Position numbers and translations under genes: made by a program. The notes under the pieces were generated by a model, which saw only the letters and a list, made by a program, of their open reading frames with translations, made no database searches and was not told the origin of the DNA. From positions 310,001-374,000 of the forward strand of contig NZ_VORA01000001.1 in the NCBI RefSeq assembly GCF_008477545.1: DNA of 64,000 nt. The letters run 5' to 3'. Shown here one piece after another: positions 1 to 64,000 of the stretch (position 1 is its first letter; the number at the start of each line of letters is the position of its first letter). The stretch is from Roseibium aestuarii. Its GTDB lineage: Bacteria; Pseudomonadota; Alphaproteobacteria; Rhizobiales; Stappiaceae.

Positions 1-970
1 GGAAGCGATCCTGCGCGTCTACAACCGCTATGGCCGCCGCGACAACAAGTACAAGGCCCGCATCAAGATCCTGGTCCACGAGACCGGTCTGGAGGAGCTG
101 AAGGCCGACATCGAGGCGGAATTCGACAAGATCCGCCACGGGGTGCTGCGTCTGCCGGAAGAGGAAGTCCATCGCATCGAGGCCTATTTCGCTCCGCCGA
201 CCCTGGAAGTTCTCGCGGTGACCGATGCTGCTGTTGAAGCGCGCAAGGCTTCCGATGCGGCCTTTGCCCAGTTCGTTGCCCACAACCTGAACCCGCACCG
301 GGTTCCGGGCCATGTCAGCGTGACCATCTCCATGAAGCCCATCGGCGGCATTCCCGGCGATGCGTCTGACGCCCAGATGGACGTGATCGCCGATCTGGCC
401 GAGCGCTATGGCCATGACGAGATCCGCATCTCCCACGAGCAGAACGTGATCCTGCCCCATGTGGCGATCCGTGACCTGCCCGCGCTCTTCGACGTGCTGG
501 TCGAGCACAAGATGGCGGAAGGCAATGCTGGTCTGATTACCGACATCATCGCATGCCCGGGCATGGACTATTGCGCCCTGGCAACCGCCCGCTCCATCCC
601 GGTCGCCCAGGAAATCTCCGAGCGCTTCGGCAATGCGGAACGTCAGGCAGAGGTCGGCGAGCTGAAGATCAAGATCTCCGGCTGCATCAACGCCTGCGGA
701 CATCACCATGTCGGCCACATCGGCATTCTCGGCCTGGAGAAGAAGGGCGAGGAGTTCTACCAGATCACCCTCGGCGGCTCCGCCAACGAGGAAAGCTCGA
801 TCGGCAAGATCGTCGGTCGCGGCTTCTCTTCCGAGACGGTGGTGGACGCGATCGAAACCCTGGTCGACACCTATCTCGGCCTGCGCACGAGCAAGGAAGA
901 GACCTTCCTGGACGCTTACCGGCGGATCGGGGAGGAGCCCTTCAAGGAGGCCCTCTATGGCATTGGCTGA
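1..970 (+). CDS. cysI: Sulfite/nitrite reductase hemoprotein, C-terminal part (5' end outside window)
   Basis: The reading frame is open from base 2, so the gene starts upstream of the window. The product is the C-terminal half of a siroheme/[4Fe-4S] reductase that makes the six-electron reduction of sulfite to sulfide in assimilation. The cofactor cysteines are visible in two clusters: C-P-G-M-D-Y-C (around bases 554-574) and G-C-I-N-A-C-G-H-H (around bases 680-706), the C-x5-C...C-x3-C pattern of the family. cysH starts inside its last codons, and a DUF934 gene follows, the usual assimilatory sulfur order in alphaproteobacteria. Nitrite reductases share the fold; the cysH context favours sulfite as substrate. 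Confidence 0.9.
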   Translation, partial: EAILRVYNRYGRRDNKYKARIKILVHETGLEELKADIEAEFDKIRHGVLRLPEEEVHRIEAYFAPPTLEVLAVTDAAVEARKASDAAFAQFVAHNLNPHRVPGHVSVTISMKPIGGIPGDASDAQMDVIADLAERYGHDEIRISHEQNVILPHVAIRDLPALFDVLVEHKMAEGNAGLITDIIACPGMDYCALATARSIPVAQEISERFGNAERQAEVGELKIKISGCINACGHHHVGHIGILGLEKKGEEFYQITLGGSANEESSIGKIVGRGFSSETVVDAIETLVDTYLGLRTSKEETFLDAYRRIGEEPFKEALYGIG

Positions 971-1718
971 AGCCTGGGCTCCCTCGCAGGGAGCCGACAA
1001 TCCGCTTGCAGACGTGGTCGCGGCGCTGAACCTCCGGTTCGCCGACGCGTCCGCCCTCGACATCCTGCGCTTCGCGATCTCCGAAGGCTTTGCCGGAAAT
1101 ATCGCGATGGTCTCCAGCTTTGGCGCGGATTCCGCGGTGCTCCTGCATCTGGTGGCCCAGGTCGACCCGTCGACCCCGGTGATCATGGTGGACACCAACA
1201 AGCTGTTTCCTGATACCCTGCGCTATCGGGATCTCTTGGCGGAGCGCCTCGGCCTGACCGACGTGCGCTCCGAGCGGGCCACACGGGCTGACCTCTCCGA
1301 GGTCGACCCGGCAGGGATGCTCTGGATGAGCGATACCGACGCCTGCTGTCACGTCCGCAAGGTCGTGCCGCTGGATCGGGCCCTTGCGGGCTTCGGCGCC
1401 TGGATCTCCGGACGCAAGCGGTTCCAGAGCGCAACCCGCGCCCGGCTCGAGGTGTTCGAGATCGAGGACGGCCGGGTGAAGGTCAATCCGCTTGCGGGCT
1501 GGGACGCGAAGGATATCCTCGCCTATGCTCGCGAGCATGATCTGCCGGCCCATCCGCTGGTGGCCAAGGGCTATCCGTCCATCGGCTGCATGCCCTGCAC
1601 GTCGCCGGTGGCCGAGGGAGAGGACCCGCGCGCCGGACGCTGGCGCGGACAGGACAAGACCGAGTGCGGCATTCACATCGCGACCCATGGGCGCGAAGTG
1701 GATGGCAGCGGCATCTGA
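957..1718 (+). CDS. cysH: Adenylylsulfate (APS/PAPS) reductase
   Basis: A 253-residue thioredoxin-dependent reductase that converts activated sulfate to sulfite for CysI. The PP-loop nucleotide motif S-F-G-A-D-S-A-V is at residues 54-61. The cysteine pair C130-C131 and C211-x2-C214 are the ligands of the [4Fe-4S] cluster that marks the APS-using branch, and the catalytic E-C-G-I-H motif is at 236-240. The ATG chosen overlaps the end of cysI by 14 bases, implying translational coupling; longer in-frame starts lie inside cysI. Retention of all four cluster cysteines argues for APS rather than PAPS as substrate, which is inference from family rules. Confidence 0.93.
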   Translation: MALAEAWAPSQGADNPLADVVAALNLRFADASALDILRFAISEGFAGNIAMVSSFGADSAVLLHLVAQVDPSTPVIMVDTNKLFPDTLRYRDLLAERLGLTDVRSERATRADLSEVDPAGMLWMSDTDACCHVRKVVPLDRALAGFGAWISGRKRFQSATRARLEVFEIEDGRVKVNPLAGWDAKDILAYAREHDLPAHPLVAKGYPSIGCMPCTSPVAEGEDPRAGRWRGQDKTECGIHIATHGREVDGSGI

Positions 1719-1760
1719 GATGAGAACAAGGGGGCCAGGGCGCCCCGCGACACGGACGCG

Positions 1761-2303
1761 ATGAACGACATGACCAAGATCTTTGCAAACGGCGGTTTCC
1801 GCGACGAGGACTGGACGCGGATCGGTCTCGAGGATGAGCTGCCGGAAACCGGCAACCTGCTCGTTCCTCTGAGCCGCTATCTCGAGGCGCCTGAACGTTT
1901 CGCTGGCAACACCCGCGCCTTCGGCGTGGTCATCGCGCCCGGCGAGGATGTGGAACTGCTCGGCGGGCATCTGGATGCGATCCCGCTGATCGCGGTCGAT
2001 TTCCCGGCCTTCTCCGATGGCCGCGGCTTCTCGGCGGCCCGCGTTCTGCGCGAGCATCTGGGCTACGAGGGGGATATCCGGGCGCTCGGCAAATACATTC
2101 TCGATCAGGTGCCGATGCTGCGCCGCTGTGGCGTCACCAGCTTCGAGATCACCAAACCCGAAGTCCTGAAAGCGCTGGAAGCAGGTGAGTGGCCCGAGGT
2201 CACGAACTATCTCCAGCCGGTCGGCTCGGTCGCGGAAATTCCTGCGGGCACCCGACCCTGGGCCCGCAAGCCCGTTCGCAGCCAGAGCCAGGCGGCCGAA
2301 TAA
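1761..2303 (+). CDS. DUF934 family protein of the sulfate assimilation operon
   Basis: A 180-residue protein that matches my recollection of DUF934, a family found almost always beside cysI/cysH in alpha- and betaproteobacteria. No catalytic motif is obvious. A conserved-looking central part reads F-S-D-G-R-G-F-S-A-A-R, followed by L-R-x-x-L-G-Y-x-G-D-I-R-A. It starts 42 bases after cysH on the same strand and ends just before a strong terminator, so it is the last gene of the operon. A role as accessory factor for sulfite reduction is a guess from context only. Confidence 0.85.
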   Translation: MNDMTKIFANGGFRDEDWTRIGLEDELPETGNLLVPLSRYLEAPERFAGNTRAFGVVIAPGEDVELLGGHLDAIPLIAVDFPAFSDGRGFSAARVLREHLGYEGDIRALGKYILDQVPMLRRCGVTSFEITKPEVLKALEAGEWPEVTNYLQPVGSVAEIPAGTRPWARKPVRSQSQAAE

Positions 2304-2330
2304 CTCCGGCGCCTCTGTCTGAAAAAACAA

Positions 2331-2354
2331 AAGCCCGCCATCCGGCGGGCTTTT
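2331..2354 (+). terminator. Rho-independent terminator after cys operon
   Basis: A nine-base-pair stem, AAGCCCGCC pairing with GGCGGGCTT, with loop ATCC and a run of T at the end, 27 bases after the DUF934 stop codon. An A-run before the left arm could make it work on the other strand too. Confidence 0.85.
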
Positions 2355-2454
2355 CTGGTTTCCGCTTGCTGCAATCAGCCCCCTCTCATCCGTCATGCCC
2401 TTGCCTCGCGTTGAAGCGAGACGCTGCGGGGAGGGGAAGGGTCACGGGGGGGAG

Positions 2455-2473
2455 TGCCGGGTCAGGCCCGGCA
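2455..2473 (-). terminator. Hairpin just after the aminotransferase stop (possible terminator)
   Basis: TGCCGGG and CCCGGCA form a perfect seven-base-pair stem with a five-base loop, 11 bases past the stop codon of the minus-strand aminotransferase. There is no good T-run, so termination is uncertain. Confidence 0.35.
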
Positions 2474-2483
2474 GCCCCGCTGT

Positions 2484-3875
2484 TCAGATCCGGCCCGTGC
2501 GCTTCAGCTCCGCATAAGTTTCGTCCAGCGTCTTCTTGGCGGTCGCGGCCAGAAGGTCGGCTTCCTCGTGGGAGAGGACCAGCGGCGGGGAGATGATCAT
2601 GCGGTCGGAGACCGCGCGCATGACGAGGCCGTTCTTGAACGAGATGTCCCGGCAGATCGTCCCGACCGTGCCCTCGTCGGCAAACTTCTTCGTGCGGTCG
2701 CCCTTGACCGGCACCAGCTCCAGCGCGCCGACCAGACCCACCATGCGGGCTTCGCCCACCAGAGGATGATCGCCGAGCGCCTGCCAGTGCTTCTGCAGAT
2801 AGGGGCCGATGTCGTCGCGAACCCGCTCCACCAGCTTTTCCCGTTCCATGATCTCCAGGTTTGCGAGCGCTGCCGCCGCACAGGCCGGGTGACCGGAATA
2901 GGTGTAGCCGTGGTAGAACTCGCCGCCCTTGTCGATGATGCCCTCGGCCACCCGGTCGGAGACCATCACGCCGCCGATCGGTAGATAGCCCGAGGACAGG
3001 CCCTTGGCGATGGGCATCAGGTCCGGCTTGAGGTCGTAGTAATCCGAGCCGAACCAGCTTCCCAGCCGCCCGAAGCCGCAGATCACCTCGTCCGCGACGA
3101 AGAGAATGTCACGCTCCTTGAGGATGCGCTTCACTTCAGGCCAGTAGGTTTCCGGCGGAATGATCACGCCGCCGGCCCCCTGGATCGGTTCGGCGATGAA
3201 GGCAGCCACCTTGTCCTCGCCGATCTGGTCGATGGCTTCCTCCAGCTTGCGGGCCACCGCAATGCCGAAGTCTTCCGGGCTCATGTCGCCGCCTTCACCG
3301 AACCAGTAGGGCTGGTCGATGTGGTGGACACCCGGCACCGGCAGGTTGCCCTGTCCGTGCATGGCCTTCATGCCGCCGAGGCTGGTGCCGGCGAGCGTGG
3401 AGCCGTGATAGCCGTTCCAGCGGCCGATGATGACCTGCTTCTCCGGCTTGCCCATCTGCGCCCAGTAGTGACGCACCATGCGGAAGACCGTGTCATTGGC
3501 TTCCGACCCGGAGGAGCAGAAGAACACCCGGTTCATGTGGTCAGGCGCAAGCTGGGCCAGCTTCTCGGCAAGGGCGACCACCGGCGGGTGGGTCGTCTTG
3601 AAGAAGGTGTTGTAATAGCTCAGCTCGCACATCTGCTTGTGCACCGCGTCGGCGATTTCCTTGCGGCCATGGCCAACCTGCACGCACCACAGGCCGGCCA
3701 TGCCGTCCATGATCCGGTTGCCGTCGCTGTCCGTCAGCCACACACCGTCTGCCTGCGTGATGATGCGGCTGCCCTCGGCATTCAGCTCCTTCGTGTCGCT
3801 GAAGGGATGGATGTGGTGGGCTGCATCGGCCGCGCGCAGGGCGGCAGTGGGATAGATGTTGGACACCGCGGTCAT
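2484..3875 (-). CDS. Class III PLP aminotransferase, putrescine/polyamine:pyruvate type
   Basis: A 463-residue fold-type I omega-aminotransferase. The Schiff-base lysine is K291 in P-I-A-K-G-L-S-S-G-Y; the cofactor-binding S-S-G-S-E-A-N-D is at 121-128, and A-D-E-V-I-C-G-F-G-R around 261-270 holds the PLP-contacting aspartate. Length and motifs match the SpuC/putrescine-pyruvate aminotransferase group. It follows a gamma-glutamylpolyamine synthetase-like gene by 34 bases on the same strand, so it probably takes the free amine of a polyamine or a related amine to the aldehyde. Beta-alanine or GABA as amino donor cannot be excluded. Confidence 0.88.
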   Translation of the reverse strand: MTAVSNIYPTAALRAADAAHHIHPFSDTKELNAEGSRIITQADGVWLTDSDGNRIMDGMAGLWCVQVGHGRKEIADAVHKQMCELSYYNTFFKTTHPPVVALAEKLAQLAPDHMNRVFFCSSGSEANDTVFRMVRHYWAQMGKPEKQVIIGRWNGYHGSTLAGTSLGGMKAMHGQGNLPVPGVHHIDQPYWFGEGGDMSPEDFGIAVARKLEEAIDQIGEDKVAAFIAEPIQGAGGVIIPPETYWPEVKRILKERDILFVADEVICGFGRLGSWFGSDYYDLKPDLMPIAKGLSSGYLPIGGVMVSDRVAEGIIDKGGEFYHGYTYSGHPACAAAALANLEIMEREKLVERVRDDIGPYLQKHWQALGDHPLVGEARMVGLVGALELVPVKGDRTKKFADEGTVGTICRDISFKNGLVMRAVSDRMIISPPLVLSHEEADLLAATAKKTLDETYAELKRTGRI

Positions 3876-3909
3876 TGAGATACTCCGGATACGGTGGATG
3901 TCGCCCGGA

Positions 3910-5325
3910 TCAGACGTTGAGAAGCAGGTATTCCCGCTCCCACGGACTGATCACGGACATGAAGGTTTCGAATTCTTCCTGCTTGATGGCGCGATAGGTC
4001 GCGACGAAGCGCTCGCCGAACACGTCGACCATCTCCTGGCTGCTTTCCCAGAGCGCAAGCGCCTCGGTCAGGCCGCGCGGCAGGGCCTTCTGCTTGTCGC
4101 TGCAGTCGCCTGCCTGGGGCTCGTCCGGGCTCAGACCCTTGGTCATGCCCAGATAGCCGCAGGCCAGCGAGGCGGCGATGGCGAGATACGGGTTCACGTC
4201 GGAGCCCGGCACGCGGTTCTCGAGACGGCGCGCCTGGGCATTGGAGAAGGGCACGCGCAGGCCCACGGTCCGGTTGTCATAGCCCCAGTAGACGTTCACC
4301 GGCGCGGTCGAGTTGCGGGCAAAGCGGCGATAGGAATTGACGTAGGGCGCCATGAGCGACGTGACCTGCGGCAGGTAGGTCTGGAAGCCGGCGATGAACG
4401 CCCGGAAGTCGCTCGTCTCGTTGCCGTCCGCATCGGAGAAGATGTTGCGTCCGCTTTCCATGTCCACCACCGACTGGTGAATGTGCATGGCGGAGCCGGG
4501 CTCGTTCGACATGGGCTTGGACATGAAGGTCGCATACATGTCGTGGCGCAGGGCCGCTTCCCGGATGGTGCGCTTGAACAGGAACACCTGGTCGGCCAGT
4601 TCCAGCGGATGGCCATGACGCAGGTTGATTTCCATCTGCGCTGCGCCTTCCTCGTGGATCATCGTGTCGATTTCCAGGCCCTGCTTCTCGGACAGGTCGT
4701 AGATGTCGTCGATGAGATCGTCGAACTCGTTCAGGGCAGAGATGGAATAGGACTGGCGGCCCACTTCCGGGCGACCGGACCGGCCGGTCGGGCGCTCCAG
4801 CGGGTAGTCCGGATCCGTGTTCGGCTTGACCAGGTAGAACTCGATTTCCGGCGCCACAACCGGCTTCCATCCCTTGTCCTCGTAGAGCGACAGGATGCGG
4901 CGCAGCACGTTGCGCGGCGCGGTTTCCACCGGCGAACCGTCGCGGGAATAGGCATCATGGATCAGCTGGGCGGTGGGGTCGGTTTCCCACGGCACGGCGG
5001 TCAGGGTCGAGTAGTCCGGCCGGAAGTAGAGATCGCCGTCGATCGGGTTGTGCTGGAAGCGGTCGTCGTCTTCCGGATAGTTGCCGGAAATCGTCTGGGC
5101 GAAGATGGAGGCCGGCATGGTCATCACCGGGCCGGAGAAGAACTTCTCCGTCGGCATCATCTTGCCGCGTGCGACCCCGGAGAGGTCGGGCACGATGCAC
5201 TCGATGTCCTGGATGTTGCGGGCATGCAGCCAGCTGCGGGCGGCGTCCTCGTCGGCAACACCGCGCAGGCTTTCCATGGCGGAATCGGAGGAGAAAGAAG
5301 AGGAGGGCAAGGAATCGGTCGTCAC
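3910..5325 (-). CDS. Glutamine synthetase family protein, gamma-glutamylpolyamine synthetase-like
   Basis: A 471-residue GlnA-fold ligase. Metal/ATP-site motifs are in order: A-P-E-I-E-F-Y-L, E-E-G-A-A-Q-M-E-I-N, G-S-A-M-H-I-H-Q-S and N-R-V-P-G-S-D-V-N-P-Y. The C-terminus, S-P-W-E-R-E-Y-L-L-L-N-V, is typical of PuuA/SpuI enzymes, which attach glutamate to putrescine or other amines using ATP, and not of housekeeping glutamine synthetase. It heads a two-gene unit with the aminotransferase. A second, distinct paralogue lies on the other strand at 6743-8128. The same palindrome precedes both, so they are likely controlled together. Confidence 0.88.
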   Translation of the reverse strand: MTTDSLPSSSFSSDSAMESLRGVADEDAARSWLHARNIQDIECIVPDLSGVARGKMMPTEKFFSGPVMTMPASIFAQTISGNYPEDDDRFQHNPIDGDLYFRPDYSTLTAVPWETDPTAQLIHDAYSRDGSPVETAPRNVLRRILSLYEDKGWKPVVAPEIEFYLVKPNTDPDYPLERPTGRSGRPEVGRQSYSISALNEFDDLIDDIYDLSEKQGLEIDTMIHEEGAAQMEINLRHGHPLELADQVFLFKRTIREAALRHDMYATFMSKPMSNEPGSAMHIHQSVVDMESGRNIFSDADGNETSDFRAFIAGFQTYLPQVTSLMAPYVNSYRRFARNSTAPVNVYWGYDNRTVGLRVPFSNAQARRLENRVPGSDVNPYLAIAASLACGYLGMTKGLSPDEPQAGDCSDKQKALPRGLTEALALWESSQEMVDVFGERFVATYRAIKQEEFETFMSVISPWEREYLLLNV

Positions 5326-5512
5326 GTGCAGAGCTCCAGTTCGTGCTGTTTATCAGCCTGCCGGTCGCGAGCCTGTCGCGCCCGGATCGGGCCGTGAGGT
5401 CTTCCAGTTCCTTGCATCACCGGTGTCCCGGTCGGGTGCCGCACCCTCGCGCAAGGCGTGATCCTTGCAGCAAGGAGCGAGCCCGAAGGCATCGGCATGA
5501 CAGTAGCCATAA

Positions 5513-5526
5513 TTTGTGATCACAAA
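5513..5526. promoter_or_regulatory. Perfect palindrome TTTGTGATCACAAA, candidate GntR operator
   Basis: A perfect 14-base palindrome 188 bases upstream of the minus-strand synthetase gene. Its 12-base core, TTGTGATCACAA, recurs at 6623-6634 upstream of the plus-strand synthetase gene. A GntR-family gene lies between them. The half-sites abut with no spacer, so this is not a CRP site, which would need TGTGA-N6-TCACA. Confidence 0.6.
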
Positions 5527-5622
5527 AAATGCAAGGTCGTGTTGTCTGATCCGGAGGTCAGGTGAGGCACATCGCGGTCCGGACCATCCGGGGTGCGCCG
5601 TCTTTTGAGCCATCCGGCGCGC

Positions 5623-6381
5623 TCAGGGGTTGGGCAGACCGTCCCGTCCGAGCATGCCCATGCCATCCGAAATGTCGGAGGCGATGGCCTGGCGCAAGGC
5701 GGTGGCGTCGCGGGTATCGATCGCCCGCAGGGCCTGCTTGTGCCAGTCGACCAGGTTGGCAGTGCCCACCCGGCCGTAGACCATCCGCATGTAGGGGCCG
5801 AATTGCAGCCACAGGCTCTCCACCAGGGGAAGGAGGATCTGCGAGCCGGAAGCCCGGTACATGTGGAAGTGGAATTGATGATTGAGCGTCATGTAGCCGA
5901 CCGCGTCACCGCTTCCCAGACACCTGTCGATGTCCAGATCGATGCGCAGAAGCCGGTCCGCATCCGCCTTGGTGAGGTTCGGCAGGGCCATGGCGGCCAC
6001 TTCCGGTTCCAGCAGCAGGCGGGCCTTGAGGATTTCGTCGAACCGGGCGCCGGTCATCTCTGGCACCTGCACCCGGCCATTCGACTTGACCACCAGCGCA
6101 TGTTCGGCGGCCAGCCGCTGGATCACCTCGCGCACCGGCATCGGGCTGACCCCGAGTTCGGCGGCGAGGCCGCGCAGGGTGACGGCCTTGCCGGGAATGA
6201 AACGTCCTGTCAGGAGCGAGGAGCGGATGGCCTGTTCCACCTGGGCACGGGTCGCGCCACGCGGCACCGCGGTGCCGGCGGGAGCTGCTCCCGGGACGGA
6301 GGGATCAGACTTGCGTTCGCCGTTGCCACTGGGGGAGGTGCTGCCGGTCGGCGGGGCAGCGGGCTTATGCGACGGCTCCAT
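5623..6381 (-). CDS. GntR family transcriptional regulator (FCD-type ligand domain)
   Basis: 252 residues. A low-complexity Pro/Ser/Gly-rich N-terminus of about 45 residues precedes the winged helix-turn-helix, recognisable by L-R-G-L-A-A-E-L-G-V-S-P-M-P-V-R-E-V. The C-terminal part is alpha-helical and of FCD type, with an N-H-Q-F-H-F-H-M-Y-R motif whose histidines would bind a metal or carboxylate ligand. It sits between two synthetase-like genes whose upstream regions share one palindrome, so it is the obvious candidate regulator of the polyamine/amine genes. A different ligand, for example a gamma-glutamyl intermediate, is possible. Confidence 0.87.
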   Translation of the reverse strand: MEPSHKPAAPPTGSTSPSGNGERKSDPSVPGAAPAGTAVPRGATRAQVEQAIRSSLLTGRFIPGKAVTLRGLAAELGVSPMPVREVIQRLAAEHALVVKSNGRVQVPEMTGARFDEILKARLLLEPEVAAMALPNLTKADADRLLRIDLDIDRCLGSGDAVGYMTLNHQFHFHMYRASGSQILLPLVESLWLQFGPYMRMVYGRVGTANLVDWHKQALRAIDTRDATALRQAIASDISDGMGMLGRDGLPNP

Positions 6382-6606
6382 TCAACTCCTTGCAGGCTGG
6401 ACGTGAGAGCCGGATTGCTTCACGCCATGAGGCGGTCTTGCCCTCATTTGACAGAAGGCCAGCCGATTTGTCTACGGATCTTGCCGTTTCTTCCCTATTG
6501 TTCTTGCGCTCCAGGACTGACCGTCACCCCTGAGACGGGTCCTGGCAATGGCCTGGAACTCCGGCGCCGTGACCCTGATCGCCTCTCCTTTAGGCAGGCC
6601 TAAAAC

Positions 6607-6635
6607 TTGACAGGGCCTTTCTTTGTGATCACAAC
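6607..6635 (+). promoter_or_regulatory. Candidate -35 box and second GntR operator before the plus-strand synthetase
   Basis: A consensus TTGACA at 6607-6612 is followed by TTTGTGATCACAAC at 6622-6635, whose inner 12 bases are a perfect palindrome identical to the core at 5514-5525. The palindrome lies where a -10 element would be, so a bound repressor would block polymerase. No clean -10 hexamer is visible. The rest of the 361-base gap between the GntR gene and the synthetase holds nothing I recognise. Confidence 0.55.
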
Positions 6636-6742
6636 TTGAGAGCCTTCTCGGAAAAAACGTCCGATGCGGGCACTCCCGACACGCCTTCGGGCAGGGGCAA
6701 GACGCAGAAGCAACAGACAAGAACAGCGGAACAGGCCTTCAT

Positions 6743-8128
6743 ATGGTGGATCTGCCACAACTCACTCTCGAACACCCTGACGAGTCCGGATGGAAGCAGG
6801 GCGTCGAAGCCTTTCTGGCAGAGCATCCCGACCTGGACACGCTGGAAGTCGTCCTTCCCGACACCAATGGCGTGCTGCGCGGCAAGTGGCTTCCCGGCAG
6901 TGCGGCCCGCAAGGTCTTTGAACAAGGCGTGGCCTTTCCCTTCTCGCTCTTCGGGCTGGATGTCTGGGGCCGCGAGGTCGAGAGCACCGGCATGCACATC
7001 GAGACGGGCGACAGGGACGCCCTGTGCTGGCCGATCCCCGAAACCCTGAAGCTGGTGCCCTGGACCGACCGCAAGACGGCGCAGGTCCTTCTTTCCATGT
7101 ATGACCGGGACGGTGCGCCCTTCATGATGGATCCGCGCCATGTGCTTCAGCGCATGTGCGACCGGCTGGCCCAGCACGGGCTTTCGGCCACCTGTGCCTT
7201 CGAGCTGGAGTTCTATCTTCTCGAGGAATCCGAAGGCGGGTGGGGGGATCACCCCAAGCCGCTCTTCTCCACCCATCTCGGGCCGGCACGCCAGAACATG
7301 TATGCGTTGTCTGATCTGGAGGCGTTGATGCCGCTGGTCGACGACCTGCGCCGGGCAGCCGAATTGCAGAACATTCCCGCCGACGCCGCCGTGTCCGAAG
7401 CCGCGCCCGGTCAGTTCGAGCTCAATCTTCACCACCGCCGCGATCCGCTGCGCGCCGCCGATGACGCCGTGCTGCTGCGCCGCCTGGTGCAGGGTGTCGC
7501 GCGCAAGCACAATCTCAAGGCGTCCTTCATGGCCAAGCCCTTCGTGGAATGGCCGGGCAACGGCATGCACGTGCATGTCTCCATGGAGGACAAGAACGGC
7601 AACATCTTCGCCTGTCCCGACGAAGGCAGCACCCGTCTGGGCCATGCCATCAGCGGCCTGCTGAAGACCATGCCCGAGGCACTTCTGCTCTTCACCTCGA
7701 CCTTCAACGGCTTCCGCCGGATGCAGCCGGGATCCTACGCGCCGACGTCCATCTGCTGGGGATACGACAACCGCTCGGTCGCCCTGCGCGTGCCTGCCAG
7801 CAGCGCCGAGGCGACCCGCATCGAGCACCGAATCGCCGGCGCCGACGCCAATCCCTATTTTGTTCTGGTTGGTGTGCTGGCCGGAATGCTGGAAGGGCTG
7901 GAAAGCCGGCAGCCAGCTCCGCCGCCGGTCATCGGCAATGCCTATGAGGCGACCCACAAGCGCCTGACGCCCTGGATGGACGAGGCGATCGACGCTTTCG
8001 CCGCCTCGGAGCGGATGAAAACCGCGGTGGGACCGGAAATGCACAAGGTTCTCACGGAGATCAAGCGGGAGGAGCTCAACGAGTTCGGTCGCGAAATCTC
8101 CTCGCTGGAACGACAGACCTACCTTTAG
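6743..8128 (+). CDS. Glutamine synthetase family protein, second gamma-glutamylpolyamine synthetase-like paralogue
   Basis: A 461-residue GlnA-fold ligase with motifs F-E-L-E-F-Y-L, E-A-A-P-G-Q-F-E-L-N-L, G-N-G-M-H-V-H-V-S and H-R-I-A-G-A-D-A-N-P-Y. It is clearly different from the minus-strand paralogue, for instance ending S-S-L-E-R-Q-T-Y-L. The ATG at 6743 follows an A/G-rich stretch. It lies upstream of a Pot-type importer on the same strand, so it probably glutamylates an imported polyamine or related amine. Two paralogues suggest different substrates, such as putrescine versus spermidine, or an aromatic amine; this is inference. Confidence 0.87.
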   Translation: MVDLPQLTLEHPDESGWKQGVEAFLAEHPDLDTLEVVLPDTNGVLRGKWLPGSAARKVFEQGVAFPFSLFGLDVWGREVESTGMHIETGDRDALCWPIPETLKLVPWTDRKTAQVLLSMYDRDGAPFMMDPRHVLQRMCDRLAQHGLSATCAFELEFYLLEESEGGWGDHPKPLFSTHLGPARQNMYALSDLEALMPLVDDLRRAAELQNIPADAAVSEAAPGQFELNLHHRRDPLRAADDAVLLRRLVQGVARKHNLKASFMAKPFVEWPGNGMHVHVSMEDKNGNIFACPDEGSTRLGHAISGLLKTMPEALLLFTSTFNGFRRMQPGSYAPTSICWGYDNRSVALRVPASSAEATRIEHRIAGADANPYFVLVGVLAGMLEGLESRQPAPPPVIGNAYEATHKRLTPWMDEAIDAFAASERMKTAVGPEMHKVLTEIKREELNEFGREISSLERQTYL

Positions 8129-8198
8129 GTCAGCACGGAATTCAGGCTCGGTGTGACGCAAATCGCGTCTTGAAGGGAGCGGGCCTTTGACTTAGCGT

Positions 8199-8219
8199 TC
8201 GGCGGTAGACGGCCGCCGA
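8199..8219. other. Leader hairpin before the polyamine-binding protein gene
   Basis: TCGGCGG and CCGCCGA form a perfect seven-base-pair stem with a seven-base loop, 60 bases before the start of the binding-protein gene. No T-run follows. It could separate synthetase and importer expression or protect the binding-protein mRNA 5' end. Confidence 0.4.
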
Positions 8220-8278
8220 GCAAAAGCCACAACAAGCCGACAACGGCGGGCAACAGTCCTTCTTGAGTGGAGTTTGAG

Positions 8279-9367
8279 ATGCACAAGTTTCTGATGATGA
8301 GCGTTGCAGCTCTTGGCCTCATGGGTGTGTCTGCCCATGCCCAGGACCGAGTGGTCAACGTCTACAACTGGTCCGACTATATCGACGAATCCATCCTTGA
8401 GGATTTCACCAAGGAAACCGGGATCAAGGTCCAGTATGACGTCTTTGACAGCAACGAGGTCCTCGAGACCAAGCTGCTGGCCGGTGGCACCGGCTATGAC
8501 GTGGTCGTTCCGACCGGTACCTTCCTCGGCCGTCAGATCCAGGCCGGTGTCTTCCAGAAGCTCGACAAGTCGAAGCTGCCGAACCTGACGCACATGTGGA
8601 AGGACATCGAGGCCCGTCTGCAGAAGTATGACGCCGGCAACGACTACGCCATCAACTACATGTGGGGCACCACCGGCATCGGCATCAACGTCGACAAGGT
8701 GAAGGCTGCCCTGCCGGATGCACCGCTGAACAGCTGGGATCTGGTCTTCAAGCCGGAAAACGCTGCCAAGCTCGCCGATTGCGGCATCTTCGTCCTCGAT
8801 ACCCCGGAAGAAATCGTTCCGGCAGCCCTGAACTACATGGGCATGGATCCGGATTCCAACGACCCGGCGGACATCGAGAAGGCTGGCGAGCTGCTCAAGA
8901 CCATTCGCCCCTACATCCGCAAGTTCCACTCCTCCGAGTACATCAACGCTCTCGCCAACGGCGACATCTGCCTGGCCGTGGGTTGGTCGGGTGACCTGCT
9001 GCAGGCCCGTGACCGTGCGGCCGAAGCCAACAACGGCGTGACCGTGGAATACATCATTCCGAAGGAAGGCGCCCTGATGTGGTTCGACAACATGGCCATC
9101 CCGGCGGATGCCCCCCATGTGGACGAAGCCCACGAGTTCCTCGACTACATCATGCGTCCGGAAGTGATCGCCAAGGCCTCGAACTACGTGTTCTACGCCA
9201 ACGGCAACAAGGACAGCCAGGAGCTTCTCGACAAGGAAGTCTTCGAAGATCCGGCAATCTATCCGGACGAAGAGACCGTGAAGAAGCTCTACACCGTGTC
9301 GACCAAGTCGGCCAAGGTGAGCCGCGTCCAGAACAAGGTCTGGACCTCGCTCAAGAGCGGCCAGTAA
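8279..9367 (+). CDS. potF: Polyamine ABC transporter periplasmic binding protein
   Basis: About 362 residues, beginning with a Sec signal peptide (M-H-K-F-L-M-M...A-H-A-Q, cleavage near residue 22). The mature start, V-V-N-V-Y-N-W-S-D-Y-I-D, is the signature of PotD/PotF/SpuD proteins that bind putrescine or spermidine. The ATG at 8279 is preferred over an in-frame ATG 12 bases upstream because it gives a proper signal peptide and better spacing to a purine-rich stretch. The ATPase and two permease genes follow after a long gap. PotF-like (putrescine) rather than PotD-like is a guess. Confidence 0.9.
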   Translation: MHKFLMMSVAALGLMGVSAHAQDRVVNVYNWSDYIDESILEDFTKETGIKVQYDVFDSNEVLETKLLAGGTGYDVVVPTGTFLGRQIQAGVFQKLDKSKLPNLTHMWKDIEARLQKYDAGNDYAINYMWGTTGIGINVDKVKAALPDAPLNSWDLVFKPENAAKLADCGIFVLDTPEEIVPAALNYMGMDPDSNDPADIEKAGELLKTIRPYIRKFHSSEYINALANGDICLAVGWSGDLLQARDRAAEANNGVTVEYIIPKEGALMWFDNMAIPADAPHVDEAHEFLDYIMRPEVIAKASNYVFYANGNKDSQELLDKEVFEDPAIYPDEETVKKLYTVSTKSAKVSRVQNKVWTSLKSGQ

Positions 9368-9377
9368 GGCTTGTGGC

Positions 9378-9403
9378 CCGGCGCGCGAGCGATCGCGCGC
9401 CGG
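9378..9403. other. Strong GC-rich hairpin after the binding-protein gene
   Basis: CCGGCGCGCGA pairs perfectly with TCGCGCGCCGG over 11 base pairs around a GCGA tetraloop, 10 bases after the stop codon. No T-run follows. Such hairpins commonly stabilise binding-protein mRNA and lower expression of downstream transporter genes. Confidence 0.65.
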
Positions 9404-9927
9404 ATCCGCTCCAGGTGTCGCCACACGCTCCGGCGGCTCCGGTGCGCTCCGGTTCAAAGCCATCGGATATCCGGGGACGCCTGGTAGACAGACTGGACAC
9501 GCGTGCCTTCGCACAGACGCTCTCCGGGGCCTATTGCGTCCCGTTTTCCGGGCAACCCGGACCGAGGTTTGCGCGTACTCCGACTGGAATGGGAAATGGG
9601 GAAGCCCGGCCAGCCAGGATCTCGCGGGGAGATCTCGGGCTGATGCAGGTCCGGACCGTTTCGGGTCCGTCGTGGCCTGTCCTTGTCGGGATCACTGAAT
9701 ATCCGTAAATTTTCCTTCCGCAAAAGCCTCGGGATGGGGCACCATGCCCGAGTGGAGACTGCCCGTCGCGCACGGTCCGCACTCGCCCCGACAGGTTCGG
9801 AAGGCGGTATTGCGGTGGCAGCGCGACCGGTCATCCGACGAAATGCACGGCAGGGCCCCTCCGCCTTCCAGGATGGGGCCGGAACGACAGGTCTTGGCTG
9901 CAGACTGCGCAGCAGGGGGTAGGGTAC
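9404..9927 (+). other. 524-base gap between polyamine-binding protein and ATPase genes
   Basis: No credible gene on either strand; the open frames crossing it are extensions of shadow frames. A weak hairpin (CGGACC/GGTCCG, 9652-9669) and an AT-richer patch near 9695-9720 could mark a secondary promoter for the ATPase and permease genes. The length is unusual inside a transporter operon. Confidence 0.4.
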
Positions 9928-11097
9928 TTGGCTAAGAAAGCGATCGGGCCGGTTCGCCGGACATTCACTCCGTGGGAAGACAGTTCGGCGAAGCCTTTCA
10001 TCGAATTCCGCAATGTGACCAAGCGGTTCGGTGATTTCACGGCGGTCGACAACCTCAGCCTCAAGATCTACGAGCGCGAGTTCTTCGCCCTGCTCGGCGG
10101 ATCGGGCTGCGGCAAGACGACCATGATGCGCATGCTCGCCGGCTTCGAGAGCCCGACCGAGGGCCAGATCCTTCTCGACGGACAGGACATGGCCGGTGTA
10201 CCGCCCTACAAGCGCCCGGCCAACATGATGTTCCAGTCCTATGCGCTGTTCCCGCACATGAGCGTGGAAGGCAACATTGCCTTCGGTCTCAAGCAGGACG
10301 GCATGGCAAAGGCGGACATCGCGGCGCGCGTGGCGGAGATGCTGCGTCTCGTGAAGCTCGAGCCCTTTGCCAAGCGCAAGCCGCATCAGCTTTCCGGCGG
10401 TCAGCGCCAGCGCGTGGCGCTCGCCCGCGCCCTCGCCAAGAGGCCGAAGGTCCTGCTGCTCGACGAACCGCTCGGCGCGCTGGACCGCAAGCTGCGCGAG
10501 GAAACCCAGTTCGAGCTGATGAACATTCAGGAAGAGCTGAAGACGACCTTCCTCATCGTGACCCACGACCAGGAAGAGGCCATGACCGTGGCCGACCGCA
10601 TCGCGGTGATGGATGCGGGCAAGATCATGCAGGTCGCGACCCCGGCCGAAATCTATGAGACCCCGAATTCACGTTTCGTGGCCGACTTCATCGGCGACAT
10701 CAACCTCATGGAAGCCCGTGTGGTCTCCACCTCCGAGGATGGTACCGTGATGCAGGCCGTGGCTCTCGGCTGCCAGATCGAGACCTCCCAGACCACGACG
10801 GCCGCTGTCGGCGACACGGTCTGGTATGCGGTGCGGCCCGAGAAGATCCGCATCGAACTGGGCGAGACCGAACACGCCGAAGGCACCACGGCGGTCAATC
10901 AGACCAACGGGGAAATCTGGGACATTGCCTACATGGGCGATGTGTCGATCTTCCACTCCCACGTGGGCAACGGTAATGGGGTCAGCATCCGCTCGACTGT
11001 CGCCAACGTCACCCGTCTGGTGGAACGTCCGCTGACCTGGGACGACAAGGTGACCCTGAGCTGGGGCCGCGACGCCGGCGTCATCCTGACCAACTGA
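9928..11097 (+). CDS. potG: Polyamine ABC transporter ATP-binding protein
   Basis: 389 residues from a TTG start preceded by a purine-rich AGGGGGTAGGG stretch. Walker A G-G-S-G-C-G-K-T-T is at 57-65, the signature L-S-G-G-Q at 155-159, Walker B L-L-L-D-E at 176-180, and a C-terminal TOBE-type domain at about 290-375. This is the CUT1/Pot importer layout. It energises uptake through the two permeases that follow 22 bases later. The non-ATG start and the long gap upstream suggest expression below that of the binding protein. Confidence 0.9.
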   Translation: MAKKAIGPVRRTFTPWEDSSAKPFIEFRNVTKRFGDFTAVDNLSLKIYEREFFALLGGSGCGKTTMMRMLAGFESPTEGQILLDGQDMAGVPPYKRPANMMFQSYALFPHMSVEGNIAFGLKQDGMAKADIAARVAEMLRLVKLEPFAKRKPHQLSGGQRQRVALARALAKRPKVLLLDEPLGALDRKLREETQFELMNIQEELKTTFLIVTHDQEEAMTVADRIAVMDAGKIMQVATPAEIYETPNSRFVADFIGDINLMEARVVSTSEDGTVMQAVALGCQIETSQTTTAAVGDTVWYAVRPEKIRIELGETEHAEGTTAVNQTNGEIWDIAYMGDVSIFHSHVGNGNGVSIRSTVANVTRLVERPLTWDDKVTLSWGRDAGVILTN

Positions 11098-11119
11098 ACC
11101 GGGAGCAAGGAGTGCGGCC

Positions 11120-12043
11120 ATGAGCCAATCACAATCAAAGCCCCGTCGGTCGCTTGGGTCCTGGGCCCTGATCGCAGTCCCCTATCTGTGGCTGCTGGTC
11201 TTTTTCCTCGCGCCCTTCCTGATCGTCTTCAAGATCTCCCTGTCGGAGGTCGCCGTGGCGATCCCGCCCTATCTTCCGGCCTTCGATCTGGCCGAGGGCT
11301 GGGCCGGGCTGGTGGACAGCGTCTCGCAGTTTTCCTTCGACAACTACCTCTGGCTGACCGAGGACGACCTTTACTGGAAGTCCTATCTCTCCAGCGTGGT
11401 CATCGCGACGATCTCCACCTTCATTGCCCTGCTGGTGGGATATCCGATCGCCTATGGCATGTCCCGGGCGCCCAAGGCCTGGCGCGCCACGCTGCTGATG
11501 CTGATCATCCTGCCCTTCTGGACCAGCTTCCTGATCCGCGTCTATGCGTGGATCGGCATCCTGAAGAACGAGGGCCTGCTGAACCAGTTCCTGCTCTGGC
11601 TCGGCGTGATCGATCAGCCGCTGGTGATCCTCAATACCAACATCGCGGTCTATATCGGCATCGTCTATTCCTACCTGCCGTTCCTGGTGCTGCCGCTCTA
11701 TGCCACCCTGGAGAAGCTGGACGAGACCCTGCTCGAAGCCGCCGAAGATCTCGGCTGCCCGTCCTGGCAGGCCTTCTGGAAGATCACCTTCCCCCTGTCG
11801 CTTCCGGGCGTCGTGGCTGGCTGCTTCCTCGTCTTCATTCCGGCGGTGGGTGAATTCGTGATCCCGGATCTGCTCGGCGGGTCCAACACGCTGATGATCG
11901 GCAAGACCCTGTGGGTGGAGTTCTTCGCCAACCGCGACTGGCCTGTATCGTCGGCGGTGGCGGTGCTGCTGCTGCTGCTTCTGGTCGTCCCGATTGTACT
12001 CTTCCAGAACCACCAGCAGAAACTGCAGGAGAGGCAGTCATGA
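11120..12043 (+). CDS. potH: Polyamine ABC transporter permease (PotH-like)
   Basis: 307 residues with six predicted membrane segments and the cytoplasmic EAA loop (E-A-A-E-D-L-G-C-P near residue 206) that docks on the ATPase. The longer periplasmic region between the first two segments is typical of PotB/PotH. The start follows a G-G-A-G-C-A-A-G-G-A-G type ribosome-binding region. Its stop overlaps the start of the next permease as ATGA, so the two are translationally coupled. Confidence 0.9.
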   Translation: MSQSQSKPRRSLGSWALIAVPYLWLLVFFLAPFLIVFKISLSEVAVAIPPYLPAFDLAEGWAGLVDSVSQFSFDNYLWLTEDDLYWKSYLSSVVIATISTFIALLVGYPIAYGMSRAPKAWRATLLMLIILPFWTSFLIRVYAWIGILKNEGLLNQFLLWLGVIDQPLVILNTNIAVYIGIVYSYLPFLVLPLYATLEKLDETLLEAAEDLGCPSWQAFWKITFPLSLPGVVAGCFLVFIPAVGEFVIPDLLGGSNTLMIGKTLWVEFFANRDWPVSSAVAVLLLLLLVVPIVLFQNHQQKLQERQS

Positions 12044-12861
12044 GAAACGGTCCGTCCTGGTTCAACGTCACGTCCCTGGTGCTCGGCTTCTCGTTCCTCT
12101 ACCTGCCGATCGTGCTGCTCGTGGTGTTCTCCTTCAACGAATCCCGGCTGGTCACGGTCTGGGGCGGGTTCTCCACCAAGTGGTATGGCGAGCTCTTCCG
12201 CAACACCCAGCTTCTGGATGCGGCGAAGGTCACCCTTGAGGTCGCCTTCCTCTCCGCCTCTTGCGCCACGGTGCTGGGCACCATGGCCGCCCTCGTGCTC
12301 AACCGCTCGGGCCGGTTCCCGGGACGCAGCATGTTCTCCGGCATGATCTTCGCGCCCCTGGTCATGCCTGAGGTGATCCTGGGCTTGTCCCTGCTGCTGC
12401 TCTTCGTGGCCATCGACCAGTCGCGCGGCTTCTGGACGATCATGATCGCCCACACCACCTTCGCCATGTGCTACGTGGCCGTTGTGGTCCAGTCGCGGCT
12501 GGTCGGCTTCGACCGCTCCATCGAGGAAGCGGCCGAGGATCTGGGCAGCCCGCCCCTGAAGACCTTCTTCCTGATCACCCTGCCGCTCATCTTCCCGGCG
12601 GTGGTGGCCGGCTGGATGCTGGCCTTCACCCTGTCGCTCGATGACCTGGTGATCGCGAGCTTCACCACCGGTCCCGGCGCGACGACCCTGCCCATGAAGA
12701 TCTATTCGCAGGTCCGCCTTGGCGTGACCCCGGAGATCAACGCGGTCTGCACGATCCTGGTGGGTCTGGTGACCGTGGGCGTCATCGCCGCGTCCATCAC
12801 CACCAAGCGCCGCGAGCAGCAGCGCCAGCGCGACGAGCGTGCGGCCATCGCGCAAGGGTGA
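12040..12861 (+). CDS. potI: Polyamine ABC transporter permease (PotI-like)
   Basis: 273 residues from the ATG at 12040, which overlaps the potH stop by four bases. It has six hydrophobic segments and an EAA loop, E-E-A-A-E-D-L-G-S-P, near residues 161-171. Together with the preceding permease it forms the heterodimeric membrane channel of the importer. It is the last gene of the operon; a strong terminator follows within 32 bases. Confidence 0.9.
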   Translation: MRNGPSWFNVTSLVLGFSFLYLPIVLLVVFSFNESRLVTVWGGFSTKWYGELFRNTQLLDAAKVTLEVAFLSASCATVLGTMAALVLNRSGRFPGRSMFSGMIFAPLVMPEVILGLSLLLLFVAIDQSRGFWTIMIAHTTFAMCYVAVVVQSRLVGFDRSIEEAAEDLGSPPLKTFFLITLPLIFPAVVAGWMLAFTLSLDDLVIASFTTGPGATTLPMKIYSQVRLGVTPEINAVCTILVGLVTVGVIAASITTKRREQQRQRDERAAIAQG

Positions 12862-12892
12862 GGCCCCTCTGGCCACATGATCCGATGACTGG

Positions 12893-12917
12893 ACGGGGAG
12901 CTTCGGCTCCCCGTTTT
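12893..12917 (+). terminator. Rho-independent terminator of the polyamine importer operon
   Basis: ACGGGGAGC and GCTCCCCGT form a nine-base-pair stem with a TTCG tetraloop, followed by T residues, 31 bases past the permease stop. Confidence 0.9.
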
Positions 12918-12933
12918 CATGTGGGGGACGGGG

Positions 12934-13179
12934 TCACTCCGTGCCGGGCGGGCGAAGCAGGAAGATGACCAGCCAGATCGGCACCACGATCAGCGCGCCC
13001 AGCACCATGGTGGGGATGGCCCAGTCGACGAAGTTCAGGACATAGATCCAGACATCCAGCGGAGTCAGGCCGATCTGGGCCAGAAGGTCCTCCGCGCTCA
13101 GGCCGAAGATGGACAGGCCGATCCCGACGAACAGGGAGAAGCCTGCAAGGCGCAGGATCGTCAGCAGGAAGTTGGACAC
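12934..13179 (-). CDS. Small two-helix integral membrane protein (DUF6460-like)
   Basis: 81 residues with two hydrophobic segments, at about 5-25 and 52-75, joined by an amphipathic stretch containing S-A-E-D-L-L-A-Q-I-G-L-T-P-L-D-V-W. The pattern resembles the short alphaproteobacterial inner-membrane proteins I recall as DUF6460; that assignment is from memory. It stands alone, convergent with the polyamine importer operon. No function can be stated. Confidence 0.7.
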   Translation of the reverse strand: MSNFLLTILRLAGFSLFVGIGLSIFGLSAEDLLAQIGLTPLDVWIYVLNFVDWAIPTMVLGALIVVPIWLVIFLLRPPGTE

Positions 13180-13436
13180 GAGGAAAAAACTCCGGGTGCG
13201 CCGGGCGCGGTCAAATCACGTGTGGTCAATGGGCACACACTGTCGGCCCCCGCCGGGCGGGTCAAGGCGCAAGCCGTGCCTGCTTCGCGGGCAATTGACG
13301 AAAGCGTGTCTCAGCAAGCGTCCAAACCGCGCCGAACCGCAGGGAAAGCGGCGTCTTTCGAGGGGCTTGTCCCTTGACGCGCCGCAGCATGTGGGCTCAA
13401 TTGGCCCTTCGTTGAGGATCTGCTTGGGAGACAGAT

Positions 13437-14132
13437 ATGCAGAAGATTTACCCGAACGCGGCGGCCGCGTTGGAGGGCGTCGTTTTCGATGGAATGACGA
13501 TCATGGCCGGCGGGTTCGGCCTGTGCGGCATTCCGGAAAACCTGATCGCGGCTCTGCGGGATGCGGGCACGAAGGACATCACCGCCGTTTCCAACAACGC
13601 CGGGGTGGATGACTTCGGCCTGGGCCTTCTGCTGCAGACCCGGCAGATCCGCAAGATGATCTCGTCCTATGTCGGCGAGAACGCCACCTTCGAGCGCCAG
13701 TATCTGAACGGCGAGCTGGAGCTGGAGTTCAACCCGCAGGGCACGCTGGCCGAGCGCATTCGCGCCGGTGGCGCCGGCATTCCGGGCTTCTACACCAAGA
13801 CCGGCGTCGGCACGCTCATTGCCGAGGGCAAGGAGCACAAGGACTTCAACGGCGAGACCTACATCATGGAAACCGGCCTGGTAGCCGATCTCTCCCTGGT
13901 GAAGGCCTGGAAGGCCGACAAGGAAGGCAACCTGATCTTCCGCAAGACCGCCCGCAACTTCAACCCGATGATGGCCACCGCCGGCAAGGTGACCGTGGTG
14001 GAAGTGGAAGAGATCGTGGAGATGGGCGAGCTTGACCCCGACCACATCCACACGCCGGGGATCTTCGTGGACCGGATCGTCCTTGGAACATTCGAGAAGC
14101 GCATCGAAAAGCGCACCACCCGTCAGGCCTGA
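13437..14132 (+). CDS. scoA: 3-oxoacid CoA-transferase subunit A
   Basis: 231 residues. The N-terminal G-G-F-G-L-C-G-I-P motif (25-33) and V-S-N-N-A-G are hallmarks of family I CoA-transferase alpha subunits. It moves CoA from succinyl-CoA (or another donor) to acetoacetate or a related 3-oxoacid, feeding ketone bodies into the TCA cycle or PHB turnover. The start follows a G-G-G-A-G-A type ribosome-binding site. The beta subunit gene starts 11 bases after its stop. Confidence 0.92.
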
Positions 14133-14143
14133 GGAGGGGCATC

Positions 14144-14773
14144 ATGAGCTGGACACGCGACGACATGGCCAAGCGGGCCGCCCGCGAGCTTGAAGACGGT
14201 TTCTACGTGAACCTGGGCATCGGCATTCCGACCCTGGTTTCCAACTACATCCCGGAAGGCATCCACGTTGCCCTGCAGTCGGAAAACGGCATGCTCGGCA
14301 TGGGTCCGTTCCCGACCGATGACGAGGTCGATGCGGACCTGATCAACGCCGGCAAGCAGACGATCACCGAACTGCCGCAGACCTCCTATTTCTCCTCGGC
14401 CGACAGCTTCGCCATGATCCGCGGCGGTCACATCGACCTGTCGATCCTGGGCGCCATGGAAGTCTCCGAAAGCGGCGATCTCGCCAACTGGATGATCCCC
14501 GGCAAGATGGTCAAGGGCATGGGCGGCGCCATGGATCTGGTGGCCGGCGTGAAGCGCGTGGTCGTGGTCATGGATCACACCTCCAAGGGCGGCGAATCCA
14601 AGCTGCTCAAGGCCTGCACCCTGCCGCTGACCGGCGTGAAATGCGTTGACCGCATCATCACCAACCTGGGCGTGTTCGATGTCGCCGAGGGCGGCCTGAA
14701 GATCGTCGAACTGGCCCCGGGCATCACGGAAGAGGAAGTCCGCGCCAAGACCGAGGCGACCCTGGTCAACTGA
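14144..14773 (+). CDS. scoB: 3-oxoacid CoA-transferase subunit B
   Basis: 209 residues. The catalytic glutamate is E47 in [10 protein letters not shown], which forms the covalent glutamyl-CoA intermediate. G-I-G-I-P-T-L-V follows the usual beta-subunit start. It completes the ScoAB enzyme with the preceding gene, and a GAGGAGGGG ribosome-binding stretch precedes its start. The phasins found 8 kb away would fit a PHB-using cell, but that link is inference. Confidence 0.92.
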
Positions 14774-14814
14774 GACCGGCCGCCCTCGGCCTGACGGGCC
14801 GGTGAGAGATCAAG

Positions 14815-14849
14815 AAGACCGCCGCGGCCGGGGAGCTGCGGCGGTCTTT
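14815..14849. terminator. Terminator between scoB and the convergent iron-permease gene
   Basis: A 14-base-pair stem with one G-T pair (AAGACCGCCGCGGC with GCTGCGGCGGTCTT), a six-base loop, and T residues on the right. An A-rich left flank allows termination from the other strand as well. Confidence 0.85.
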
Positions 14850-14880
14850 GCATTTCTGCTGAAGCGAAGGGGGAGGCTCT

Positions 14881-16608
14881 CTATTCGGCCGCAGCCGGAG
14901 CATCCTGCCGGTCGAGAAGGGAGGCGGCGGCGGAGGCCAGGCTTTCGCGTCGCGATGTCGCATCCCGGAAGCTGCGGGCACTGGTGCGGGCCAGCAGGAT
15001 CACCGGAATAAGCCCGACAAGCACGATGGCCAGTGCCGGAAGGGCCGCTTCCTCGAAGGCTTCGCGGGAGGCCGCCTCGAAGACCGTGGTGGCCAGCGTG
15101 TCGAAATTGAAGGGCCGCAGCAGCACCGTCGCCGGCAGTTCCTTCATGCAGTCCACGAAGGTCAGGAGTAGGGCGGAGAGAAGCACCGGCTTCAGCAGCG
15201 GCAGATGGACCTGCCACAGGGTGCGGGCGGCGGTGCTGCCCAGGGTGCGCGACACCATGTCGAGATGGGGAGAGATCTTGCCGAAGCCGCTGTCGATCTG
15301 GCCATAGGAGACGGCGAGGAAGCGCACCGAATAGGCATAGATGAGCCCGACTCCCGAGCCCAGCAGCAGCGGCCCGGACAGGTCGCCGAAGAGTGCGCGC
15401 AGGGCCCCGCCGAGGATCCCGTCGAGGGCGGCGAGCGGGGTCAGAATGCCGACCGCCAGAACCGCGCCGGGAATGGCATAGCCGATGGAGGAGAAGCGGA
15501 TCGCCAGCCGCAGGACGGGCGTGTCGCGCAGGCGCAGCCCATAGGCGAGCGCGACCGACAGGGCGACCGTCAGGACGGAGGCAATCGCCGCCAGCTGCAG
15601 GCTGTGACCGATCGCCCGGTGCAGGGCGGGGTCGGAAAAGAGCTCAAGTCGGCGCGCGGCCATTTCGACCAGGATCAGCGCCGGCACCCCGAAGCCCAGC
15701 AGCACGGGCAGGGCACAGGCGATCAGCGCGGCCGGAGCAGCAAGTCCGTTCAGGTGAATGCGCGAGGGCTGGCGCTGCTTGCTGTGGCCCGAGTTGAAGC
15801 GCTGATGCCGACGCGCACGGCGCTCCACCCAGAGCAGGGCAAAGACCATCAGCAGCATGGCAATGGCCAGCTGGGCTGCGCCACCGAGGCTGGAGCGGTT
15901 GAGCCAAGTCTCGTAGACCGAGAAGGTCAGCGTCCGCACCCCGAAGAAGGTGACGGCACCGATGTCGTTAAGACATTCCATCAGGGCCAGCGACACGCCG
16001 ACGGCCGCGGCCGGGCGCGCCATCGGCAGGGCAATGGCCAGGAACACCCGCAAGGGGGACGCCCCGAGCGTGCGCGACACATCCAGCATCGACGAGGTCT
16101 GCAGCAGGAAGGCCGCGCGGCTGGTCAGATAGACATAAGGATAGAGCACGAAGCTCATGACCAGGATCGCTCCTCCGAGGGAGCGGACTTCCGGGAACCA
16201 ATAGTCCCGCGAGGTCTTGAAGCCCATCACCGCCCGCAGGGTCGATTGCACCGGTCCGGTGTAGTCGAGCGCCTCCACATAGGCGAAGGCGATGATGTAG
16301 GTGGGCACGGCCAGCGGCACCAGCAGCAGCCAGTCGAACAGGCCCCGGCCGGGGAAGCGGCACATGGTGGTGAGCCAGGCGGTTCCCACGCCAATGATCA
16401 GCGTGAGGCTGCCGACGCCGGCCATCATCAGCAGCGTGGTGGCCAGCGCATCGGGAAGAACGGTGCTGACCAGATGGTCCCAGACATCACCGGACGGGGT
16501 CAGGGCAATCCAGCCGATGGCCAGCAACGGCACGAGAACAAGCGCCGCCGCGGCAATCGACAGACCCGACCAGAAATGTTCCGAGCGTCCGGCGTGTCCC
16601 GTGTTCAA
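14881..16608 (-). CDS. fbpB: Iron(III) ABC transporter permease (two fused permease halves)
   Basis: 575 residues made of two homologous permease halves, each with about six membrane segments, as in FbpB/SfuB/HitB proteins that pass ferric iron through the inner membrane. Two EAA-like loops follow L-G-A-S-P-L-R-V-F in the first half and L-G-S-T-A-A-R-T-L in the second. It follows the binding-protein gene by 76 bases. No ATPase gene is adjacent: the next gene downstream is the convergent CoA-transferase pair, so the energising subunit must be encoded elsewhere. Confidence 0.88.
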   Translation of the reverse strand: MNTGHAGRSEHFWSGLSIAAAALVLVPLLAIGWIALTPSGDVWDHLVSTVLPDALATTLLMMAGVGSLTLIIGVGTAWLTTMCRFPGRGLFDWLLLVPLAVPTYIIAFAYVEALDYTGPVQSTLRAVMGFKTSRDYWFPEVRSLGGAILVMSFVLYPYVYLTSRAAFLLQTSSMLDVSRTLGASPLRVFLAIALPMARPAAAVGVSLALMECLNDIGAVTFFGVRTLTFSVYETWLNRSSLGGAAQLAIAMLLMVFALLWVERRARRHQRFNSGHSKQRQPSRIHLNGLAAPAALIACALPVLLGFGVPALILVEMAARRLELFSDPALHRAIGHSLQLAAIASVLTVALSVALAYGLRLRDTPVLRLAIRFSSIGYAIPGAVLAVGILTPLAALDGILGGALRALFGDLSGPLLLGSGVGLIYAYSVRFLAVSYGQIDSGFGKISPHLDMVSRTLGSTAARTLWQVHLPLLKPVLLSALLLTFVDCMKELPATVLLRPFNFDTLATTVFEAASREAFEEAALPALAIVLVGLIPVILLARTSARSFRDATSRRESLASAAASLLDRQDAPAAAE

Positions 16609-16628
16609 GCGCCTCTCCCAAGCGGAAA

Positions 16629-16653
16629 GCCGCGTCGGGCGGACCGACGCGGC
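16629..16653. other. Strong hairpin between iron-binding protein and permease genes
   Basis: GCCGCGTCGG pairs perfectly with CCGACGCGGC over 10 base pairs with a five-base loop, in the 76-base gap after the binding-protein gene. There is no T-run on the minus strand, so mRNA stabilisation or partial attenuation is more likely than full termination. Confidence 0.65.
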
Positions 16654-16684
16654 AGGATGTCAGGTTTCCTCGAGGAGGAGGAAA

Positions 16685-17731
16685 TCAGCTCTGGGGGCCG
16701 TTGTCGAACCCGACCCGGTCCACCATCTCGCTCGCCGCTTTACGGAAGTCGGCGATTTCGTGCAAGGGCAGGCTGTCCGGTTTCAGCGTTCCCCAGGACT
16801 TGACCCGCTCGGAGACCGGCACTTCCGGATCCACCGGATACTCGAAATTGGTTTCCGCGTAGATCGCCTGGGCATCGTGAGAGGTCAGGAAGCTGATGAA
16901 CTTCAGGGCAGCGTCCCGGTGCGGCGCATGCTTTGCCAGCACGACACCGGACAGGTTCACGTGGCTGCCCCGCTCATCCGAGTTGGGGAAGAGAAGCTTG
17001 ACCGAAGCGGCCCAGTCCTTCTGTTCCGGATCCTTCTCGTTGGTTTCCATCTGGCCCATGTAATAGGTGTTGCCCAGGGCGATGTCGCATTCGCCGGCAT
17101 AGATGGACTTCACCTGCGCCCGGTCGTTGCCGGTCGGCTTGCGCGCCAGGTTGTCGCGCACGGCCGTCAGCCAGGTCTCGGTGTCCTTTTCGCCGTGATG
17201 GGCGATCATGGAGGCAATCAGACCGAGCGTGTAGTCATGCTGGCCCGAGCGGGTGCAGATGCGGCCGCGCCACTTCGGATCCGCCAGCTCCTCATAGGTG
17301 ATGCTGTCCTGCTCGACCCGCTCGCGGGACGCATAGACGATGCGGGCCCGGCTGGTCAGGCCGATCCAATTGCCATCGGGGTCGCGGAATTCGGCCGGTA
17401 CATTGCCTTCCAGCTGGTCCATCGGAATGGGGCTGGTGATGCCGAGATCCTTGGCGCCTGCCAGACGGCCGATATCGACGGTCAGCATCACGTCCACCGG
17501 GGAATTCTCACCCTCGGCCGCAATGCGTTCGCCCAGGCCCTTGTCGGAGAAGACCACGTTGGTCGTGATCCCCGTCTTGGCAGTGAAGGCGTCCAGCAGC
17601 GGCTGGATCAGATAGGGCTGCCGGTAGGAATAGACGTTCAGCTCCTCGGCGGACGCGGCACCGGGCAGGGCTCCAGCGGCGGGCAGCAGGGTGAGGGCGG
17701 TCAGGGCAAGAAGGTGCCAGGGTCGTTTCAT
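16685..17731 (-). CDS. fbpA: Iron(III) ABC transporter periplasmic binding protein
   Basis: 348 residues with a signal peptide ending A-S-A near residue 28; the mature part begins E-E-L-N-V-Y-S-Y-R. The iron-binding tyrosine pair is Y223-Y224 in G-N-T-Y-Y-M-G, as in the FbpA/FutA/IdiA family that binds ferric ion in the periplasm. It heads the operon. A perfect iron control element lies 104 bases upstream, so it should be iron-regulated through Irr. Confidence 0.92.
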   Translation of the reverse strand: MKRPWHLLALTALTLLPAAGALPGAASAEELNVYSYRQPYLIQPLLDAFTAKTGITTNVVFSDKGLGERIAAEGENSPVDVMLTVDIGRLAGAKDLGITSPIPMDQLEGNVPAEFRDPDGNWIGLTSRARIVYASRERVEQDSITYEELADPKWRGRICTRSGQHDYTLGLIASMIAHHGEKDTETWLTAVRDNLARKPTGNDRAQVKSIYAGECDIALGNTYYMGQMETNEKDPEQKDWAASVKLLFPNSDERGSHVNLSGVVLAKHAPHRDAALKFISFLTSHDAQAIYAETNFEYPVDPEVPVSERVKSWGTLKPDSLPLHEIADFRKAASEMVDRVGFDNGPQS

Positions 17732-17834
17732 CAGGATCTCCCGTTTTCGCCGTGTCGCTCACGGTCTTTCAGGTTCGCGGGAGACTATGGGTATCGACCA
17801 GCGTCCTGTCAATGAAACGCAATGAATTCAATAG

Positions 17835-17851
17835 TTTAGAAATATTCTAAA
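17835..17851. promoter_or_regulatory. Irr box / iron control element (ICE), perfect match
   Basis: TTTAGAA-ATA-TTCTAAA is a perfect 17-base palindrome and an exact match to the rhizobial ICE consensus TTTAGAA-N3-TTCTAAA recognised by Irr. It lies 104 bases before the start of fbpA in an AT-rich patch. The rest of the gap between fbpA and the large kinase gene (17732-18030) shows no gene. Confidence 0.85.
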
Positions 17852-18030
17852 AAGCTGAGGCTAGCATGTGACTTTTCACGAGGAGCGTTTTGAAATGTCT
17901 CTGCTTTTCCCGCAAGGGAGGGCGGCGCGTCCGCACGCAAATCATCGTGTGGGCGCGACCCTTTGTCCCCGTCCCGATTGTCTGGAAGACCGTCGCGCGG
18001 CGTGCGGGCCGGCACGGATGCCGCGCCGGC

Positions 18031-21000
18031 TTACTCGGCCAGAACCCGCTGCGACGGGAAGCGGATCTCCACCAGCGTGCCCTGATCCGGGCTGGAGTCG
18101 ATCTGGAACCGCGCCCGATTGGCTTCCGTCAGCGCCTTGGTGAGGGGAAGCCCGAGGCCGGTGCCGCCTCCCAGCCGCGACGTGTGCAGCTGGCGGAAGG
18201 GTTCCATCGCCGCCGACAGATCCTTCTCGTTCATGCCCGGACCGGTGTCGCGCACCCGCAGGGCCACTTCCCCGTTGTCTTCCAGGGCCGTGGAGACGAT
18301 CACCTGTCCGCCCGACCGGTTGAACTTGATGGCGTTCGACAGCAGGTTCAGCGTGATCTGGCGCAGGGAGCGGGGATCGGCCACGACGCTCGGCACCGCA
18401 TCCGGCAGGCTGGCGCGGATGATCACCCGGTCCCGGTTGGCCTGGGGCTGCATCAGGGCCACGCATTCGCGGATGATGTCATTGGGGGACACGGCCGCGA
18501 ACTGCAGGTCCATCTTGCCCGCCTCGATCTTCGACAGGTCGAGGAGATCGTTGATCAGGCTCAGGATATGCGCGCCGGAGGTGCGGATGTCCCTCAGATA
18601 TTCCTTGTAGCGATCGCCGCCGATCGGCCCGAAGCGCTCTTCCATCATCACCTCGGAGAAACCGATGATGGCGTTGAGCGGCGTGCGGATCTCGTGGCTG
18701 ATCTTGGCCAGGAAGTCGGACTTGTGCGAGCTGGCGTTTTCCGCCTGACGCTTGGCATCCGTCAGCTCTTCCTCGGCACGCTTCCAGTGGGTGATGTCGC
18801 GCAGCACGGCGCAGAACTTCGGCTGATCGCTCTTGGCGGTCACCCGGCCGATGGTCATGAACAGCGGGATGAGGCCGCCGGTGGCGACCCGTCCCAGAAC
18901 CTCGCGGCCGTCATTCAGGATGCTGGCAACCCCGTTGCGGGACAGGCCGTCCAGGTAGTCGAGGGCGGACCGGTGGCTTTCGGGGGCAAGGAAGTCGGTG
19001 AGCGCCGCGCCGACGATGTCGCCCCGGCTTGCCGCGAACAGGGCCTCGGCGGACCGGTTCGACTTCACGATCGTGCCGTGGCGATCCAGCACGAGGATGC
19101 CGTCCGTCGCGGTCTCGAGAATGGAATCCAGTTCGTCGGCCAGCTCACGGCTCTGGGCCAGGTCGCGCTCGAGCAGGGTGCGCGCATCCTGATCCGCAAA
19201 GGGGTTCGCCGGCTCGGCGGCAACCGCAACAGGGCGGCGCACGACCGGTGTTACCCGCTCCATGATGGAAATCATCAGACCCTGGCCACCGTTCCAGGGC
19301 ACGGTGTGCATGCGGGCATCCACCTGGCGTGAGCCGCCTTCGGCCAGACGCACCTTCAGGGTGCCGTCGATGGTGCCTTCCATGTCCGTGTCCGGAAGGT
19401 CGTCGTCGTCATCGGCAAACACCGCCTCCAGACCGCCGGCCTGAGCCAGGGTTGCAAGAGACTTGTAGCCGAGCAGCGCCAGAAGTGTGTCATTGGCGTA
19501 GAGCACGTCCCGGTCCCGGACGATGGCAATGCCGATGGGCAGCCGGTCGAGCAGGCGGGGATCGATGGGACCGGCGTCGGGCGGCGTGGTCTCGCGGGCG
19601 TAATGCTCCGCCATCTCCGGATCCAGATCCCCCTCGCCGGACGGGCGGGTGCCCCCGTCGTCGGGGTAATCGTCTTCCAGACGTGCCCCCAGCGCCTCGG
19701 CGATCTTGCGGAAGGCGGCAATCTCCGGCTTGGAAAGGCGGGACGTATCCACGGGCATCATGTGGGCGCGACGATGGGGCAGGGCCACCACGTTGCTGGG
19801 CTGCACCGTCTCCGGCGCCTCGGTTGCCGCGGCCGCCTCCGGAGCGTCGAACGAGGCTTCTCCCTCCAGACGGTCCCGCTCGGCTTCGCGGCTCAGCTGA
19901 ATTTCCCGGAAATGCATGCGCTGGGCGCGCTCTTCGGCCTCAAGGGCGAGCAGATCCTCGTTGAATTCCTCGGCCAGGTCTTCCGCCAGATGGTCGGTCG
20001 TCTCACTGCGGAACTCGTCCTCGTCGTCCGGGGACCCTTCTGCGCCGACGGGAGCGGCGGGAGCGACGCCACCTTCGTCCCATGCCTCATCGGCGTCGAT
20101 CTCCAGATCGGCATCGTCTGCGGCAAGCTCCGTGAGGTGCGGATCCGACAGCTCGTCACTGCCGGCCGGCGTTCCAGCGTCGGAGTTCTCCTGGGTGAAG
20201 AGGTCGCGGGGGCTCATCGATCGGGGCGCGGCCTCGTCGGCGGCATCGCGGCTGGTGGAGGACTTCGGCTTCATGCTGCGCGCCATGGACGCGACAGCGC
20301 TCTCGATTTCTCGGGCATCGAGGGGCCGAGGGCCCGAAATGCCCTCGAAATCCTCTGCGTCGGACGCAGGCGCGGCCGCGCGGGATCGCGGAGCCGTCCC
20401 GGTTTCCACCGGCTCAGCAGCGCGGTCGCTCTCGGCGGGTTCTTCGGCAGACAGGTCTTCGGCCTCGTCTACTGATGGGCGCGCCGCATGATCAGCCTCG
20501 ATCTCGCCGGTTCCGCGCTCTTCGCTCGCGTTGTCGTTCGCCGTGTCGTCCTCTGCCTTCGGCGCATCGCTGCGCAGATCCATGAAGAGGGTCGGCCGGT
20601 CTGCAAGGTTTGCGGCAAGCGTTTCGGCGGCCTCGGGCGCCTGCGTTGCCCCCAGCGCCGGCGATGTCTCCTGCTCCGGCTCGGATTGCGTCGCGGAGAC
20701 GGAGGGGGCTTCGCTCGGCGTCGGCGCAGCGGGCGGGGTCGAAACCGGGCGCACCGGATTGCGTGGCACCGGCGCACCCGACCGGTTGGCCAGAATGTTG
20801 AGCAGTGCGGAGGCCCGTGCTCCCAGCGCCAGTCCGCCCCCATTGGGCTCCGGCACGCGCTTGAGCGGCGTCAGGTCGATGGCGGGCCCGGCGGGAGGCG
20901 TAGGTGCCAAAGTCTGCCCCGCGCTCTCCGGAGCCTCCTGGCCGTCCTCGGTCAGGGCCTGCAGAGCATAGGCTTCGGTCTCGAGTTCGGTCTCTGACTG

Positions 21001-22206
21001 GGCGGAGCGGGGGGCAAGCGGCGCGTTTGCGTCGTCTTCCGCATCCATGATCCGACACACGCCGAAGCCGCGATAGCCTTCGAACATCCGGTTGCGGTCA
21101 AAGGCGGGCAGGGCGGCCATGTCCACCGGCACCCGCAGCGGCGCATCGGAGACGGGCCACATGACCGTCTTGCTGCTCCAGGTGTCGCGCCGGTCGAGCG
21201 AACGGGCGATGTCGCCCTCCCGATCGATGCCGAACTGCTCCGCCACATCGCGCCAGGTCAGCCCGACGATATCGGAGGCACGCGGCCCCAGCGCTTCGGT
21301 GAATTCGTCGGAGAGGAAGGTGAAGCGCTGGTCTAGATCCATCTTCCAAGCAAAGCGCACAGGGCGCCGGCGGCGCTGGAAGTCGAAACCGGTCTCCCCA
21401 ACATCGCCTTCCGTGGCCTCGTGAGGCTCGGTGTCGGCCGCAAAAGGCGTTTCATCCGCCATGGCGGGCAGATCGCTTGCCGGGGTTGGTGCCGGTGCCG
21501 GGGTCGGTGCCGGGGTCGGTGCGGGTGTCGACGAGGCGCTCGCCTCCGGGGCATCCTCTTGCGCCTTCGGGTCCGGAAGGTCGTCGGCTCGCTGCTCCGT
21601 GCGGTTTTCCGCCAGCACAAGCCTTTGCCCGTCGGCCAGGTCGATCATGTGACCCGCATGCAGCCAGTTGCCGACACGGATCGTGCCGTTGTCTGCGGGG
21701 CGCGGGGCAACCTGGCTCAGATCCAGATCGCCGGCCTGTGCCACCAGGCGACCGGTATCATCCAGCAATCCGGCACTGCGTGACGCGCCCGCCAGAAGCG
21801 AGAGAAAGCCGTCGTATGCATTGCCATCGAAGGAGAGGCTGCGGTCCAGGCAGATGATCAGGGCGCCGCTTGCGCCCGAAGGCAGGGTGATGCGCTGGCC
21901 CTGACAGGTCAGCACCATGACGCGCAGGCCCCGGTAGAATCGCAGGCGCTCGGCGGTCAGCCGGTCTTCGGCACCGCTGGTGGCAATGCGGGCGATATGG
22001 GGCCGCGCGGGGGACTGGGCGAGATGGGTCAGGCTCGACAGGGCACCCGCGTCGCGCAGGGAAAAGAAACGCGCGCCAGCGGCGTTGGTCCACAAAACCT
22101 CCGCCCCGTCTTCGGACCAGATCCAGGCAGCCCGGGCGTCCAGGCACAGGGGGGCCACGACCGGCAGAGCACTGAGAGCCATGAAGGTGTCGAGAGTGTC
22201 AGTCAT
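18031..22206 (-). CDS. Large PAS sensor histidine kinase of the PleC/DivJ/PdhS group
   Basis: 1391 residues. An N-terminal region (about 1-200) without clear homology is followed by a Pro/Ala/Thr repeat near 227-243 and a long acidic, Ala/Pro/Glu-rich stretch to about 870. Two PAS modules follow, then the HisKA domain with phospho-acceptor H1171 in S-H-E-I-R-T-P-L-N-A, the PdhS-type run E-R-F-G-P-I-G-G-D-R-Y-K-E-Y, and an ATPase domain with N-L-L-S-N-A-I-K-F and G-T-G-L-G-L-P. No membrane segment and no receiver domain are seen. The HisKA sequence matches kinases acting on DivK/PleD in Rhizobiales cell-cycle control. It is monocistronic. The exact orthologue (PdhS, PdhS1/2 or CbrA) cannot be fixed by eye. 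Confidence 0.85.
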   Translation of the reverse strand: MTDTLDTFMALSALPVVAPLCLDARAAWIWSEDGAEVLWTNAAGARFFSLRDAGALSSLTHLAQSPARPHIARIATSGAEDRLTAERLRFYRGLRVMVLTCQGQRITLPSGASGALIICLDRSLSFDGNAYDGFLSLLAGASRSAGLLDDTGRLVAQAGDLDLSQVAPRPADNGTIRVGNWLHAGHMIDLADGQRLVLAENRTEQRADDLPDPKAQEDAPEASASSTPAPTPAPTPAPAPTPASDLPAMADETPFAADTEPHEATEGDVGETGFDFQRRRRPVRFAWKMDLDQRFTFLSDEFTEALGPRASDIVGLTWRDVAEQFGIDREGDIARSLDRRDTWSSKTVMWPVSDAPLRVPVDMAALPAFDRNRMFEGYRGFGVCRIMDAEDDANAPLAPRSAQSETELETEAYALQALTEDGQEAPESAGQTLAPTPPAGPAIDLTPLKRVPEPNGGGLALGARASALLNILANRSGAPVPRNPVRPVSTPPAAPTPSEAPSVSATQSEPEQETSPALGATQAPEAAETLAANLADRPTLFMDLRSDAPKAEDDTANDNASEERGTGEIEADHAARPSVDEAEDLSAEEPAESDRAAEPVETGTAPRSRAAAPASDAEDFEGISGPRPLDAREIESAVASMARSMKPKSSTSRDAADEAAPRSMSPRDLFTQENSDAGTPAGSDELSDPHLTELAADDADLEIDADEAWDEGGVAPAAPVGAEGSPDDEDEFRSETTDHLAEDLAEEFNEDLLALEAEERAQRMHFREIQLSREAERDRLEGEASFDAPEAAAATEAPETVQPSNVVALPHRRAHMMPVDTSRLSKPEIAAFRKIAEALGARLEDDYPDDGGTRPSGEGDLDPEMAEHYARETTPPDAGPIDPRLLDRLPIGIAIVRDRDVLYANDTLLALLGYKSLATLAQAGGLEAVFADDDDDLPDTDMEGTIDGTLKVRLAEGGSRQVDARMHTVPWNGGQGLMISIMERVTPVVRRPVAVAAEPANPFADQDARTLLERDLAQSRELADELDSILETATDGILVLDRHGTIVKSNRSAEALFAASRGDIVGAALTDFLAPESHRSALDYLDGLSRNGVASILNDGREVLGRVATGGLIPLFMTIGRVTAKSDQPKFCAVLRDITHWKRAEEELTDAKRQAENASSHKSDFLAKISHEIRTPLNAIIGFSEVMMEERFGPIGGDRYKEYLRDIRTSGAHILSLINDLLDLSKIEAGKMDLQFAAVSPNDIIRECVALMQPQANRDRVIIRASLPDAVPSVVADPRSLRQITLNLLSNAIKFNRSGGQVIVSTALEDNGEVALRVRDTGPGMNEKDLSAAMEPFRQLHTSRLGGGTGLGLPLTKALTEANRARFQIDSSPDQGTLVEIRFPSQRVLAE

Positions 22207-22925
22207 GGCTCAGCTCCGAGGGTCCGGGCAGTCCGGGATTTTCAGCAGTCGTGGGCGCATCGATCATAAACGTCTTGTTAATACCGTTTCTGGCCAGTCG
22301 CGTCCACGGGAAGGGCGGTGTCTACCGGCCCCACGTGAAGGCGTGGTTAATTGCCAGTGTCAGAATTGCGATGCCGGGTTCCCCGTGGTAAGGAATTGAT
22401 TGCGCATTGAGATCTTCCTCCTGCGCTGGTGCGTCACCTTCCGCTCGGTCACTCCGTTGGGTCGCCTTTCGAGGGCAGACCGGAGGGCTGATCCGCAGAT
22501 CTTGCGGCCGTTCTGGCGACAGTCCCGGGCCCGGGACGGCAAGCGGCAGCAAGGGCAGGGGCGCCCGGAGCAGGATGTAAATTGACGCTGTGCCTTGCCT
22601 CTCAGCATTGCGGGCGGGCGAGAATTCGCTACTCTCGCGTGTGTTTTGCCGGGCCCGTTCCGGGAGCGCATGGCGGAGGGGAGGGCAGGCAGCAGCCCTG
22701 AACGAGAGATGTGGCGGCAGTGCAGGCGCAGTGCCGGGCGTCGTTTGGACGTCACAGCATCCGGATAGTAAGACCTTAACGATCTGTATCCGGTCAGGAC
22801 CGGTCTGGTCCGACCATCCGCCTTCGCGTCGCCGGACGCCTGTCAGACGCCTGACAGGGGCCGGGTACGGGAAGGCTGATGTCGGTCGGCATGTGCCTGA
22901 CCTCTCGAGCAAGAGGAAGCAGTGA
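22207..22925 (+). other. 719-base gap between kinase and phasin genes, with a hairpin before the phasin
   Basis: I see no credible gene on either strand; the open frame at 22322-22939 lacks protein-like character. At 22839-22858 CCTGTCAG and CTGACAGG form a perfect eight-base-pair stem with an ACGC loop, 68 bases before the phasin start. It could be an operator or a leader hairpin. Confidence 0.5.
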
Positions 22926-23309
22926 ATGGCCAGTGACAAGAACGGTTTCGAGATTCCGGACCAGATGCGGGACTTTGCCGAGAAGAGCGTCGATCAGGCT
23001 CGCAAGGCCTTCGACGATTTCATGGCCATGACCCAGAAGGCGGTCTCCAGCGTGGAAGGCTCGGCCACCGCCGTCCAGTCCGGCGCCACGGACGTGAACC
23101 GCAAGACCCTCACCTACGCTGAGGAGCACGTGGACGCGGCCTTCCGCTTTGCCCAGCAGATGGTGCGTGCCAAGGACGTGGAAGAGGTCATGTCCCTGCA
23201 GCGTGACTACATGCGCAAGCAGATGGAGGCCCTGGGCGAACAGACCCGCGAGCTGAGCGCCACGGCCACCAAGGCCGCCCAGAAGGCCAGCGACGCGGCC
23301 AAGGACTAA
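22926..23309 (+). CDS. Phasin family protein (short)
   Basis: 127 residues, almost entirely alpha-helical, without signal peptide or membrane segment. It carries the phasin_2 pattern: an amphipathic helix with S-V-D-Q-A-R-K-A-F-D-D-F, then V-N-R-K-T-L-T-Y-A-E-E-H-V-D-A-A-F, then L-Q-R-D-Y-M-R-K-Q-M-E. Phasins coat PHB granules and limit their size. An A-G-A-G-G-A-A-G ribosome-binding site precedes the ATG. A longer phasin lies 298 bases downstream with its own promoter. Confidence 0.88.
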   Translation: MASDKNGFEIPDQMRDFAEKSVDQARKAFDDFMAMTQKAVSSVEGSATAVQSGATDVNRKTLTYAEEHVDAAFRFAQQMVRAKDVEEVMSLQRDYMRKQMEALGEQTRELSATATKAAQKASDAAKD

Positions 23310-23463
23310 GGCCTTCCCGGCGCGGGGTGCCGTTTCCGGATCTCCGGGTCCTGAAGGCAGGGGTTCTTCGGGATGTGGGTCTCGCGCCGCGATCACCCCT
23401 CACGCATGTTTGTCTGTCGCCGCGCTTCCGGTGCGGCGAACGGTCCTGCGCATGCGACTTTTG

Positions 23464-23509
23464 TGCAGTGCAAAATAATATTGCAATGCAGCACGAGCCT
23501 CCCTATATT
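23464..23509 (+). promoter_or_regulatory. Sigma-70-type promoter overlapped by an inverted repeat, candidate PhaR site
   Basis: TTGCAA (23481-23486) and TATATT (23504-23509) are separated by exactly 17 bases and lie about 100 bases before the second phasin. An inverted repeat, TGCAGTGCAA (23464-23473) and TTGCAATGCA (23481-23490), with nine of ten positions complementary, covers the -35 box. TGC/GCA-rich repeats are the known type of target for PhaR repressors of phasin genes; the assignment here is inference. Confidence 0.6.
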
Positions 23510-23607
23510 GACGTTACGGATGACGTTAGCGGCCGGGCAGTGAAGCCTGCGGCCGGCCCAGCACTATTCGAGAATGATGATCATCCGCCGAAACTGGAGA
23601 GAACATC

Positions 23608-24123
23608 ATGAGTGAGACGACGACCCCGGCAAAGCCGGCCCCCAAGGCACGCGCAACCAAGACCCCCAAGACCGGCGCGGCTGCCAATCCTTTCATGGAT
23701 TTCGAAGCCTTCGCCATGCCGAAGATGGAAATCCCGACCGCCTTCCGCGAAGCCACCGAGAAGAGCATTTCCCAGGCACGCGACACCTATGAAAAGGTGA
23801 AGTCTGCTGCGGAAGAAGCCACCGACCTGATGGAAGATTCCTTCGAGACCACCCGTCAGGGTGCCGTGGACTTCAACCACAAGGCCGTTGATCTGGCCAA
23901 GTCCAACACCGATGCCGCCTTCACCTTCATGAAGGACGTGATTGCTGCCAAGACCATGGCTGAAGTCGTCGAGCTGCAGTCCTCCTTCGCCCGTCAGCAG
24001 TTCGACACGCTGACCGCCCAGGCCAAGGACATGCAGGACTTCGCGACCAAGCTCTCCACCGAGCTGACCTCCCCGGTCAAGTCCGCGATGGAAAAGGCTT
24101 TCAAGGACTTCAAGGCCGCCTGA
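23608..24123 (+). CDS. phaP: Phasin family protein (main)
   Basis: 171 residues. A Lys/Pro/Ala-rich N-terminus of about 30 residues precedes a helical phasin_2 domain with F-R-E-A-T-E-K-S-I-S-Q-A-R-D-T-Y, F-N-H-K-A-V-D-L-A-K-S-N-T-D-A-A-F and L-Q-S-S-F-A-R-Q-Q-F-D. The N-terminal tail could touch DNA or the granule surface. It resembles the short phasin upstream in its second half, so the two probably arose by duplication. The strong promoter upstream suggests this is the abundant granule protein. Confidence 0.9.
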   Translation: MSETTTPAKPAPKARATKTPKTGAAANPFMDFEAFAMPKMEIPTAFREATEKSISQARDTYEKVKSAAEEATDLMEDSFETTRQGAVDFNHKAVDLAKSNTDAAFTFMKDVIAAKTMAEVVELQSSFARQQFDTLTAQAKDMQDFATKLSTELTSPVKSAMEKAFKDFKAA

Positions 24124-24605
24124 TCCGGTGGCGAGGGCGGTCTTCGGACCGCTCCATGGGCCTTCGGTTGAGGCCCTTGTTGCGGGCGCAGGGCTCATGG
24201 CCCCGATGCCCTTCGAGACAGGCAAGGACGATGCAGATGCGGCGCCGTCCTTGCCCGATCTCCTGTTCGCGGCGCCATCCTTCCACCTTGCCCCGTAATC
24301 TGCCCGGCAATCTGCCGCCTTTTTTTGCGCGCCCGAACCCTGGCCGAGCAATCAGCCTGCCAGGCCGCAGGGGCCTGAGTGTCATGCGCCGTCCATGGGC
24401 CGCGCCGGTGTCCTCCCCTCTGCTGCCCTTCCGACGGAAAACATCAGTCCTTCAACAGTTTCGGCATTTCGGGGAAAACCCCAAAATTTCCCCTTGTGGT
24501 CCGGCGGAAACGGCGCTAGAAGCCCCCAAGCAAACGACGCGGCGGCTTGATCCTCCGTGTCGCCACGACAAGACAGCGCGGCTCCGGCCCGGTCCTGTAT
24601 CTTGT
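24124..24605 (+). other. 482-base gap between phasin and tRNA-His
   Basis: No gene seen. Two small stems follow the phasin stop: GCGGTC-TTCG-GACCGC at 24137-24152, and a GGGCC/GGCCC stem near 24158-24176, which may end the phasin transcript. GGGGAAA (24471-24477) and TTTCCCC (24487-24493) form an inverted repeat upstream of the tRNA; its meaning is unknown. Confidence 0.4.
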
Positions 24606-24682
24606 GCAGACGTAGCTCAGTTGGTTAGAGCGTCGGATTGTGGCTCCGAAGGTCGGTGGTTCGAATCCACCCGTCTGTACCA
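24606..24682 (+). tRNA. tRNA-His (anticodon GTG)
   Basis: A complete cloverleaf of 77 bases including encoded CCA. The acceptor GCAGACG pairs with CGTCTGT (one G-T pair). The anticodon stem TCGGA/TCCGA encloses loop TTGTGGC with anticodon GTG, and the T-arm GGTGG-TTCGAAT-CCACC is intact. The discriminator is A73 and the base before the first position is T, so the usual G-1:C73 identity pair of tRNA-His is not encoded. This matches the known alphaproteobacterial exception. Confidence 0.95.
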
Positions 24683-24849
24683 TTCTCTCTCCCATCTTCT
24701 GACAGGTTGATCATCGCAGTTCGCTTGCGTGCGTGTGGCGTGCGGTGGTTTCACGTCTTGGTTTGCGTCTGCGTTTTCCGATCGTGGGCCATCCTGGCGG
24801 CGTGTCTCAACGCTCCCGCTGCCGATGTCGGCAGACCGCGCCTGTCATG

Positions 24850-24883
24850 AAAAAAGACCCGGGCGGCGCGCCGTCCGGGTCTT
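24850..24883 (-). terminator. Terminator of the chemoreceptor gene
   Basis: Read on the minus strand, AAGACCCGGACGGC and its complement form a long stem around GCG, followed by a run of six T residues. It lies 51 bases past the chemoreceptor stop codon. Confidence 0.85.
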
Positions 24884-24933
24884 CGTGTTTTCGATAGCTG
24901 TGTGGCCGCGAGGGGCCTTTCCTGCTCCGTGGA

Positions 24934-27078
24934 TCAGGCGCTGCGGACCTTGTCGAGGAAGGAATCGAGCTTGGCTTCCAGCTCGCCCGCCTGATGGGCC
25001 AGTTCCGTGGAGGCGGACTGCACCTGTGCTGCGGCTGCCCCCGTCTCGTTGGCCGCCTGGCTGACGCCTGCGATATTGGCGGAGACTTCCGTGGTGCCTT
25101 CTGCCGCTTCCTGAACGTTGCGGGCGATCTCGTTGTTGGCCGAGGTCTGTTCCTCGATGGCTGCCGCGATCATGCCCGAGATCTCGTTCATGCGGGTGAT
25201 CGTCCGGGAGATGTTGCGGATCCGCAGGACCGACGCCTCGGTGGATGACTGCATGGAGGCAATCTGGGTGGCGATCTCGTCCGTTGCGCTGGCCGTCTGG
25301 CCGGCAAGCGCCTTTACCTCGGATGCCACCACGGCAAAGCCCTTGCCGGCTTCACCGGCGCGGGCGGCCTCGATGGTGGCATTGAGGGCCAGCAGGTTGG
25401 TCTGGTTGGCGATTTCCTGAATGATCTGAACCACGTTGCCGATCCGCTCAGCCCCTTCCGAGAGGCTGTTGACGGCGGCGTTCGCCTGATCCGCCTCGTC
25501 CACCGCCTGGCGGGTGATGGAGAAGGATTCAGACACCTGTCGGTTGATCTCCTCCACCGAGGCCGACATTTCCTCCGTTGCCGAGGCCACGGTCTGCACG
25601 TTGGCGGAGGCCTGTTCGGCGGCGGCCGCCACTGCGGAAGCCTGGTGGGTGGTTTCCTCTGCCGAACCGGCCATGGTGGCCGAGGTCATGTTGAGGTCCT
25701 GCGCGGAGCGGGCAACGCTTTCGATGATGCTGCCCACCACCGCGTTGAACTCGTCGGCCAGCCGGTGCATGAAGGCGCGCTTCTCTTCCTCGGTCCGCAG
25801 CTTCGCCTGTTCCTGCTCGTGCCGCAGGCGGTTGGTCTCCTGCATGTTCCCCTTGAAGATCGTCAGGGCCTGGGCCATGGCGCCCAGTTCGTCTTTCCGG
25901 TCCGCACCGGTGATGGCGACGTCGAGATCCTGATGGGCCAGCCGTGTCATCACCGTGCACATGGCCGTCAGGGGGCGGGAGATGCCGCGGGCCGCAACCC
26001 AGCCCAGCAAGGTGACCACGGCGAGCACGCAGGCGCTGGCCAGAAGGATCGTGTCGCGCAGCTCGTGCACGGGGGCGAGGATCTCGCTCATGTCCTGTTC
26101 GCCGATCACGCCCCAGCGTGCGCCCTGGAATTCGATCAGGGTGAAGGCGGACAGAACATCCGTTCCCCGGTAGTCGGTCACCTCCATCAGGTCCTGGCGC
26201 CCTTCAAAGGCAGCCGCCACGGCCGGGGTGTCCACCTTGCGCGACAGGATGGTGCTGTCCTGAGAGAAGCGGGAATCGCTGCGCATCAACCGGTCTTCAC
26301 CCACCAGATAGGTTTCACCCGTATCGCCCATCCCCAGGGTCGATTGCATGATCTCGTTGATCCGGCCGATCGGCATCTGGAAGGCAAGTACGCCGAGCAA
26401 GGTCTCTCCCTGATAGATCGGGGTGGCGATGAAGCTCGCCGGCTCTCCGTTGCTCGGGGCATAGGGGGCAAAGTCCAGGAAGGTGACCGACCCGGCCGCC
26501 TTGCCGCTGGCTTCCGAGAAGGCGCGGGCCAGATCCGAGGTCTTCCATGGGCCGGTCTTCAGGTTGGTGCCGAAGTCTTCTTCCTTGAAAACCGTATAGA
26601 CCACGTCCCCTTCCGGCGTGATCAGGAAGATGTCGTAATAGCCCTTGGACTCCAGCAGCTTGCGGAACCAGGGGTGATGATCGCCATGGACGGTGTTGTA
26701 GATCGTGTCCGCCTGCGCCCGGTCCAGCTTCTGCTTCTCGCCCTTCGGATAAGGATTTTCGGAGATATAGTTTTGCCTGACGCTGTTGGATGTTCCCTTG
26801 CCCTCGCGGGCGTAGGCGGCAGTCAGGTCCTTCACGGCCCATTGCACGTTCTCGGAGGTGGAAACGGCAAGCAGGGAGTCCGCGATATCCTTCAGGTAAC
26901 GGCTGAGTGTCTCTGCGCGACTGTCAACAAGTGTGAGGAGCTGGTTTCCACTTTGCTTTTCGAGATCAGAACTCGACTTGAGAATGCTGATCGTCGTGAC
27001 GCAGATGATGGAGAAAAGTGCCGCTGCGCAAACAAGTGCGGGAATTTTGACAGCGATTTTTATGTCGGAGAACTTCAA
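24934..27078 (-). CDS. Methyl-accepting chemotaxis protein with periplasmic Cache-type sensor
   Basis: 714 residues. A first membrane segment lies at about 10-32, then a periplasmic dCache-like domain to about 340 (with the typical [16 protein letters not shown]), a second segment near 342-365 and a HAMP domain. The signalling tip is [22 protein letters not shown]. It relays a small-molecule signal to CheA. No CheR-binding pentapeptide is seen at the C-terminus. The only start is TTG, with GAGG nine bases before it; a stronger AAGGAGG about 27 bases further up does not serve an in-frame ATG, GTG or TTG. No che genes are adjacent. Confidence 0.9.
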
Positions 27079-27488
27079 GATATTTGCCTCGCTTGATTAT
27101 TGAAGCCTCCTTGATCCGATGGTTCTAAAATTGTCTTAAATCGGCCGTCGTCAGATCTTGCCCTTTTCGTTGGTGGGGGATGGCGTCGGCAGGGCCTTTC
27201 TCCTCCAGCTCTGCCCGAAGCAAGCGGCGGTCCCTGCGCAGAAGCCGCTGCGTCCCGCGAGATCCTCGCAGAGGTCGAGGGGGCAGGTATACCGTCCAAG
27301 TCTGTCGACAAAATCTCATCTTGAGGAAAGAATTGTATGCAATTATGAAGAGGCTGGCGTCTCGGGTCCGCCTGCGATAGCTGTTGATAGGCGGCTGGAC
27401 GTGCGGCAGCGGGTCAGGGAAGGCCTGGCCCGGACCGGGACCGGCGGGAGGAACGCGGACTGAAACGTCCGGCGACGTGGAGAGACAC
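27079..27488. other. 410-base divergent gap between chemoreceptor and TauE-family genes
   Basis: No gene is supported. An AT-rich patch at about 27110-27140 probably holds the chemoreceptor promoter, and another at about 27305-27350 may serve the exporter. I found no clean -35/-10 pair. Confidence 0.4.
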
Positions 27489-28316
27489 ATGGAAGATCTG
27501 AGCCTGGCCTCGATGGCCCTTCTGGCGGGGGCATTGCTGGCCACCGGGGTTGTCGCGGGCATCATTGCCGGCCTGCTGGGGGTTGGCGGCGGCATCGTCA
27601 TTGTCCCGGTGCTCTATTACATGTTCTCCGGCCTCGGGCTTGACCCGGATGTGCTGATGCATGTGGCGGTGGGAACGTCCCTCGCCACCATCGTCGCCAC
27701 CGGATATTCCTCCGCCCGGGCCCACTGGAAGCGCGGCAGCGTCGATCTGGACCTGCTGAAGCGCTGGTGGTGGTCCATCGCCATCGGCGTGATCGCCGGG
27801 GCGACGCTGGCCGGCAACATTTCCGGCGGTGCGCTGACGATCATCTTCGGCGTGGTCGCGCTCCTCGTCTCCCTCAACATGCTCTTCCGGCAGAACGGCT
27901 CGGCCCTCGCCAAGCATCTGCCTGGCTCGCCCTTCAAGGAACTCATCGGCTTCGTAATCGGCGGGATCTCGGTGATGATGGGCATCGGCGGCGGCACGCT
28001 GGGCGTGCCGATCCTGACCCTCTTCAACTATCCGATCCGTCTGGCGGTCGGCACGGCGGCGGCCATCGGCCTGATCATCGCCATTCCGGGGGCGCTCGCC
28101 TCCATGTATTTCGGCCTGGGCGAGGAGGGTCTTCCGCCCTTTTCCATCGGTTACGTCAACCTGATCGGCTTCTTCCTGATCATCCCGGCCTCGACCTATT
28201 GCGCGCCGCTGGGCGCCAGGATCGCGCATGCCATCGACGCCTCGAAGCTGAAGCTGGTCTTCGCCCTCTTCCTGGGCTTCACCGGCCTGCGGATGATCTA
28301 CAACGTCATGTTCTGA
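27489..28316 (+). CDS. TauE/SafE family sulfite/organosulfonate exporter
   Basis: 275 residues from the ATG preceded by GGAGA. It has seven to eight membrane segments and the glycine-rich family repeats G-I-I-A-G-L-L-G-V-G-G-G-I-V-I-V-P near the N-terminus and M-M-G-I-G-G-G-T-L-G-V-P-I-L in the second half. The family exports sulfite, sulfoacetate or related anions, or imports some of them; the substrate cannot be told. In-frame starts further up add an unlikely Gly/Arg-rich extension. It is monocistronic. Confidence 0.88.
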   Translation: MEDLSLASMALLAGALLATGVVAGIIAGLLGVGGGIVIVPVLYYMFSGLGLDPDVLMHVAVGTSLATIVATGYSSARAHWKRGSVDLDLLKRWWWSIAIGVIAGATLAGNISGGALTIIFGVVALLVSLNMLFRQNGSALAKHLPGSPFKELIGFVIGGISVMMGIGGGTLGVPILTLFNYPIRLAVGTAAAIGLIIAIPGALASMYFGLGEEGLPPFSIGYVNLIGFFLIIPASTYCAPLGARIAHAIDASKLKLVFALFLGFTGLRMIYNVMF

Positions 28317-28519
28317 AGCGCGGATCGCGCTCTGCTGACGCCACGCGGCGATCCGTGATGGGTTGATCACGGAATTTCATTGGTCAGGCGCGCGTGAATT
28401 CGGCACTGTGAAGCACCATCAAGCCGGTGTCCCTCTGGGGCTCCGGCTTTTTCCCTTTTCTCGACCGGCGCCTTCCGCAGCGGCCCTTGCTTGCGGCGCG
28501 CTGCCGCAGACGGTGGCTC

Positions 28520-29224
28520 ATGACCTCCTCCTCCCCCGTGACGATCACGCCGGCCGGCATTCTGCTGGGAGCGCGTCTCAGCCTGACGATCATTCCCGGC
28601 TCGGTCGCCCTCGGTTCGGTCTTTGGCATGGTGGCCGCCCAGAAGGGGCTGACCCTGCTCGAGACGGTGATGATGCAATCCTTTGTCTTTGCGGGTGCAT
28701 CCCAGTTCGTGGCGATGGAGGTCTATCGCGACCCTCTCAACTGGGGTCTGGTGCTGGCCATGACTGGTGTGGTTGCGGCCGTCAACATGCGCATGCTCCT
28801 CGTCGGTGCCAGCCTGCGTCCCTGGCTGGGCGGACAGCCGGCCTGGCAGGTCTATCCGACCCTCTTCTTCCTGACGGACATCAACTGGTTGCTGGCCATG
28901 CGCCATCATCAGGACGGGCACCGCGACTGGGGTGTGTTGTTCGGCAGCGGCCTGATGATCTGGGTGGTCTGGTCGCTCGCCGTGCTGCCCGGCTATTTCT
29001 TCGGCGCCCTCATCGAGGACCCTCAGGCCTGGGGACTGGACGTGGTGCTTCCCGCCTTCTTCGCCGCCCTGCTGGTGCCGCTGTGGAAGGGCAAGCGCCA
29101 GACCCTGGGCTGGATCATCGCCGGTGCCGTGGCAACGCTGACCTGGGAACTGCTCGGCGGCTATTGGGGCGTGCTGACCGGTGCCGTCGCCGGAGCGGTC
29201 GCGGGGGCTTATTTCCATGACTGA
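28520..29224 (+). CDS. azlC: AzlC family branched-chain amino acid exporter, large subunit
   Basis: 234 residues with five to six membrane segments and the AzlC motif F-V-F-A-G-A-S-Q-F-V-A, followed by N-M-R-M-L-L-V-G-A-S-L. With AzlD it forms an exporter of branched-chain amino acids or their analogues (the AzlCD/YgaZH group). The ATG at 28520 gives a normal family N-terminus; the longer frame adds an Arg/Pro-rich stretch. It overlaps azlD by eight bases. Confidence 0.88.
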   Translation: MTSSSPVTITPAGILLGARLSLTIIPGSVALGSVFGMVAAQKGLTLLETVMMQSFVFAGASQFVAMEVYRDPLNWGLVLAMTGVVAAVNMRMLLVGASLRPWLGGQPAWQVYPTLFFLTDINWLLAMRHHQDGHRDWGVLFGSGLMIWVVWSLAVLPGYFFGALIEDPQAWGLDVVLPAFFAALLVPLWKGKRQTLGWIIAGAVATLTWELLGGYWGVLTGAVAGAVAGAYFHD

Positions 29225-29537
29225 TGCCGCCTTCTCCGCCGATCTCCTCTTCGTGCTCGCCGTGGCCATGATGACCGGCGTCACCTATTTCATGCGCGCC
29301 GGAGGCTACTGGCTTATGGGCCGCCTGCCCCTGACGGACCGGGTGCGACGCGGGCTCGAGGCTCTGCCCGGGGCGATCATCATTTCCACCATCTTGCCCA
29401 TCGTGCTGAAGGGCGATCTGGCGCTGGGCCTCAGCCTGCTGTCGGCGATTGCCGTCATGGCACTCCTACGCAAGGACTTCATCGCGGTGGCGGCCGCCGT
29501 GGTCACCGCAGCCCTGTTGCGTTCCGCCGGGATCTGA
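29217..29537 (+). CDS. azlD: AzlD family branched-chain amino acid exporter, small subunit
   Basis: 106 residues with about four hydrophobic segments and the AzlD patterns T-Y-F-M-R-A-G-G-Y-W and L-E-A-L-P-G-A-I-I-I-S-T. The start inside the last codons of azlC indicates coupled translation and a two-subunit complex. The stop lies only four bases from the stop of the convergent kinase gene, with no terminator between them. Confidence 0.88.
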   Translation: MTDAAFSADLLFVLAVAMMTGVTYFMRAGGYWLMGRLPLTDRVRRGLEALPGAIIISTILPIVLKGDLALGLSLLSAIAVMALLRKDFIAVAAAVVTAALLRSAGI

Positions 29538-29541
29538 AGCC

Positions 29542-31137
29542 TCAGGACAGGGTGCCGAGCACCTGCCGGGCCTGGGCAAGGGTTGCCTCCGGCCCGTGCG
29601 AGGCATCCAGCCGGGGCCACTCCAGCGTGCCGGTGTCGAGCGTCAGCTGGAACGCCACCACATCCGCATCCGCATCGGAGGCGTCGCCGGTGCGCGCCGT
29701 CACCCTCGCCTTGAGAACGTCCGCCGGCGCATCCAGCCAGAGCCCCAGGAAGGAAGCGCCCGCGCCCGTGGCCAGATCCCGCGCATCCCGCCTCTGGGCG
29801 TCCCGGGCAAAGACCGCATCGAAGATCACCGCGTGACCGGCGCCGAGCACCCGCCGGATGCGCTGATCCAGCTTGTCATAGATGGCCTGGGCCGCTTCCG
29901 CCGTATAGGCCTCCGCCGGAGCCTTGTCGGTCTCCCGGAGCCCGAGATGGGCCTTGCGCTCCACATCCGTGCGCAGGATCCGGGCACCTGGTGCCGGCCC
30001 CACGTCGCAGGCCAGCGCCCGGGCAAGGGTGGACTTGCCGCTGCCCGAAAGTCCGCCGATGGCCACCAACCGGGCAGGGGCCTTGCCGAGGAAGGCCTGG
30101 GCGAGGGCGAAATAGCCTCGGGCTTCCGCCTCGAGACTTGTTTTTTCCGCCGTGCCTTCCTGGTTGAGCGAGGCAGCAGCGGCGATCTTGGCGCGGATGC
30201 AGGCCCGCATCATCAGATAGAAGGGCAACAGGCGAAGCGCGTCCTCATCCCCCTGATCGGCTCCGCCGGGCGCCGTGAGCGTGCGCAGATCCAGATAACG
30301 GTTGAACACCCGGTTGGCGGCGGGCTTCTGGTCCCGGTCCCACAGGTCCATGAGCAGGAAGGCCAGATCGTAGAGCCAGTCCGTGGTGGCGATGGCGGGG
30401 GAGAACTCGATGGCGTCGAACAGAACCGGCTTCCCGTCCAGCAGCACGATGTTGCGCGCGTGAGCATCCCCGTGGCACAGGCGCACATGGCCGGCCTCGC
30501 CCCGGCGCAGCAGCAGGGGTGCAAGCTCCGTCAGCCGTGCGTCGGCAGTCTCTGTCAGGGCCTGGGCGGCAGGCGGGGCGAAGAGCGCGGGAAACTCGGA
30601 AAAGGCCTGCGCGTTCTGGGAGATGTAGCTGCGCAGCTCCTCCAGAAATCCCGGCCCTGCGTCCCGGTGAACCGGCGCCTGCTCATGGGCCTCGAGCATC
30701 ATCCGCGCCAGCCTCTCGCAGAGTTCCGGGGCAAGCGGGCCTTGTTCGGCGATCCGGTCCAGCTGGGCGGAGGTGTCGAACCGGTTCATCTCCACCACCC
30801 ATTCGACGATCTCGCCGTCGCCTTCCAGGCTCAGGGTCCCGTCCGCGTCTCGGCGCAGGGCCACGGCGCGGCGATAGATCTGCGGCGCATTGTGCCGGTT
30901 GCAGGTGATCTCGGCCTTGCAGGCCGCCTCCCGCAGGGCGAGGGTCGAGTAGTCGAGAAAGGGAAAGCGCACCGCCCGCTTCATCTTGTAGGCAAGCGGC
31001 CCAATCAGAAACACCACATTGGCGTGGGTGTCGATGCGGTGGCCGGTGCCGGAGGAGGAGCCCGTCGCGGCCTCCCGGGCGAGATGGTCGAAATGCGCAA
31101 GGGCCTCGTGCTGAAGCGGCGTCTGGCTGTCGGTCAT
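29542..31137 (-). CDS. Bifunctional APH-fold kinase / P-loop kinase fusion
   Basis: 531 residues. The N-terminal half has an aminoglycoside phosphotransferase-like fold, with catalytic C-H-G-D-A-H-A-R-N at about 217-225 and the metal-binding D-A-I-E-F near 237. The C-terminal half is a small P-loop kinase with Walker A G-G-L-S-G-S-G-K-S-T at about 358-367 and a later R-x-x-x-R-D-A-R-D-L-A-T lid. The fusion is widespread in proteobacteria and its substrates are unknown. The ATG at 31137 is used because the upstream extension is Arg/Cys-rich and unlike a protein domain. Not an antibiotic-resistance gene on present evidence. Confidence 0.82.
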   Translation of the reverse strand: MTDSQTPLQHEALAHFDHLAREAATGSSSGTGHRIDTHANVVFLIGPLAYKMKRAVRFPFLDYSTLALREAACKAEITCNRHNAPQIYRRAVALRRDADGTLSLEGDGEIVEWVVEMNRFDTSAQLDRIAEQGPLAPELCERLARMMLEAHEQAPVHRDAGPGFLEELRSYISQNAQAFSEFPALFAPPAAQALTETADARLTELAPLLLRRGEAGHVRLCHGDAHARNIVLLDGKPVLFDAIEFSPAIATTDWLYDLAFLLMDLWDRDQKPAANRVFNRYLDLRTLTAPGGADQGDEDALRLLPFYLMMRACIRAKIAAAASLNQEGTAEKTSLEAEARGYFALAQAFLGKAPARLVAIGGLSGSGKSTLARALACDVGPAPGARILRTDVERKAHLGLRETDKAPAEAYTAEAAQAIYDKLDQRIRRVLGAGHAVIFDAVFARDAQRRDARDLATGAGASFLGLWLDAPADVLKARVTARTGDASDADADVVAFQLTLDTGTLEWPRLDASHGPEATLAQARQVLGTLS

Positions 31138-31274
31138 CGAGCCTCCGGGGCAAGGGCGTGGCAGGGCTCGGTCAGAATATCGCGATCGGATGCCGGAAGT
31201 TTGACCTGCCTCAAGGTGGTCCGCGCGGCGCGGGGCTATGCAACCTCTATAAGACAAGGACGGGAGGTTCCGCC

Positions 31275-31655
31275 ATGACCGAACATGCGGGCTTGAAGAA
31301 AATCCGGTTGAACCTGGCGCGCACGAAGGAGTTCCCGAACGGCTCCGCCCAGCACGGCTACGAGTTCACCGCACCGCTCGACGGCACCGGTCATATCGAT
31401 GCGGCGGGCTGGAAGAAGGACCGCGACCATTGCCGCGTGCGCCGCTTCTGGGCTGGCGAGGAAGAGGAAATCGGCCATCTGGTCCATCGTCCGGGCGGCT
31501 CTTGGGCCTTCCGCTATGACATCGACGGTGAGGATGACGACGAGGCAGGCTATCGCTTTGGTGCCCATGCCTTCGTCCCCGGCGAATATGTGTCCATCAA
31601 GGATGAGGATGGCGATCTGCATACGTTCCAGGTGGTGACCGTTCAGCCTGTCTGA
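31275..31655 (+). CDS. Conserved small hypothetical protein
   Basis: 126 residues, soluble, rich in acidic and aromatic residues, with no signal peptide. The order L-A-R-T-K-E-F-P-x-G-S-A-x-x-G-Y near the start, H-C-R-V-R-R-F-W in the middle and H-A-F-V-P-G-E-Y-V-S-I-K-D near the end looks like one compact beta-rich domain. The ATG is preceded by GGGAGG at good spacing. I recognise it only as a conserved alphaproteobacterial type and give no function. It starts 137 bases from the divergent kinase-fusion gene. Confidence 0.75.
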   Translation: MTEHAGLKKIRLNLARTKEFPNGSAQHGYEFTAPLDGTGHIDAAGWKKDRDHCRVRRFWAGEEEEIGHLVHRPGGSWAFRYDIDGEDDDEAGYRFGAHAFVPGEYVSIKDEDGDLHTFQVVTVQPV

Positions 31656-31703
31656 CGCCACCGGGAGCGACACGAACCCGAGGGGGGAACTTGGGGAGAA
31701 GAG

Positions 31704-31741
31704 GGGATCTGCGGCGCAAGCTGCGGGTCCCTTCTTTGTTT
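31704..31741 (+). terminator. Terminator after the small hypothetical gene
   Basis: GGGATCTGCGGC pairs with GCTGCGGGTCCC over 12 positions including G-T pairs, around a GCAA tetraloop, followed by TTCTTTGTTTT. Confidence 0.7.
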
Positions 31742-31911
31742 TGCGCGCGGTCGGAGAAGTGAAGGCGCGCCGTCTCGCCGAGTTTGGAATGACCCCATTG
31801 CGAATTTCCGTGAGCGCGACCCTCTCCAATGACGCAGGCTTGCGCTATAGAGTTTTTCGAACCGGTGATGGGCATTCCATCCCGGAATGGAATTGCCGAA
31901 GGGAGCAGGAT

Positions 31912-33579
31912 ATGGCGGCGAAGACCGGTGGTCAGCTGATTGTCGAGGCGCTTGAGACACACGGAGCCGATCGGGTGTACTGCGTGCCGGGCGAAAGCTA
32001 TCTGGCCGTGCTGGATGCGCTTCATGATGCCTCCATCCCCGTGACCCTGTGCCGTCAGGAAGGCGGCGCGGCCATGATGGCCGAAGCCCATGGCAAGCTC
32101 ACGGGCCGCCCGGGCATCTGCATGGTCACCCGCGGGCCGGGCGCGACCAACGCCGCCGCCGGTGTCCATGTCGCCATGCAGGACAGCACCCCGATGATCC
32201 TCTTTATCGGTCAGATCGAGCGTGGCATGCGCGAGCGCGAGGCCTTCCAGGAAGTCGACTACCGGCAGATGTTCGGCGGCATGACCAAGTGGGTTGCCGA
32301 GATCGACCACGCCGACCGGGTGCCCGAGTTCATTTCCCGCGCCTGGCATGTGGCGACTTCCGGCCGTCCCGGTCCGGTCGTCCTGGCCCTGCCGGAGGAC
32401 ATGCTGGTCGAGGAAGCCGACGTCGCCCAGCCCGCCCCCTGGACCCAGGTGGAAACCTATCCGGGCCTCACCCAGATGGCCGAGCTGCAGAAGCGCCTCT
32501 GGGCCGCAGAACGCCCCATCGCCATTCTGGGCGGTTCGCGCTGGTCCGAAAGCGCGGTTGCGGCCTTCACCCGCTTCGCGGAACGGTTCGCCCTGCCGGT
32601 CGCCTGCTCCTTCCGTCGGCAGATGCTCTTCGACAACCTGCACGCCAACTATGCCGGCGACGTGGGCATCGGCATCAATCCGAAGCTTGCCGCGCGCATC
32701 AAGGCCTCGGACCTGATCCTGCTGGTCGGCGGACGCCTGTCCGAGATGCCGAGCCAGTCCTACACCCTGTTGGATATCCCCCAGCCGTCCCAGCCGCTCA
32801 TCCACATTCACCCGGATGCGGAAGAGCTGGGCAAGGTCTATCGCCCGGCCATGGCCATCCATGCGAGCCCGACCGCCTTTGCCAAGGCAGCCGAAGGCCT
32901 GCAGCCTCCCAACGATCTGAAGAACGCCGCCGCCGTGGAAGAGGCCCATGCGGATTATCTCGCCTGGTCCGGCGCCCGTCCGCAGACCCCGGGCGCCCTG
33001 CAGATGGCCGGCGTCATGGACTGGATCGAGCAGAACGTGGCGGGTGATGCGATCTTCGCCAACGGGGCTGGCAACTACGCCACCTGGGTGCACCGGTTCC
33101 ACCGGTTTCGGGCCTATGCCACGCAGGCGGCGCCGACCTCCGGCTCCATGGGCTATGGCCTGCCCGGCGCGATTGCCGCCAAGCTGGCCTTCCCCGATCG
33201 GGAAGTGATCTGCTTTGCCGGTGACGGCTGCCTGCAGATGACCATGCAGGAATTCGGCACGGCCTGTCAGGAAAAGGCCAACATCATCGTCGTGGCCGTC
33301 GACAACTCCATGTATGGCACGATCCGCATGCACCAGGAGCGTCACTATCCCGGGCGCGTGTCGGCCACCGAACTGGTCAATCCGGACTTCGCGGCCTTCG
33401 CGCGTGCCTATGGCGCCCATGCGGAAACCGTGACCACGACCGAGGAATTCGGCCCTGCCTTCGAGCGTGCCCGTGCCGCCGGCACCCCGGCCCTGCTGCA
33501 CCTGAAGCTCGATCCGGAAGCCATCACCCCGGCCGCCTCCCTGACCCAGATCCGCGAAGCGTCGCTGAACAAGGGCTGA
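31912..33579 (+). CDS. Thiamine-diphosphate enzyme, acetolactate synthase large-subunit-like
   Basis: 555 residues with the three domains of the ThDP decarboxylase/synthase group. The catalytic glutamate is E28 in V-P-G-E-S-Y, and the ThDP/Mg motif G-D-G-C-L-Q-M is at about 436-442, ending in V-D-N-S-M-Y-G-T. No regulatory small subunit (ilvH) is adjacent, so this is probably a catabolic or specialised synthase or decarboxylase and not the biosynthetic acetolactate synthase. The ATG at 31912 has G-G-G-A-G-C-A-G-G-A before it; the longer frame lacks homology-like sequence. Substrate undetermined. Confidence 0.85.
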   Translation: MAAKTGGQLIVEALETHGADRVYCVPGESYLAVLDALHDASIPVTLCRQEGGAAMMAEAHGKLTGRPGICMVTRGPGATNAAAGVHVAMQDSTPMILFIGQIERGMREREAFQEVDYRQMFGGMTKWVAEIDHADRVPEFISRAWHVATSGRPGPVVLALPEDMLVEEADVAQPAPWTQVETYPGLTQMAELQKRLWAAERPIAILGGSRWSESAVAAFTRFAERFALPVACSFRRQMLFDNLHANYAGDVGIGINPKLAARIKASDLILLVGGRLSEMPSQSYTLLDIPQPSQPLIHIHPDAEELGKVYRPAMAIHASPTAFAKAAEGLQPPNDLKNAAAVEEAHADYLAWSGARPQTPGALQMAGVMDWIEQNVAGDAIFANGAGNYATWVHRFHRFRAYATQAAPTSGSMGYGLPGAIAAKLAFPDREVICFAGDGCLQMTMQEFGTACQEKANIIVVAVDNSMYGTIRMHQERHYPGRVSATELVNPDFAAFARAYGAHAETVTTTEEFGPAFERARAAGTPALLHLKLDPEAITPAASLTQIREASLNKG

Positions 33580-33604
33580 TCCGGAATCGGGTGAAGACCG
33601 ACAA

Positions 33605-33642
33605 AAAAGGGCCGGAGACGTTCCATCGTCTCCGGCCCTTTT
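33605..33642. terminator. Bidirectional terminator
   Basis: A 16-base-pair perfect stem including A/T ends (AAAAGGGCCGGAGACG with its complement) and a six-base loop. The T-run on either strand serves both the ThDP gene and the convergent acetyltransferase gene, which ends two bases later. Confidence 0.9.
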
Positions 33643-33643
33643 G

Positions 33644-36391
33644 TCATCTGACGGCGCGGGAAATCTCCGCCGTGTAATCCTTCACCGGCAAGGTGACGTG
33701 GACGATCCCCGGATCGTCGGGGGAGGGGTCGATGCGGAAGCCGAGGGCCTCGCAGACACCGATCATACTGGTGTTTTCCTTCAGCACCTCGCCGTGGATC
33801 TCCTCGATCCCGTCCGAGCGGGCGTAGTCGATGATGAGCTTCATCAAGGCCCAGCCCAGTCCGATGCCCTTCAGGTCCGAGCGCACCATCACCGCATATT
33901 CGCCCGTGCGGTGGTCTGCATCCGCATGCAGGCGCACGACGCCGAGCAGCTCGCCGCTCTCCGGTTCGATGGCGCAGAAGGCCATCGCCCGGGCATAATC
34001 GAGCTGGGTCAGCCGGGCGAGGAACCGGTGGCTGAAATCCTTCACCGGGGCGAAGAAGCGCAGGCGCAGATCTTCCGGTGTCACGTGCTCGAAGAACCGG
34101 GCAAAGAGATCCTCGTCTTCCGGCCGCACGGGGCGAACCTTCAGGCGGGTGCCGTCCTTGAGGTCGAGTGGCAGCTCCCATTCCTTCGGATAGGGCGTGA
34201 TGGCCAGCCTTTCGCGCCGGGCGGCACGGCTGAGATCCTCGCCGGGCCGCAGGGTGACGCGCGCATCCAGCGCGATCAGCCGGTCGGGCAGGGCGACGAG
34301 CGGATTGATGTCCAGTTCGAGGATTTCCGGAAGGTCCACCGCCATTTGCGACAGCTTCACCAGCGCCAGTGTCACATGGTCCCGGTCGAGCGCCGGTCGT
34401 CCACGGCCGCCGTCCAGCAGCCGCGCGACCTTGGTGCGGCGCATGAAGGCCTGGGCCAGATGAAGATCCAGAGGCGGCAGGTCGACGCTCAGATCCTCCC
34501 GGTCCTCCACCGACGTTCCGCCGTGGCCGAAGAGGATCGCCGGACCGAACGCGCGGCTGTCGCCGAGCCCGAGATAGAGCTCCAGACCGTGACGGTCCTC
34601 CAGCATCGGCTGCACGGTGACGCCGGAGATCCGCGCCTGCGGGAAGGTGGTGCGGGTCGCGGCCACCAGATCGAGCGCCGCCGTCTGCGCGCTCTCCGGG
34701 CTTTCCAGGCCCAGACGCACCCCGTCGATCTGCGACTTGAAGGGCAGGTCGGGGGAGATCAGCTTCAGCACGCAATGGGCGGACCCTGACAGCACCTGCC
34801 GCGCGGCCTCATGCACCTGTGCCCCCAGCGCCTCGTCGGCTGCGCAGAAGAGGCTGGGCATCATGGGGATCTGGTAGCATTCCAGCAGGGTGACCACCTC
34901 ATCCGGGTCGAGCCAGCTGCGCCCTTCGGCGACGGCCCTGCCGATCAGGGCGCGGGCATCTTCCACATCGGGGCTGAAGTCCTCCGGCAGGCTCGGGGGC
35001 GCTGCCATGAGAAAGTCCTTCAGGCTCGCATCCCGCGCCAGATGCATCAGGCTGCGCGCGGCTTCCGCCGGCGTGCCGTAACAGGGGATCTTCGCCTCGT
35101 CGAGAACCTTGCGGGCCGCTCCGGGGCTACCCATCAGTCCGGCCACCAGCGCCTTCTTGCGCCCGCTCCGGCGCTTGTCCTTGCGCGCCGCCTCGGCAAT
35201 CGCCTCCGCCATGTCTTCCAGACTGCAGCAGCAGGTGGGGGCTTGCAGGACCAGAAGCCCGTCCGTTGCCGAGTCCGCCAGCACATCGGAGATCGCGGCC
35301 GAAAGTTCCGCGGCCGTCAGATTGTCGCGCAGCAGGATCGGCTGCCCCGCCGCGTCCGGCGAAAGCGGGTTCGCGCCCCGGCAGGCGGGGGCCAGACGCT
35401 CAAGCGTCTCCGGTGACAGGGCGGCCAGATTGCCCTCCAGATCCTGGAAGCGTTCGGCCGCGAGATTGGCGAGGCCCCGTCCGTTGGTCATCACGCTGAA
35501 GGCATGGGCCTGCGGAATGCGGATGCGCGACAGGGTTTCGACCGCCTCGAACATTTCGTCCAGATCCGTGACCCGCAGGATGCCCGAGCGCCGGAAGGCG
35601 GCTTCGAAAACGGCCTCCCGCGTCAGCAGCCGCGAGGCATGGGTGGCATGGGACTGGTTGCGGGCTGCCCGCCGTCCCGACCACAAGGCGATCACCGGCT
35701 TGCCCCGGGCCGCAGCCCGGGCGGCAGAGAGGAACTTGCGCGGGCTCGAGACGCTCTCGATGTGCAGCACGATGGCCCGCGTGCGGAAGTCCTGGGCGAA
35801 ATAGTCGATCAGGTCGCTCACATCGACGTCGCTCCGGTCACCGAGGGAGACGGCGGCGGAAAAGCCGATGCGGTGCGACCGCGCCCAGGCGAGCGTTGCG
35901 TTGAAGACGGCAGCCGAGCGCGAGATGAAGGCCACGTCACCGGTCTCGGGCGTGTCCGTCGCAAGCAGCGCATCCAGCCGGGTGGCAGGCACGGCAAGGC
36001 CGATGGAGCCAGGCCCGATCAGCCGCACGCGACCGGCCTTCGCGGCGTCCCGGCAGGCCTGAAGCAGGCTCTCGTCCCAGGTCTCGAAGCCAGGTGACAG
36101 CAGCAGCACCGCCTTGCCGCCCTTGCGGGCAATGTCGCGGATGTGAGCCGGAGCCGCTTTCGCGGGGCCGAGGTAGATCGTCAGGTCCACCGCCCCTTCG
36201 AGCTCTTCCTGCGGCACGATGCCGGCCGGAACCATCGACCGGGGAAGGCCGAGCGTCGTGACCGGGATGCGCTGGGGCAGATGGGTGAGCTGGTCGAGCA
36301 CGCGCCTTACCACCACGTCATCATGACGACAGGGGCCGATCACGGCGATGGAGGTGGGAGCGAAAAAACCGTCGAGGTTGCGAATGGTCAC
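33644..36391 (-). CDS. Pat-like protein acetyltransferase: NDP-forming acyl-CoA synthetase-like domains plus GNAT domain
   Basis: 915 residues from a GTG start with an A-G-A-G-A-G-G-G region upstream. The order is: CoA-binding domain (S-I-A-V-I-G-P near residue 12), succinyl-CoA ligase-like domains, ATP-grasp domain (about 500-710), and a GNAT acetyltransferase from about 748, with acetyl-CoA motif G-I-G-L-G-W-A-L-M near 841. This is the Pat/YfiQ layout: the synthetase part is inactive or regulatory and the GNAT part acetylates lysines of enzymes such as acyl-CoA synthetases. The longer frame to 36550 adds a Pro-rich stretch with no homology. A universal stress protein gene precedes it on the same strand. 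Confidence 0.85.
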   Translation of the reverse strand: MTIRNLDGFFAPTSIAVIGPCRHDDVVVRRVLDQLTHLPQRIPVTTLGLPRSMVPAGIVPQEELEGAVDLTIYLGPAKAAPAHIRDIARKGGKAVLLLSPGFETWDESLLQACRDAAKAGRVRLIGPGSIGLAVPATRLDALLATDTPETGDVAFISRSAAVFNATLAWARSHRIGFSAAVSLGDRSDVDVSDLIDYFAQDFRTRAIVLHIESVSSPRKFLSAARAAARGKPVIALWSGRRAARNQSHATHASRLLTREAVFEAAFRRSGILRVTDLDEMFEAVETLSRIRIPQAHAFSVMTNGRGLANLAAERFQDLEGNLAALSPETLERLAPACRGANPLSPDAAGQPILLRDNLTAAELSAAISDVLADSATDGLLVLQAPTCCCSLEDMAEAIAEAARKDKRRSGRKKALVAGLMGSPGAARKVLDEAKIPCYGTPAEAARSLMHLARDASLKDFLMAAPPSLPEDFSPDVEDARALIGRAVAEGRSWLDPDEVVTLLECYQIPMMPSLFCAADEALGAQVHEAARQVLSGSAHCVLKLISPDLPFKSQIDGVRLGLESPESAQTAALDLVAATRTTFPQARISGVTVQPMLEDRHGLELYLGLGDSRAFGPAILFGHGGTSVEDREDLSVDLPPLDLHLAQAFMRRTKVARLLDGGRGRPALDRDHVTLALVKLSQMAVDLPEILELDINPLVALPDRLIALDARVTLRPGEDLSRAARRERLAITPYPKEWELPLDLKDGTRLKVRPVRPEDEDLFARFFEHVTPEDLRLRFFAPVKDFSHRFLARLTQLDYARAMAFCAIEPESGELLGVVRLHADADHRTGEYAVMVRSDLKGIGLGWALMKLIIDYARSDGIEEIHGEVLKENTSMIGVCEALGFRIDPSPDDPGIVHVTLPVKDYTAEISRAVR

Positions 36392-36588
36392 GGCGAGGGC
36401 CCTCTCTGCGGTCCGGACGTGAGTGGCGCATGTTGCCGGAACATATAGCACGCCGGCTGGCGGAGGACATGGAGAAGGGTCGTCGAGGCGTCTTGAATAT
36501 CCCGGTGGGAAGGCCGGGACACCACGCGTCGAGAAGGCTTCGGCAGGCAAGCCGTCTCGTTGCCTGCCGGAGCCAGAATGCGAAGGTC

Positions 36589-37419
36589 TCAGTGAGACAT
36601 CAGGACCGGAACGGTCATGCTGGCGAGGATCTCGCGCGTCGCGCCGCCGAAGAGGAACTCGCGCATGCGGCTGTGGCCGTAACCGCCCATCACCACCAGG
36701 TCGTGGCCCTGTTCGGAAACCGTGTTGAGCAACGTGTCGGCCACCCCGATCTGCGGGTTGGTGACCACGTTGACGGTCACGTTCAGGTCGTGGCGAGCGA
36801 GATAGGTCGCGATGTCCGCGCCCGGCTGGCCGGCAGAACCGGACCGCTTCTCGATGACCATGACCGTGATCTTGTCCGCATCCGCCAGCATGGGCAGGGC
36901 GGCGTGCACGGCGCGGCTGGCCGTCGGGCTGCCGTCCCAGCCGATCAGCACGTTCTTCGGGCCGGTCGTCTTGGCGCCGATATAGGGCACGACCAGAACC
37001 GGGGCGCCGCTCTCGAACAGGATGGTCTCGATGAGCAGGTCGCGCATCGGCTCGGAGGTCTCCGGATCATTCTGGCCGATCACGACCAGATCGGTCGGAC
37101 GGCAGTGATAGAGTACGTTTTCCAGCGGTCCGCCGGTCAGCAGGTCGGCGCGGCGGCCTTCGAATTTCACGCCGGCAACCCGTGCCATTTCCTCGAAGGT
37201 GGCCTGGCTGGCCTTGGCCGCTGCAATGGCCTGTTCCTGCGCAGCTTGAATGTAGTCGATCGGCATGGGCGCGGCCGCAAAGGCCGGCGCCAGCGGCTCG
37301 AAGGCGAGCGCAAGGCCGGTCACATGGGCGTCGTGGAGCTCGGCCAGCGACAGGGCATATTTCGCAGCCGGCTGGTCGCCCTGAAGATCGATGACGGTGA
37401 GAATATCCTTGATGGGCAT
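36589..37419 (-). CDS. Universal stress protein, tandem UspA domains
   Basis: 276 residues, twice the length of one Usp domain. The C-terminal domain keeps the ATP-binding signature V-M-G-G-Y-G-H-S-R-M-R-E-F-L-F-G-G-A-T-R; the N-terminal domain lacks the full motif. Such proteins aid survival under starvation, low oxygen or redox stress. The start has GGAGGG seven bases upstream. An FNR/FixK-type box lies about 100 bases upstream, and a Pat-like acetyltransferase gene follows 197 bases downstream on the same strand. Confidence 0.9.
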   Translation of the reverse strand: MPIKDILTVIDLQGDQPAAKYALSLAELHDAHVTGLALAFEPLAPAFAAAPMPIDYIQAAQEQAIAAAKASQATFEEMARVAGVKFEGRRADLLTGGPLENVLYHCRPTDLVVIGQNDPETSEPMRDLLIETILFESGAPVLVVPYIGAKTTGPKNVLIGWDGSPTASRAVHAALPMLADADKITVMVIEKRSGSAGQPGADIATYLARHDLNVTVNVVTNPQIGVADTLLNTVSEQGHDLVVMGGYGHSRMREFLFGGATREILASMTVPVLMSH

Positions 37420-37518
37420 GGGATCCCTCCTTTTGGGGGCGCCGCACTCGACGGTCTGACCATTCAGGACCGGGCGGTGCCCTTATCCGTCAAAATACGG
37501 AACTGGCGTGGCCGTTCC

Positions 37519-37532
37519 TTGACAGGGATCAA
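37519..37532. promoter_or_regulatory. FNR/FixK-type box TTGAC-AGGG-ATCAA
   Basis: Fits TTGA(T/C)-N4-(A/G)TCAA, the alphaproteobacterial FnrL/FixK target. It is centred about 106 bases before the universal stress protein start. Usp genes are common members of FixK and FnrL regulons, which supports the call. Confidence 0.65.
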
Positions 37533-37581
37533 ATCCGGGCGCGCAGCGGCCCTCATCCGTGCAGACGAGGGCCGCTCCCTT

Positions 37582-38736
37582 TCACATGTCCTTCAGCAGA
37601 TCCCGGGCGATGATCAGCCGCTGGATCTCGGACGTGCCTTCATAGATCGTGGTGATCCGGGCATCGCGGGCATAGCGCTCCAGCGGATAGTCCTTGATGT
37701 AGCCGGCGCCGCCATGAAGCTGCAGGGCGGTATAGGTCGCGCGCTGGGCGGTTTCCGACGCATAGAGCTTGGCCATCGACGCCTGGGTCGAGAAGGGCTT
37801 GCCGGCATCCTTGAGACCGGCCGCTTGCAGGATCAGAAGCCGCGAGGCTTCCAGCTCCGTCGCCCTGTCGGCCAGCATCCACTGGATGCCCTGCTGGGCG
37901 GCCAGAGGCTGACCGAACTGCTTGCGCTCGCTCACATAGGCGGTCGCCACGTCCATCGCCTTGAGGCCAATGCCAAGGGCCAGCGCCCCGATGCCGATGC
38001 GCCCGCCGGAGAGCTCCTTCACGGCAAAGCGGAACCCGTCATTCTCCTTGCCCATCAGGGCGGAGGCAGGCACCCGGCAGTCCTGGAAATGGACCTCGTT
38101 CGTGGCCGAGGCCGTCTGGCCCATCTTTTTCTCTTCCTTGCCGATCACGAGACCGGGCGTTCCGGCTTCGACCAGGAAGGTGGAAATGCCCTTGCCCTTG
38201 GGGGCGGACGGATCGGTGACCGCCCAGACGACGAAGACGCCGGCATATTCGGCCGAGGAGATGTAGAGCTTCGTGCCGTTGAGCACGTAGCTGTCTCCGT
38301 CCTTCACCGCCCGGCAACGCATGGAGGCCGCGTCCGATCCGGCATCGGCTTCCGTCAGACAGAAGCTGCCTGCGGCATAGGTGCCATCAGTCAGGCGGGG
38401 TAGGTGGGTCTGGCGCTGCTCTTCGGACCCGATGGCCTGAATGACCTCCGCGACCATGTTCGAGACTGAGACCGTGAGCGCGGTGGCCGCACAGGCCTTC
38501 GCGATTTCCGTGATCGCCAGGGCGAAGCCCGTGGCGCCGGCTTCCGTGCCGCCATAGTCGGCCGAGATGTTCAGGCCCATGAAGCCGTTTTCTGCCAGCA
38601 ATTTCAGGTTGCTGAGGAAGGATTCGCGCTCCTCGCCCCGATCAAGGGCCGCCGCCACCGGCTCCAGTTGGTCCCGCGCAAGTTTTGCGGCGGTTTCGGC
38701 AATCAGCTGATTTTCTTCGCTAAGTTCGTGAAACAT
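37582..38736 (-). CDS. Acyl-CoA dehydrogenase
   Basis: 384 residues, the usual family length. FAD and substrate motifs are C-L-T-E-A-D-A-G-S-D-A, and the catalytic base is E366 in I-Y-E-G-T-S-E-I-Q-R. It oxidises an acyl-CoA to the 2,3-enoyl-CoA and passes electrons to ETF. The ATG at 38736 has a strong GGGAGGA site; the long upstream extension in frame is non-coding in character. It is divergent from a TRAP importer. Short- or branched-chain substrate is likely, but not shown. Confidence 0.9.
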   Translation of the reverse strand: MFHELSEENQLIAETAAKLARDQLEPVAAALDRGEERESFLSNLKLLAENGFMGLNISADYGGTEAGATGFALAITEIAKACAATALTVSVSNMVAEVIQAIGSEEQRQTHLPRLTDGTYAAGSFCLTEADAGSDAASMRCRAVKDGDSYVLNGTKLYISSAEYAGVFVVWAVTDPSAPKGKGISTFLVEAGTPGLVIGKEEKKMGQTASATNEVHFQDCRVPASALMGKENDGFRFAVKELSGGRIGIGALALGIGLKAMDVATAYVSERKQFGQPLAAQQGIQWMLADRATELEASRLLILQAAGLKDAGKPFSTQASMAKLYASETAQRATYTALQLHGGAGYIKDYPLERYARDARITTIYEGTSEIQRLIIARDLLKDM

Positions 38737-39055
38737 TGATCCTCCCAGACGAGCTTCAGCGCCTCTCCCGCTTAAGCTCCTGTTATAAAATACGGAATCT
38801 TCGAAAATAGGTAGGGGGTGTGGCAAAGGGGCGGCGAAATGATGCACCCCATTCGAACCTGTTTCAAAGCCATTCCAAAATAGCGCCTTGAAAAACTTGT
38901 CATATTCGCAAAGGATCGGGGCCAAATCCGCGCTGTGGGTATTTGTTCCGGGAGGAATTTGCTCGAATTGTGGCGGATTTGGGGATGGTTTGATCGCGAC
39001 GGGCCCGATCTTCCTGCACCGAACCCCACCTGTTTCCGGCCCGTGGGAGGACGAC
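38737..39055. other. 319-base divergent gap between acyl-CoA dehydrogenase and TRAP genes
   Basis: No gene. CCAAATCCGC (38922-38931) and GCGGATTTGG (38973-38982) form a perfect ten-base inverted repeat 41 bases apart, a possible operator or long hairpin. An AT-rich patch at about 38780-38810 could be the dehydrogenase promoter. Confidence 0.45.
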
Positions 39056-40081
39056 ATGTTCAAGGGTAACTTCCGCAGCAAGGCTGTTGTTGCAGCATCC
39101 GCCAGCGCGCTCGCGCTGATCTTCGCCACCGAGACCTTCGCGGCCGACGTCACCTGGAACGTCTCGCTGTGGGGCAAGCGCCGCGCCTTCACCGAGAACG
39201 TCGAAAAGCTGGCCGAGGAAGTCGCTGCCCGCACCGATGGCAAGTTCGAGCTCAAGCTTCAGTACGGCGAGGCCCTGTCCAAGTCGCGCGAGAACCTGGA
39301 CGGCATTTCCTTCGGTGCGTTCGAAATGGCGCAGATCTGCGCCTCCTACCACCCGGACAAGAACCCGAGCCTGACCGTTCTGGAACTGCCGTTCCTGGGT
39401 GTCGAGGATCTGGAAACTGAAAGCCGCGTGGCCATGGAGCTCTACAAGCAGCCGGCCGTGGTTCAGGACATGGCGCGCTGGAACGCCACCCTGCTGATGC
39501 CGACCCCGATGCCGCAGTATAATTTCGCCGGCAAGGGTGACGCACCGACCAAGATCACCGACTTCGACGGCATGCGCGTGCGTGCGCTGGGCGGCATCGG
39601 CTCCCTGATGGAAGCCGTCGGCGCCGTTCCGACCTCCGTGACCGCCTCCGAGACCTTCCAGGCGATCGACAGCGGCACCGTGCGCGCGGCGAGCTTCGCT
39701 CCGCACGCCCACCTGTCCTTCAAGACCGTGGAAGCGTCCAACTGGTGGACCAAGAACCTGAACCCCGGCACCGTCCAGTGCCCGGTCGTCATGAGCACCG
39801 ACGCCTACAATGCGCTGCCGGAAGAGTTCAAGACCGCGCTGAACGAAGCCGTTGCACCGGCGCTCGACCACTACATCAAAGTCTATGACGACACCTACGC
39901 CAAGTGGTGGAAGACCCTGGAAGAGCGCAACATCACCCAGATCGAATATTCCGCCGAGGAACTGGCTGCCTTTGCCGAAAAGGCCGGCCCGATCCATGAC
40001 GCATGGGTGAAGGAACAGTCCGCAGCCGGCCTGCCGGCCCAGGAACTGCTCGACTTCGTCAAGGCCCAGATCAAGGGCTGA
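39056..40081 (+). CDS. dctP: TRAP transporter substrate-binding protein (DctP family)
   Basis: 341 residues with a signal peptide (basic start, then A-S-A-S-A-L-A-L-I-F-A-T-E-T-F-A-A, cleavage near 29). The DctP fold shows in A-E-E-V-A-A-R-T-D-G-K-F-E-L-K-L and in the conserved arginine of F-D-G-M-R-V-R-A-L-G-G. Family members bind carboxylates in the periplasm. The start has GGGAGG eight bases upstream. The permease genes follow on the same strand after a hairpin and an 18-base duplication. The ligand is unknown. Confidence 0.9.
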   Translation: MFKGNFRSKAVVAASASALALIFATETFAADVTWNVSLWGKRRAFTENVEKLAEEVAARTDGKFELKLQYGEALSKSRENLDGISFGAFEMAQICASYHPDKNPSLTVLELPFLGVEDLETESRVAMELYKQPAVVQDMARWNATLLMPTPMPQYNFAGKGDAPTKITDFDGMRVRALGGIGSLMEAVGAVPTSVTASETFQAIDSGTVRAASFAPHAHLSFKTVEASNWWTKNLNPGTVQCPVVMSTDAYNALPEEFKTALNEAVAPALDHYIKVYDDTYAKWWKTLEERNITQIEYSAEELAAFAEKAGPIHDAWVKEQSAAGLPAQELLDFVKAQIKG

Positions 40082-40120
40082 GACCATCCGGCCTGTCCGG
40101 ATTTCAAACAAGACCCGGCT

Positions 40121-40140
40121 CCGGCGCCCTGTGGCGCCGG
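40121..40140. other. Perfect hairpin after dctP
   Basis: CCGGCGCC and GGCGCCGG form an eight-base-pair perfect stem with loop CTGT, 40 bases after the dctP stop. No T-run follows. Its last five bases belong to the first copy of the 18-base repeat. Confidence 0.6.
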
Positions 40141-40171
40141 AACTCTTTCGAGGGCCGGAACTCTTTCGAGG
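40136..40171 (+). repeat. 18-base perfect tandem duplication before dctQ
   Basis: GCCGGAACTCTTTCGAGG occurs twice head to tail (40136-40153, 40154-40171). Each copy ends in GAGG, so the probable Shine-Dalgarno sequence of dctQ is duplicated; only the second copy is at usable distance from the start codon. Confidence 0.9.
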
Positions 40172-40185
40172 GGACGACACACATC

Positions 40186-40830
40186 ATGACCATGCGAGGC
40201 AATGCCGCGGCTTCAGGGCCGGGCAGGCCGGAAACCTACATCCGGTTTGACGGGGCGCTGGGCGTTCTGGAAAACATCTTCAATCTGATCGCGGCCGCCA
40301 GCATCCTCATCCTGATGCTCATGGCCGTTGTCCAGATCTTCGGCCGCCTGCTCTTCAACATGCCGGTTCCGGGCTTCATCGACATCACCGAACAGGCGAT
40401 GGCGATCTTCGCCTTTGCCGGTGTGGCCTATTGCCAGCGCGTCGGAGGCCACATCCGCATGGAGATCCTGCTCGGCAGGATCACCGGCCGTCCGCTCTGG
40501 ATTGCCGAGACCATCGGCACGCTGGTTCTGGCCTTCGTGGTCTTCATGCTGATCTGGGGCTCCTGGTATCACTTCGACCGGTCCTGGACGATCGGCGACA
40601 GCACCATGGACATCCGTCTCCCGACCTGGCCGTCCAAGCTGATGGTCCCGGTTGCCCTCGGCCTGCTCTTCCTGCGTCTCATGCTCCAGACCTACGGCTA
40701 TTTGCGCCTCGTGGTCGACCCGTCGCGCCAGCCGGTCGCCGTCCCCGTCATCGAGGACGTCACCGCCCACGCCCAGCATGAAATCGAAGACGCATTCGGC
40801 GATGACGCCATCGCGGGAGAGACCAAATGA
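40186..40830 (+). CDS. dctQ: TRAP transporter small permease (DctQ family)
   Basis: 214 residues with four membrane segments and the DctQ pattern I-T-E-Q-A-M-A-I-F-A-F-A-G-V-A-Y, followed by G-H-I-R-M-E. The ATG at 40186 follows GAGGGG at about 13 bases; another ATG six bases later is equally possible. It overlaps dctM by four bases (ATGA). The acidic C-terminal tail of about 30 residues (E-D-V-T-A-H-A-Q...) is longer than typical. Confidence 0.88.
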   Translation: MTMRGNAAASGPGRPETYIRFDGALGVLENIFNLIAAASILILMLMAVVQIFGRLLFNMPVPGFIDITEQAMAIFAFAGVAYCQRVGGHIRMEILLGRITGRPLWIAETIGTLVLAFVVFMLIWGSWYHFDRSWTIGDSTMDIRLPTWPSKLMVPVALGLLFLRLMLQTYGYLRLVVDPSRQPVAVPVIEDVTAHAQHEIEDAFGDDAIAGETK

Positions 40831-42197
40831 CCCCGTTCGACGTAGGCCTCATGATGACGGGCATTCTGCTCGTCCTCGTTCTCATCGGCGTGCGCGTTGC
40901 CTTTGCCGCCGCCTTCACCGGCCTTGTGGGCCTGATCATCCACTTCTCCCTGCTTCAGGGTTTTGATCGCGGGTTCTTCACCGCGCTCAAGATGGCGGGC
41001 ACCATCCCCCATTCGAAGTCGGTGACCTATTCGCTCTCCGTGCTGCCGACCTTCATCCTGATCGGCTTCCTGGCCTTCTACGCCGGCTTCACCAAGCAGC
41101 TCTTCGAAGCCTCCAAGCGCTGGCTGGGCTGGATGCCGGGCGGCATGGCCGTGGGCACGGTCTTTGCGACCGCAGGTTTCGCCGCCGTGTCGGGTGCCTC
41201 CGTGGCAACGGCGGCCGTCTTCGCCCGCGTGGCGATCCCGGAAATGCTGGCCGCCGGCTATTCCAAGCGCATGTCGGCTGCCGTGGTTGCGGCAGGTGGC
41301 ACGCTGGCCTCCCTGATCCCGCCCTCCGCCATTCTGGTGATCTACGCCATTCTGGTGGAGCAGTCGGTCGGCAAGCTGCTGATCGCCGGCTTCCTGCCGG
41401 GTGTCTTCTCGGCCGCCATCTACATCGCGATAATCGTCGGCATTTCCGCCTGGCGCGGTGACGCGCCCCCGATCCGCGGCTTCACTTGGAAGCAGCGCTT
41501 CGAGTCCATCCCGGGCACCCTGCCGATCATCGCCGTGGTGGCGATCATCTTCTGCTCCTTCTTCTTCGGTCTGGCCACCCCGACCGAAGCCGGCTCCCTC
41601 GGCGCGTTCATCGTGCTGATCGTGGCACTCGCCAAGGGCATGAAGGTCAAGCAGCTGGGTCAGGCCCTGCATGAGTCCGCCAAGCTGACGGTGATGATCT
41701 TCACCCTCATCTGGGGCGTGCTGGTCTATGTCCGCTTCCTGGGCTTTGCCGGTCTGCCGGATGCCTTCGAGGCCTTCATCGTCTCCCTGCACTTCTCGCC
41801 CTGGACCACGCTCGTGCTCATCCTCTGCGCCTACGCGGTGCTGGGCATGTTCATGGATGCCATCGGCATGCTGATCCTCACCCTGCCGGTGGTCTATCCG
41901 GCGGTGATGGCCCTCAACGGCGGCGAAGGTGTCTCTGCCGCCGACAGCGCCTTCGGCATGTCCGGCGAGGCCTGCGCGATCTGGTTCGGCATCCTGGTGG
42001 TGAAGATGGCGGAACTCTGCCTGATCACCCCGCCGATCGGCCTCAACTGCTTCGTGGTGTCCGGCGTTCGCCCCGACATTCCGGTGCAGGAAGTCTTCCG
42101 TGGCTGCATTCCGTTCTTCGTGGCGGACGTGCTGACCATCGGCGGCCTGCTGGCCTTCCCGGCGATCATCACCATCCTGCCGGAACTCATGGCCTGA
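40827..42197 (+). CDS. dctM: TRAP transporter large permease (DctM family)
   Basis: 456 residues, about twelve membrane segments, with conserved L-I-P-P-S-A-I-L-V-I-Y in the middle and G-M-F-M-D-A-I-G-M-L-I-L-T-L-P-V further on. It couples substrate entry to sodium or proton flow together with DctP and DctQ. It is the last gene of the operon; a strong terminator follows after 25 bases. Confidence 0.92.
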   Translation: MTPFDVGLMMTGILLVLVLIGVRVAFAAAFTGLVGLIIHFSLLQGFDRGFFTALKMAGTIPHSKSVTYSLSVLPTFILIGFLAFYAGFTKQLFEASKRWLGWMPGGMAVGTVFATAGFAAVSGASVATAAVFARVAIPEMLAAGYSKRMSAAVVAAGGTLASLIPPSAILVIYAILVEQSVGKLLIAGFLPGVFSAAIYIAIIVGISAWRGDAPPIRGFTWKQRFESIPGTLPIIAVVAIIFCSFFFGLATPTEAGSLGAFIVLIVALAKGMKVKQLGQALHESAKLTVMIFTLIWGVLVYVRFLGFAGLPDAFEAFIVSLHFSPWTTLVLILCAYAVLGMFMDAIGMLILTLPVVYPAVMALNGGEGVSAADSAFGMSGEACAIWFGILVVKMAELCLITPPIGLNCFVVSGVRPDIPVQEVFRGCIPFFVADVLTIGGLLAFPAIITILPELMA

Positions 42198-42222
42198 CGG
42201 CCTGCCGACGTTACGAAAATAC

Positions 42223-42253
42223 GAAAGCCGCCGGGTCTTCCCGGCGGCTTTTT
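42223..42253 (+). terminator. Terminator of the TRAP operon
   Basis: AAAGCCGCCGGG and CCCGGCGGCTTT form a 12-base-pair stem with loop TCTT, followed by TTT. Confidence 0.92.
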
Positions 42254-42367
42254 TCATGAAACAGCGAGACGTTCGCAGGAAAATGTCACGGGCCGCTGAT
42301 GGCTCCCCCGCGACGATGGCTGAGAGTATCTCGTGTGGGACGGATCGAGAGGATCGAAATATTGGAG

Positions 42368-42817
42368 ATGAAACCTTTTTCCGGGCCTGTCTGGAGGCTG
42401 CTCGCGCAGGCACTCGTCGCCACACCCACTGCGCCGGCGCACGCGCCTGTCGGACGATTTCATCACTCCGGACAGGTCGCAGCCTATGCGTCACTTTCGG
42501 CGGAGGGCACGGTGGTCGCCATCAAGCGCTACCTCTCCGATGGCGTGCAGCGCGTGCTGGTTCCCATGTGGCTGGAGGCGGACCGGGTCGCGGATTGTCG
42601 TGGGGAGGCCGGGGCTTCGGTTGTCTGGCAAGACCTGCATGCCGCGGGTGAGGTCTCGCCCACCTGGGTCTATTCGGATCGGGCGCGCGGGGCCGGCGCT
42701 CAGGCCATGCTCTATTCCTCGCGGTCGCGCCCCGATCTCTCGCATGTGGTTGTTTTTGAGCCCGAGTGCCTGCGTCTTGTGGGGCCGGTCACAGACTTCA
42801 TTCCGCCTGAAACCTGA
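42368..42817 (+). CDS. RES-domain protein (NAD-consuming toxin family), no antitoxin adjacent
   Basis: 149 residues covering one RES domain from the ATG at 42368. V-W-R-L-L at 8-12, G-R-F-H-H-S-G at 29-35, tyrosine Y40 and Y-S-S-R-S-R-P-D-L-S-H at 116-126 match the arginine, tyrosine and serine elements of the family. The central family glutamate is not clear: E46 is near, but the usual spot reads V-V-A-I. Known RES toxins split NAD and are paired with an Xre/DUF2384 antitoxin upstream. Here the upstream gene is the terminated TRAP operon and the downstream gene is convergent xseA, so no partner exists. It may be a non-toxic subfamily or an orphan. Confidence 0.72.
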   Translation: MKPFSGPVWRLLAQALVATPTAPAHAPVGRFHHSGQVAAYASLSAEGTVVAIKRYLSDGVQRVLVPMWLEADRVADCRGEAGASVVWQDLHAAGEVSPTWVYSDRARGAGAQAMLYSSRSRPDLSHVVVFEPECLRLVGPVTDFIPPET

Positions 42818-42856
42818 ATCGGGGCCGGTGTCCCGTTCCTGGCGGTCTCAGTCGAT

Positions 42857-44446
42857 TCAGAACAGGCTGCCCTGCTTTGCCGGGGGCGTGCTCTTCTTTG
42901 CCTTGGGGGCGGGTCTGGGAGCCGGAGCCTCGCCGCCCACGGCCACCGCGTTCAGCACGCCCTCGGCCATCTCGATGGACAGGGTCGCACCGGAGGCAAC
43001 ATCCGCAGGCGAGCGGACCGGCTGGCCCTTGTCGTCGCGCACCAGCGCATAGCCACGTGCCAGAACATCCTTGTAGGACAGGGATTTCAGCAGCTTCTCC
43101 AGTGTGAAGAGCCCGTCCCGGCGCTTGGCGAGCCCCAGGCCATAGGCCCGCTCCAGTCGCTCGCTCAGGCCGTTCAGGCGCTCCGTTCCGAGCACGATCT
43201 GCTGTCCAAGCCGGTGGGGCGTAAGCCGGTTGGCCTGTGCCGCGAAGCCCTGGCGTTTCTGCGCCACCGCCACGCCGAGCGCCCGGTGCTGGCGCTCGCC
43301 GAGCTGGGTCAGGCGCAGGCGTGCCTCCTGCGTGGAGCGGGCGAGCAGATGGGGCGACAGCCGCGCGCCCGTGCCCTGGAAGGCGGAGCGATGGCTGCGG
43401 GTGTTGACGGTCAGCGCATGTTCCAGCCGCCCGGCTGCCGTGTCGAAACGCTGCCGGGGCAGGGCAAGCAGCTCGTGCGGAGCGGGCAGGGCGGCACCGG
43501 CCGCGCGCAGCTCGGTTCGGCGGGTGGTCACCAGCCGCTGCAGGCCGGAGGACAGGCGGCGCGACAGGTCGTCGACCATCGACATCAGATCCGCCTTCAC
43601 GGGGACGGCGATTTCCGCCGCACCGGTCGGGGTGGGCGCGCGCAGGTCGGCGACCAGGTCGATCAGCGTCCAGTCGGTCTCATGGCCGACCGCCGAAATC
43701 AGCGGGATGTCGCTGGCGGCAGCCGCGCGCACCACCACTTCCTCGTTGAAGCCCCAGAGATCCTCGATGCTGCCGCCGCCGCGCGCGACGATGATCACGT
43801 CCGGACGGGGAATGGGGCCACCCGGCTGCAGCGCGTTGAAGCCCCGGATGCCGTTGGCGACCTCGGCTGCGCAGGTCTCGCCCTGAACGCGCACGGGCCA
43901 GACCAGAACATGCAGCGGGAAACGGTCGGAGATGCGGTGCAGGATGTCGCGGATCACGGCACCGGTGGGCGAGGTCACCACCCCGATGACCCGGGGAAGC
44001 GAGGGCAGGGGGCGCTTGCGTTCTGGCGCGAAGAGCCCCTCTTCGCCCAGACGCCGCTTGCGCTCTTCCAGCAGGGCCATGAGAGCCCCGGCTCCCGCCG
44101 GCTCCAGAGCATCGATCACCATCTGATACTTCGACTGACCCGGGAAGGTGGTGATCTTCCCCGTGGCGATGACCTCCAGCCCCTGCTCGGGACGGATCTT
44201 CAGCTTGGCTGCGTTGCCCTTCCAGATGACGCCGGAGAGGACGGAGCGGTCGTCCTTGAGGTCCAGATAGATGTGCCCCGAACCGGGCCGCGAGATGCGC
44301 CCCAGTTCGCCGCGCACCCGCACATAACCGAAGGCGTCTTCCATCGTCTTCTTGATCGAGAAGGAAATCTCGGAGACGGAAAACTCGGCGACGTTGGAAG
44401 CGGATTCGGCCACGGGTTGCTCGTCCTGGTTCGAAGGGAAGACCAA
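42857..44446 (-). CDS. xseA: Exodeoxyribonuclease VII large subunit
   Basis: 529 residues. An OB-fold nucleic-acid-binding domain (R-V-R-G-E-L-G-R-I-S-R near 43-53) is followed by the nuclease domain with V-T-S-P-T-G-A-V-I-R-D-I and R-G-G-G-S-I-E-D-L-W-G-F-N. The helical middle is long and the C-terminus Lys/Pro-rich. With XseB, not encoded here, it degrades single-stranded DNA in mismatch and recombination repair. Confidence 0.93.
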   Translation of the reverse strand: MVFPSNQDEQPVAESASNVAEFSVSEISFSIKKTMEDAFGYVRVRGELGRISRPGSGHIYLDLKDDRSVLSGVIWKGNAAKLKIRPEQGLEVIATGKITTFPGQSKYQMVIDALEPAGAGALMALLEERKRRLGEEGLFAPERKRPLPSLPRVIGVVTSPTGAVIRDILHRISDRFPLHVLVWPVRVQGETCAAEVANGIRGFNALQPGGPIPRPDVIIVARGGGSIEDLWGFNEEVVVRAAAASDIPLISAVGHETDWTLIDLVADLRAPTPTGAAEIAVPVKADLMSMVDDLSRRLSSGLQRLVTTRRTELRAAGAALPAPHELLALPRQRFDTAAGRLEHALTVNTRSHRSAFQGTGARLSPHLLARSTQEARLRLTQLGERQHRALGVAVAQKRQGFAAQANRLTPHRLGQQIVLGTERLNGLSERLERAYGLGLAKRRDGLFTLEKLLKSLSYKDVLARGYALVRDDKGQPVRSPADVASGATLSIEMAEGVLNAVAVGGEAPAPRPAPKAKKSTPPAKQGSLF

Positions 44447-44610
44447 GGGTGGGGTCCAGCCGCGGTGGGGTCAAGCGGCGAGGGGGCGGCGCGCGCTCTA
44501 ATCCAGACCTTAATGCGCGCGGGGAAAGATCGGTCGGTTGCGATCTTAATCCCAAGGTCGGTGTGGCGAGGGCATTGAAAAATCAGGCCGGGATTGCATA
44601 ACCTGCGCCC

Positions 44611-45378
44611 ATGGAACGATATGACCACAAGATGCAACGGCTCTTCCTGCGCCACATCCTCGCCTCTGGCGCCGCCATAGAGGCCGACCGGACCCAGGCC
44701 AATTATCTGATCAACGTCCTGCGCATGTCGGACGGCGATCAGGTGCTCGTATTCAACGGCAAGGATGGCGAGTGGCTGGCGCGACTGCGCGTCGAAGGCC
44801 GCCGTGCCTGCACCATCGAGCTGGTGGAACAGGTACGGCCGCAGACCGTCCCCGCCGACATCCATTATCTCTTCGCGCCTCTGAAACACGCCCGCCTCGA
44901 CTACATGGTGCAGAAGGCGGTGGAAATGGGAGCCTCGGCCCTGCGGCCGGTCATGACCCAGCACACCCAGGCGAGCCGGGTCAATCTGGAGCGCATGGAA
45001 GCCAACGTGATCGAGGCGGCCGAGCAATGCGGCATCATTTCCGTGCCGGACGTTCTGGAGCCCCGCTCGCTGAAGGAGCTGCTTTCAGGATGGCAGATGG
45101 CTGATCCTGCCCGCCGCCTTCTCTTCTGCGACGAGGCGGCTGAAACCAGCAATCCCCTGCCGGCACTGGCCAGGCTGGCAGAGCAGGGGCCTCAACCCTA
45201 TGCGCTCCTCATCGGGCCGGAGGGCGGCTTCTCGGACGAGGAACGCGCGCTGCTTCGGGCTCAACCTTTCGTGACCGTCATCCCGCTGGGCCCGCGCATC
45301 CTGCGGGCAGACACCGCGGCAGTGGCCGCTCTCGCAGTGATTCAGGCCACTTTGGGCGACTGGGGCCCGACGGTCTGA
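44611..45378 (+). CDS. rsmE: 16S rRNA (uracil-1498 N3)-methyltransferase
   Basis: 255 residues, or 248 from the alternative ATG at 44632. It has an N-terminal PUA-like domain and a C-terminal SPOUT domain with the knot motif [12 protein letters not shown] and [12 protein letters not shown]. It methylates U1498 of 16S rRNA in the decoding region. It lies immediately upstream of gshA, the same order seen in many Rhizobiales. Confidence 0.93.
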
Positions 45379-45540
45379 GTATCGGTTTTTTGCGTCCCGC
45401 GCGGCTTGCTTTACGGACCTTACAGTCCTAAATGCGACGGGCTGGCGCGCTACGACGGACAGGCCAGCAGTCTGGGGCCTCTCCCGCCGGATATCCGGAC
45501 GGCGAGATGACATGTCCGGTTTTGATCAGGGGAGACCTTC

Positions 45541-46914
45541 ATGGCTCGCGATACCGTTGATTCCACGCCGCTCGGCACGGTTGCCGATCTGGCTGCGGTG
45601 ATGGAGGCCGGCTGCAAGCCGAAGGAGCGTTTCCGCATTGGCACGGAGCACGAGAAGTTCGGGTTCCGCCTGAGCGATCACACTCCGATCCCCTACGAGG
45701 GCCCCCAGGGCATCGAAGCCGTGCTGACCGGCATGGAAAAGCTGCTGGGCTGGGAACGCATCGACGACAACGGCCGGATCATCGGTCTGGCCGACACGGT
45801 CGGCGGAGGCGCCATTTCCATCGAACCGGGCGGACAGTTCGAGCTCTCCGGTGCCCCGCTGGAAAACCTGCACCAGACCTGTCGCGAGACCCATTCCCAT
45901 CTGGATCAAGTGCGCACCGTGGCCGAGCCCCTGGGCATCGGCTTCCTGGGCGCGGGCATGACGCCCACCTGGACCCGGGACGAGGTGCCGCACATGCCCA
46001 AGTCCCGCTATGACATCATGCGGCGCTACATGCCGAAGGTCGGCAAGTACGGCCTCGACATGATGCACCGCACCTCCACCATTCAGGTGAACCTCGACTT
46101 CGAGAGCGAGGCGGACATGGTGCGCAAGATGCGGATCAGCCTGGCGCTTCAGCCGATCGCGACCGCCATCTTCGCCAACTCGCCCTTCACCGACGGCAAG
46201 GTGAACGGCTACAAGTCCTTCCGTGCCGAGGTCTGGAACGACCTGGATGCGGACCGGACTGGCAACCTTCCCTTCGCCTTCGAGGACGGGTTCGGCTTCG
46301 AGCGCTACGTGGAGTGGGCCCTCGATGTGCCCATGTATTTCGTCAAGCGCGGCCCAACCTATTACGAGGCGACCGACGTCACCTTCCGCCAGTTCATGAA
46401 CGGCGCGCTGAACGGCCGGGTGCCGGATGCGGTGCCGAACCTGGGCGACTGGAACAACCATCTGTCCACCCTCTTCCCGGATGTGCGCCTGAAGACCTTC
46501 CTCGAGATGCGCGGCGCCGATGGCGGCCCCTGGACGCGGATCTGCGCCCTGCCGGCCTTCTGGGTCGGGCTGCTCTATGACGAAACGGCCATGGATGCGG
46601 CCTGGGAACTGGTCAAGGACTGGACCCAGGAAGAGCGCGACGCTCTGCGCCGGGATGTTCCGCGCCTGGCGCTCGACACGCCGTTCCGCTCGGCCAAGGT
46701 GCTGGACATCGCGCGCGAGGCCGTGCGCATCTCCAAGCAGGGGCTCAAGCGCCGCAACCGCCTGAGCACCGGTGGTCTCGACGAAAGCGTCCATCTGGCC
46801 GCCATCGAGGAGAACCTCGCTGCCGGACAGTGCCCGGCCGATGTGCTGCTGCAGCGCTACAACGGCGGCTGGGACGGCGATCTGTCGCGCATCTACACGG
46901 ACTACGCCTACTGA
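45541..46914 (+). CDS. gshA: Glutamate-cysteine ligase, plant-type
   Basis: 457 residues, the plant/alphaproteobacterial class of glutamate-cysteine ligase. F-R-I-G-T-E-H-E-K-F-G-F near residue 30 and I-S-I-E-P-G-G-Q-F-E-L-S near 95 are the ATP/glutamate-site motifs, and M-H-R-T-S-T-I-Q-V-N-L-D follows. It makes gamma-glutamylcysteine, the first step of glutathione synthesis in the cytosol. A GGGGAGA site precedes the ATG. It follows rsmE by 162 bases on the same strand, and a weak terminator follows. Confidence 0.95.
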   Translation: MARDTVDSTPLGTVADLAAVMEAGCKPKERFRIGTEHEKFGFRLSDHTPIPYEGPQGIEAVLTGMEKLLGWERIDDNGRIIGLADTVGGGAISIEPGGQFELSGAPLENLHQTCRETHSHLDQVRTVAEPLGIGFLGAGMTPTWTRDEVPHMPKSRYDIMRRYMPKVGKYGLDMMHRTSTIQVNLDFESEADMVRKMRISLALQPIATAIFANSPFTDGKVNGYKSFRAEVWNDLDADRTGNLPFAFEDGFGFERYVEWALDVPMYFVKRGPTYYEATDVTFRQFMNGALNGRVPDAVPNLGDWNNHLSTLFPDVRLKTFLEMRGADGGPWTRICALPAFWVGLLYDETAMDAAWELVKDWTQEERDALRRDVPRLALDTPFRSAKVLDIAREAVRISKQGLKRRNRLSTGGLDESVHLAAIEENLAAGQCPADVLLQRYNGGWDGDLSRIYTDYAY

Positions 46915-46921
46915 GCGGAAA

Positions 46922-46944
46922 AAGTCCCGCCAAAAGCGGGATTT
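46922..46944 (+). terminator. Weak terminator after gshA
   Basis: AAGTCCCGC and GCGGGATTT pair over nine positions (one G-T) around a five-base loop, with only a short T-run. Confidence 0.55.
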
Positions 46945-47001
46945 GACCTTCGCCCGGATTAAGCGGATCATGGGGGAACGACCGTGATTTGCGAGGCGCT
47001 C

Positions 47002-47829
47002 ATGAAGGACAATCCGTTGGTTCCGTTTGCATTTGATCCGACGGAGCTTGTCCGCGAGGCCCAGGCGCGCTTCGGCTGGAGCGAGACCGATCTCGGCAAT
47101 GCCATGACCGCGCTCATGGGCGCGGCCACTTCCGGCATGAAGGTGCTGGCCGGTGTCTCGCCCATGACGGCCCCAGCGGCTCTGGGATTGCCCGGCGGTG
47201 CGTCCAACCCCTTGTCCATGTTCATGTCTTCGGCCGCTGTGGCCGACGACGCCCCCTATCTGGCCATGGTCTATGGTCCCAAGCCCGTGCGTGAGGCCGT
47301 GGCCCTGCAGATCGCCTCGATCACCGGGCTGCAGCGCGAGGCGATCATGGACATGATGCCTGTCGCCGCGACGCTTGCGCTCGGCCAGATCGCCCGTCCC
47401 TATGTGCCCGAGGATGCAAGGGAGCTGCTTGACGCCTTCATGCGCGGCTATGCCCGCGGGCGCCCGAAGCCCGTGCCCAGCCCTGCAGACTATTTCCAGG
47501 GCTATGCGCAGGCGATGCAGTCCTTCTGGACCGGCTTCCTGAAACCCTTCGGCGGCACGGGACCCGGTGCCGAGGCTGACGATGCGCTGGATCCCCACGT
47601 CAGCGCCCATCAGATGGAAGACGATTTCGAGGACGACCTTCCGCCGGATGACGCGCCCGAAGACACCCCCGAAGAGGTGATGCCCGCCGAGGCGCCTGCC
47701 GGGTTCGAGGCCATGGTGAGCGACTGGATGAGCCGCAGCCGCGAGATGCAGGTGTCCCAGTTCCGGGCCTTCGACAGTCTCTTCGAGCGGGCGCGCCGCG
47801 ACATGGATACGGTCGCCAAGGGAAAATAG
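47002..47829 (+). CDS. DUF937-like conserved protein
   Basis: 275 residues. The central part, R-E-A-V-A-L-Q-I-A-S-I-T-G-L-Q-R-E-A-I followed by M-M-P-V-A-A-T-L-A-L-G-Q-I-A, resembles the helical repeat of DUF937 proteins. A strongly acidic linker, D-D-F-E-D-D-L-P-P-D-D-A-P-E-D-T-P-E-E, and a helical C-terminus follow. No signal peptide or membrane segment is clear. The ATG at 47002 is favoured over an upstream GTG by its GAGGCG site. No function can be given. Confidence 0.75.
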   Translation: MKDNPLVPFAFDPTELVREAQARFGWSETDLGNAMTALMGAATSGMKVLAGVSPMTAPAALGLPGGASNPLSMFMSSAAVADDAPYLAMVYGPKPVREAVALQIASITGLQREAIMDMMPVAATLALGQIARPYVPEDARELLDAFMRGYARGRPKPVPSPADYFQGYAQAMQSFWTGFLKPFGGTGPGAEADDALDPHVSAHQMEDDFEDDLPPDDAPEDTPEEVMPAEAPAGFEAMVSDWMSRSREMQVSQFRAFDSLFERARRDMDTVAKGK

Positions 47830-47890
47830 ACGCTTCTCACCCTTCTCCTGCCAAGAAAGACGCGGTGGGGAAGTCCAGATCAGGACATGA

Positions 47891-47919
47891 AAAAAGGGCC
47901 CGTTCGCAAGAACGGGCCC
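47891..47919 (-). terminator. Terminator of the DUF1127 gene
   Basis: GGGCCCGTTC and GAACGGGCCC form a ten-base-pair stem with a four-base loop; on the minus strand a run of six T residues follows. Confidence 0.88.
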
Positions 47920-47973
47920 AAGTCATTTGGGGTATCGGCATCAAGGGGTTGGTGCCGGGATGGCCGCTGGGTG

Positions 47974-48339
47974 TCAGGCGGCCAGGCTGCTCTCCGAGGT
48001 CTGCGAGGGTGCCGCAGAAGACTGAGAGAAGGGGGAGATGACGGAGGACATGAGGTCGCTCACCGTCAGGGCCGCGCCGGAGGTCACCCGGCGGGCAGGG
48101 AGGCTGGAAACGCTCAGGCGCTCTTCGGCGCGCGCGCTCAGGAGCGGAGCCGGATCAGCGAGAAGGGAGCGGCCGAGGGCGCGTCGAACGTCCCCCCGGG
48201 TCAGACCGATGTCCTCGAGCTGGGCATCGCTCAGGTCATAGAGGCGGGCCGCCTGACGGCGGTTCTTGAACACGCGCAGCTGGCGCCGGGCGCCGGAAAC
48301 GAGCAGGGTGAATGGATTTGTCATTGCGCGATAGAACAT
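47974..48339 (-). CDS. DUF1127 domain protein with Ser/Ala-rich tail
   Basis: 121 residues. The DUF1127 helix pair is at about 24-55: R-R-Q-A-A-R-L-Y-D-L-S-D-A-Q-L-E-D-I-G-L-T-R-G-D-V. Family members in alphaproteobacteria are small, basic, often stress-induced proteins, and some bind RNA. This one is longer than the usual 45-70 residues because of a low-complexity Ser/Ala tail. The ATG at 48339 has GGAGG at nine bases; an ATG 15 bases inside is possible. It is divergent from a LysR gene that probably controls it. Confidence 0.82.
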   Translation of the reverse strand: MFYRAMTNPFTLLVSGARRQLRVFKNRRQAARLYDLSDAQLEDIGLTRGDVRRALGRSLLADPAPLLSARAEERLSVSSLPARRVTSGAALTVSDLMSSVISPFSQSSAAPSQTSESSLAA

Positions 48340-48649
48340 GGCCACAGGCCTCCATGGGGTCGGGGGCTCCACGCCGCGACCGATCGATGAACAGGGTCTG
48401 GAAGAAGGTTTCTCGAGGGGCGCTTTTCGAGCTCTGGGCCGACTATCTGTCAGCCTTAGTTATTACTCAAACGAATGTTTTTTATGGGAATGATCGATTT
48501 CTGTTACCTGAAAGCAAGCTGTTGGAATGGCTGCGGAAATGATGCGTATCTCTCGGATCTGCCGAGGAAAATGTCATGAATGCGACATAATTCATCTCCT
48601 CGACTTATGGAAAAGCTGTTATTGATCGGCGAAATGAATGAGAGGTCTC
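48340..48649. promoter_or_regulatory. Divergent DUF1127/lysR promoter region with inverted repeat
   Basis: An AT-rich region of 310 bases. At 48576-48595, ATGAAT and ATTCAT form a perfect inverted repeat with an eight-base spacer, and it contains a T-N11-A arrangement as in LysR sites. It lies 55 bases before lysR and is the best operator candidate. A second AT-rich patch at 48460-48500 may hold the DUF1127 promoter. Confidence 0.5.
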
Positions 48650-49528
48650 ATGCTCGATCTGGACCAGCTTCGCACCTTCGTGGCCATTGCCGAGAACGGC
48701 AGCTTCACCCGGGCCGCCGAGGCCGTCTACAAGACCCAGTCCGCCGTCTCCATGCAGATGCGCCGGCTGGAGGAGCGGATCGGACGCTCCCTGTTCTTTC
48801 GGGACGGCCGCATGTCCCGCCTGACCGAAGACGGCGAGCGCCTTCTCCACTATGCCCGGCGGCTGGTTCAGCTCAACGACGAGACCCTTGCGGCCTTCGA
48901 CGATTCCGAAGTGGCCGGCTTCGTCCGCCTGGGCACACCGGACGACTATGCCGACCGCTTCCTGCCGGAGATCCTGGCGCGGTTCTCGCGCACCCATCCC
49001 AAGGCCGAGGTCAACGTTGTCTGTGCGCCCACGCCCAATCTCTCGGAGCTGATCCGCACCAACGAGCTGGATGTGGCCATCGTCACGCACGTGCCGAAAT
49101 TCTCCCAGCAGGGCTCCGAGGCGATCCGTCGTGAACCGCTGCTTTGGGTGGTCTCGGCCCGCCATGCGACGGAAAACGAGAACCCTTTGCCGCTGGCGCT
49201 GGGGCGGCCCACCTGCGACTGGCGCAAGGCAGCCCTTGCGGCCCTGGCAGCATCAGGGCGGGAAAGCCGGCTGCTCTATTCCAGCTGGAACTCCACCGCC
49301 GTGGGCGCGGCCGTGCTCGCCGGGCTGGCGATTTCCGTGCTTCCCGAAAGTGCGCTCAGGTCCGGCATGCGCGTGCTGACCGAGGCGGAAGGCTTCCCGA
49401 AGCTGCCCGACTGCGAGATCGGTCTTCTGCGGTCCTGGCGCCAGAACGGCCGGGTCACCGAGGCGCTGGTGGAGCATATCATCTCCTCGCTCGACAACCT
49501 GTCCGTGGCACAGCTCGCTGCCCAGTGA
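48650..49528 (+). CDS. LysR family transcriptional regulator (first paralogue)
   Basis: 292 residues. An N-terminal winged helix (L-D-L-D-Q-L-R-T-F-V-A-I-A-E-N-G-S-F-T-R and K-T-Q-S-A-V-S-M-Q-M-R-R) is followed by a periplasmic-binding-protein-like ligand domain. The ATG at 48650 gives the standard LysR start. The divergent DUF1127 gene is the likely target, together with its own gene. The DNA-binding part is nearly the same as in the LysR gene at 50664. Confidence 0.9.
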   Translation: MLDLDQLRTFVAIAENGSFTRAAEAVYKTQSAVSMQMRRLEERIGRSLFFRDGRMSRLTEDGERLLHYARRLVQLNDETLAAFDDSEVAGFVRLGTPDDYADRFLPEILARFSRTHPKAEVNVVCAPTPNLSELIRTNELDVAIVTHVPKFSQQGSEAIRREPLLWVVSARHATENENPLPLALGRPTCDWRKAALAALAASGRESRLLYSSWNSTAVGAAVLAGLAISVLPESALRSGMRVLTEAEGFPKLPDCEIGLLRSWRQNGRVTEALVEHIISSLDNLSVAQLAAQ

Positions 49529-49640
49529 GGTCATCGTGTGAGGTCATCGTGTGAGACTTTTCAGTGAGGCTTCCCAGCGTGCCCATGCGGTAACGCCGGT
49601 CACCCTGGCTCCAGCCAGTCCTCGCAAGGGGCGGCAGGCG

Positions 49641-50297
49641 TCAACAGGTCCCGGCGCTTTGATGCCAGATCGGGCGATAGCCATTGGCAAGGGCACTGAC
49701 ACTGGCAGGTGGGGTCAGCAGGACGGCCGGCTCGCTCTGCCGCTCGGCAGGTGTCGTCCGCTCATAGCCTGACGGGGTCCAGCGCAGCTCGTCACCGCCT
49801 CGCAGGGCGAACCAGGTTTCTCCACGCGCGATCATGGCGCCCTCGGGCAGGGCGGCGACGTCTGCCGGTGACAGCTTGGGGCGGAAGGGCTGAGTGCGCT
49901 GCGCATGCAGCAACCGGTCGATGACGTCTGCGCTCGGCGGCGAGCCACTTTCGGTCTGCCCCCGTCCCTGTTCCGCAGCCAAGGCCCGTGCATAGGCCTG
50001 CGCCGCGTCCCGCCGGCACTCGAAGCAGGGGCGGTGACCGGCAGCCAGCGCCGTCACCTCGTCCAGGAAGAACAGCTCCGTATATCCGGGCCCCATCACC
50101 TCGCGCTGCCGGTTCTTGAAGTCCAGCGCGCAGCAGATCCAGCGGCGGCTTGCCCACCGGCGTGCGCCAAGCTCACGGCTGTCCGGATCATGCAGCCGCC
50201 CGCCCCGGTTCCCCATCAGGCTGCCACGCTGGCTCATCGCGATGATCTCGCCCGTGGGCAGCACCCGGTTCTGAAGCGGCGATCTGAAGGAGGTCAT
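49641..50297 (-). CDS. Conserved hypothetical protein with cysteine clusters
   Basis: 218 residues from an ATG with GAAGGAGG directly upstream. The N-terminal half has G-N-R-G-G-R-L-H-D, then R-R-W-I-C-C-A-L-D-F-K, Y-T-E-L-F-F-L-D-E-V-T-A-L-A-A-G-H-R-P-C-F-E-C-R-R. The C-C and C-x2-C pairs with nearby histidine could bind a metal ion. I recognise the pattern only as a widely conserved uncharacterised type. It lies between the two LysR genes on the opposite strand. Confidence 0.72.
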   Translation of the reverse strand: MTSFRSPLQNRVLPTGEIIAMSQRGSLMGNRGGRLHDPDSRELGARRWASRRWICCALDFKNRQREVMGPGYTELFFLDEVTALAAGHRPCFECRRDAAQAYARALAAEQGRGQTESGSPPSADVIDRLLHAQRTQPFRPKLSPADVAALPEGAMIARGETWFALRGGDELRWTPSGYERTTPAERQSEPAVLLTPPASVSALANGYRPIWHQSAGTC

Positions 50298-50418
50298 GGG
50301 GCGGCCCGGAGGAAGAGAGAGGCTGTGCAGCGAAATCCGCGTGTCACTGTCAAAGCTTACGCTGAGTTGCCGGAAATGCGCCATTCCGGGTTGAAACCTG
50401 AGTGTAAAATACGGTAAA

Positions 50419-50652
50419 TTACGTAACGGCATATTCTATGCTTCCCTGATGATCAGGGGAACTTGGACTGATCCTTCCCGCCAAGAGGAAGACCACCAGG
50501 ACGATTGTCAGGAAGACTGTCGCCGAGGACAAGCCGGTCAGCTGATGCCAGGCCCGCAGGGCCCGGGGGGACCCGGAGCAGGGGCTCTCAAGACTTGATG
50601 ACATCCCACTGGGTGGGACCATTGCGCCAACCATGTCGAATTCCGTGAACAC
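50419..50652 (-). CDS. Doubtful small ORF with one hydrophobic helix
   Basis: 77 residues. It is divergent from the second LysR gene and starts only 11 bases from it. One hydrophobic segment (about 45-60: S-A-T-V-F-L-T-I-V-L-V-V-F-L-L-A) is the only protein-like feature. The place corresponds to that of the DUF1127 gene beside the first LysR, but no DUF1127 motif is present. It could be a degenerate remnant or simple non-coding sequence. The start region overlaps the lysR promoter. Confidence 0.25.
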   Translation of the reverse strand: MFTEFDMVGAMVPPSGMSSSLESPCSGSPRALRAWHQLTGLSSATVFLTIVLVVFLLAGRISPSSPDHQGSIEYAVT

Positions 50653-50663
50653 GCGAAGGCTTC

Positions 50664-51605
50664 ATGACATATATTCTCGATCTGGATCAATTGCGGACCT
50701 TCCTGGCCATCGCCGAGCTCGGCAGCTTTTCCCGTGCGGGCGAGGCGGTCCACAAGACCCAGTCGGCGGTTTCTATGCAGATGCGGCGCCTGGAGAGCAA
50801 GGTCGGCCACCCGATCTTCACCCGCAAGGGGCGTCACTCGGCCCTGACCCCGGAGGGGCTGCGTCTGGTAGCCTATGCCCGGCGTATGATCGACCTCAAC
50901 AGCGAGACCCTGACGGCCCTGAACAACCAGGATCTCCGCCGCCCCATTCATCTCGGGCTTCCGCATGAGTTTGCCGATCGCATGATGGCTGCTGTCATCG
51001 CGTCCTTCGCGCGCCTCCACCCGGTCTATGATGTCCGGGTCACCTGCTGCACCCGGGAGGAGGCCGAGGCCGCCGTGCGGGCTGGCGCGCTGGATCTTGC
51101 CCTGCTCGTGGCGGTGGACGCAGAGGCTCTGGCCGGCCGTGTGGTGCGCAGCGAGCCGCTCCACTGGGTCGGGTCGCTGGATCACGGGGCGCTCGCCCTG
51201 CGCAAGATCCGGCTGATCCTTGCCGAGGAAGGGTGCCCCTGGCGCGCCGTGGCGCTGGAGCAGCTGCAGCAGGCGGAGCGCCCGCACGAGATTGCCTATC
51301 AGTGCGCCTGTGCCCCGGCGCTCTTCGGGCCGCTCGGCAGCGGGCTCGGCATCACCGTCCTGCCTGAAAGTGCCATCCGCGAAGGCTTGCGGATCCTCGA
51401 TGATACGGACGAGCTGCCGCGCTTGCCCCAGTGCCATGTCAGCCTCTTTGCGCGGGAGAACGCGAGCCATGCCGGGCTCCTGGCGCTCGACCGTCATATC
51501 CGTGCGGCCATCGGGAACTCGAACGGCCTGGATACTGATCCGGAGCCGGGGCCGGTCCGTCCGGTTCGCAACGGCTCCTCCCTGCAGGCACCCCGCCCTC
51601 ACTGA
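50664..51605 (+). CDS. LysR family transcriptional regulator (second paralogue)
   Basis: 313 residues. The first 45 residues (L-D-L-D-Q-L-R-T-F-L-A-I-A-E-L-G-S-F-S-R; K-T-Q-S-A-V-S-M-Q-M-R-R) differ from the regulator at 48650 at only a few positions, while the ligand domain has diverged strongly and carries several cysteines (C-C-T-R-E-E; C-A-C). The pair arose by duplication and now probably senses different ligands. It is preceded by no clear Shine-Dalgarno sequence. Confidence 0.88.
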   Translation: MTYILDLDQLRTFLAIAELGSFSRAGEAVHKTQSAVSMQMRRLESKVGHPIFTRKGRHSALTPEGLRLVAYARRMIDLNSETLTALNNQDLRRPIHLGLPHEFADRMMAAVIASFARLHPVYDVRVTCCTREEAEAAVRAGALDLALLVAVDAEALAGRVVRSEPLHWVGSLDHGALALRKIRLILAEEGCPWRAVALEQLQQAERPHEIAYQCACAPALFGPLGSGLGITVLPESAIREGLRILDDTDELPRLPQCHVSLFARENASHAGLLALDRHIRAAIGNSNGLDTDPEPGPVRPVRNGSSLQAPRPH

Positions 51606-51681
51606 ACCGGGCAGATGGCGGACTTGCGGGAGACAGGGGGAATCGCCTTAAGCTGAAGGCCCTTCTGCGACCGGATCTCCC

Positions 51682-52386
51682 ATGCGCCTTCTCGTCATCG
51701 AAAACTATCCGGACACGCCGCTCGGGCTGGTGGGGGAAACCCTTGCCGCACGCGGCTTGTCGGCCACCATCATTGCCGCCCATGCGGGGGATCCTGTTCC
51801 GGAAACACCGGCGGACCATGCCGGGCTGATCGTGCTCGGCGGCGAGCAGACGGCGGTCAGCGACGATGCCTATCCCTTTCTGCCAAGGGTCTGCGACCTG
51901 ATCCGCAGTTTCCACGACATGGACCGCCCGGTCCTGGGGATATGTCTCGGCTCGCAGCTCATCGCGCGGGCCTTTGGCGGCGAGAATATTCTCGGGCGTC
52001 CGGTGGAATTCGGCTGGCATGAGGTGCGGCCGACGAGCGCCGGACGCGAGGATCCTGTGGTGTCCACGCTTGGGGCCCGCGCGCCCCTGTTCCACTGGCA
52101 CTCCGACACGGTGAGCTTGCCGCCGGAGGCAGTCCATCTGGCCAGCAGCGACCAGACGCCCGTCCAGGCCTTCAGGGTCGGGCGGGCCACCTACGGCCTT
52201 CAGTTCCACTTCGAGGCGGGGGAGGCGGTGGTGCGGCACTGGTCGACCCGCTTCGCCGGATCCATTGCCCATCATGCGCCCGACTGGCCGGATCGGCTGG
52301 AGAGTGAACTCGCGCGGCAGGGGCAGGAGGCGGCCCGCGTCGGCACGTCCATTGCCGGAGCCTGGCTCGACCTGCTTGCAGGGTGA
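51682..52386 (+). CDS. Class I glutamine amidotransferase
   Basis: 234 residues, a stand-alone GATase1 domain. The nucleophile is C88 in G-I-C-L-G-S-Q-L, and the other triad members are H176 and E178 in L-Q-F-H-F-E. F-H-W-H-S-D near 138 is also typical. It resembles the GuaA-like proteins that hydrolyse glutamine or gamma-glutamyl amides. It lies 76 bases after the second LysR. The acceptor reaction is unknown; gamma-glutamyl hydrolase activity (PuuD-like) is possible but PuuD has a somewhat different motif set. Confidence 0.85.
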   Translation: MRLLVIENYPDTPLGLVGETLAARGLSATIIAAHAGDPVPETPADHAGLIVLGGEQTAVSDDAYPFLPRVCDLIRSFHDMDRPVLGICLGSQLIARAFGGENILGRPVEFGWHEVRPTSAGREDPVVSTLGARAPLFHWHSDTVSLPPEAVHLASSDQTPVQAFRVGRATYGLQFHFEAGEAVVRHWSTRFAGSIAHHAPDWPDRLESELARQGQEAARVGTSIAGAWLDLLAG

Positions 52387-52387
52387 T

Positions 52388-52414
52388 CCGTCAGGCCTGT
52401 CGTCGGCCTGACGG
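52388..52414. terminator. Hairpin between convergent amidotransferase and lldD genes
   Basis: CCGTCAGGCC and GGCCTGACGG form a perfect ten-base-pair stem with a seven-base loop, two bases after the amidotransferase stop. No T-run; it may end transcripts weakly in both directions. Confidence 0.5.
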
Positions 52415-52445
52415 AACGGGTCGGAGAGAACCGTGCGGGAGGTGC

Positions 52446-53582
52446 TCAGAGCACCAGATTGTGCCGGCCGACCTTCTCGATATTGGTTTCGCCGCAAAGG
52501 CCCATGGTCACGTCCAGCTCCTTGCGGATGATCTCCAGCGCCTTGGTGACGCCGGGCTTGCCTAGGGCGCCAAGGCCATAGATGTAGGAGCGGCCGATGA
52601 AGGTGCCCTTTGCGCCCATGGCCACGGCCTTGAACACATCCTGGCCCGAGCGGACGCCGCCATCCATGTGCACCTCGATCTTGTCGCCCACGGCGTCCAC
52701 GATCTCCTTCAGCACGTCATAGGACGCCTGCGCCCCGTCGAGCTGCCGCCCGCCGTGATTGGAGACGATGATCGCATCGGCGCCGATCTCGGCCGCGATC
52801 TTCGCATCTTCCACATCGTTGATGCCCTTGAGGATCAGCTTGCGGTTCCAGTGCTTCTTCACCCATTCCACCGAAGACCAGTCCAGCGTCGGGTCGAACT
52901 GGCTCGCCGTCCACTCTGCGAGGGACGACATGTCGTCGACGCCCTTCACATGGCCGTGGATGTTGCCGAACTGGCGCCGCTTGGTCTGCGCCATGGCGAG
53001 GCACCAGCGCGGCTTGAACAGCAGGTCGAGCAGCACGCGCGGCGTCGGCTTGGGCGGGGTCGACAGGCCGTTCTTGATGTCCATGTGGCGCTGGCCCAGC
53101 ACCTGCAGGTCGAGGGTCAGGCAGAGTGCGGAACAATTGGCCGCAAGCGCGCGCTGCATCAGGCTTTCAGAGAAGCCGCGATCGCGCATCACGTAGAGCT
53201 GGAACCAGAACGGGGTTTTGGTGTGCTCCGCCACGTCCTCGATGGAGCAGACGCTCATGGTGGTGAGCGTGAAGGGCACGCCGAATTCCTCGGCCGCCTG
53301 GGCCGCGAGGATCTCGCCATCCGCGTGCTGCATGCCAGTCAGGCCGACCGGGGCGAGGGCCACGGGCATGGAGACCTCCTGCCCGAGCATGGTGGTGTTG
53401 AGGCTGCGGTTGTCGATGTTGACCGCCACCCGCTGACGCAGCTTCTGCCGCTGGAAGGCGGCTTCGTTGTCCTTGTAGGTGCCCTGGGTCCAGGACCCAG
53501 TATCGGCATAGTCGTAGAACATCTTGGGCACCCGGCGTTTCGCCAGGGCCTGAAGGTCTGCGATGCTGGTGATCGGCTGCAT
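52446..53582 (-). CDS. lldD: FMN-dependent L-lactate dehydrogenase
   Basis: 378 residues, family of alpha-hydroxyacid oxidising flavoenzymes. The N-terminal F-Y-D-Y-A-D-T-G-S carries the substrate tyrosine, and the catalytic base is H276 in S-N-H-G-G-R-Q-L-D-G. D-G-G-V-R-S-G-Q-D-V and G-R-S-Y-I-Y-G follow as phosphate-binding parts. It oxidises L-lactate to pyruvate at the inner membrane, donating electrons to the respiratory chain. The ATG at 53582 gives the normal family start. It lies 83 bases downstream of a GntR gene and probably forms a unit with it. Other 2-hydroxyacids are possible substrates. Confidence 0.9.
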   Translation of the reverse strand: MQPITSIADLQALAKRRVPKMFYDYADTGSWTQGTYKDNEAAFQRQKLRQRVAVNIDNRSLNTTMLGQEVSMPVALAPVGLTGMQHADGEILAAQAAEEFGVPFTLTTMSVCSIEDVAEHTKTPFWFQLYVMRDRGFSESLMQRALAANCSALCLTLDLQVLGQRHMDIKNGLSTPPKPTPRVLLDLLFKPRWCLAMAQTKRRQFGNIHGHVKGVDDMSSLAEWTASQFDPTLDWSSVEWVKKHWNRKLILKGINDVEDAKIAAEIGADAIIVSNHGGRQLDGAQASYDVLKEIVDAVGDKIEVHMDGGVRSGQDVFKAVAMGAKGTFIGRSYIYGLGALGKPGVTKALEIIRKELDVTMGLCGETNIEKVGRHNLVL

Positions 53583-53665
53583 GTGACGTTTCCCCTCGGT
53601 TCGGTTGAAATGGCCTCGGCGGGCCATGGCGTGTCGGGCCTTGCGCGGCCCTTGCAGGACATGTG

Positions 53666-54481
53666 TCAGGTGGATGAGGTGCGGCGGCGGCGGCCGGGTT
53701 GGTCGAGCGCGGTCGTCGCGCCCATCTCCCGGCCGGTGCGCCGCAGGCCAGCGAGCGCGTCCCGTTCCTGCGACAGGCGGACGGTTTCGACGGCGCTGCG
53801 GACGAAATCGATATGCTGGCGGGCAGCGTCTGCGGCCCGCTCCGGATCCCGGGCCCGGATGGCCTCGGCCAGCGCCTCGTGCTGGGCCAGAAGTGTGTCG
53901 CGCGCGCCCGCCATGTCGAAGAGCAGGCGCTGGTTCACCAGAATGCCGTTTTCCAGAAGCCGGTAGCAGGAACGCAGGCAGTGCATCAGGATGATGTTGT
54001 GAGCGGCTTCACCGATGGCCTGATGGAACTCGATGTCGAGGCTGGCCTCCCGCGTCTGGTCTCTGGCCGCATGGGCCTCGCGCATGCCCGAAATCAGCGT
54101 GTCCAGAATGGCGATGTCGGTCTCGCTCGCCCGGGCCGCGGCATAGGCGGCAGCCTGGGCCTCCAGGTCGCGGCGAAACTCCAGATAGTCGCTGGCCGCC
54201 TCGCCGTGGCGCTCGATCAGGGCGACGACCGGTTCGGAAAAGATCGGGCCGATCACGTCGGCGACGAAGGTGCCGCTGCCCTCCCGGCTGACCAGAAGTC
54301 CCTCCGCTTCGAGTGCGCGAAAGCTCTCGCGCAGGACTGGACGCGACACGTCCAGCCGCTCGGCCAGATCCCGCTCGGCGGGCAGACGGTCACCGGGACG
54401 CAGCACGCCGGCCAGGATCAGATCCTCGATCTGGCTGGTGACGGCATCGGCCGTCCGGTTCGACGGTATCTTGCGAAACAT
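53666..54481 (-). CDS. GntR/FadR-family regulator, LldR-like
   Basis: 271 residues. The winged helix-turn-helix (R-L-P-A-E-R-D-L-A-E-R-L-D-V-S-R-P-V-L-R-E) is followed by an all-helical FCD domain with D-I-E-F-H-Q-A-I-G-E-A-A-H-N and a third histidine region near 215, suited to a metal-bound carboxylate such as lactate. It is directly upstream of lldD on the same strand, the classic lldR-lldD order. A candidate operator lies about 55-80 bases upstream of its start, so it should autoregulate. Confidence 0.88.
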   Translation of the reverse strand: MFRKIPSNRTADAVTSQIEDLILAGVLRPGDRLPAERDLAERLDVSRPVLRESFRALEAEGLLVSREGSGTFVADVIGPIFSEPVVALIERHGEAASDYLEFRRDLEAQAAAYAAARASETDIAILDTLISGMREAHAARDQTREASLDIEFHQAIGEAAHNIILMHCLRSCYRLLENGILVNQRLLFDMAGARDTLLAQHEALAEAIRARDPERAADAARQHIDFVRSAVETVRLSQERDALAGLRRTGREMGATTALDQPGRRRRTSST

Positions 54482-54533
54482 GGAAGAAGCACCTCGGCAA
54501 TGGGCTCAGGGGCGGTTGTATCGGCAAACATGG

Positions 54534-54560
54534 AAATTGGTCAATTCAATTATCCAATTT
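54534..54560. promoter_or_regulatory. Inverted repeat AAATTGG-N13-CCAATTT, candidate LldR-type operator
   Basis: A perfect seven-base inverted repeat in an AT-rich patch upstream of the GntR gene. AATTGG...CCAATT arms resemble known LldR/FadR-type half-sites, but the spacer of 13 is longer than the usual short spacer of that family, so the real operator may use only part of it. Confidence 0.5.
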
Positions 54561-54697
54561 CCGCGCGGATGCTGCCCAAGCTTGATCCGATGGCTGCCGG
54601 GGGACCCAGAAAAATGCCGAACCGGGACATTTTGACGATTGGACACGGCCTTGCCCTTGCGTAACAGTGCGGGACGCCAGTCACACCGAGGGACACA

Positions 54698-56008
54698 ATG
54701 ACCGCCGCCGACACCCAGCACCTGCCGCGCTTTTCCGGACATCCCTTGCGGGACGCGGTCCTGGGCGAAATTCACGCCCGTCCCTTCCGCCCTCTGGCGA
54801 CGCCACGGGTCATCATTCATTACGCCTTCTGTCTCGACGGCGAGGGCGGGGCGGCAGACATGCGCGCCTTTGCCGAATTCTGTCGCGCGCAAGGGGCCCC
54901 CGGTCCCGATGCCTTTGCCCGCTACCACACGCTGCCCTTCGCTGGCGGGACGCTCAGCTGGGAGCGGCATACCGAGTTCACCACCTACACCTGGGATGGT
55001 CCCCTGCCCAAGGGCGATGGCGGGCTCTTTCCGCCGGTCTCGGGCAATCACCCCTTCGGCCAGGCGTTCCAGGTGTCCGGTCCGATGATGGTTGCCATGC
55101 GCATCGACCTGATGCCCGACGCGGACCTGCCGGCGAACTGGGCCGATGGGTTCGATGCCGCCAGTCTCACGGCCAGTGGGGTGGAGCAGGGTGCTGGCTT
55201 CATCGCGACCGACTTCCGCGCCGATGGCAACGGCATGACCCGCGCGCTCATCGTCAACAAGGCCATGACCCCGTCGCAGGCTGGCACCATCGTGCAGCGC
55301 CTGCTCGAGGTCGAGACCTATCGCACCTTTGCGCTCCTGGGGCTTTTCGAGGCCAATCGCCTCCAGCCCGACATCACCGCCATCGAGAACGAGCTGGCGG
55401 ATCTCACCCAGCAGATGCAGGGGCTCAACGGACTTCAGGCCAATCGGAAGGTGCTGGAGGAGCTGTCCCGTCTCGCCGCCCGGCTGGAAGCAGGCGCCGC
55501 CGCAAGCTCCTATCGCTTCGGGGCGAGCCGGGCCTATTACGAGATCACGACCGCGCGGCTGGAGGCCCTGCGGGAAGAGCCGCTTGCCGGATATCTGGGT
55601 CTGGCCGGCTTCCTGCGGCGCAGACTGGCGCCGGCCATGCGCACCTGCCAGTCGGTTGAGGATCGTCAGGCGAACCTGTCGCGCAAGCTCGCCCGCGCCA
55701 CCACCTTGCTGCGCACCCGGGTGGATGTGGATCTGGAAGACCAGAACCGAACCTTGCTGGAACGCATGAACCACCGCGCGCGCCTGCAGCTGCGCCTGCA
55801 ACAGACGGTGGAGGGGCTTTCTGTCGCCGCCGTCAGCTACTATGTAGTGGGGCTCGTGTCCTACGTGATCAAGGCGGCGAAGAAGTCGGGTCTGCCCATG
55901 CCCGAACCGGAGCTGGCAACCGGGCTGGCCGTGCCCGTGGTGGTGCTGGCGATCTGGTGGACCGTGCGCCGCATCCGCGCCCATCATGCGGAAGAAGATG
56001 CCGAATAG
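54698..56008 (+). CDS. DUF3422 family membrane-anchored protein
   Basis: 436 residues. The start H-P-L-R-D-A-V-L-G-E-I-H-A-R-P-F matches the conserved DUF3422 opening. A helical middle (about 190-350) is followed by two hydrophobic segments near 370-388 and 405-420, with a charged tail. This family is common in alpha- and betaproteobacteria, and I know of no function. It is divergent from the lactate regulator, 216 bases away, and ends in a terminator. Confidence 0.82.
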   Translation: MTAADTQHLPRFSGHPLRDAVLGEIHARPFRPLATPRVIIHYAFCLDGEGGAADMRAFAEFCRAQGAPGPDAFARYHTLPFAGGTLSWERHTEFTTYTWDGPLPKGDGGLFPPVSGNHPFGQAFQVSGPMMVAMRIDLMPDADLPANWADGFDAASLTASGVEQGAGFIATDFRADGNGMTRALIVNKAMTPSQAGTIVQRLLEVETYRTFALLGLFEANRLQPDITAIENELADLTQQMQGLNGLQANRKVLEELSRLAARLEAGAAASSYRFGASRAYYEITTARLEALREEPLAGYLGLAGFLRRRLAPAMRTCQSVEDRQANLSRKLARATTLLRTRVDVDLEDQNRTLLERMNHRARLQLRLQQTVEGLSVAAVSYYVVGLVSYVIKAAKKSGLPMPEPELATGLAVPVVVLAIWWTVRRIRAHHAEEDAE

Positions 56009-56041
56009 GCTTGGTTCTGCGCGGTGCCCTGAAACGGGCAC

Positions 56042-56071
56042 GGCCCGGCACGCAGAAGCGGCCGGGCCTTT
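56042..56071. terminator. Terminator between DUF3422 and cytochrome c genes
   Basis: GGCCCGGC and GCCGGGCC form an eight-base-pair stem with an eleven-base loop, followed by TTT. Confidence 0.65.
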
Positions 56072-56100
56072 GAAATCGTCGCGTCCAGAAGAGGCTGTGC

Positions 56101-56478
56101 TTACTGGAACTGCTTCAGGTAGGCGATGACGTCTTCGCGCTCGTCTTCCTTCTTCAGGCCGGCAAAGGCCATCTTGGTGCCGGGCACCAGATCCTTCGGC
56201 TTTTCCAGATAGGTGGCCAGAGTGGCTTCGTCCCAGACGAGGCCTTCGGCGCCCTTGTCGACCATGGCCTTGGAATACTTGAAGTCTTCGATGGCGGCGG
56301 CATGACGGCCGATGACGCCGTTCAGGACCGGGCCGACCTTGTTCTTCGCGCCTTCGCCGACCGCATGGCAGGCGGCGCACTTCTTGAAGACCTTTTCACC
56401 CTTGGCGGCATCGCCGTCTGCGTGGGCGGAGGCGGTCAGGGCCAGGCCGATCACGGCGGCTGCTGCAAACAAACGCAT
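56101..56478 (-). CDS. Periplasmic class I cytochrome c (cytochrome c2-like)
   Basis: 125 residues. A signal peptide ends A-H-A near residue 20. The haem motif C34-A-A-C37-H38 and axial M103 in P-G-T-K-M-A-F-A-G are those of soluble cytochrome c2/c550. It carries electrons between the bc1 complex and terminal oxidases in the periplasm. It stands alone on the minus strand. The coding region is lysine-rich, as is normal for the family. Confidence 0.93.
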   Translation of the reverse strand: MRLFAAAAVIGLALTASAHADGDAAKGEKVFKKCAACHAVGEGAKNKVGPVLNGVIGRHAAAIEDFKYSKAMVDKGAEGLVWDEATLATYLEKPKDLVPGTKMAFAGLKKEDEREDVIAYLKQFQ

Positions 56479-56625
56479 CTTTACAATTCTCCCTCATGAG
56501 GATCGGATTTGCCGTCCAATCTCTACCAGTTAATTGGTCCGGACAGGACATAGATCAAGGTCGAGGGGGAAATACAGCCCTTTTCCGATACGAAGTGTCG
56601 CAGCATTCCGTCTCGATGGCGCTTC

Positions 56626-57573
56626 TCAGGCGTCTTCGCGGGTGCGCTCCGGCAGCTTCAGCCAGTCGTCCAGCCCTTCGTCCCAATAGGGATCCGGGCC
56701 GTAGAGGGTCGCCAGGAAGTCGATAAAAACGCGCACCTTCGCCGCCAGGAAGCGTCGGCTCGGATAGACCGCAAAGAGCCCCACCTTGCTCGAGGCGCGG
56801 TATTCGGGCAGCACCACCTTCAGCTTGCCGTCGCGCAGTTCCGGGCCGATGTCCCAGGTGGAACGCAACGCAATGCCCACCCCGGCCAGCACGCATTCGC
56901 GCACCACTTCCGAGGAGTTGGTGCGGATGGGCGCCTGGGTGCGGATGGTGACCTGTCCCTCGGGGCCGACAAGCCGCCAGGGGTCCTGGTTCGCCGCCGC
57001 AAGGCAGATGTGGTTCTCCATCAGATCGGCGATGCTCTGCGGTTCGCCATGGCGCTGAAGATAGGCCGGAGAGGCGCACAGGATCCGGTGCACCGGCGCC
57101 AGCCTCCGGGCGACAAGGCTGCTGTCGGAGAGTTCCGCGATGCGGATCGCCAGGTCATAGCCCTCGCCGACGATATCGACGAAACTGTCTTCCAGGTCGA
57201 GATTGACCCCGAGATCCGGGTTGGCCTTGAAGAATTTGGCCAGATGCGGGGCAATGTGCAGGCGGCCGAAGGAGGTGGGCGCCGCCACCTTCAGGGTGCC
57301 CCGCGCCTGAGCCGCGCCATCCGCCACATAGGCTTCCGCCTCTTCGACGGAGGCCAGAATCGCGATCACCCGCTCGTAGAAGCCTTGCCCGGATTCGGTC
57401 ATGGCAATCTGCCGCGTCGTCCGTTGCAGCAGCCGCGTGCCCAGTCGCTCCTCCAGTCGGCGGATGCGTTTCGACACCACGGCAGGCGACAGGTTCATCT
57501 CGCGCCCCGCCGCCGACATGCTGCCTGCGGAAATCACGCGGGCGTAAATCTCCATGTCCGTGAAATCGCTCAT
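56626..57573 (-). CDS. LysR family transcriptional regulator next to glcDEF
   Basis: 315 residues from the ATG at 57573, with F-T-D-M-E-I-Y-A-R-V-I-S-A-G-S-M-S-A-A and L-S-P-A-V-V-S-K-R-I-R-R-L-E-E-R-L-G as the DNA-binding part. The ligand domain follows. It belongs to the CrgA/DmlR-like group of LysR proteins. It is divergent from glcD by 184 bases and is probably its regulator, responding to a 2-hydroxyacid. The AT-rich region between them contains AATAA-N10-TTATT (57693-57712), a possible site. Confidence 0.88.
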   Translation of the reverse strand: MSDFTDMEIYARVISAGSMSAAGREMNLSPAVVSKRIRRLEERLGTRLLQRTTRQIAMTESGQGFYERVIAILASVEEAEAYVADGAAQARGTLKVAAPTSFGRLHIAPHLAKFFKANPDLGVNLDLEDSFVDIVGEGYDLAIRIAELSDSSLVARRLAPVHRILCASPAYLQRHGEPQSIADLMENHICLAAANQDPWRLVGPEGQVTIRTQAPIRTNSSEVVRECVLAGVGIALRSTWDIGPELRDGKLKVVLPEYRASSKVGLFAVYPSRRFLAAKVRVFIDFLATLYGPDPYWDEGLDDWLKLPERTREDA

Positions 57574-57757
57574 TTTCAACCGTCCGGAAAAAACGTCTGT
57601 TGGATGCCTGAGGCTTTCAGTCCCCCGCGAACCTGCTAGAAAAGGGGACATGAGAGGCCGGATCGACGTTGGTCTATTTACGCCATTGCGGCAATAATAG
57701 ATCATATTTATTCGTATTCGGAAATAGACAAGAGGTCTAGGGAGGCTGAGGGAGGCC

Positions 57758-59254
57758 ATGACCGCCATTGCCATGCCGGCGCCGGATGCGTCTGTTCTCG
57801 CGCGTCGGCGCGAGATCGTCGCCACCTTGCGCGAGATCGTGCCCGGAGAAGGGGTGATCGACGACGAGACGGAAATGCGCCCCTACGAGACGGACGCGCT
57901 CACCGCCTATCGCCAGATGCCCCTGATCGTGGTCCTGCCGGAAACCGTGGAGCAGGTGTCGCAGGTCCTGCGCTACTGCCATGAAAACGGCATCAAGGTC
58001 GTCCCCCGTGGCGCTGGAACATCCCTGTCGGGCGGCGCCCTGCCGCTGGCGGACGGGGTGCTCATGTCGATGATGAAGTTCAATCAGGTGCTCGACATCG
58101 ACTTCGCCAATCGCACGGCGACCGTCCAGCCCGGCGTGACCAACCTGGGCGTCACCCGCGCGGTCGAGCACGAGGGCTTCTATTATGCGCCCGATCCCTC
58201 ATCCCAGATCGCCTGTTCGGTCGGCGGCAACATTGCCGAGAACTCCGGCGGCGTTCACTGCCTCAAGTACGGCCTGACCACCAACAATGTGCTGGGCCTG
58301 GAGATGGTGCTGATCACCGGCGAGGTCATCCGCCTCGGCGGCAAGCATCTGGACAGCGAAGGCTATGATCTCCTCGCCCTGATGACCGGCTCGGAAGGCT
58401 TGCTCGGCGTCGTCACGGAAGTGACCCTGCGCATCCTCCAGAAGCCGGAGACCGCCCGGGCCCTGCTCGTCGGTTTCCCGACCAGCGAGGATGGCGGACG
58501 CTGCGTGGCCGAGATCATCGCGGCCGGCATCATTCCCGGCGGCATGGAGATGATGGACAAGCTCGCCATCGATGCGGCCGAGGCTTTCGTCAATGCGGGC
58601 TATCCCCTCGACGTCGAGGCCCTGCTGATCGTCGAGCTGGACGGTCCCGAGGCGGAGGTCAACGATCTGATCGACCGGGTGGAGGCCATCGCCCTGAAGA
58701 ATGCCGCCTCCCACATCCGCATCTCCACCTCCGAGGAGGAGCGCATGGTCTTCTGGGCCGGGCGCAAGGCGGCCTTCCCGGCCGTGGGGCGCATCTCGCC
58801 CGACTATCTTTGCATGGACGGCACCATTCCGCGCAAGGAGCTGCCGAAGGTTCTTGCCCGCATGCGCGAGCTGTCCGACAAGCATGGCCTGCGCGTCGCC
58901 AATGTCTTCCATGCCGGCGACGGCAACCTGCATCCGCTCATCCTTTATGATGCAAACCTGCCCGGCGAGCTTGAAGCGGCCGAAGCCTTCGGTGCCGATA
59001 TCCTGCGTCTCTGCGTGGAGGTCGGCGGCGTGCTGACCGGCGAGCATGGGGTCGGCATCGAGAAGCGCGATCTCATGCCGGAGATGTTCTCCGAGGATGA
59101 TCTGAAGCAGCAGCAACGCGTCAAATGCGCCTTCGACGAGAAGCATCTGCTCAATCCGGGCAAGGTCTTTCCTGTCCTGCACCGCTGCGCCGAACTGGGG
59201 CGCATGCATGTTCATAAGGGGAAACTGCCGTTTCCCGATATCCCGCGGTTCTGA
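57758..59254 (+). CDS. glcD: Glycolate oxidase FAD subunit
   Basis: 498 residues of the VAO/FAD_binding_4 family. The FAD site is P-R-G-A-G-T-S-L-S-G-G-A near residue 80, and the C-terminal substrate domain has V-F-H-A-G-D-G-N-L-H-P and G-E-H-G-V-G-I-E-K-R. It oxidises glycolate, or D-lactate, to the 2-oxoacid with GlcE and GlcF, passing electrons to the quinone pool. A strong G-G-G-A-G-G site precedes it. The three genes are closely spaced and form one unit. Confidence 0.93.
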   Translation: MTAIAMPAPDASVLARRREIVATLREIVPGEGVIDDETEMRPYETDALTAYRQMPLIVVLPETVEQVSQVLRYCHENGIKVVPRGAGTSLSGGALPLADGVLMSMMKFNQVLDIDFANRTATVQPGVTNLGVTRAVEHEGFYYAPDPSSQIACSVGGNIAENSGGVHCLKYGLTTNNVLGLEMVLITGEVIRLGGKHLDSEGYDLLALMTGSEGLLGVVTEVTLRILQKPETARALLVGFPTSEDGGRCVAEIIAAGIIPGGMEMMDKLAIDAAEAFVNAGYPLDVEALLIVELDGPEAEVNDLIDRVEAIALKNAASHIRISTSEEERMVFWAGRKAAFPAVGRISPDYLCMDGTIPRKELPKVLARMRELSDKHGLRVANVFHAGDGNLHPLILYDANLPGELEAAEAFGADILRLCVEVGGVLTGEHGVGIEKRDLMPEMFSEDDLKQQQRVKCAFDEKHLLNPGKVFPVLHRCAELGRMHVHKGKLPFPDIPRF

Positions 59255-59280
59255 CCGGGTCCTGGGGGGAGAAACCGATC

Positions 59281-60495
59281 ATGCAGGAAACCCTGCGTCC
59301 GCGCACCGTCGAGGAAGTGCGCTCCGCCATCGAATGGGCTGTGGCCAGCGAGACGCCACTGGCGCTGCGCGGTCATGGCAGCAAGGAGGCCTACGGGCGT
59401 CCGGTGCGCGCCACCCATGCTCTCGAACTGTCGGGGCTGTCCGGCATCATCGACTATGAACCGGCCGAGCTGGTCCTGACCCTGCGCACCGGCACGCCCA
59501 TCGCCGAGGTCGAGGCGCTGGTGGCCCAGAACGGCCAGGAGCTCTCCTTCGAGCCGATGGATCTGGGGCCCCTGCTGGGCCTGACGGAAGGGGCGGGCTC
59601 CATCGGTGGCGTCATCGCTGCCAACCTCTCCGGCCCCCGGCGCATCAAGGCCGGGGCCGCCCGCGACCACATCCTCGGCTGCGAAGCCGTCTCCGGCCGG
59701 GCCGAGATCTTCCGTGCTGGCGGCAAGGTGGTGAAGAACGTCACGGGCTACGATCTGCCCCGGGCGCTCTGCGGCTCTTTCGGCACGCTGGCGGTCGCCA
59801 CCGAGGTGACCCTGAAGGTCAATCCGAAGCCGGAAAGCAGCGCCACATTCTGCCTGCGCGGTCTCGGCGAGGCTCAAGGTATTGCGGCGCTTTGCGAGGC
59901 CATGGGCTCCTCGGCGGAAGTCTCCGGCGCGGCCCATCTTCCCGATGGGCTGGAGATCGGCGAGGGCGCGCTCACGCTGCTGCGTCTCGAGGGCTTCCCC
60001 ACCTCGATCGACTACCGGTTCGATATCCTGCTGAAGCGGCTCGGCCATCTGGGCACACCCGAACGGCTCGGCTCCGATGCAACCGCTCAGGTCTGGCGGC
60101 GGATCCGCGACTGCCAGCCTCTGGCCTCGGGGGAGGCCCCGGTGTGGAAGATCTCCGTGCCGCCCGCCTCGGGCGCGGCCTATGTCGCTGCCCTGCGCAA
60201 CCGCTTCGACGTCAAGGTCATCCACGACTGGTCGGGCGGCCTGATCTGGTTGCGCTGCGAGGATGGCCGTCACCACGCCGACGAGATCCGGGCAGCCCTT
60301 GCCGCTGTCGGCGGCGGTCATGCCACTCTGGTGCGCGCCTCCGCAGCCGAGCGCCGCGACGTGCCCGTGTTCCAGCCCCAGCCCGCGGCCCTGGCCGCCC
60401 TCAGCGCCCGCCTGAAGCATCAGTTCGATCCGGTGGGGATCCTCAATCCGGGCCGGATGGTCGCGGATGTGCCTGCCAAGGTGGAGAAGGCCTGA
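59281..60495 (+). CDS. glcE: Glycolate oxidase FAD-binding subunit
   Basis: 404 residues with a single FAD_binding_4 domain: R-G-H-G-S-K near 33-38, G-A-G-S-I-G-G-V-I-A-A-N-L-S-G-P near 104-119 and K-N-V-T-G-Y-D-L-P-R-A. It lacks the C-terminal substrate domain of GlcD, as usual for GlcE. It follows glcD by 26 bases and glcF starts two bases after its stop. Confidence 0.92.
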   Translation: MQETLRPRTVEEVRSAIEWAVASETPLALRGHGSKEAYGRPVRATHALELSGLSGIIDYEPAELVLTLRTGTPIAEVEALVAQNGQELSFEPMDLGPLLGLTEGAGSIGGVIAANLSGPRRIKAGAARDHILGCEAVSGRAEIFRAGGKVVKNVTGYDLPRALCGSFGTLAVATEVTLKVNPKPESSATFCLRGLGEAQGIAALCEAMGSSAEVSGAAHLPDGLEIGEGALTLLRLEGFPTSIDYRFDILLKRLGHLGTPERLGSDATAQVWRRIRDCQPLASGEAPVWKISVPPASGAAYVAALRNRFDVKVIHDWSGGLIWLRCEDGRHHADEIRAALAAVGGGHATLVRASAAERRDVPVFQPQPAALAALSARLKHQFDPVGILNPGRMVADVPAKVEKA

Positions 60496-60497
60496 CC

Positions 60498-61823
60498 ATG
60501 CAGACGAATTTCTCCCCCGCCCAGCTGGCCGATCCGGCGGTTGCCGAATCCGAGAAGATCCTGCGCAAATGCGTGCATTGCGGTTTCTGCACGGCCACGT
60601 GCCCGACCTTCACCCTGCTGGGCGATGAGCTCGACAGCCCGCGCGGCCGCATCTACCTGATCAAGGATATGCTGGAGAACAACAAGCCGGCGGATGCGCG
60701 CGTGGTGAAACACGTGGACCGCTGCCTCTCGTGTCTGTCCTGCATGACCACCTGTCCCTCCGGCGTGCATTACATGCATCTGGTGGACCATGCCCGCGCC
60801 CATATCGAGGCGACCTACCGGCGTCCGCTCACCGACCGGCTCCTGCGCGGTCTCCTCGCCGTTGTGCTGCCGCATCCGGCCCGCTTCCGGCTCGCCCTCA
60901 AGGCAGCTGCCCTGGCCCGTCCGCTTGCGGCGCCCCTCAAGCGTTTCGGCGGTGTCTTTGCCCGCATGGGCGCCATGCTGTCGCTTGCCCCCGCCTCCGT
61001 TCCGCCCGCCTCGGCGGTCAGCGGTCCGGGCACCTATGCGCCCGATCAACCCCGCAAGGGCCGGGTTGCGCTCCTGTCGGGCTGCGCCCAGCCGGTGCTC
61101 AAGCCCTCGATCAACGCGGCCACCCTGCGTCTGCTGCAAAGGGCCGGATATGAGATCGTCCTGCCGGAAGGGGAGGGCTGCTGCGGCGCGCTCGTTCACC
61201 ACATGGGCAAGGAACATGATGCGCTGGACAACGCCCGGCGCAACGTCGATGTCTGGACCCGTGAGCTCGAAAATGGCGGGCTGGACGCCATCCTGATCAC
61301 CGCCTCCGGCTGCGGCACGACCATCAAGGACTATGGCTTCATGCTGCGCGAGGATGAGGCCTATCGGGACAAGGCCGCGCGGGTCTCCGCTCTGGCCAAG
61401 GACATCACCGAGTTCCTCTGCACCATCGATCTCGGAGAACCCGCCCTGCGCCCGGGCCTGACGGTGGCCTATCACTCGGCCTGTTCCATGCAGCACGGAC
61501 AGAAGATCACCCGCCAGCCCAAGACCCTGCTCGCCGGGGCGGGCTTCACGGTGAAGGATGTGCCGGAAGGCCATCTGTGCTGCGGCTCGGCCGGAACCTA
61601 CAACATCCTGCAACCCGAGATTGCCACCCGCCTGCGTGACCGCAAGGTCGCCAATATCCGCAAGACCGTTCCGGATCTGGTCGCGACCGGCAACATCGGC
61701 TGCATCACCCAGATCGGGTCGGGCATCGACCTGCCGGTGGTGCATACGGCCGAGCTGCTCGACTGGGCCTATGGCGGCCCCATGCCGAAGGAGCTGGAAC
61801 GACTGCCCCAGGCGGCGCAATAG
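60498..61823 (+). CDS. glcF: Glycolate oxidase iron-sulfur subunit
   Basis: 441 residues. Two ferredoxin-type motifs, K-C-V-H-C-G-F-C-T-A-T-C-P and R-C-L-S-C-L-S-C-M-T-T-C-P, hold [4Fe-4S] clusters. Two CCG domains follow (G-E-G-C-C-G-A-L and L-C-C-G-S-A-G-T-Y). It carries electrons from the flavin subunits to the membrane quinone. It starts two bases after glcE. Confidence 0.93.
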   Translation: MQTNFSPAQLADPAVAESEKILRKCVHCGFCTATCPTFTLLGDELDSPRGRIYLIKDMLENNKPADARVVKHVDRCLSCLSCMTTCPSGVHYMHLVDHARAHIEATYRRPLTDRLLRGLLAVVLPHPARFRLALKAAALARPLAAPLKRFGGVFARMGAMLSLAPASVPPASAVSGPGTYAPDQPRKGRVALLSGCAQPVLKPSINAATLRLLQRAGYEIVLPEGEGCCGALVHHMGKEHDALDNARRNVDVWTRELENGGLDAILITASGCGTTIKDYGFMLREDEAYRDKAARVSALAKDITEFLCTIDLGEPALRPGLTVAYHSACSMQHGQKITRQPKTLLAGAGFTVKDVPEGHLCCGSAGTYNILQPEIATRLRDRKVANIRKTVPDLVATGNIGCITQIGSGIDLPVVHTAELLDWAYGGPMPKELERLPQAAQ

Positions 61824-61914
61824 GGGCTTGGCGGAGCCGCGCCTGATGCATACCTGAGGGGCACCAGCCGCCGGGATCAGTCACGGCGACGGACCATGGA
61901 GAGACGGAAGCGCC

Positions 61915-62598
61915 ATGTCGGCAGGCAGTGAGACAACCGCGATCATCTCGCTTGGCATGTCCTGCCAGAGCGCGCGGCAGATCCGCTCCAGCCTGGAGAT
62001 CCTGAGCGCGGCGCTGCGCGAGGAGCTGGTGCCGGAGCGCCATTTCTTCGACGGGCTGATCTCGCCGGTCGATGGGCTGGCACGCCTGTTCGAGGACGGG
62101 TTTCCGCTGTTTCGCCGCGAAGACATAGCGGCGGGGCCGGGCCACCCGACCTGGCAGCCCTATGGCATCCGCTTCCTGCATCACTTCCGGCCCGAGCCGG
62201 AGTCACCGGCCGATATCGACGGCTGGTTCGACCATGACCTCTCGCGCTTCCGTCACCTGCGCGGCAAGTTCGAGGCGCTGGGCGCGAGACGCCGGCTGGT
62301 CTTCGTCATCTCCAACACCCAGAACAATCTGGATCTGGTCGCCCGTCAGGTCTGCCTGGAAACCCTGCATTTTGATTTGCAGGAACTGACGCGCCTGCAG
62401 CAGGCGGTGGACGGGTTCTTCGGCCGGTCATGCGAGTATCTGGTGGTCGCGCATCCGGAGCGTCATGGCGGAGCGGATCTGCCGGAGCTGACGGTGCTGG
62501 AGGCCGATGACAGCGAATGGACCGGAGACAAGGCACAGTGGCGCGCCCTCTTCCGCCGCTATCTGGCGAAGGACCCGGTCGAGCCCTTCGCCGTCTGA
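61915..62598 (+). CDS. DUF1796-like putative cysteine hydrolase
   Basis: 227 residues, soluble. The start I-I-S-L-G-M-S-C17-Q-S-A-R-Q-I-R and, further on, F-F-D-G-L-I-S-P-V-D-G-L match the DUF1796 pattern of a cysteine-peptidase-like fold as I recall it. A later L-V-F-V-I-S-N-T-Q-N-N-L and V-V-A-H-P-E-R-H may hold the partner histidine. It lies 91 bases after glcF, but nothing ties it to glycolate. An alternative is a glycan or capsule-related role, known for some relatives. Confidence 0.62.
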   Translation: MSAGSETTAIISLGMSCQSARQIRSSLEILSAALREELVPERHFFDGLISPVDGLARLFEDGFPLFRREDIAAGPGHPTWQPYGIRFLHHFRPEPESPADIDGWFDHDLSRFRHLRGKFEALGARRRLVFVISNTQNNLDLVARQVCLETLHFDLQELTRLQQAVDGFFGRSCEYLVVAHPERHGGADLPELTVLEADDSEWTGDKAQWRALFRRYLAKDPVEPFAV

Positions 62599-62626
62599 TC
62601 GAGTGGCCGTGCTGGTCAGGGAAGCG

Positions 62627-63352
62627 TCAGATCACCCGGACCGTCGTGCCGACACCAACCCGCTCGTAAAGATCCGTCACGTCTTCATTGCGCATGCGGA
62701 TGCAGCCGGAGGACACCGCCTGCCCAATGGTCCAGGGCTGGTTGGAGCCGTGGATCCGGTAGAGCGTGGAGCCGAGATAGAGGGCGCGTGCGCCCAGCGG
62801 ATTGGCCGGGCCGCCTTCCATAAAGGTGGGCAGATCCGGGCGGCGGGCACGCATCTCCGCCGGCGGGCGCCAGTCGGGCCATTCCGCCTTGCGGGTGACC
62901 TTGTGGGTGCCGGCCCATTCGAAGCCGGGCTTGCCCACGCCCACCCCGTAGCGCCGCGCCGTGCCGTCGGCTTGCACCAGATAGAGATAGCGCTCGTTGG
63001 TGTCGATCACGATGGTGCCGGGCTTTTCATTGCCCTGATAGGAGACGATGGTCGGCAGGAATTGCGGCGGGATCTCGCGCTGGGGCGACTGCCCCGGCTC
63101 CTGGGCCTGGGGCTGCGGCGTGCGGGCTGCCATGTGCCAGCCGCTGTCGCGGGACAGGCCACGGGTCTTGGGCGCTTCGCGCAGCTGCAGCAGCCAGGGC
63201 TGGGTCAGGTTGGGGCTGAGAACCAGAGGCGGCGGGGCGGAGCGGCCCGGGTTGCCGGCCGCGGCGGGCAGGGCGCTGGCGGCCAGAAGACACGCGGCCA
63301 GGCACGAGGCAGGCAGACCTGAGGCTCGGATCAGGCGAGGGGTACGCAACAT
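62627..63352 (-). CDS. L,D-transpeptidase (YkuD domain), periplasmic
   Basis: 241 residues from the ATG at 63352, with a signal peptide (A-C-L-L-A-A-S-A-L-P-A-A-A, cleavage near 33). The YkuD domain ends with H-G-S-N, then catalytic C217 in S-S-G-C-I-R-M. The enzyme makes 3-3 cross-links in peptidoglycan or anchors proteins to it. The proline/glutamine-rich linker at about 70-95 separates signal and domain. A CtrA box lies about 180 bases upstream. Confidence 0.92.
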   Translation of the reverse strand: MLRTPRLIRASGLPASCLAACLLAASALPAAAGNPGRSAPPPLVLSPNLTQPWLLQLREAPKTRGLSRDSGWHMAARTPQPQAQEPGQSPQREIPPQFLPTIVSYQGNEKPGTIVIDTNERYLYLVQADGTARRYGVGVGKPGFEWAGTHKVTRKAEWPDWRPPAEMRARRPDLPTFMEGGPANPLGARALYLGSTLYRIHGSNQPWTIGQAVSSGCIRMRNEDVTDLYERVGVGTTVRVI

Positions 63353-63476
63353 GGGTGTTCTGCTCCAGACGGGTCGAACGGTTCTCCCGACGGGGACGAT
63401 GCGCAGGGCGCACCTCTCCGGCCGGGATCTCATGAAAGGCTAGAGCACAAACGCATGGACTTGGTGAATCGACGGA

Positions 63477-63543
63477 TAACCATGTTTGCAAAGTGAATCC
63501 ATGGTTAGCGCGAGGTTGAGGAACACGGTTAAGCCAACGTTAA
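63477..63543. promoter_or_regulatory. CtrA box TTAA-N7-TTAA and neighbouring inverted repeat
   Basis: At 63529-63543, TTAA-GCCAACG-TTAA matches the full CtrA consensus. At 63477-63484 and 63500-63507, TAACCATG and CATGGTTA form a perfect eight-base inverted repeat, and each arm resembles the CtrA half-site TTAACCAT. All lie in the 213-base gap upstream of the L,D-transpeptidase. Confidence 0.7.
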
Positions 63544-63565
63544 CCCCGCCTGGCCCGCCAGAGCC

Positions 63566-64000
63566 CTACGGCAGCCTCGCACGCAGATCCCTCAGGATGA
63601 GCGGCAGCAGCGCATCCGTGTCCTTGCGGCTCATGCCCGGCCGGATGCGCGGATCATAGAGCATGTTGAGAAGGAGCCGGTCGAAGGCCGTGAAGCGGTT
63701 GTGACGGGATTCGTCGTTGAAGACGGAATGGGTCAGCGAGGTGTCGTCATTCATGGGGCCGAGGCCCTGCAGCGTCTCTTCCACCATGCAGCGGCGGAAG
63801 ATGAACTCGCCCTCGTCGGAGACGATGACCGACGTGGAGCGCTTGATGCCATCACGCCCCGAGACGACCCGCACCAGACAGCGGCCCGGCGCATCCGCGC
63901 TGGCCTTGCGATAGACCTGCTCGCGTACCGTGGTCAGATAGTCCGCCCGATCCACCACGAAGATTTCGAAATTGGCGCTCTCTGGGCTCTCGGCCAGCTC
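63566..64000 (-). CDS. DUF2927 domain protein, 3' part (5' end outside window)
   Basis: At least 145 residues remain; the frame is open to the window edge. G-P-M-N-D-D-T-S-L-T-H-S-V-F-N-D followed by F-T-A-F-D-R-L-L-L-N-M-L-Y-D-P-R-I-R-P-G-M is the DUF2927 signature, a family of secreted or lipoprotein-like proteins in alphaproteobacteria of unknown function. A GTG at 63958 is not taken as the start because the frame continues upstream. Confidence 0.8.
   Translation of the reverse strand, partial: ELAESPESANFEIFVVDRADYLTTVREQVYRKASADAPGRCLVRVVSGRDGIKRSTSVIVSDEGEFIFRRCMVEETLQGLGPMNDDTSLTHSVFNDESRHNRFTAFDRLLLNMLYDPRIRPGMSRKDTDALLPLILRDLRARLP

Follow-up and report, generated by a model that had tools for sequence, protein, structure and literature searches.

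Two regulators of gamma-glutamylation polyamine genes, PauR and PuuR, are the closest points of reference for the locus described here, and our account of both follows excerpts of the reports (PMC7901475, PMC9397018). PauR of Pseudomonas aeruginosa is described in these excerpts with a palindromic motif and 29 genes at 12 places, including pauA1, the spu operon and gabT2 (PMC7901475). Within the GntR superfamily, the excerpt of a further paper names the MocR-subfamily proteins GabR and OapR as proteobacterial regulators of GABA and putrescine genes (PMC5320631). In binding sites of the FadR subfamily GT and AC are usually 3 or 2 nt apart, a spacing that is typical rather than universal (PMC4494728), and for HutC sites the part of the same paper used here gives mostly 4 nt (PMC4494728). 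Where position 28 of the helix–turn–helix (HTH) is an arginine, a G/C pair is strongly favoured and A/T is avoided (Suvorova et al. 2015, PMC4494728). As regards the FCD domain, the excerpt of another report describes a metal site, found in some members and not universal, whose ligands are three His plus one Asp/Asn (PMC7797058).

Here we report a locus of Roseibium aestuarii in which a palindrome occurs twice and is very probably the landing site of the GntR protein encoded between the two copies, a candidate protein–site pair that recurs in many related bacteria. Coordinates refer to the window, i.e. the whole stretch of 64,000 nucleotides that was analysed, and the features of the locus are the following.

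2484..3875, minus strand: class-III aminotransferase, subfamily PRK07480 (NCBIfam PRK07480, 784 bits, above the cut-off of 510); presumably SpuC-like
3910..5325, minus strand: GS1, glutamine-synthetase-like (GS-like) ligase (Pfam Gln-synt_C; NCBIfam GGputSyn 201 bits, cut-off 650)
5513..5526, no strand: putative operator 1, TTTGTGATCACAAA, with the core TGTGATCACA at 5515-5524; upstream of the GS1-aminotransferase genes
5623..6381, minus strand: GntR-superfamily regulator of the FCD subfamily, 252 aa, the proposed repressor (Pfam GntR PF00392 52.4 bits, FCD PF07729 77.7 bits)
6607-6612, plus strand: TTGACA, possible -35 element of the GS2-pot promoter; ends 10 nt before the 12-mer of operator 2
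6622..6635, no strand: putative operator 2, TTTGTGATCACAAC, with the core TGTGATCACA at 6624-6633; in the divergent GntR/GS2 gap
6743..8128, plus strand: GS2, second glutamine-synthetase-like ligase (Pfam Gln-synt_C; NCBIfam GGputSyn 232 bits, below cut-off)
8267..9367, plus strand: PotF-like polyamine-binding protein (NCBIfam PotF 477 bits, below the cut-off of 636)
9928..11097, plus strand: PotG/PotA-like ATPase (NCBIfam potA 397 bits, above the cut-off of 355.6)
11120..12043, plus strand: PotH-like permease (NCBIfam PotH 392 bits, below the cut-off of 489)
12040..12861, plus strand: PotI-like permease (NCBIfam PotI 334 bits, below the cut-off of 476)

The gene order is the one given by the initial annotation, with a GS-like gene and gntR on the minus strand, a GS-like gene on the plus strand and the two sites flanking gntR, which is the one regulator gene between them. 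Its product combines an N-terminal GntR winged HTH (wHTH) with a C-terminal FCD domain, both scoring above cut-off, as is characteristic of the FCD (FadR/VanR) subfamily. GS1 and GS2 both possess the GS catalytic domain, and neither reaches the cut-off of the gamma-glutamylputrescine synthetase model (NF045547). Because both scores fall well below it, the term ‘polyamine ligase’ draws for either protein on the neighbouring genes, by which GS1 is probably a gamma-glutamylpolyamine synthetase. A third GS-like gene of the genome (locus L166, 6017-7462, contig C16) is accompanied by a PuuB-like oxidoreductase gene, and TTTGTGATCACTTG is located between the GS-like gene and a LacI-type gene.

The two palindromes share the 12-mer TTGTGATCACAA (5514-5525 and 6623-6634), and direct reading found both words and this common core where the initial annotation had placed them. 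Its description of a 12-base core applies to the two copies themselves; the part kept in relatives is the 10-bp TGTGATCACA. Across the 52 sites that flank orthologues of the regulator the central TGATCA is invariant, position 1 of the 12-mer is A/T in 51 and position 12 in 47. Operator 1 is located past the 3' end of gntR and operator 2 lies 241 bp upstream of the gene; the counterpart of operator 2 in the relative G159 reads ATGTGATCACAA (L128). In the genome, which comprises 4.35 Mb on 21 contigs, the 12-mer is found three times without mismatch versus about 0.04 expected when the 65% GC of the window is assumed for the whole genome, and the third copy is found upstream of another polyamine ABC operon (PotABCD-like, locus L011). 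The 10-mer occurs seven times genome-wide, compared with about 1.4 expected and a single copy of its reversed control.

The 12-mer and the GntR protein were searched separately in 150 genomes of the order. Thirty genomes (own included) contain the exact 12-mer, and 19 of these have one copy within 200 bp of the GntR match. The initial annotation had staked its proposal on the palindrome being present at orthologous loci of relatives, and there it is: 29 of the 30 closest GntR orthologues (51-100% identical, one of them rounding to 50%; own included) have a site within 300 bp at up to two mismatches, 21 have two or more, and TGTGATCACA adjoins GntR in all 15 family genomes examined (own included), in 13 of them between GntR and GS1. 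The sole orthologue of the 30 that lacks a site (L046 in G085, 55% identical; also L196) and a second locus (L153 in G202, 53%; also L195) have GS-like genes nearby and neither TGTGATCACA nor the second operator type, TTTGATCAAA, that is introduced below. Altogether 52 sites lie beside the 30 orthologues, whereas 100 simulated sets gave a mean of 0.58 and a maximum of 3. It could be argued that the two palindromes of the window are a coincidence, in so far as the window count is near chance once two mismatches are permitted (2 seen vs 1.01 expected); the rarity of exact copies across the genome speaks against this, and the excess of sites beside the orthologues already refutes it, so that its probability is negligible.

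The arrangement of the locus varies among relatives, and this variation separates the regulator from its neighbours. In G153 and G158 GntR adjoins the aminotransferase gene and has the site, and GS1 is found elsewhere in these genomes without one. A search for GS1 in 16 chosen genomes gave matches in 12 of them at E 1e-100, with 13 loci; four loci have an upstream site (G150, G152, G154 and G159) and nine have none, namely a second, 50% identical copy in G152 and eight orthologues outside the usual arrangement (0/8 in 1.5 kb upstream), which stem from genomes picked because GntR, the site or both were out of place. In one of the eight, from G118, a GntR relative with the TTTGATCAAA operator type is located near GS1. 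Since the sites stay beside a relocated GntR and are absent at a relocated GS1, it is GntR, and not GS1, that the site accompanies. Nor is the site a general companion of such regulators: the genome has 19 further loci for FCD regulators, and none shows it (0/19; 1.7-1.8 kb each).

Farther afield, TGTGATCACA is present at 10 of 20 loci of more distant FCD relatives in the order (35-49% identical). A search of the whole class with GntR gave a match in 8 of 289 genomes at E 1e-40 (own included), and outside the order the site occurs at two of nine further loci from the class-wide search (L154 and L155). Fourteen family relatives hold 39 TGTGATCACA sites, 15 of them beside GntR and 24 elsewhere, compared with seven for the reversed control; several of the 24 lie inside genes and are probably due to chance. 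Three distant clade members with a site (L188, L189 and L194, from G069, G131 and G085, respectively) adjoin other ABC transporter genes, which makes control of further pathways by this subfamily probable.

A tree of 69 FCD proteins, from which rows shorter than 195 aa and the own-genome locus L095 without a protein match were left out, unites 59 relatives in one group (support 100/99) through which the site is scattered; the ten own-genome FCD proteins outside the group lack the site and are on long branches. Some clade members without TGTGATCACA have TTTGATCAAA instead, a second operator type, and the type of operator varies with residue 70 of the protein. All 41 clade members with TGTGATCACA have Arg70, and the six with TTTGATCAAA have Phe, Gln, Gln, Leu, Val and Gln at this position. 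TTTGATCAAA was sought at first only in the 18 loci without TGTGATCACA and later in all, and it is absent from the loci with TGTGATCACA (0/41 and 0/7) and from the 19 other FCD loci (0/19). Eleven named plasmid loci, drawn from the 91 plasmid records with a match and with residue 70 read after the operators had already been seen, comprise three with TTTGATCAAA (Asn, His, Gln), four with TGTGATCACA (Arg) and four with neither; in one of the Arg70 loci (L208) TGTGATCACA lies ~425 bp from the gene. A further 40 distant loci added three with TGTGATCACA (all Arg70), three with TTTGATCAAA (Gln, Gln, Arg) and 34 with neither, two Arg70 loci with one-letter operator variants (L216 and L219) being left out of the counts. 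When these sets are pooled, Arg70 is found in 48 of 48 regulators beside TGTGATCACA and a residue other than Arg in 11 of 12 beside TTTGATCAAA, the exception being L224, which has Arg70 beside TTTGATCAAA. The relatives without Arg70 that have TTTGATCAAA near the gene are L161, L172, L178, L179, L184, L187, L203, L205, L206, L232 and L235.

On the best tree, for which the 47 clade rows (of 59) that hold either operator were used, both traits change three times, and two independent pairs have branch support, each changing in the direction expected; for a sign test of the covariation these pairs (2 supported, 3 on the best tree) are too few to reach significance. Judged from the conserved Pro at position 82, Arg70 would correspond to the published HTH position 28, and the pairing of residue 70 with the operator agrees with the published position-28 rule. 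Positions 80 and 81 of the GntR orthologues are Pro in 27 of 30 and Met in 29 of 30, respectively. Arg70 looks necessary and not sufficient for the TGTGATCACA operator, and most distant Arg70 members have no TGTGATCACA-type site. A fuller code that was set out in advance, whereby Asp236 with Arg70 gives TGTGATCACA, Asp236 with any other residue gives TTTGATCAAA and His236 gives neither, mostly failed on the 40 distant loci; this set held one His236 protein.

The same observations bear on the identity of the protein that occupies the sites. Another regulator, e.g. an XRE–cupin protein of the PauR/PuuR type, might bind them and leave GntR a bystander, and going by the excerpt on P. aeruginosa PauR does have a palindromic motif and scattered targets. 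We consider this very unlikely, because the site follows GntR when the gene order changes and the operator varies with GntR residue 70.

The initial annotation had proposed a candidate regulon with a specific operator. The sites in relatives support this, and the regulon may well be larger than had been noted, with more sites before other polyamine- and GABA-type genes. The further TGTGATCACA sites of the genome are listed below.

L011: before the PotABCD-like (second pot) operon; the third exact 12-mer
L013: ~520 bp before the likely start codon of a gene for an ornithine/diaminopimelate-type decarboxylase (lysA as best NCBIfam model, below cut-off)
L014: before a succinate-semialdehyde dehydrogenase (SSADH) gene
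L016: in the gap that separates a third pot-like operon from a MocR gene
L017: inside a permease gene; probably chance

The relative G159 has nine TGTGATCACA sites, which include both GntR-side places and counterparts of L011, L013, L014 and L016, and two of which have no counterpart in the genome of the window. At the GS1, second pot, decarboxylase, SSADH and third pot sites the two genomes share 35-72% identity over the 40-nt flanks and the core is unchanged; an alignment of the GntR-GS2 gap does not line up the two sites, though both genomes have one there. The support for second pot, decarboxylase, SSADH and third pot genes as additional candidate targets comes from two species only. An orthologue of potA2 was found in 2 of 14 other family genomes (E 1e-130), and the G152 copy lacks a site. 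A PuuB-like oxidoreductase gene of G154 (named from reading the sequence) has a site in front of it; in the own genome the stretches around four matches to PuuB-like genes contain none. Between genes that are alr-like and dnaB-like, likewise by sequence reading, the own genome has a site with one mismatch (L015 4446) and G159 an exact one (L130 3007). Locus L003 contains another perfect palindrome, GTGATCATGATCAC (1190-1203), ~30 bp upstream of where the second potA-like gene starts.

Between positions 4510 and 5034 of L013 (own genome, contig C11, ~859000) the TGTGATCACA site, a match to the ar45 sRNA and a speF leader follow one another in this order, and then comes the decarboxylase gene. 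The speF leader and the ar45 match between the site and the gene suggest that the latter encodes an ornithine decarboxylase, and double control of polyamine synthesis is possible at this locus.

The initial annotation had also drawn attention to the TTGACA that precedes the second palindrome, and it is indeed there, ending 10 nt before the 12-mer; the layout of TTGAC and operator recurs in relatives. At 34 of the 47 sites beside other orthologues TTGAC ends 8-12 nt before the 12-mer (one orientation), as against 10 occurrences in total at the other 50 offsets of the same sites. On the GS1/aminotransferase side, 11 of the 15 family loci have TTGAC(N) ahead of the 12-mer at a distance of 8-9 nt. 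The window's operator 1 is not preceded by TTGAC, and a consensus scan of positions 5300-6800 found no full sigma-70 promoter. An operator located 8-12 nt after TTGAC overlaps the spacer and the beginning of the -10 element, which is the layout of a polymerase-blocking repressor.

The site, its conservation, its linkage to GntR, its covariation with residue 70 and its position after TTGAC can be seen in the sequences themselves. On this basis we propose with good confidence that GntR binds wTGTGATCACAw and represses the GS1-aminotransferase and GS2-potFGHI genes until a polyamine or catabolite releases it; binding, reading by a dimer, repression, the direction of control and the nature of the effector are the elements that we infer. 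A GntR dimer would occupy this motif with one subunit per half-site, and each subunit would recognise the outer G/C pair through its Arg70. On operators 1 and 2, GntR would cover the spacer and the -10 part of the GS1-aminotransferase and GS2-potFGHI promoters and thereby repress them, and operator 2, upstream of gntR, may in addition let the protein control its own gene. Release from the DNA would be brought about by a polyamine or an early catabolite, which the FCD pocket probably accommodates. The same operator would extend the control to the second pot, decarboxylase, SSADH and third pot-like genes in R. aestuarii and in the close relative G159.

GntR might also bind the sites and activate transcription, or act mainly on its own gene, given that the direction of control is not readable from sequence, that the decarboxylase site is remote from the likely start codon (~520 bp) and that operator 1 of the window has no TTGAC. 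Against activation stands the distance of 8-12 nt between TTGAC and the operator that is seen in relatives (34 of 47 sites), which would put a bound protein in the way of the polymerase, and operator 1, beyond the 3' end of gntR, cannot serve gntR alone; we judge this alternative unlikely. Under repression of the polyamine genes by GntR, the reading that we prefer, a decarboxylase that makes polyamines would be an odd target for a repressor that polyamines release.

The 12-mer TTGTGATCACAA was found in no paper of the open-access collection searched. The 10-mer TGTGATCACA turned up in 12 papers, the one on bacteria having it as part of a primer (PMC12724174), with the other 11 judged by their titles and the start of their abstracts. 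Among the open-access matches listed there is no GntR/FCD polyamine regulator of this kind; one may be recorded in subscription journals or RegPrecise. Whether the locus exemplifies something broader, i.e. a large unnamed FCD subfamily that reads GT-N4-AC and took over the polyamine-control role of PauR/PuuR in Hyphomicrobiales and some other Alphaproteobacteria, with residue 70 largely setting TGTGATCACA versus TTTGATCAAA, is in our estimation evenly balanced. If true, the operators of many unstudied regulators would be predictable from protein sequence. A group labelled just ‘GntR family’ in annotated plasmid records gains a specific candidate operator and a link to a pathway, and the comparison suggests that non-homologous regulators run polyamine catabolism in different proteobacteria. 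The pairing of residue 70 and operator makes recognition testable by a single mutation.

Among the systems considered, the locus resembles those of PauR in P. aeruginosa and PuuR in Escherichia coli, as far as the excerpts describe them, in that genes for a polyamine ligase and transporters are associated with palindromic operators, a likeness judged on the genes and the palindromic form; PauR acts at several scattered places. PauR and PuuR consist of XRE and cupin domains, whereas the protein of the window is an unrelated GntR wHTH–FCD protein. A PauR-type owner of the site was sought among the ten Cupin_2 matches of the genome, and none looks like an XRE–cupin protein (Cupin_2 model only, first 90 residues of each frame). 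In contrast to the window protein, MocR proteins carry a domain that resembles aminotransferases, and for many of them the binding sites are direct repeats, according to the excerpt available for that subfamily.

Among structurally characterised proteins the nearest sequence is McbR (4p9f), and the domain make-up of the window protein is ordinary. With the FCD/FadR-subfamily regulators McbR, PS5454 (3c7j), TM0439 and Atu1419 it shares the wHTH and FCD domains and a short palindromic GT...AC operator, which is here a predicted one, and it would also share an Arg at the base-reading position 28. The predicted operator departs from the usual spacing of the FadR subfamily in being GT-N4-AC (GT-GATC-AC). 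Asn167, His171 and His214 align with the usual metal ligands and the position of the third His is taken by Asp236 in all 30 orthologues, so that the alignment gives no three-His metal site for the window protein; McbR departs from it as well. Asp236 was entertained as a mark of polyamine sensing and dropped, since its presence in 39 of 40 distant FCD proteins makes it a mark of the wider group and not of polyamines by itself. At the level of the locus, we take the spuABCDEFGH-spuI region of P. aeruginosa to be a close parallel, since its divergent operons likewise combine GS-like genes with those for an aminotransferase and a polyamine ABC transporter; unlike that region, the locus of the window has a regulator gene of another family inside.
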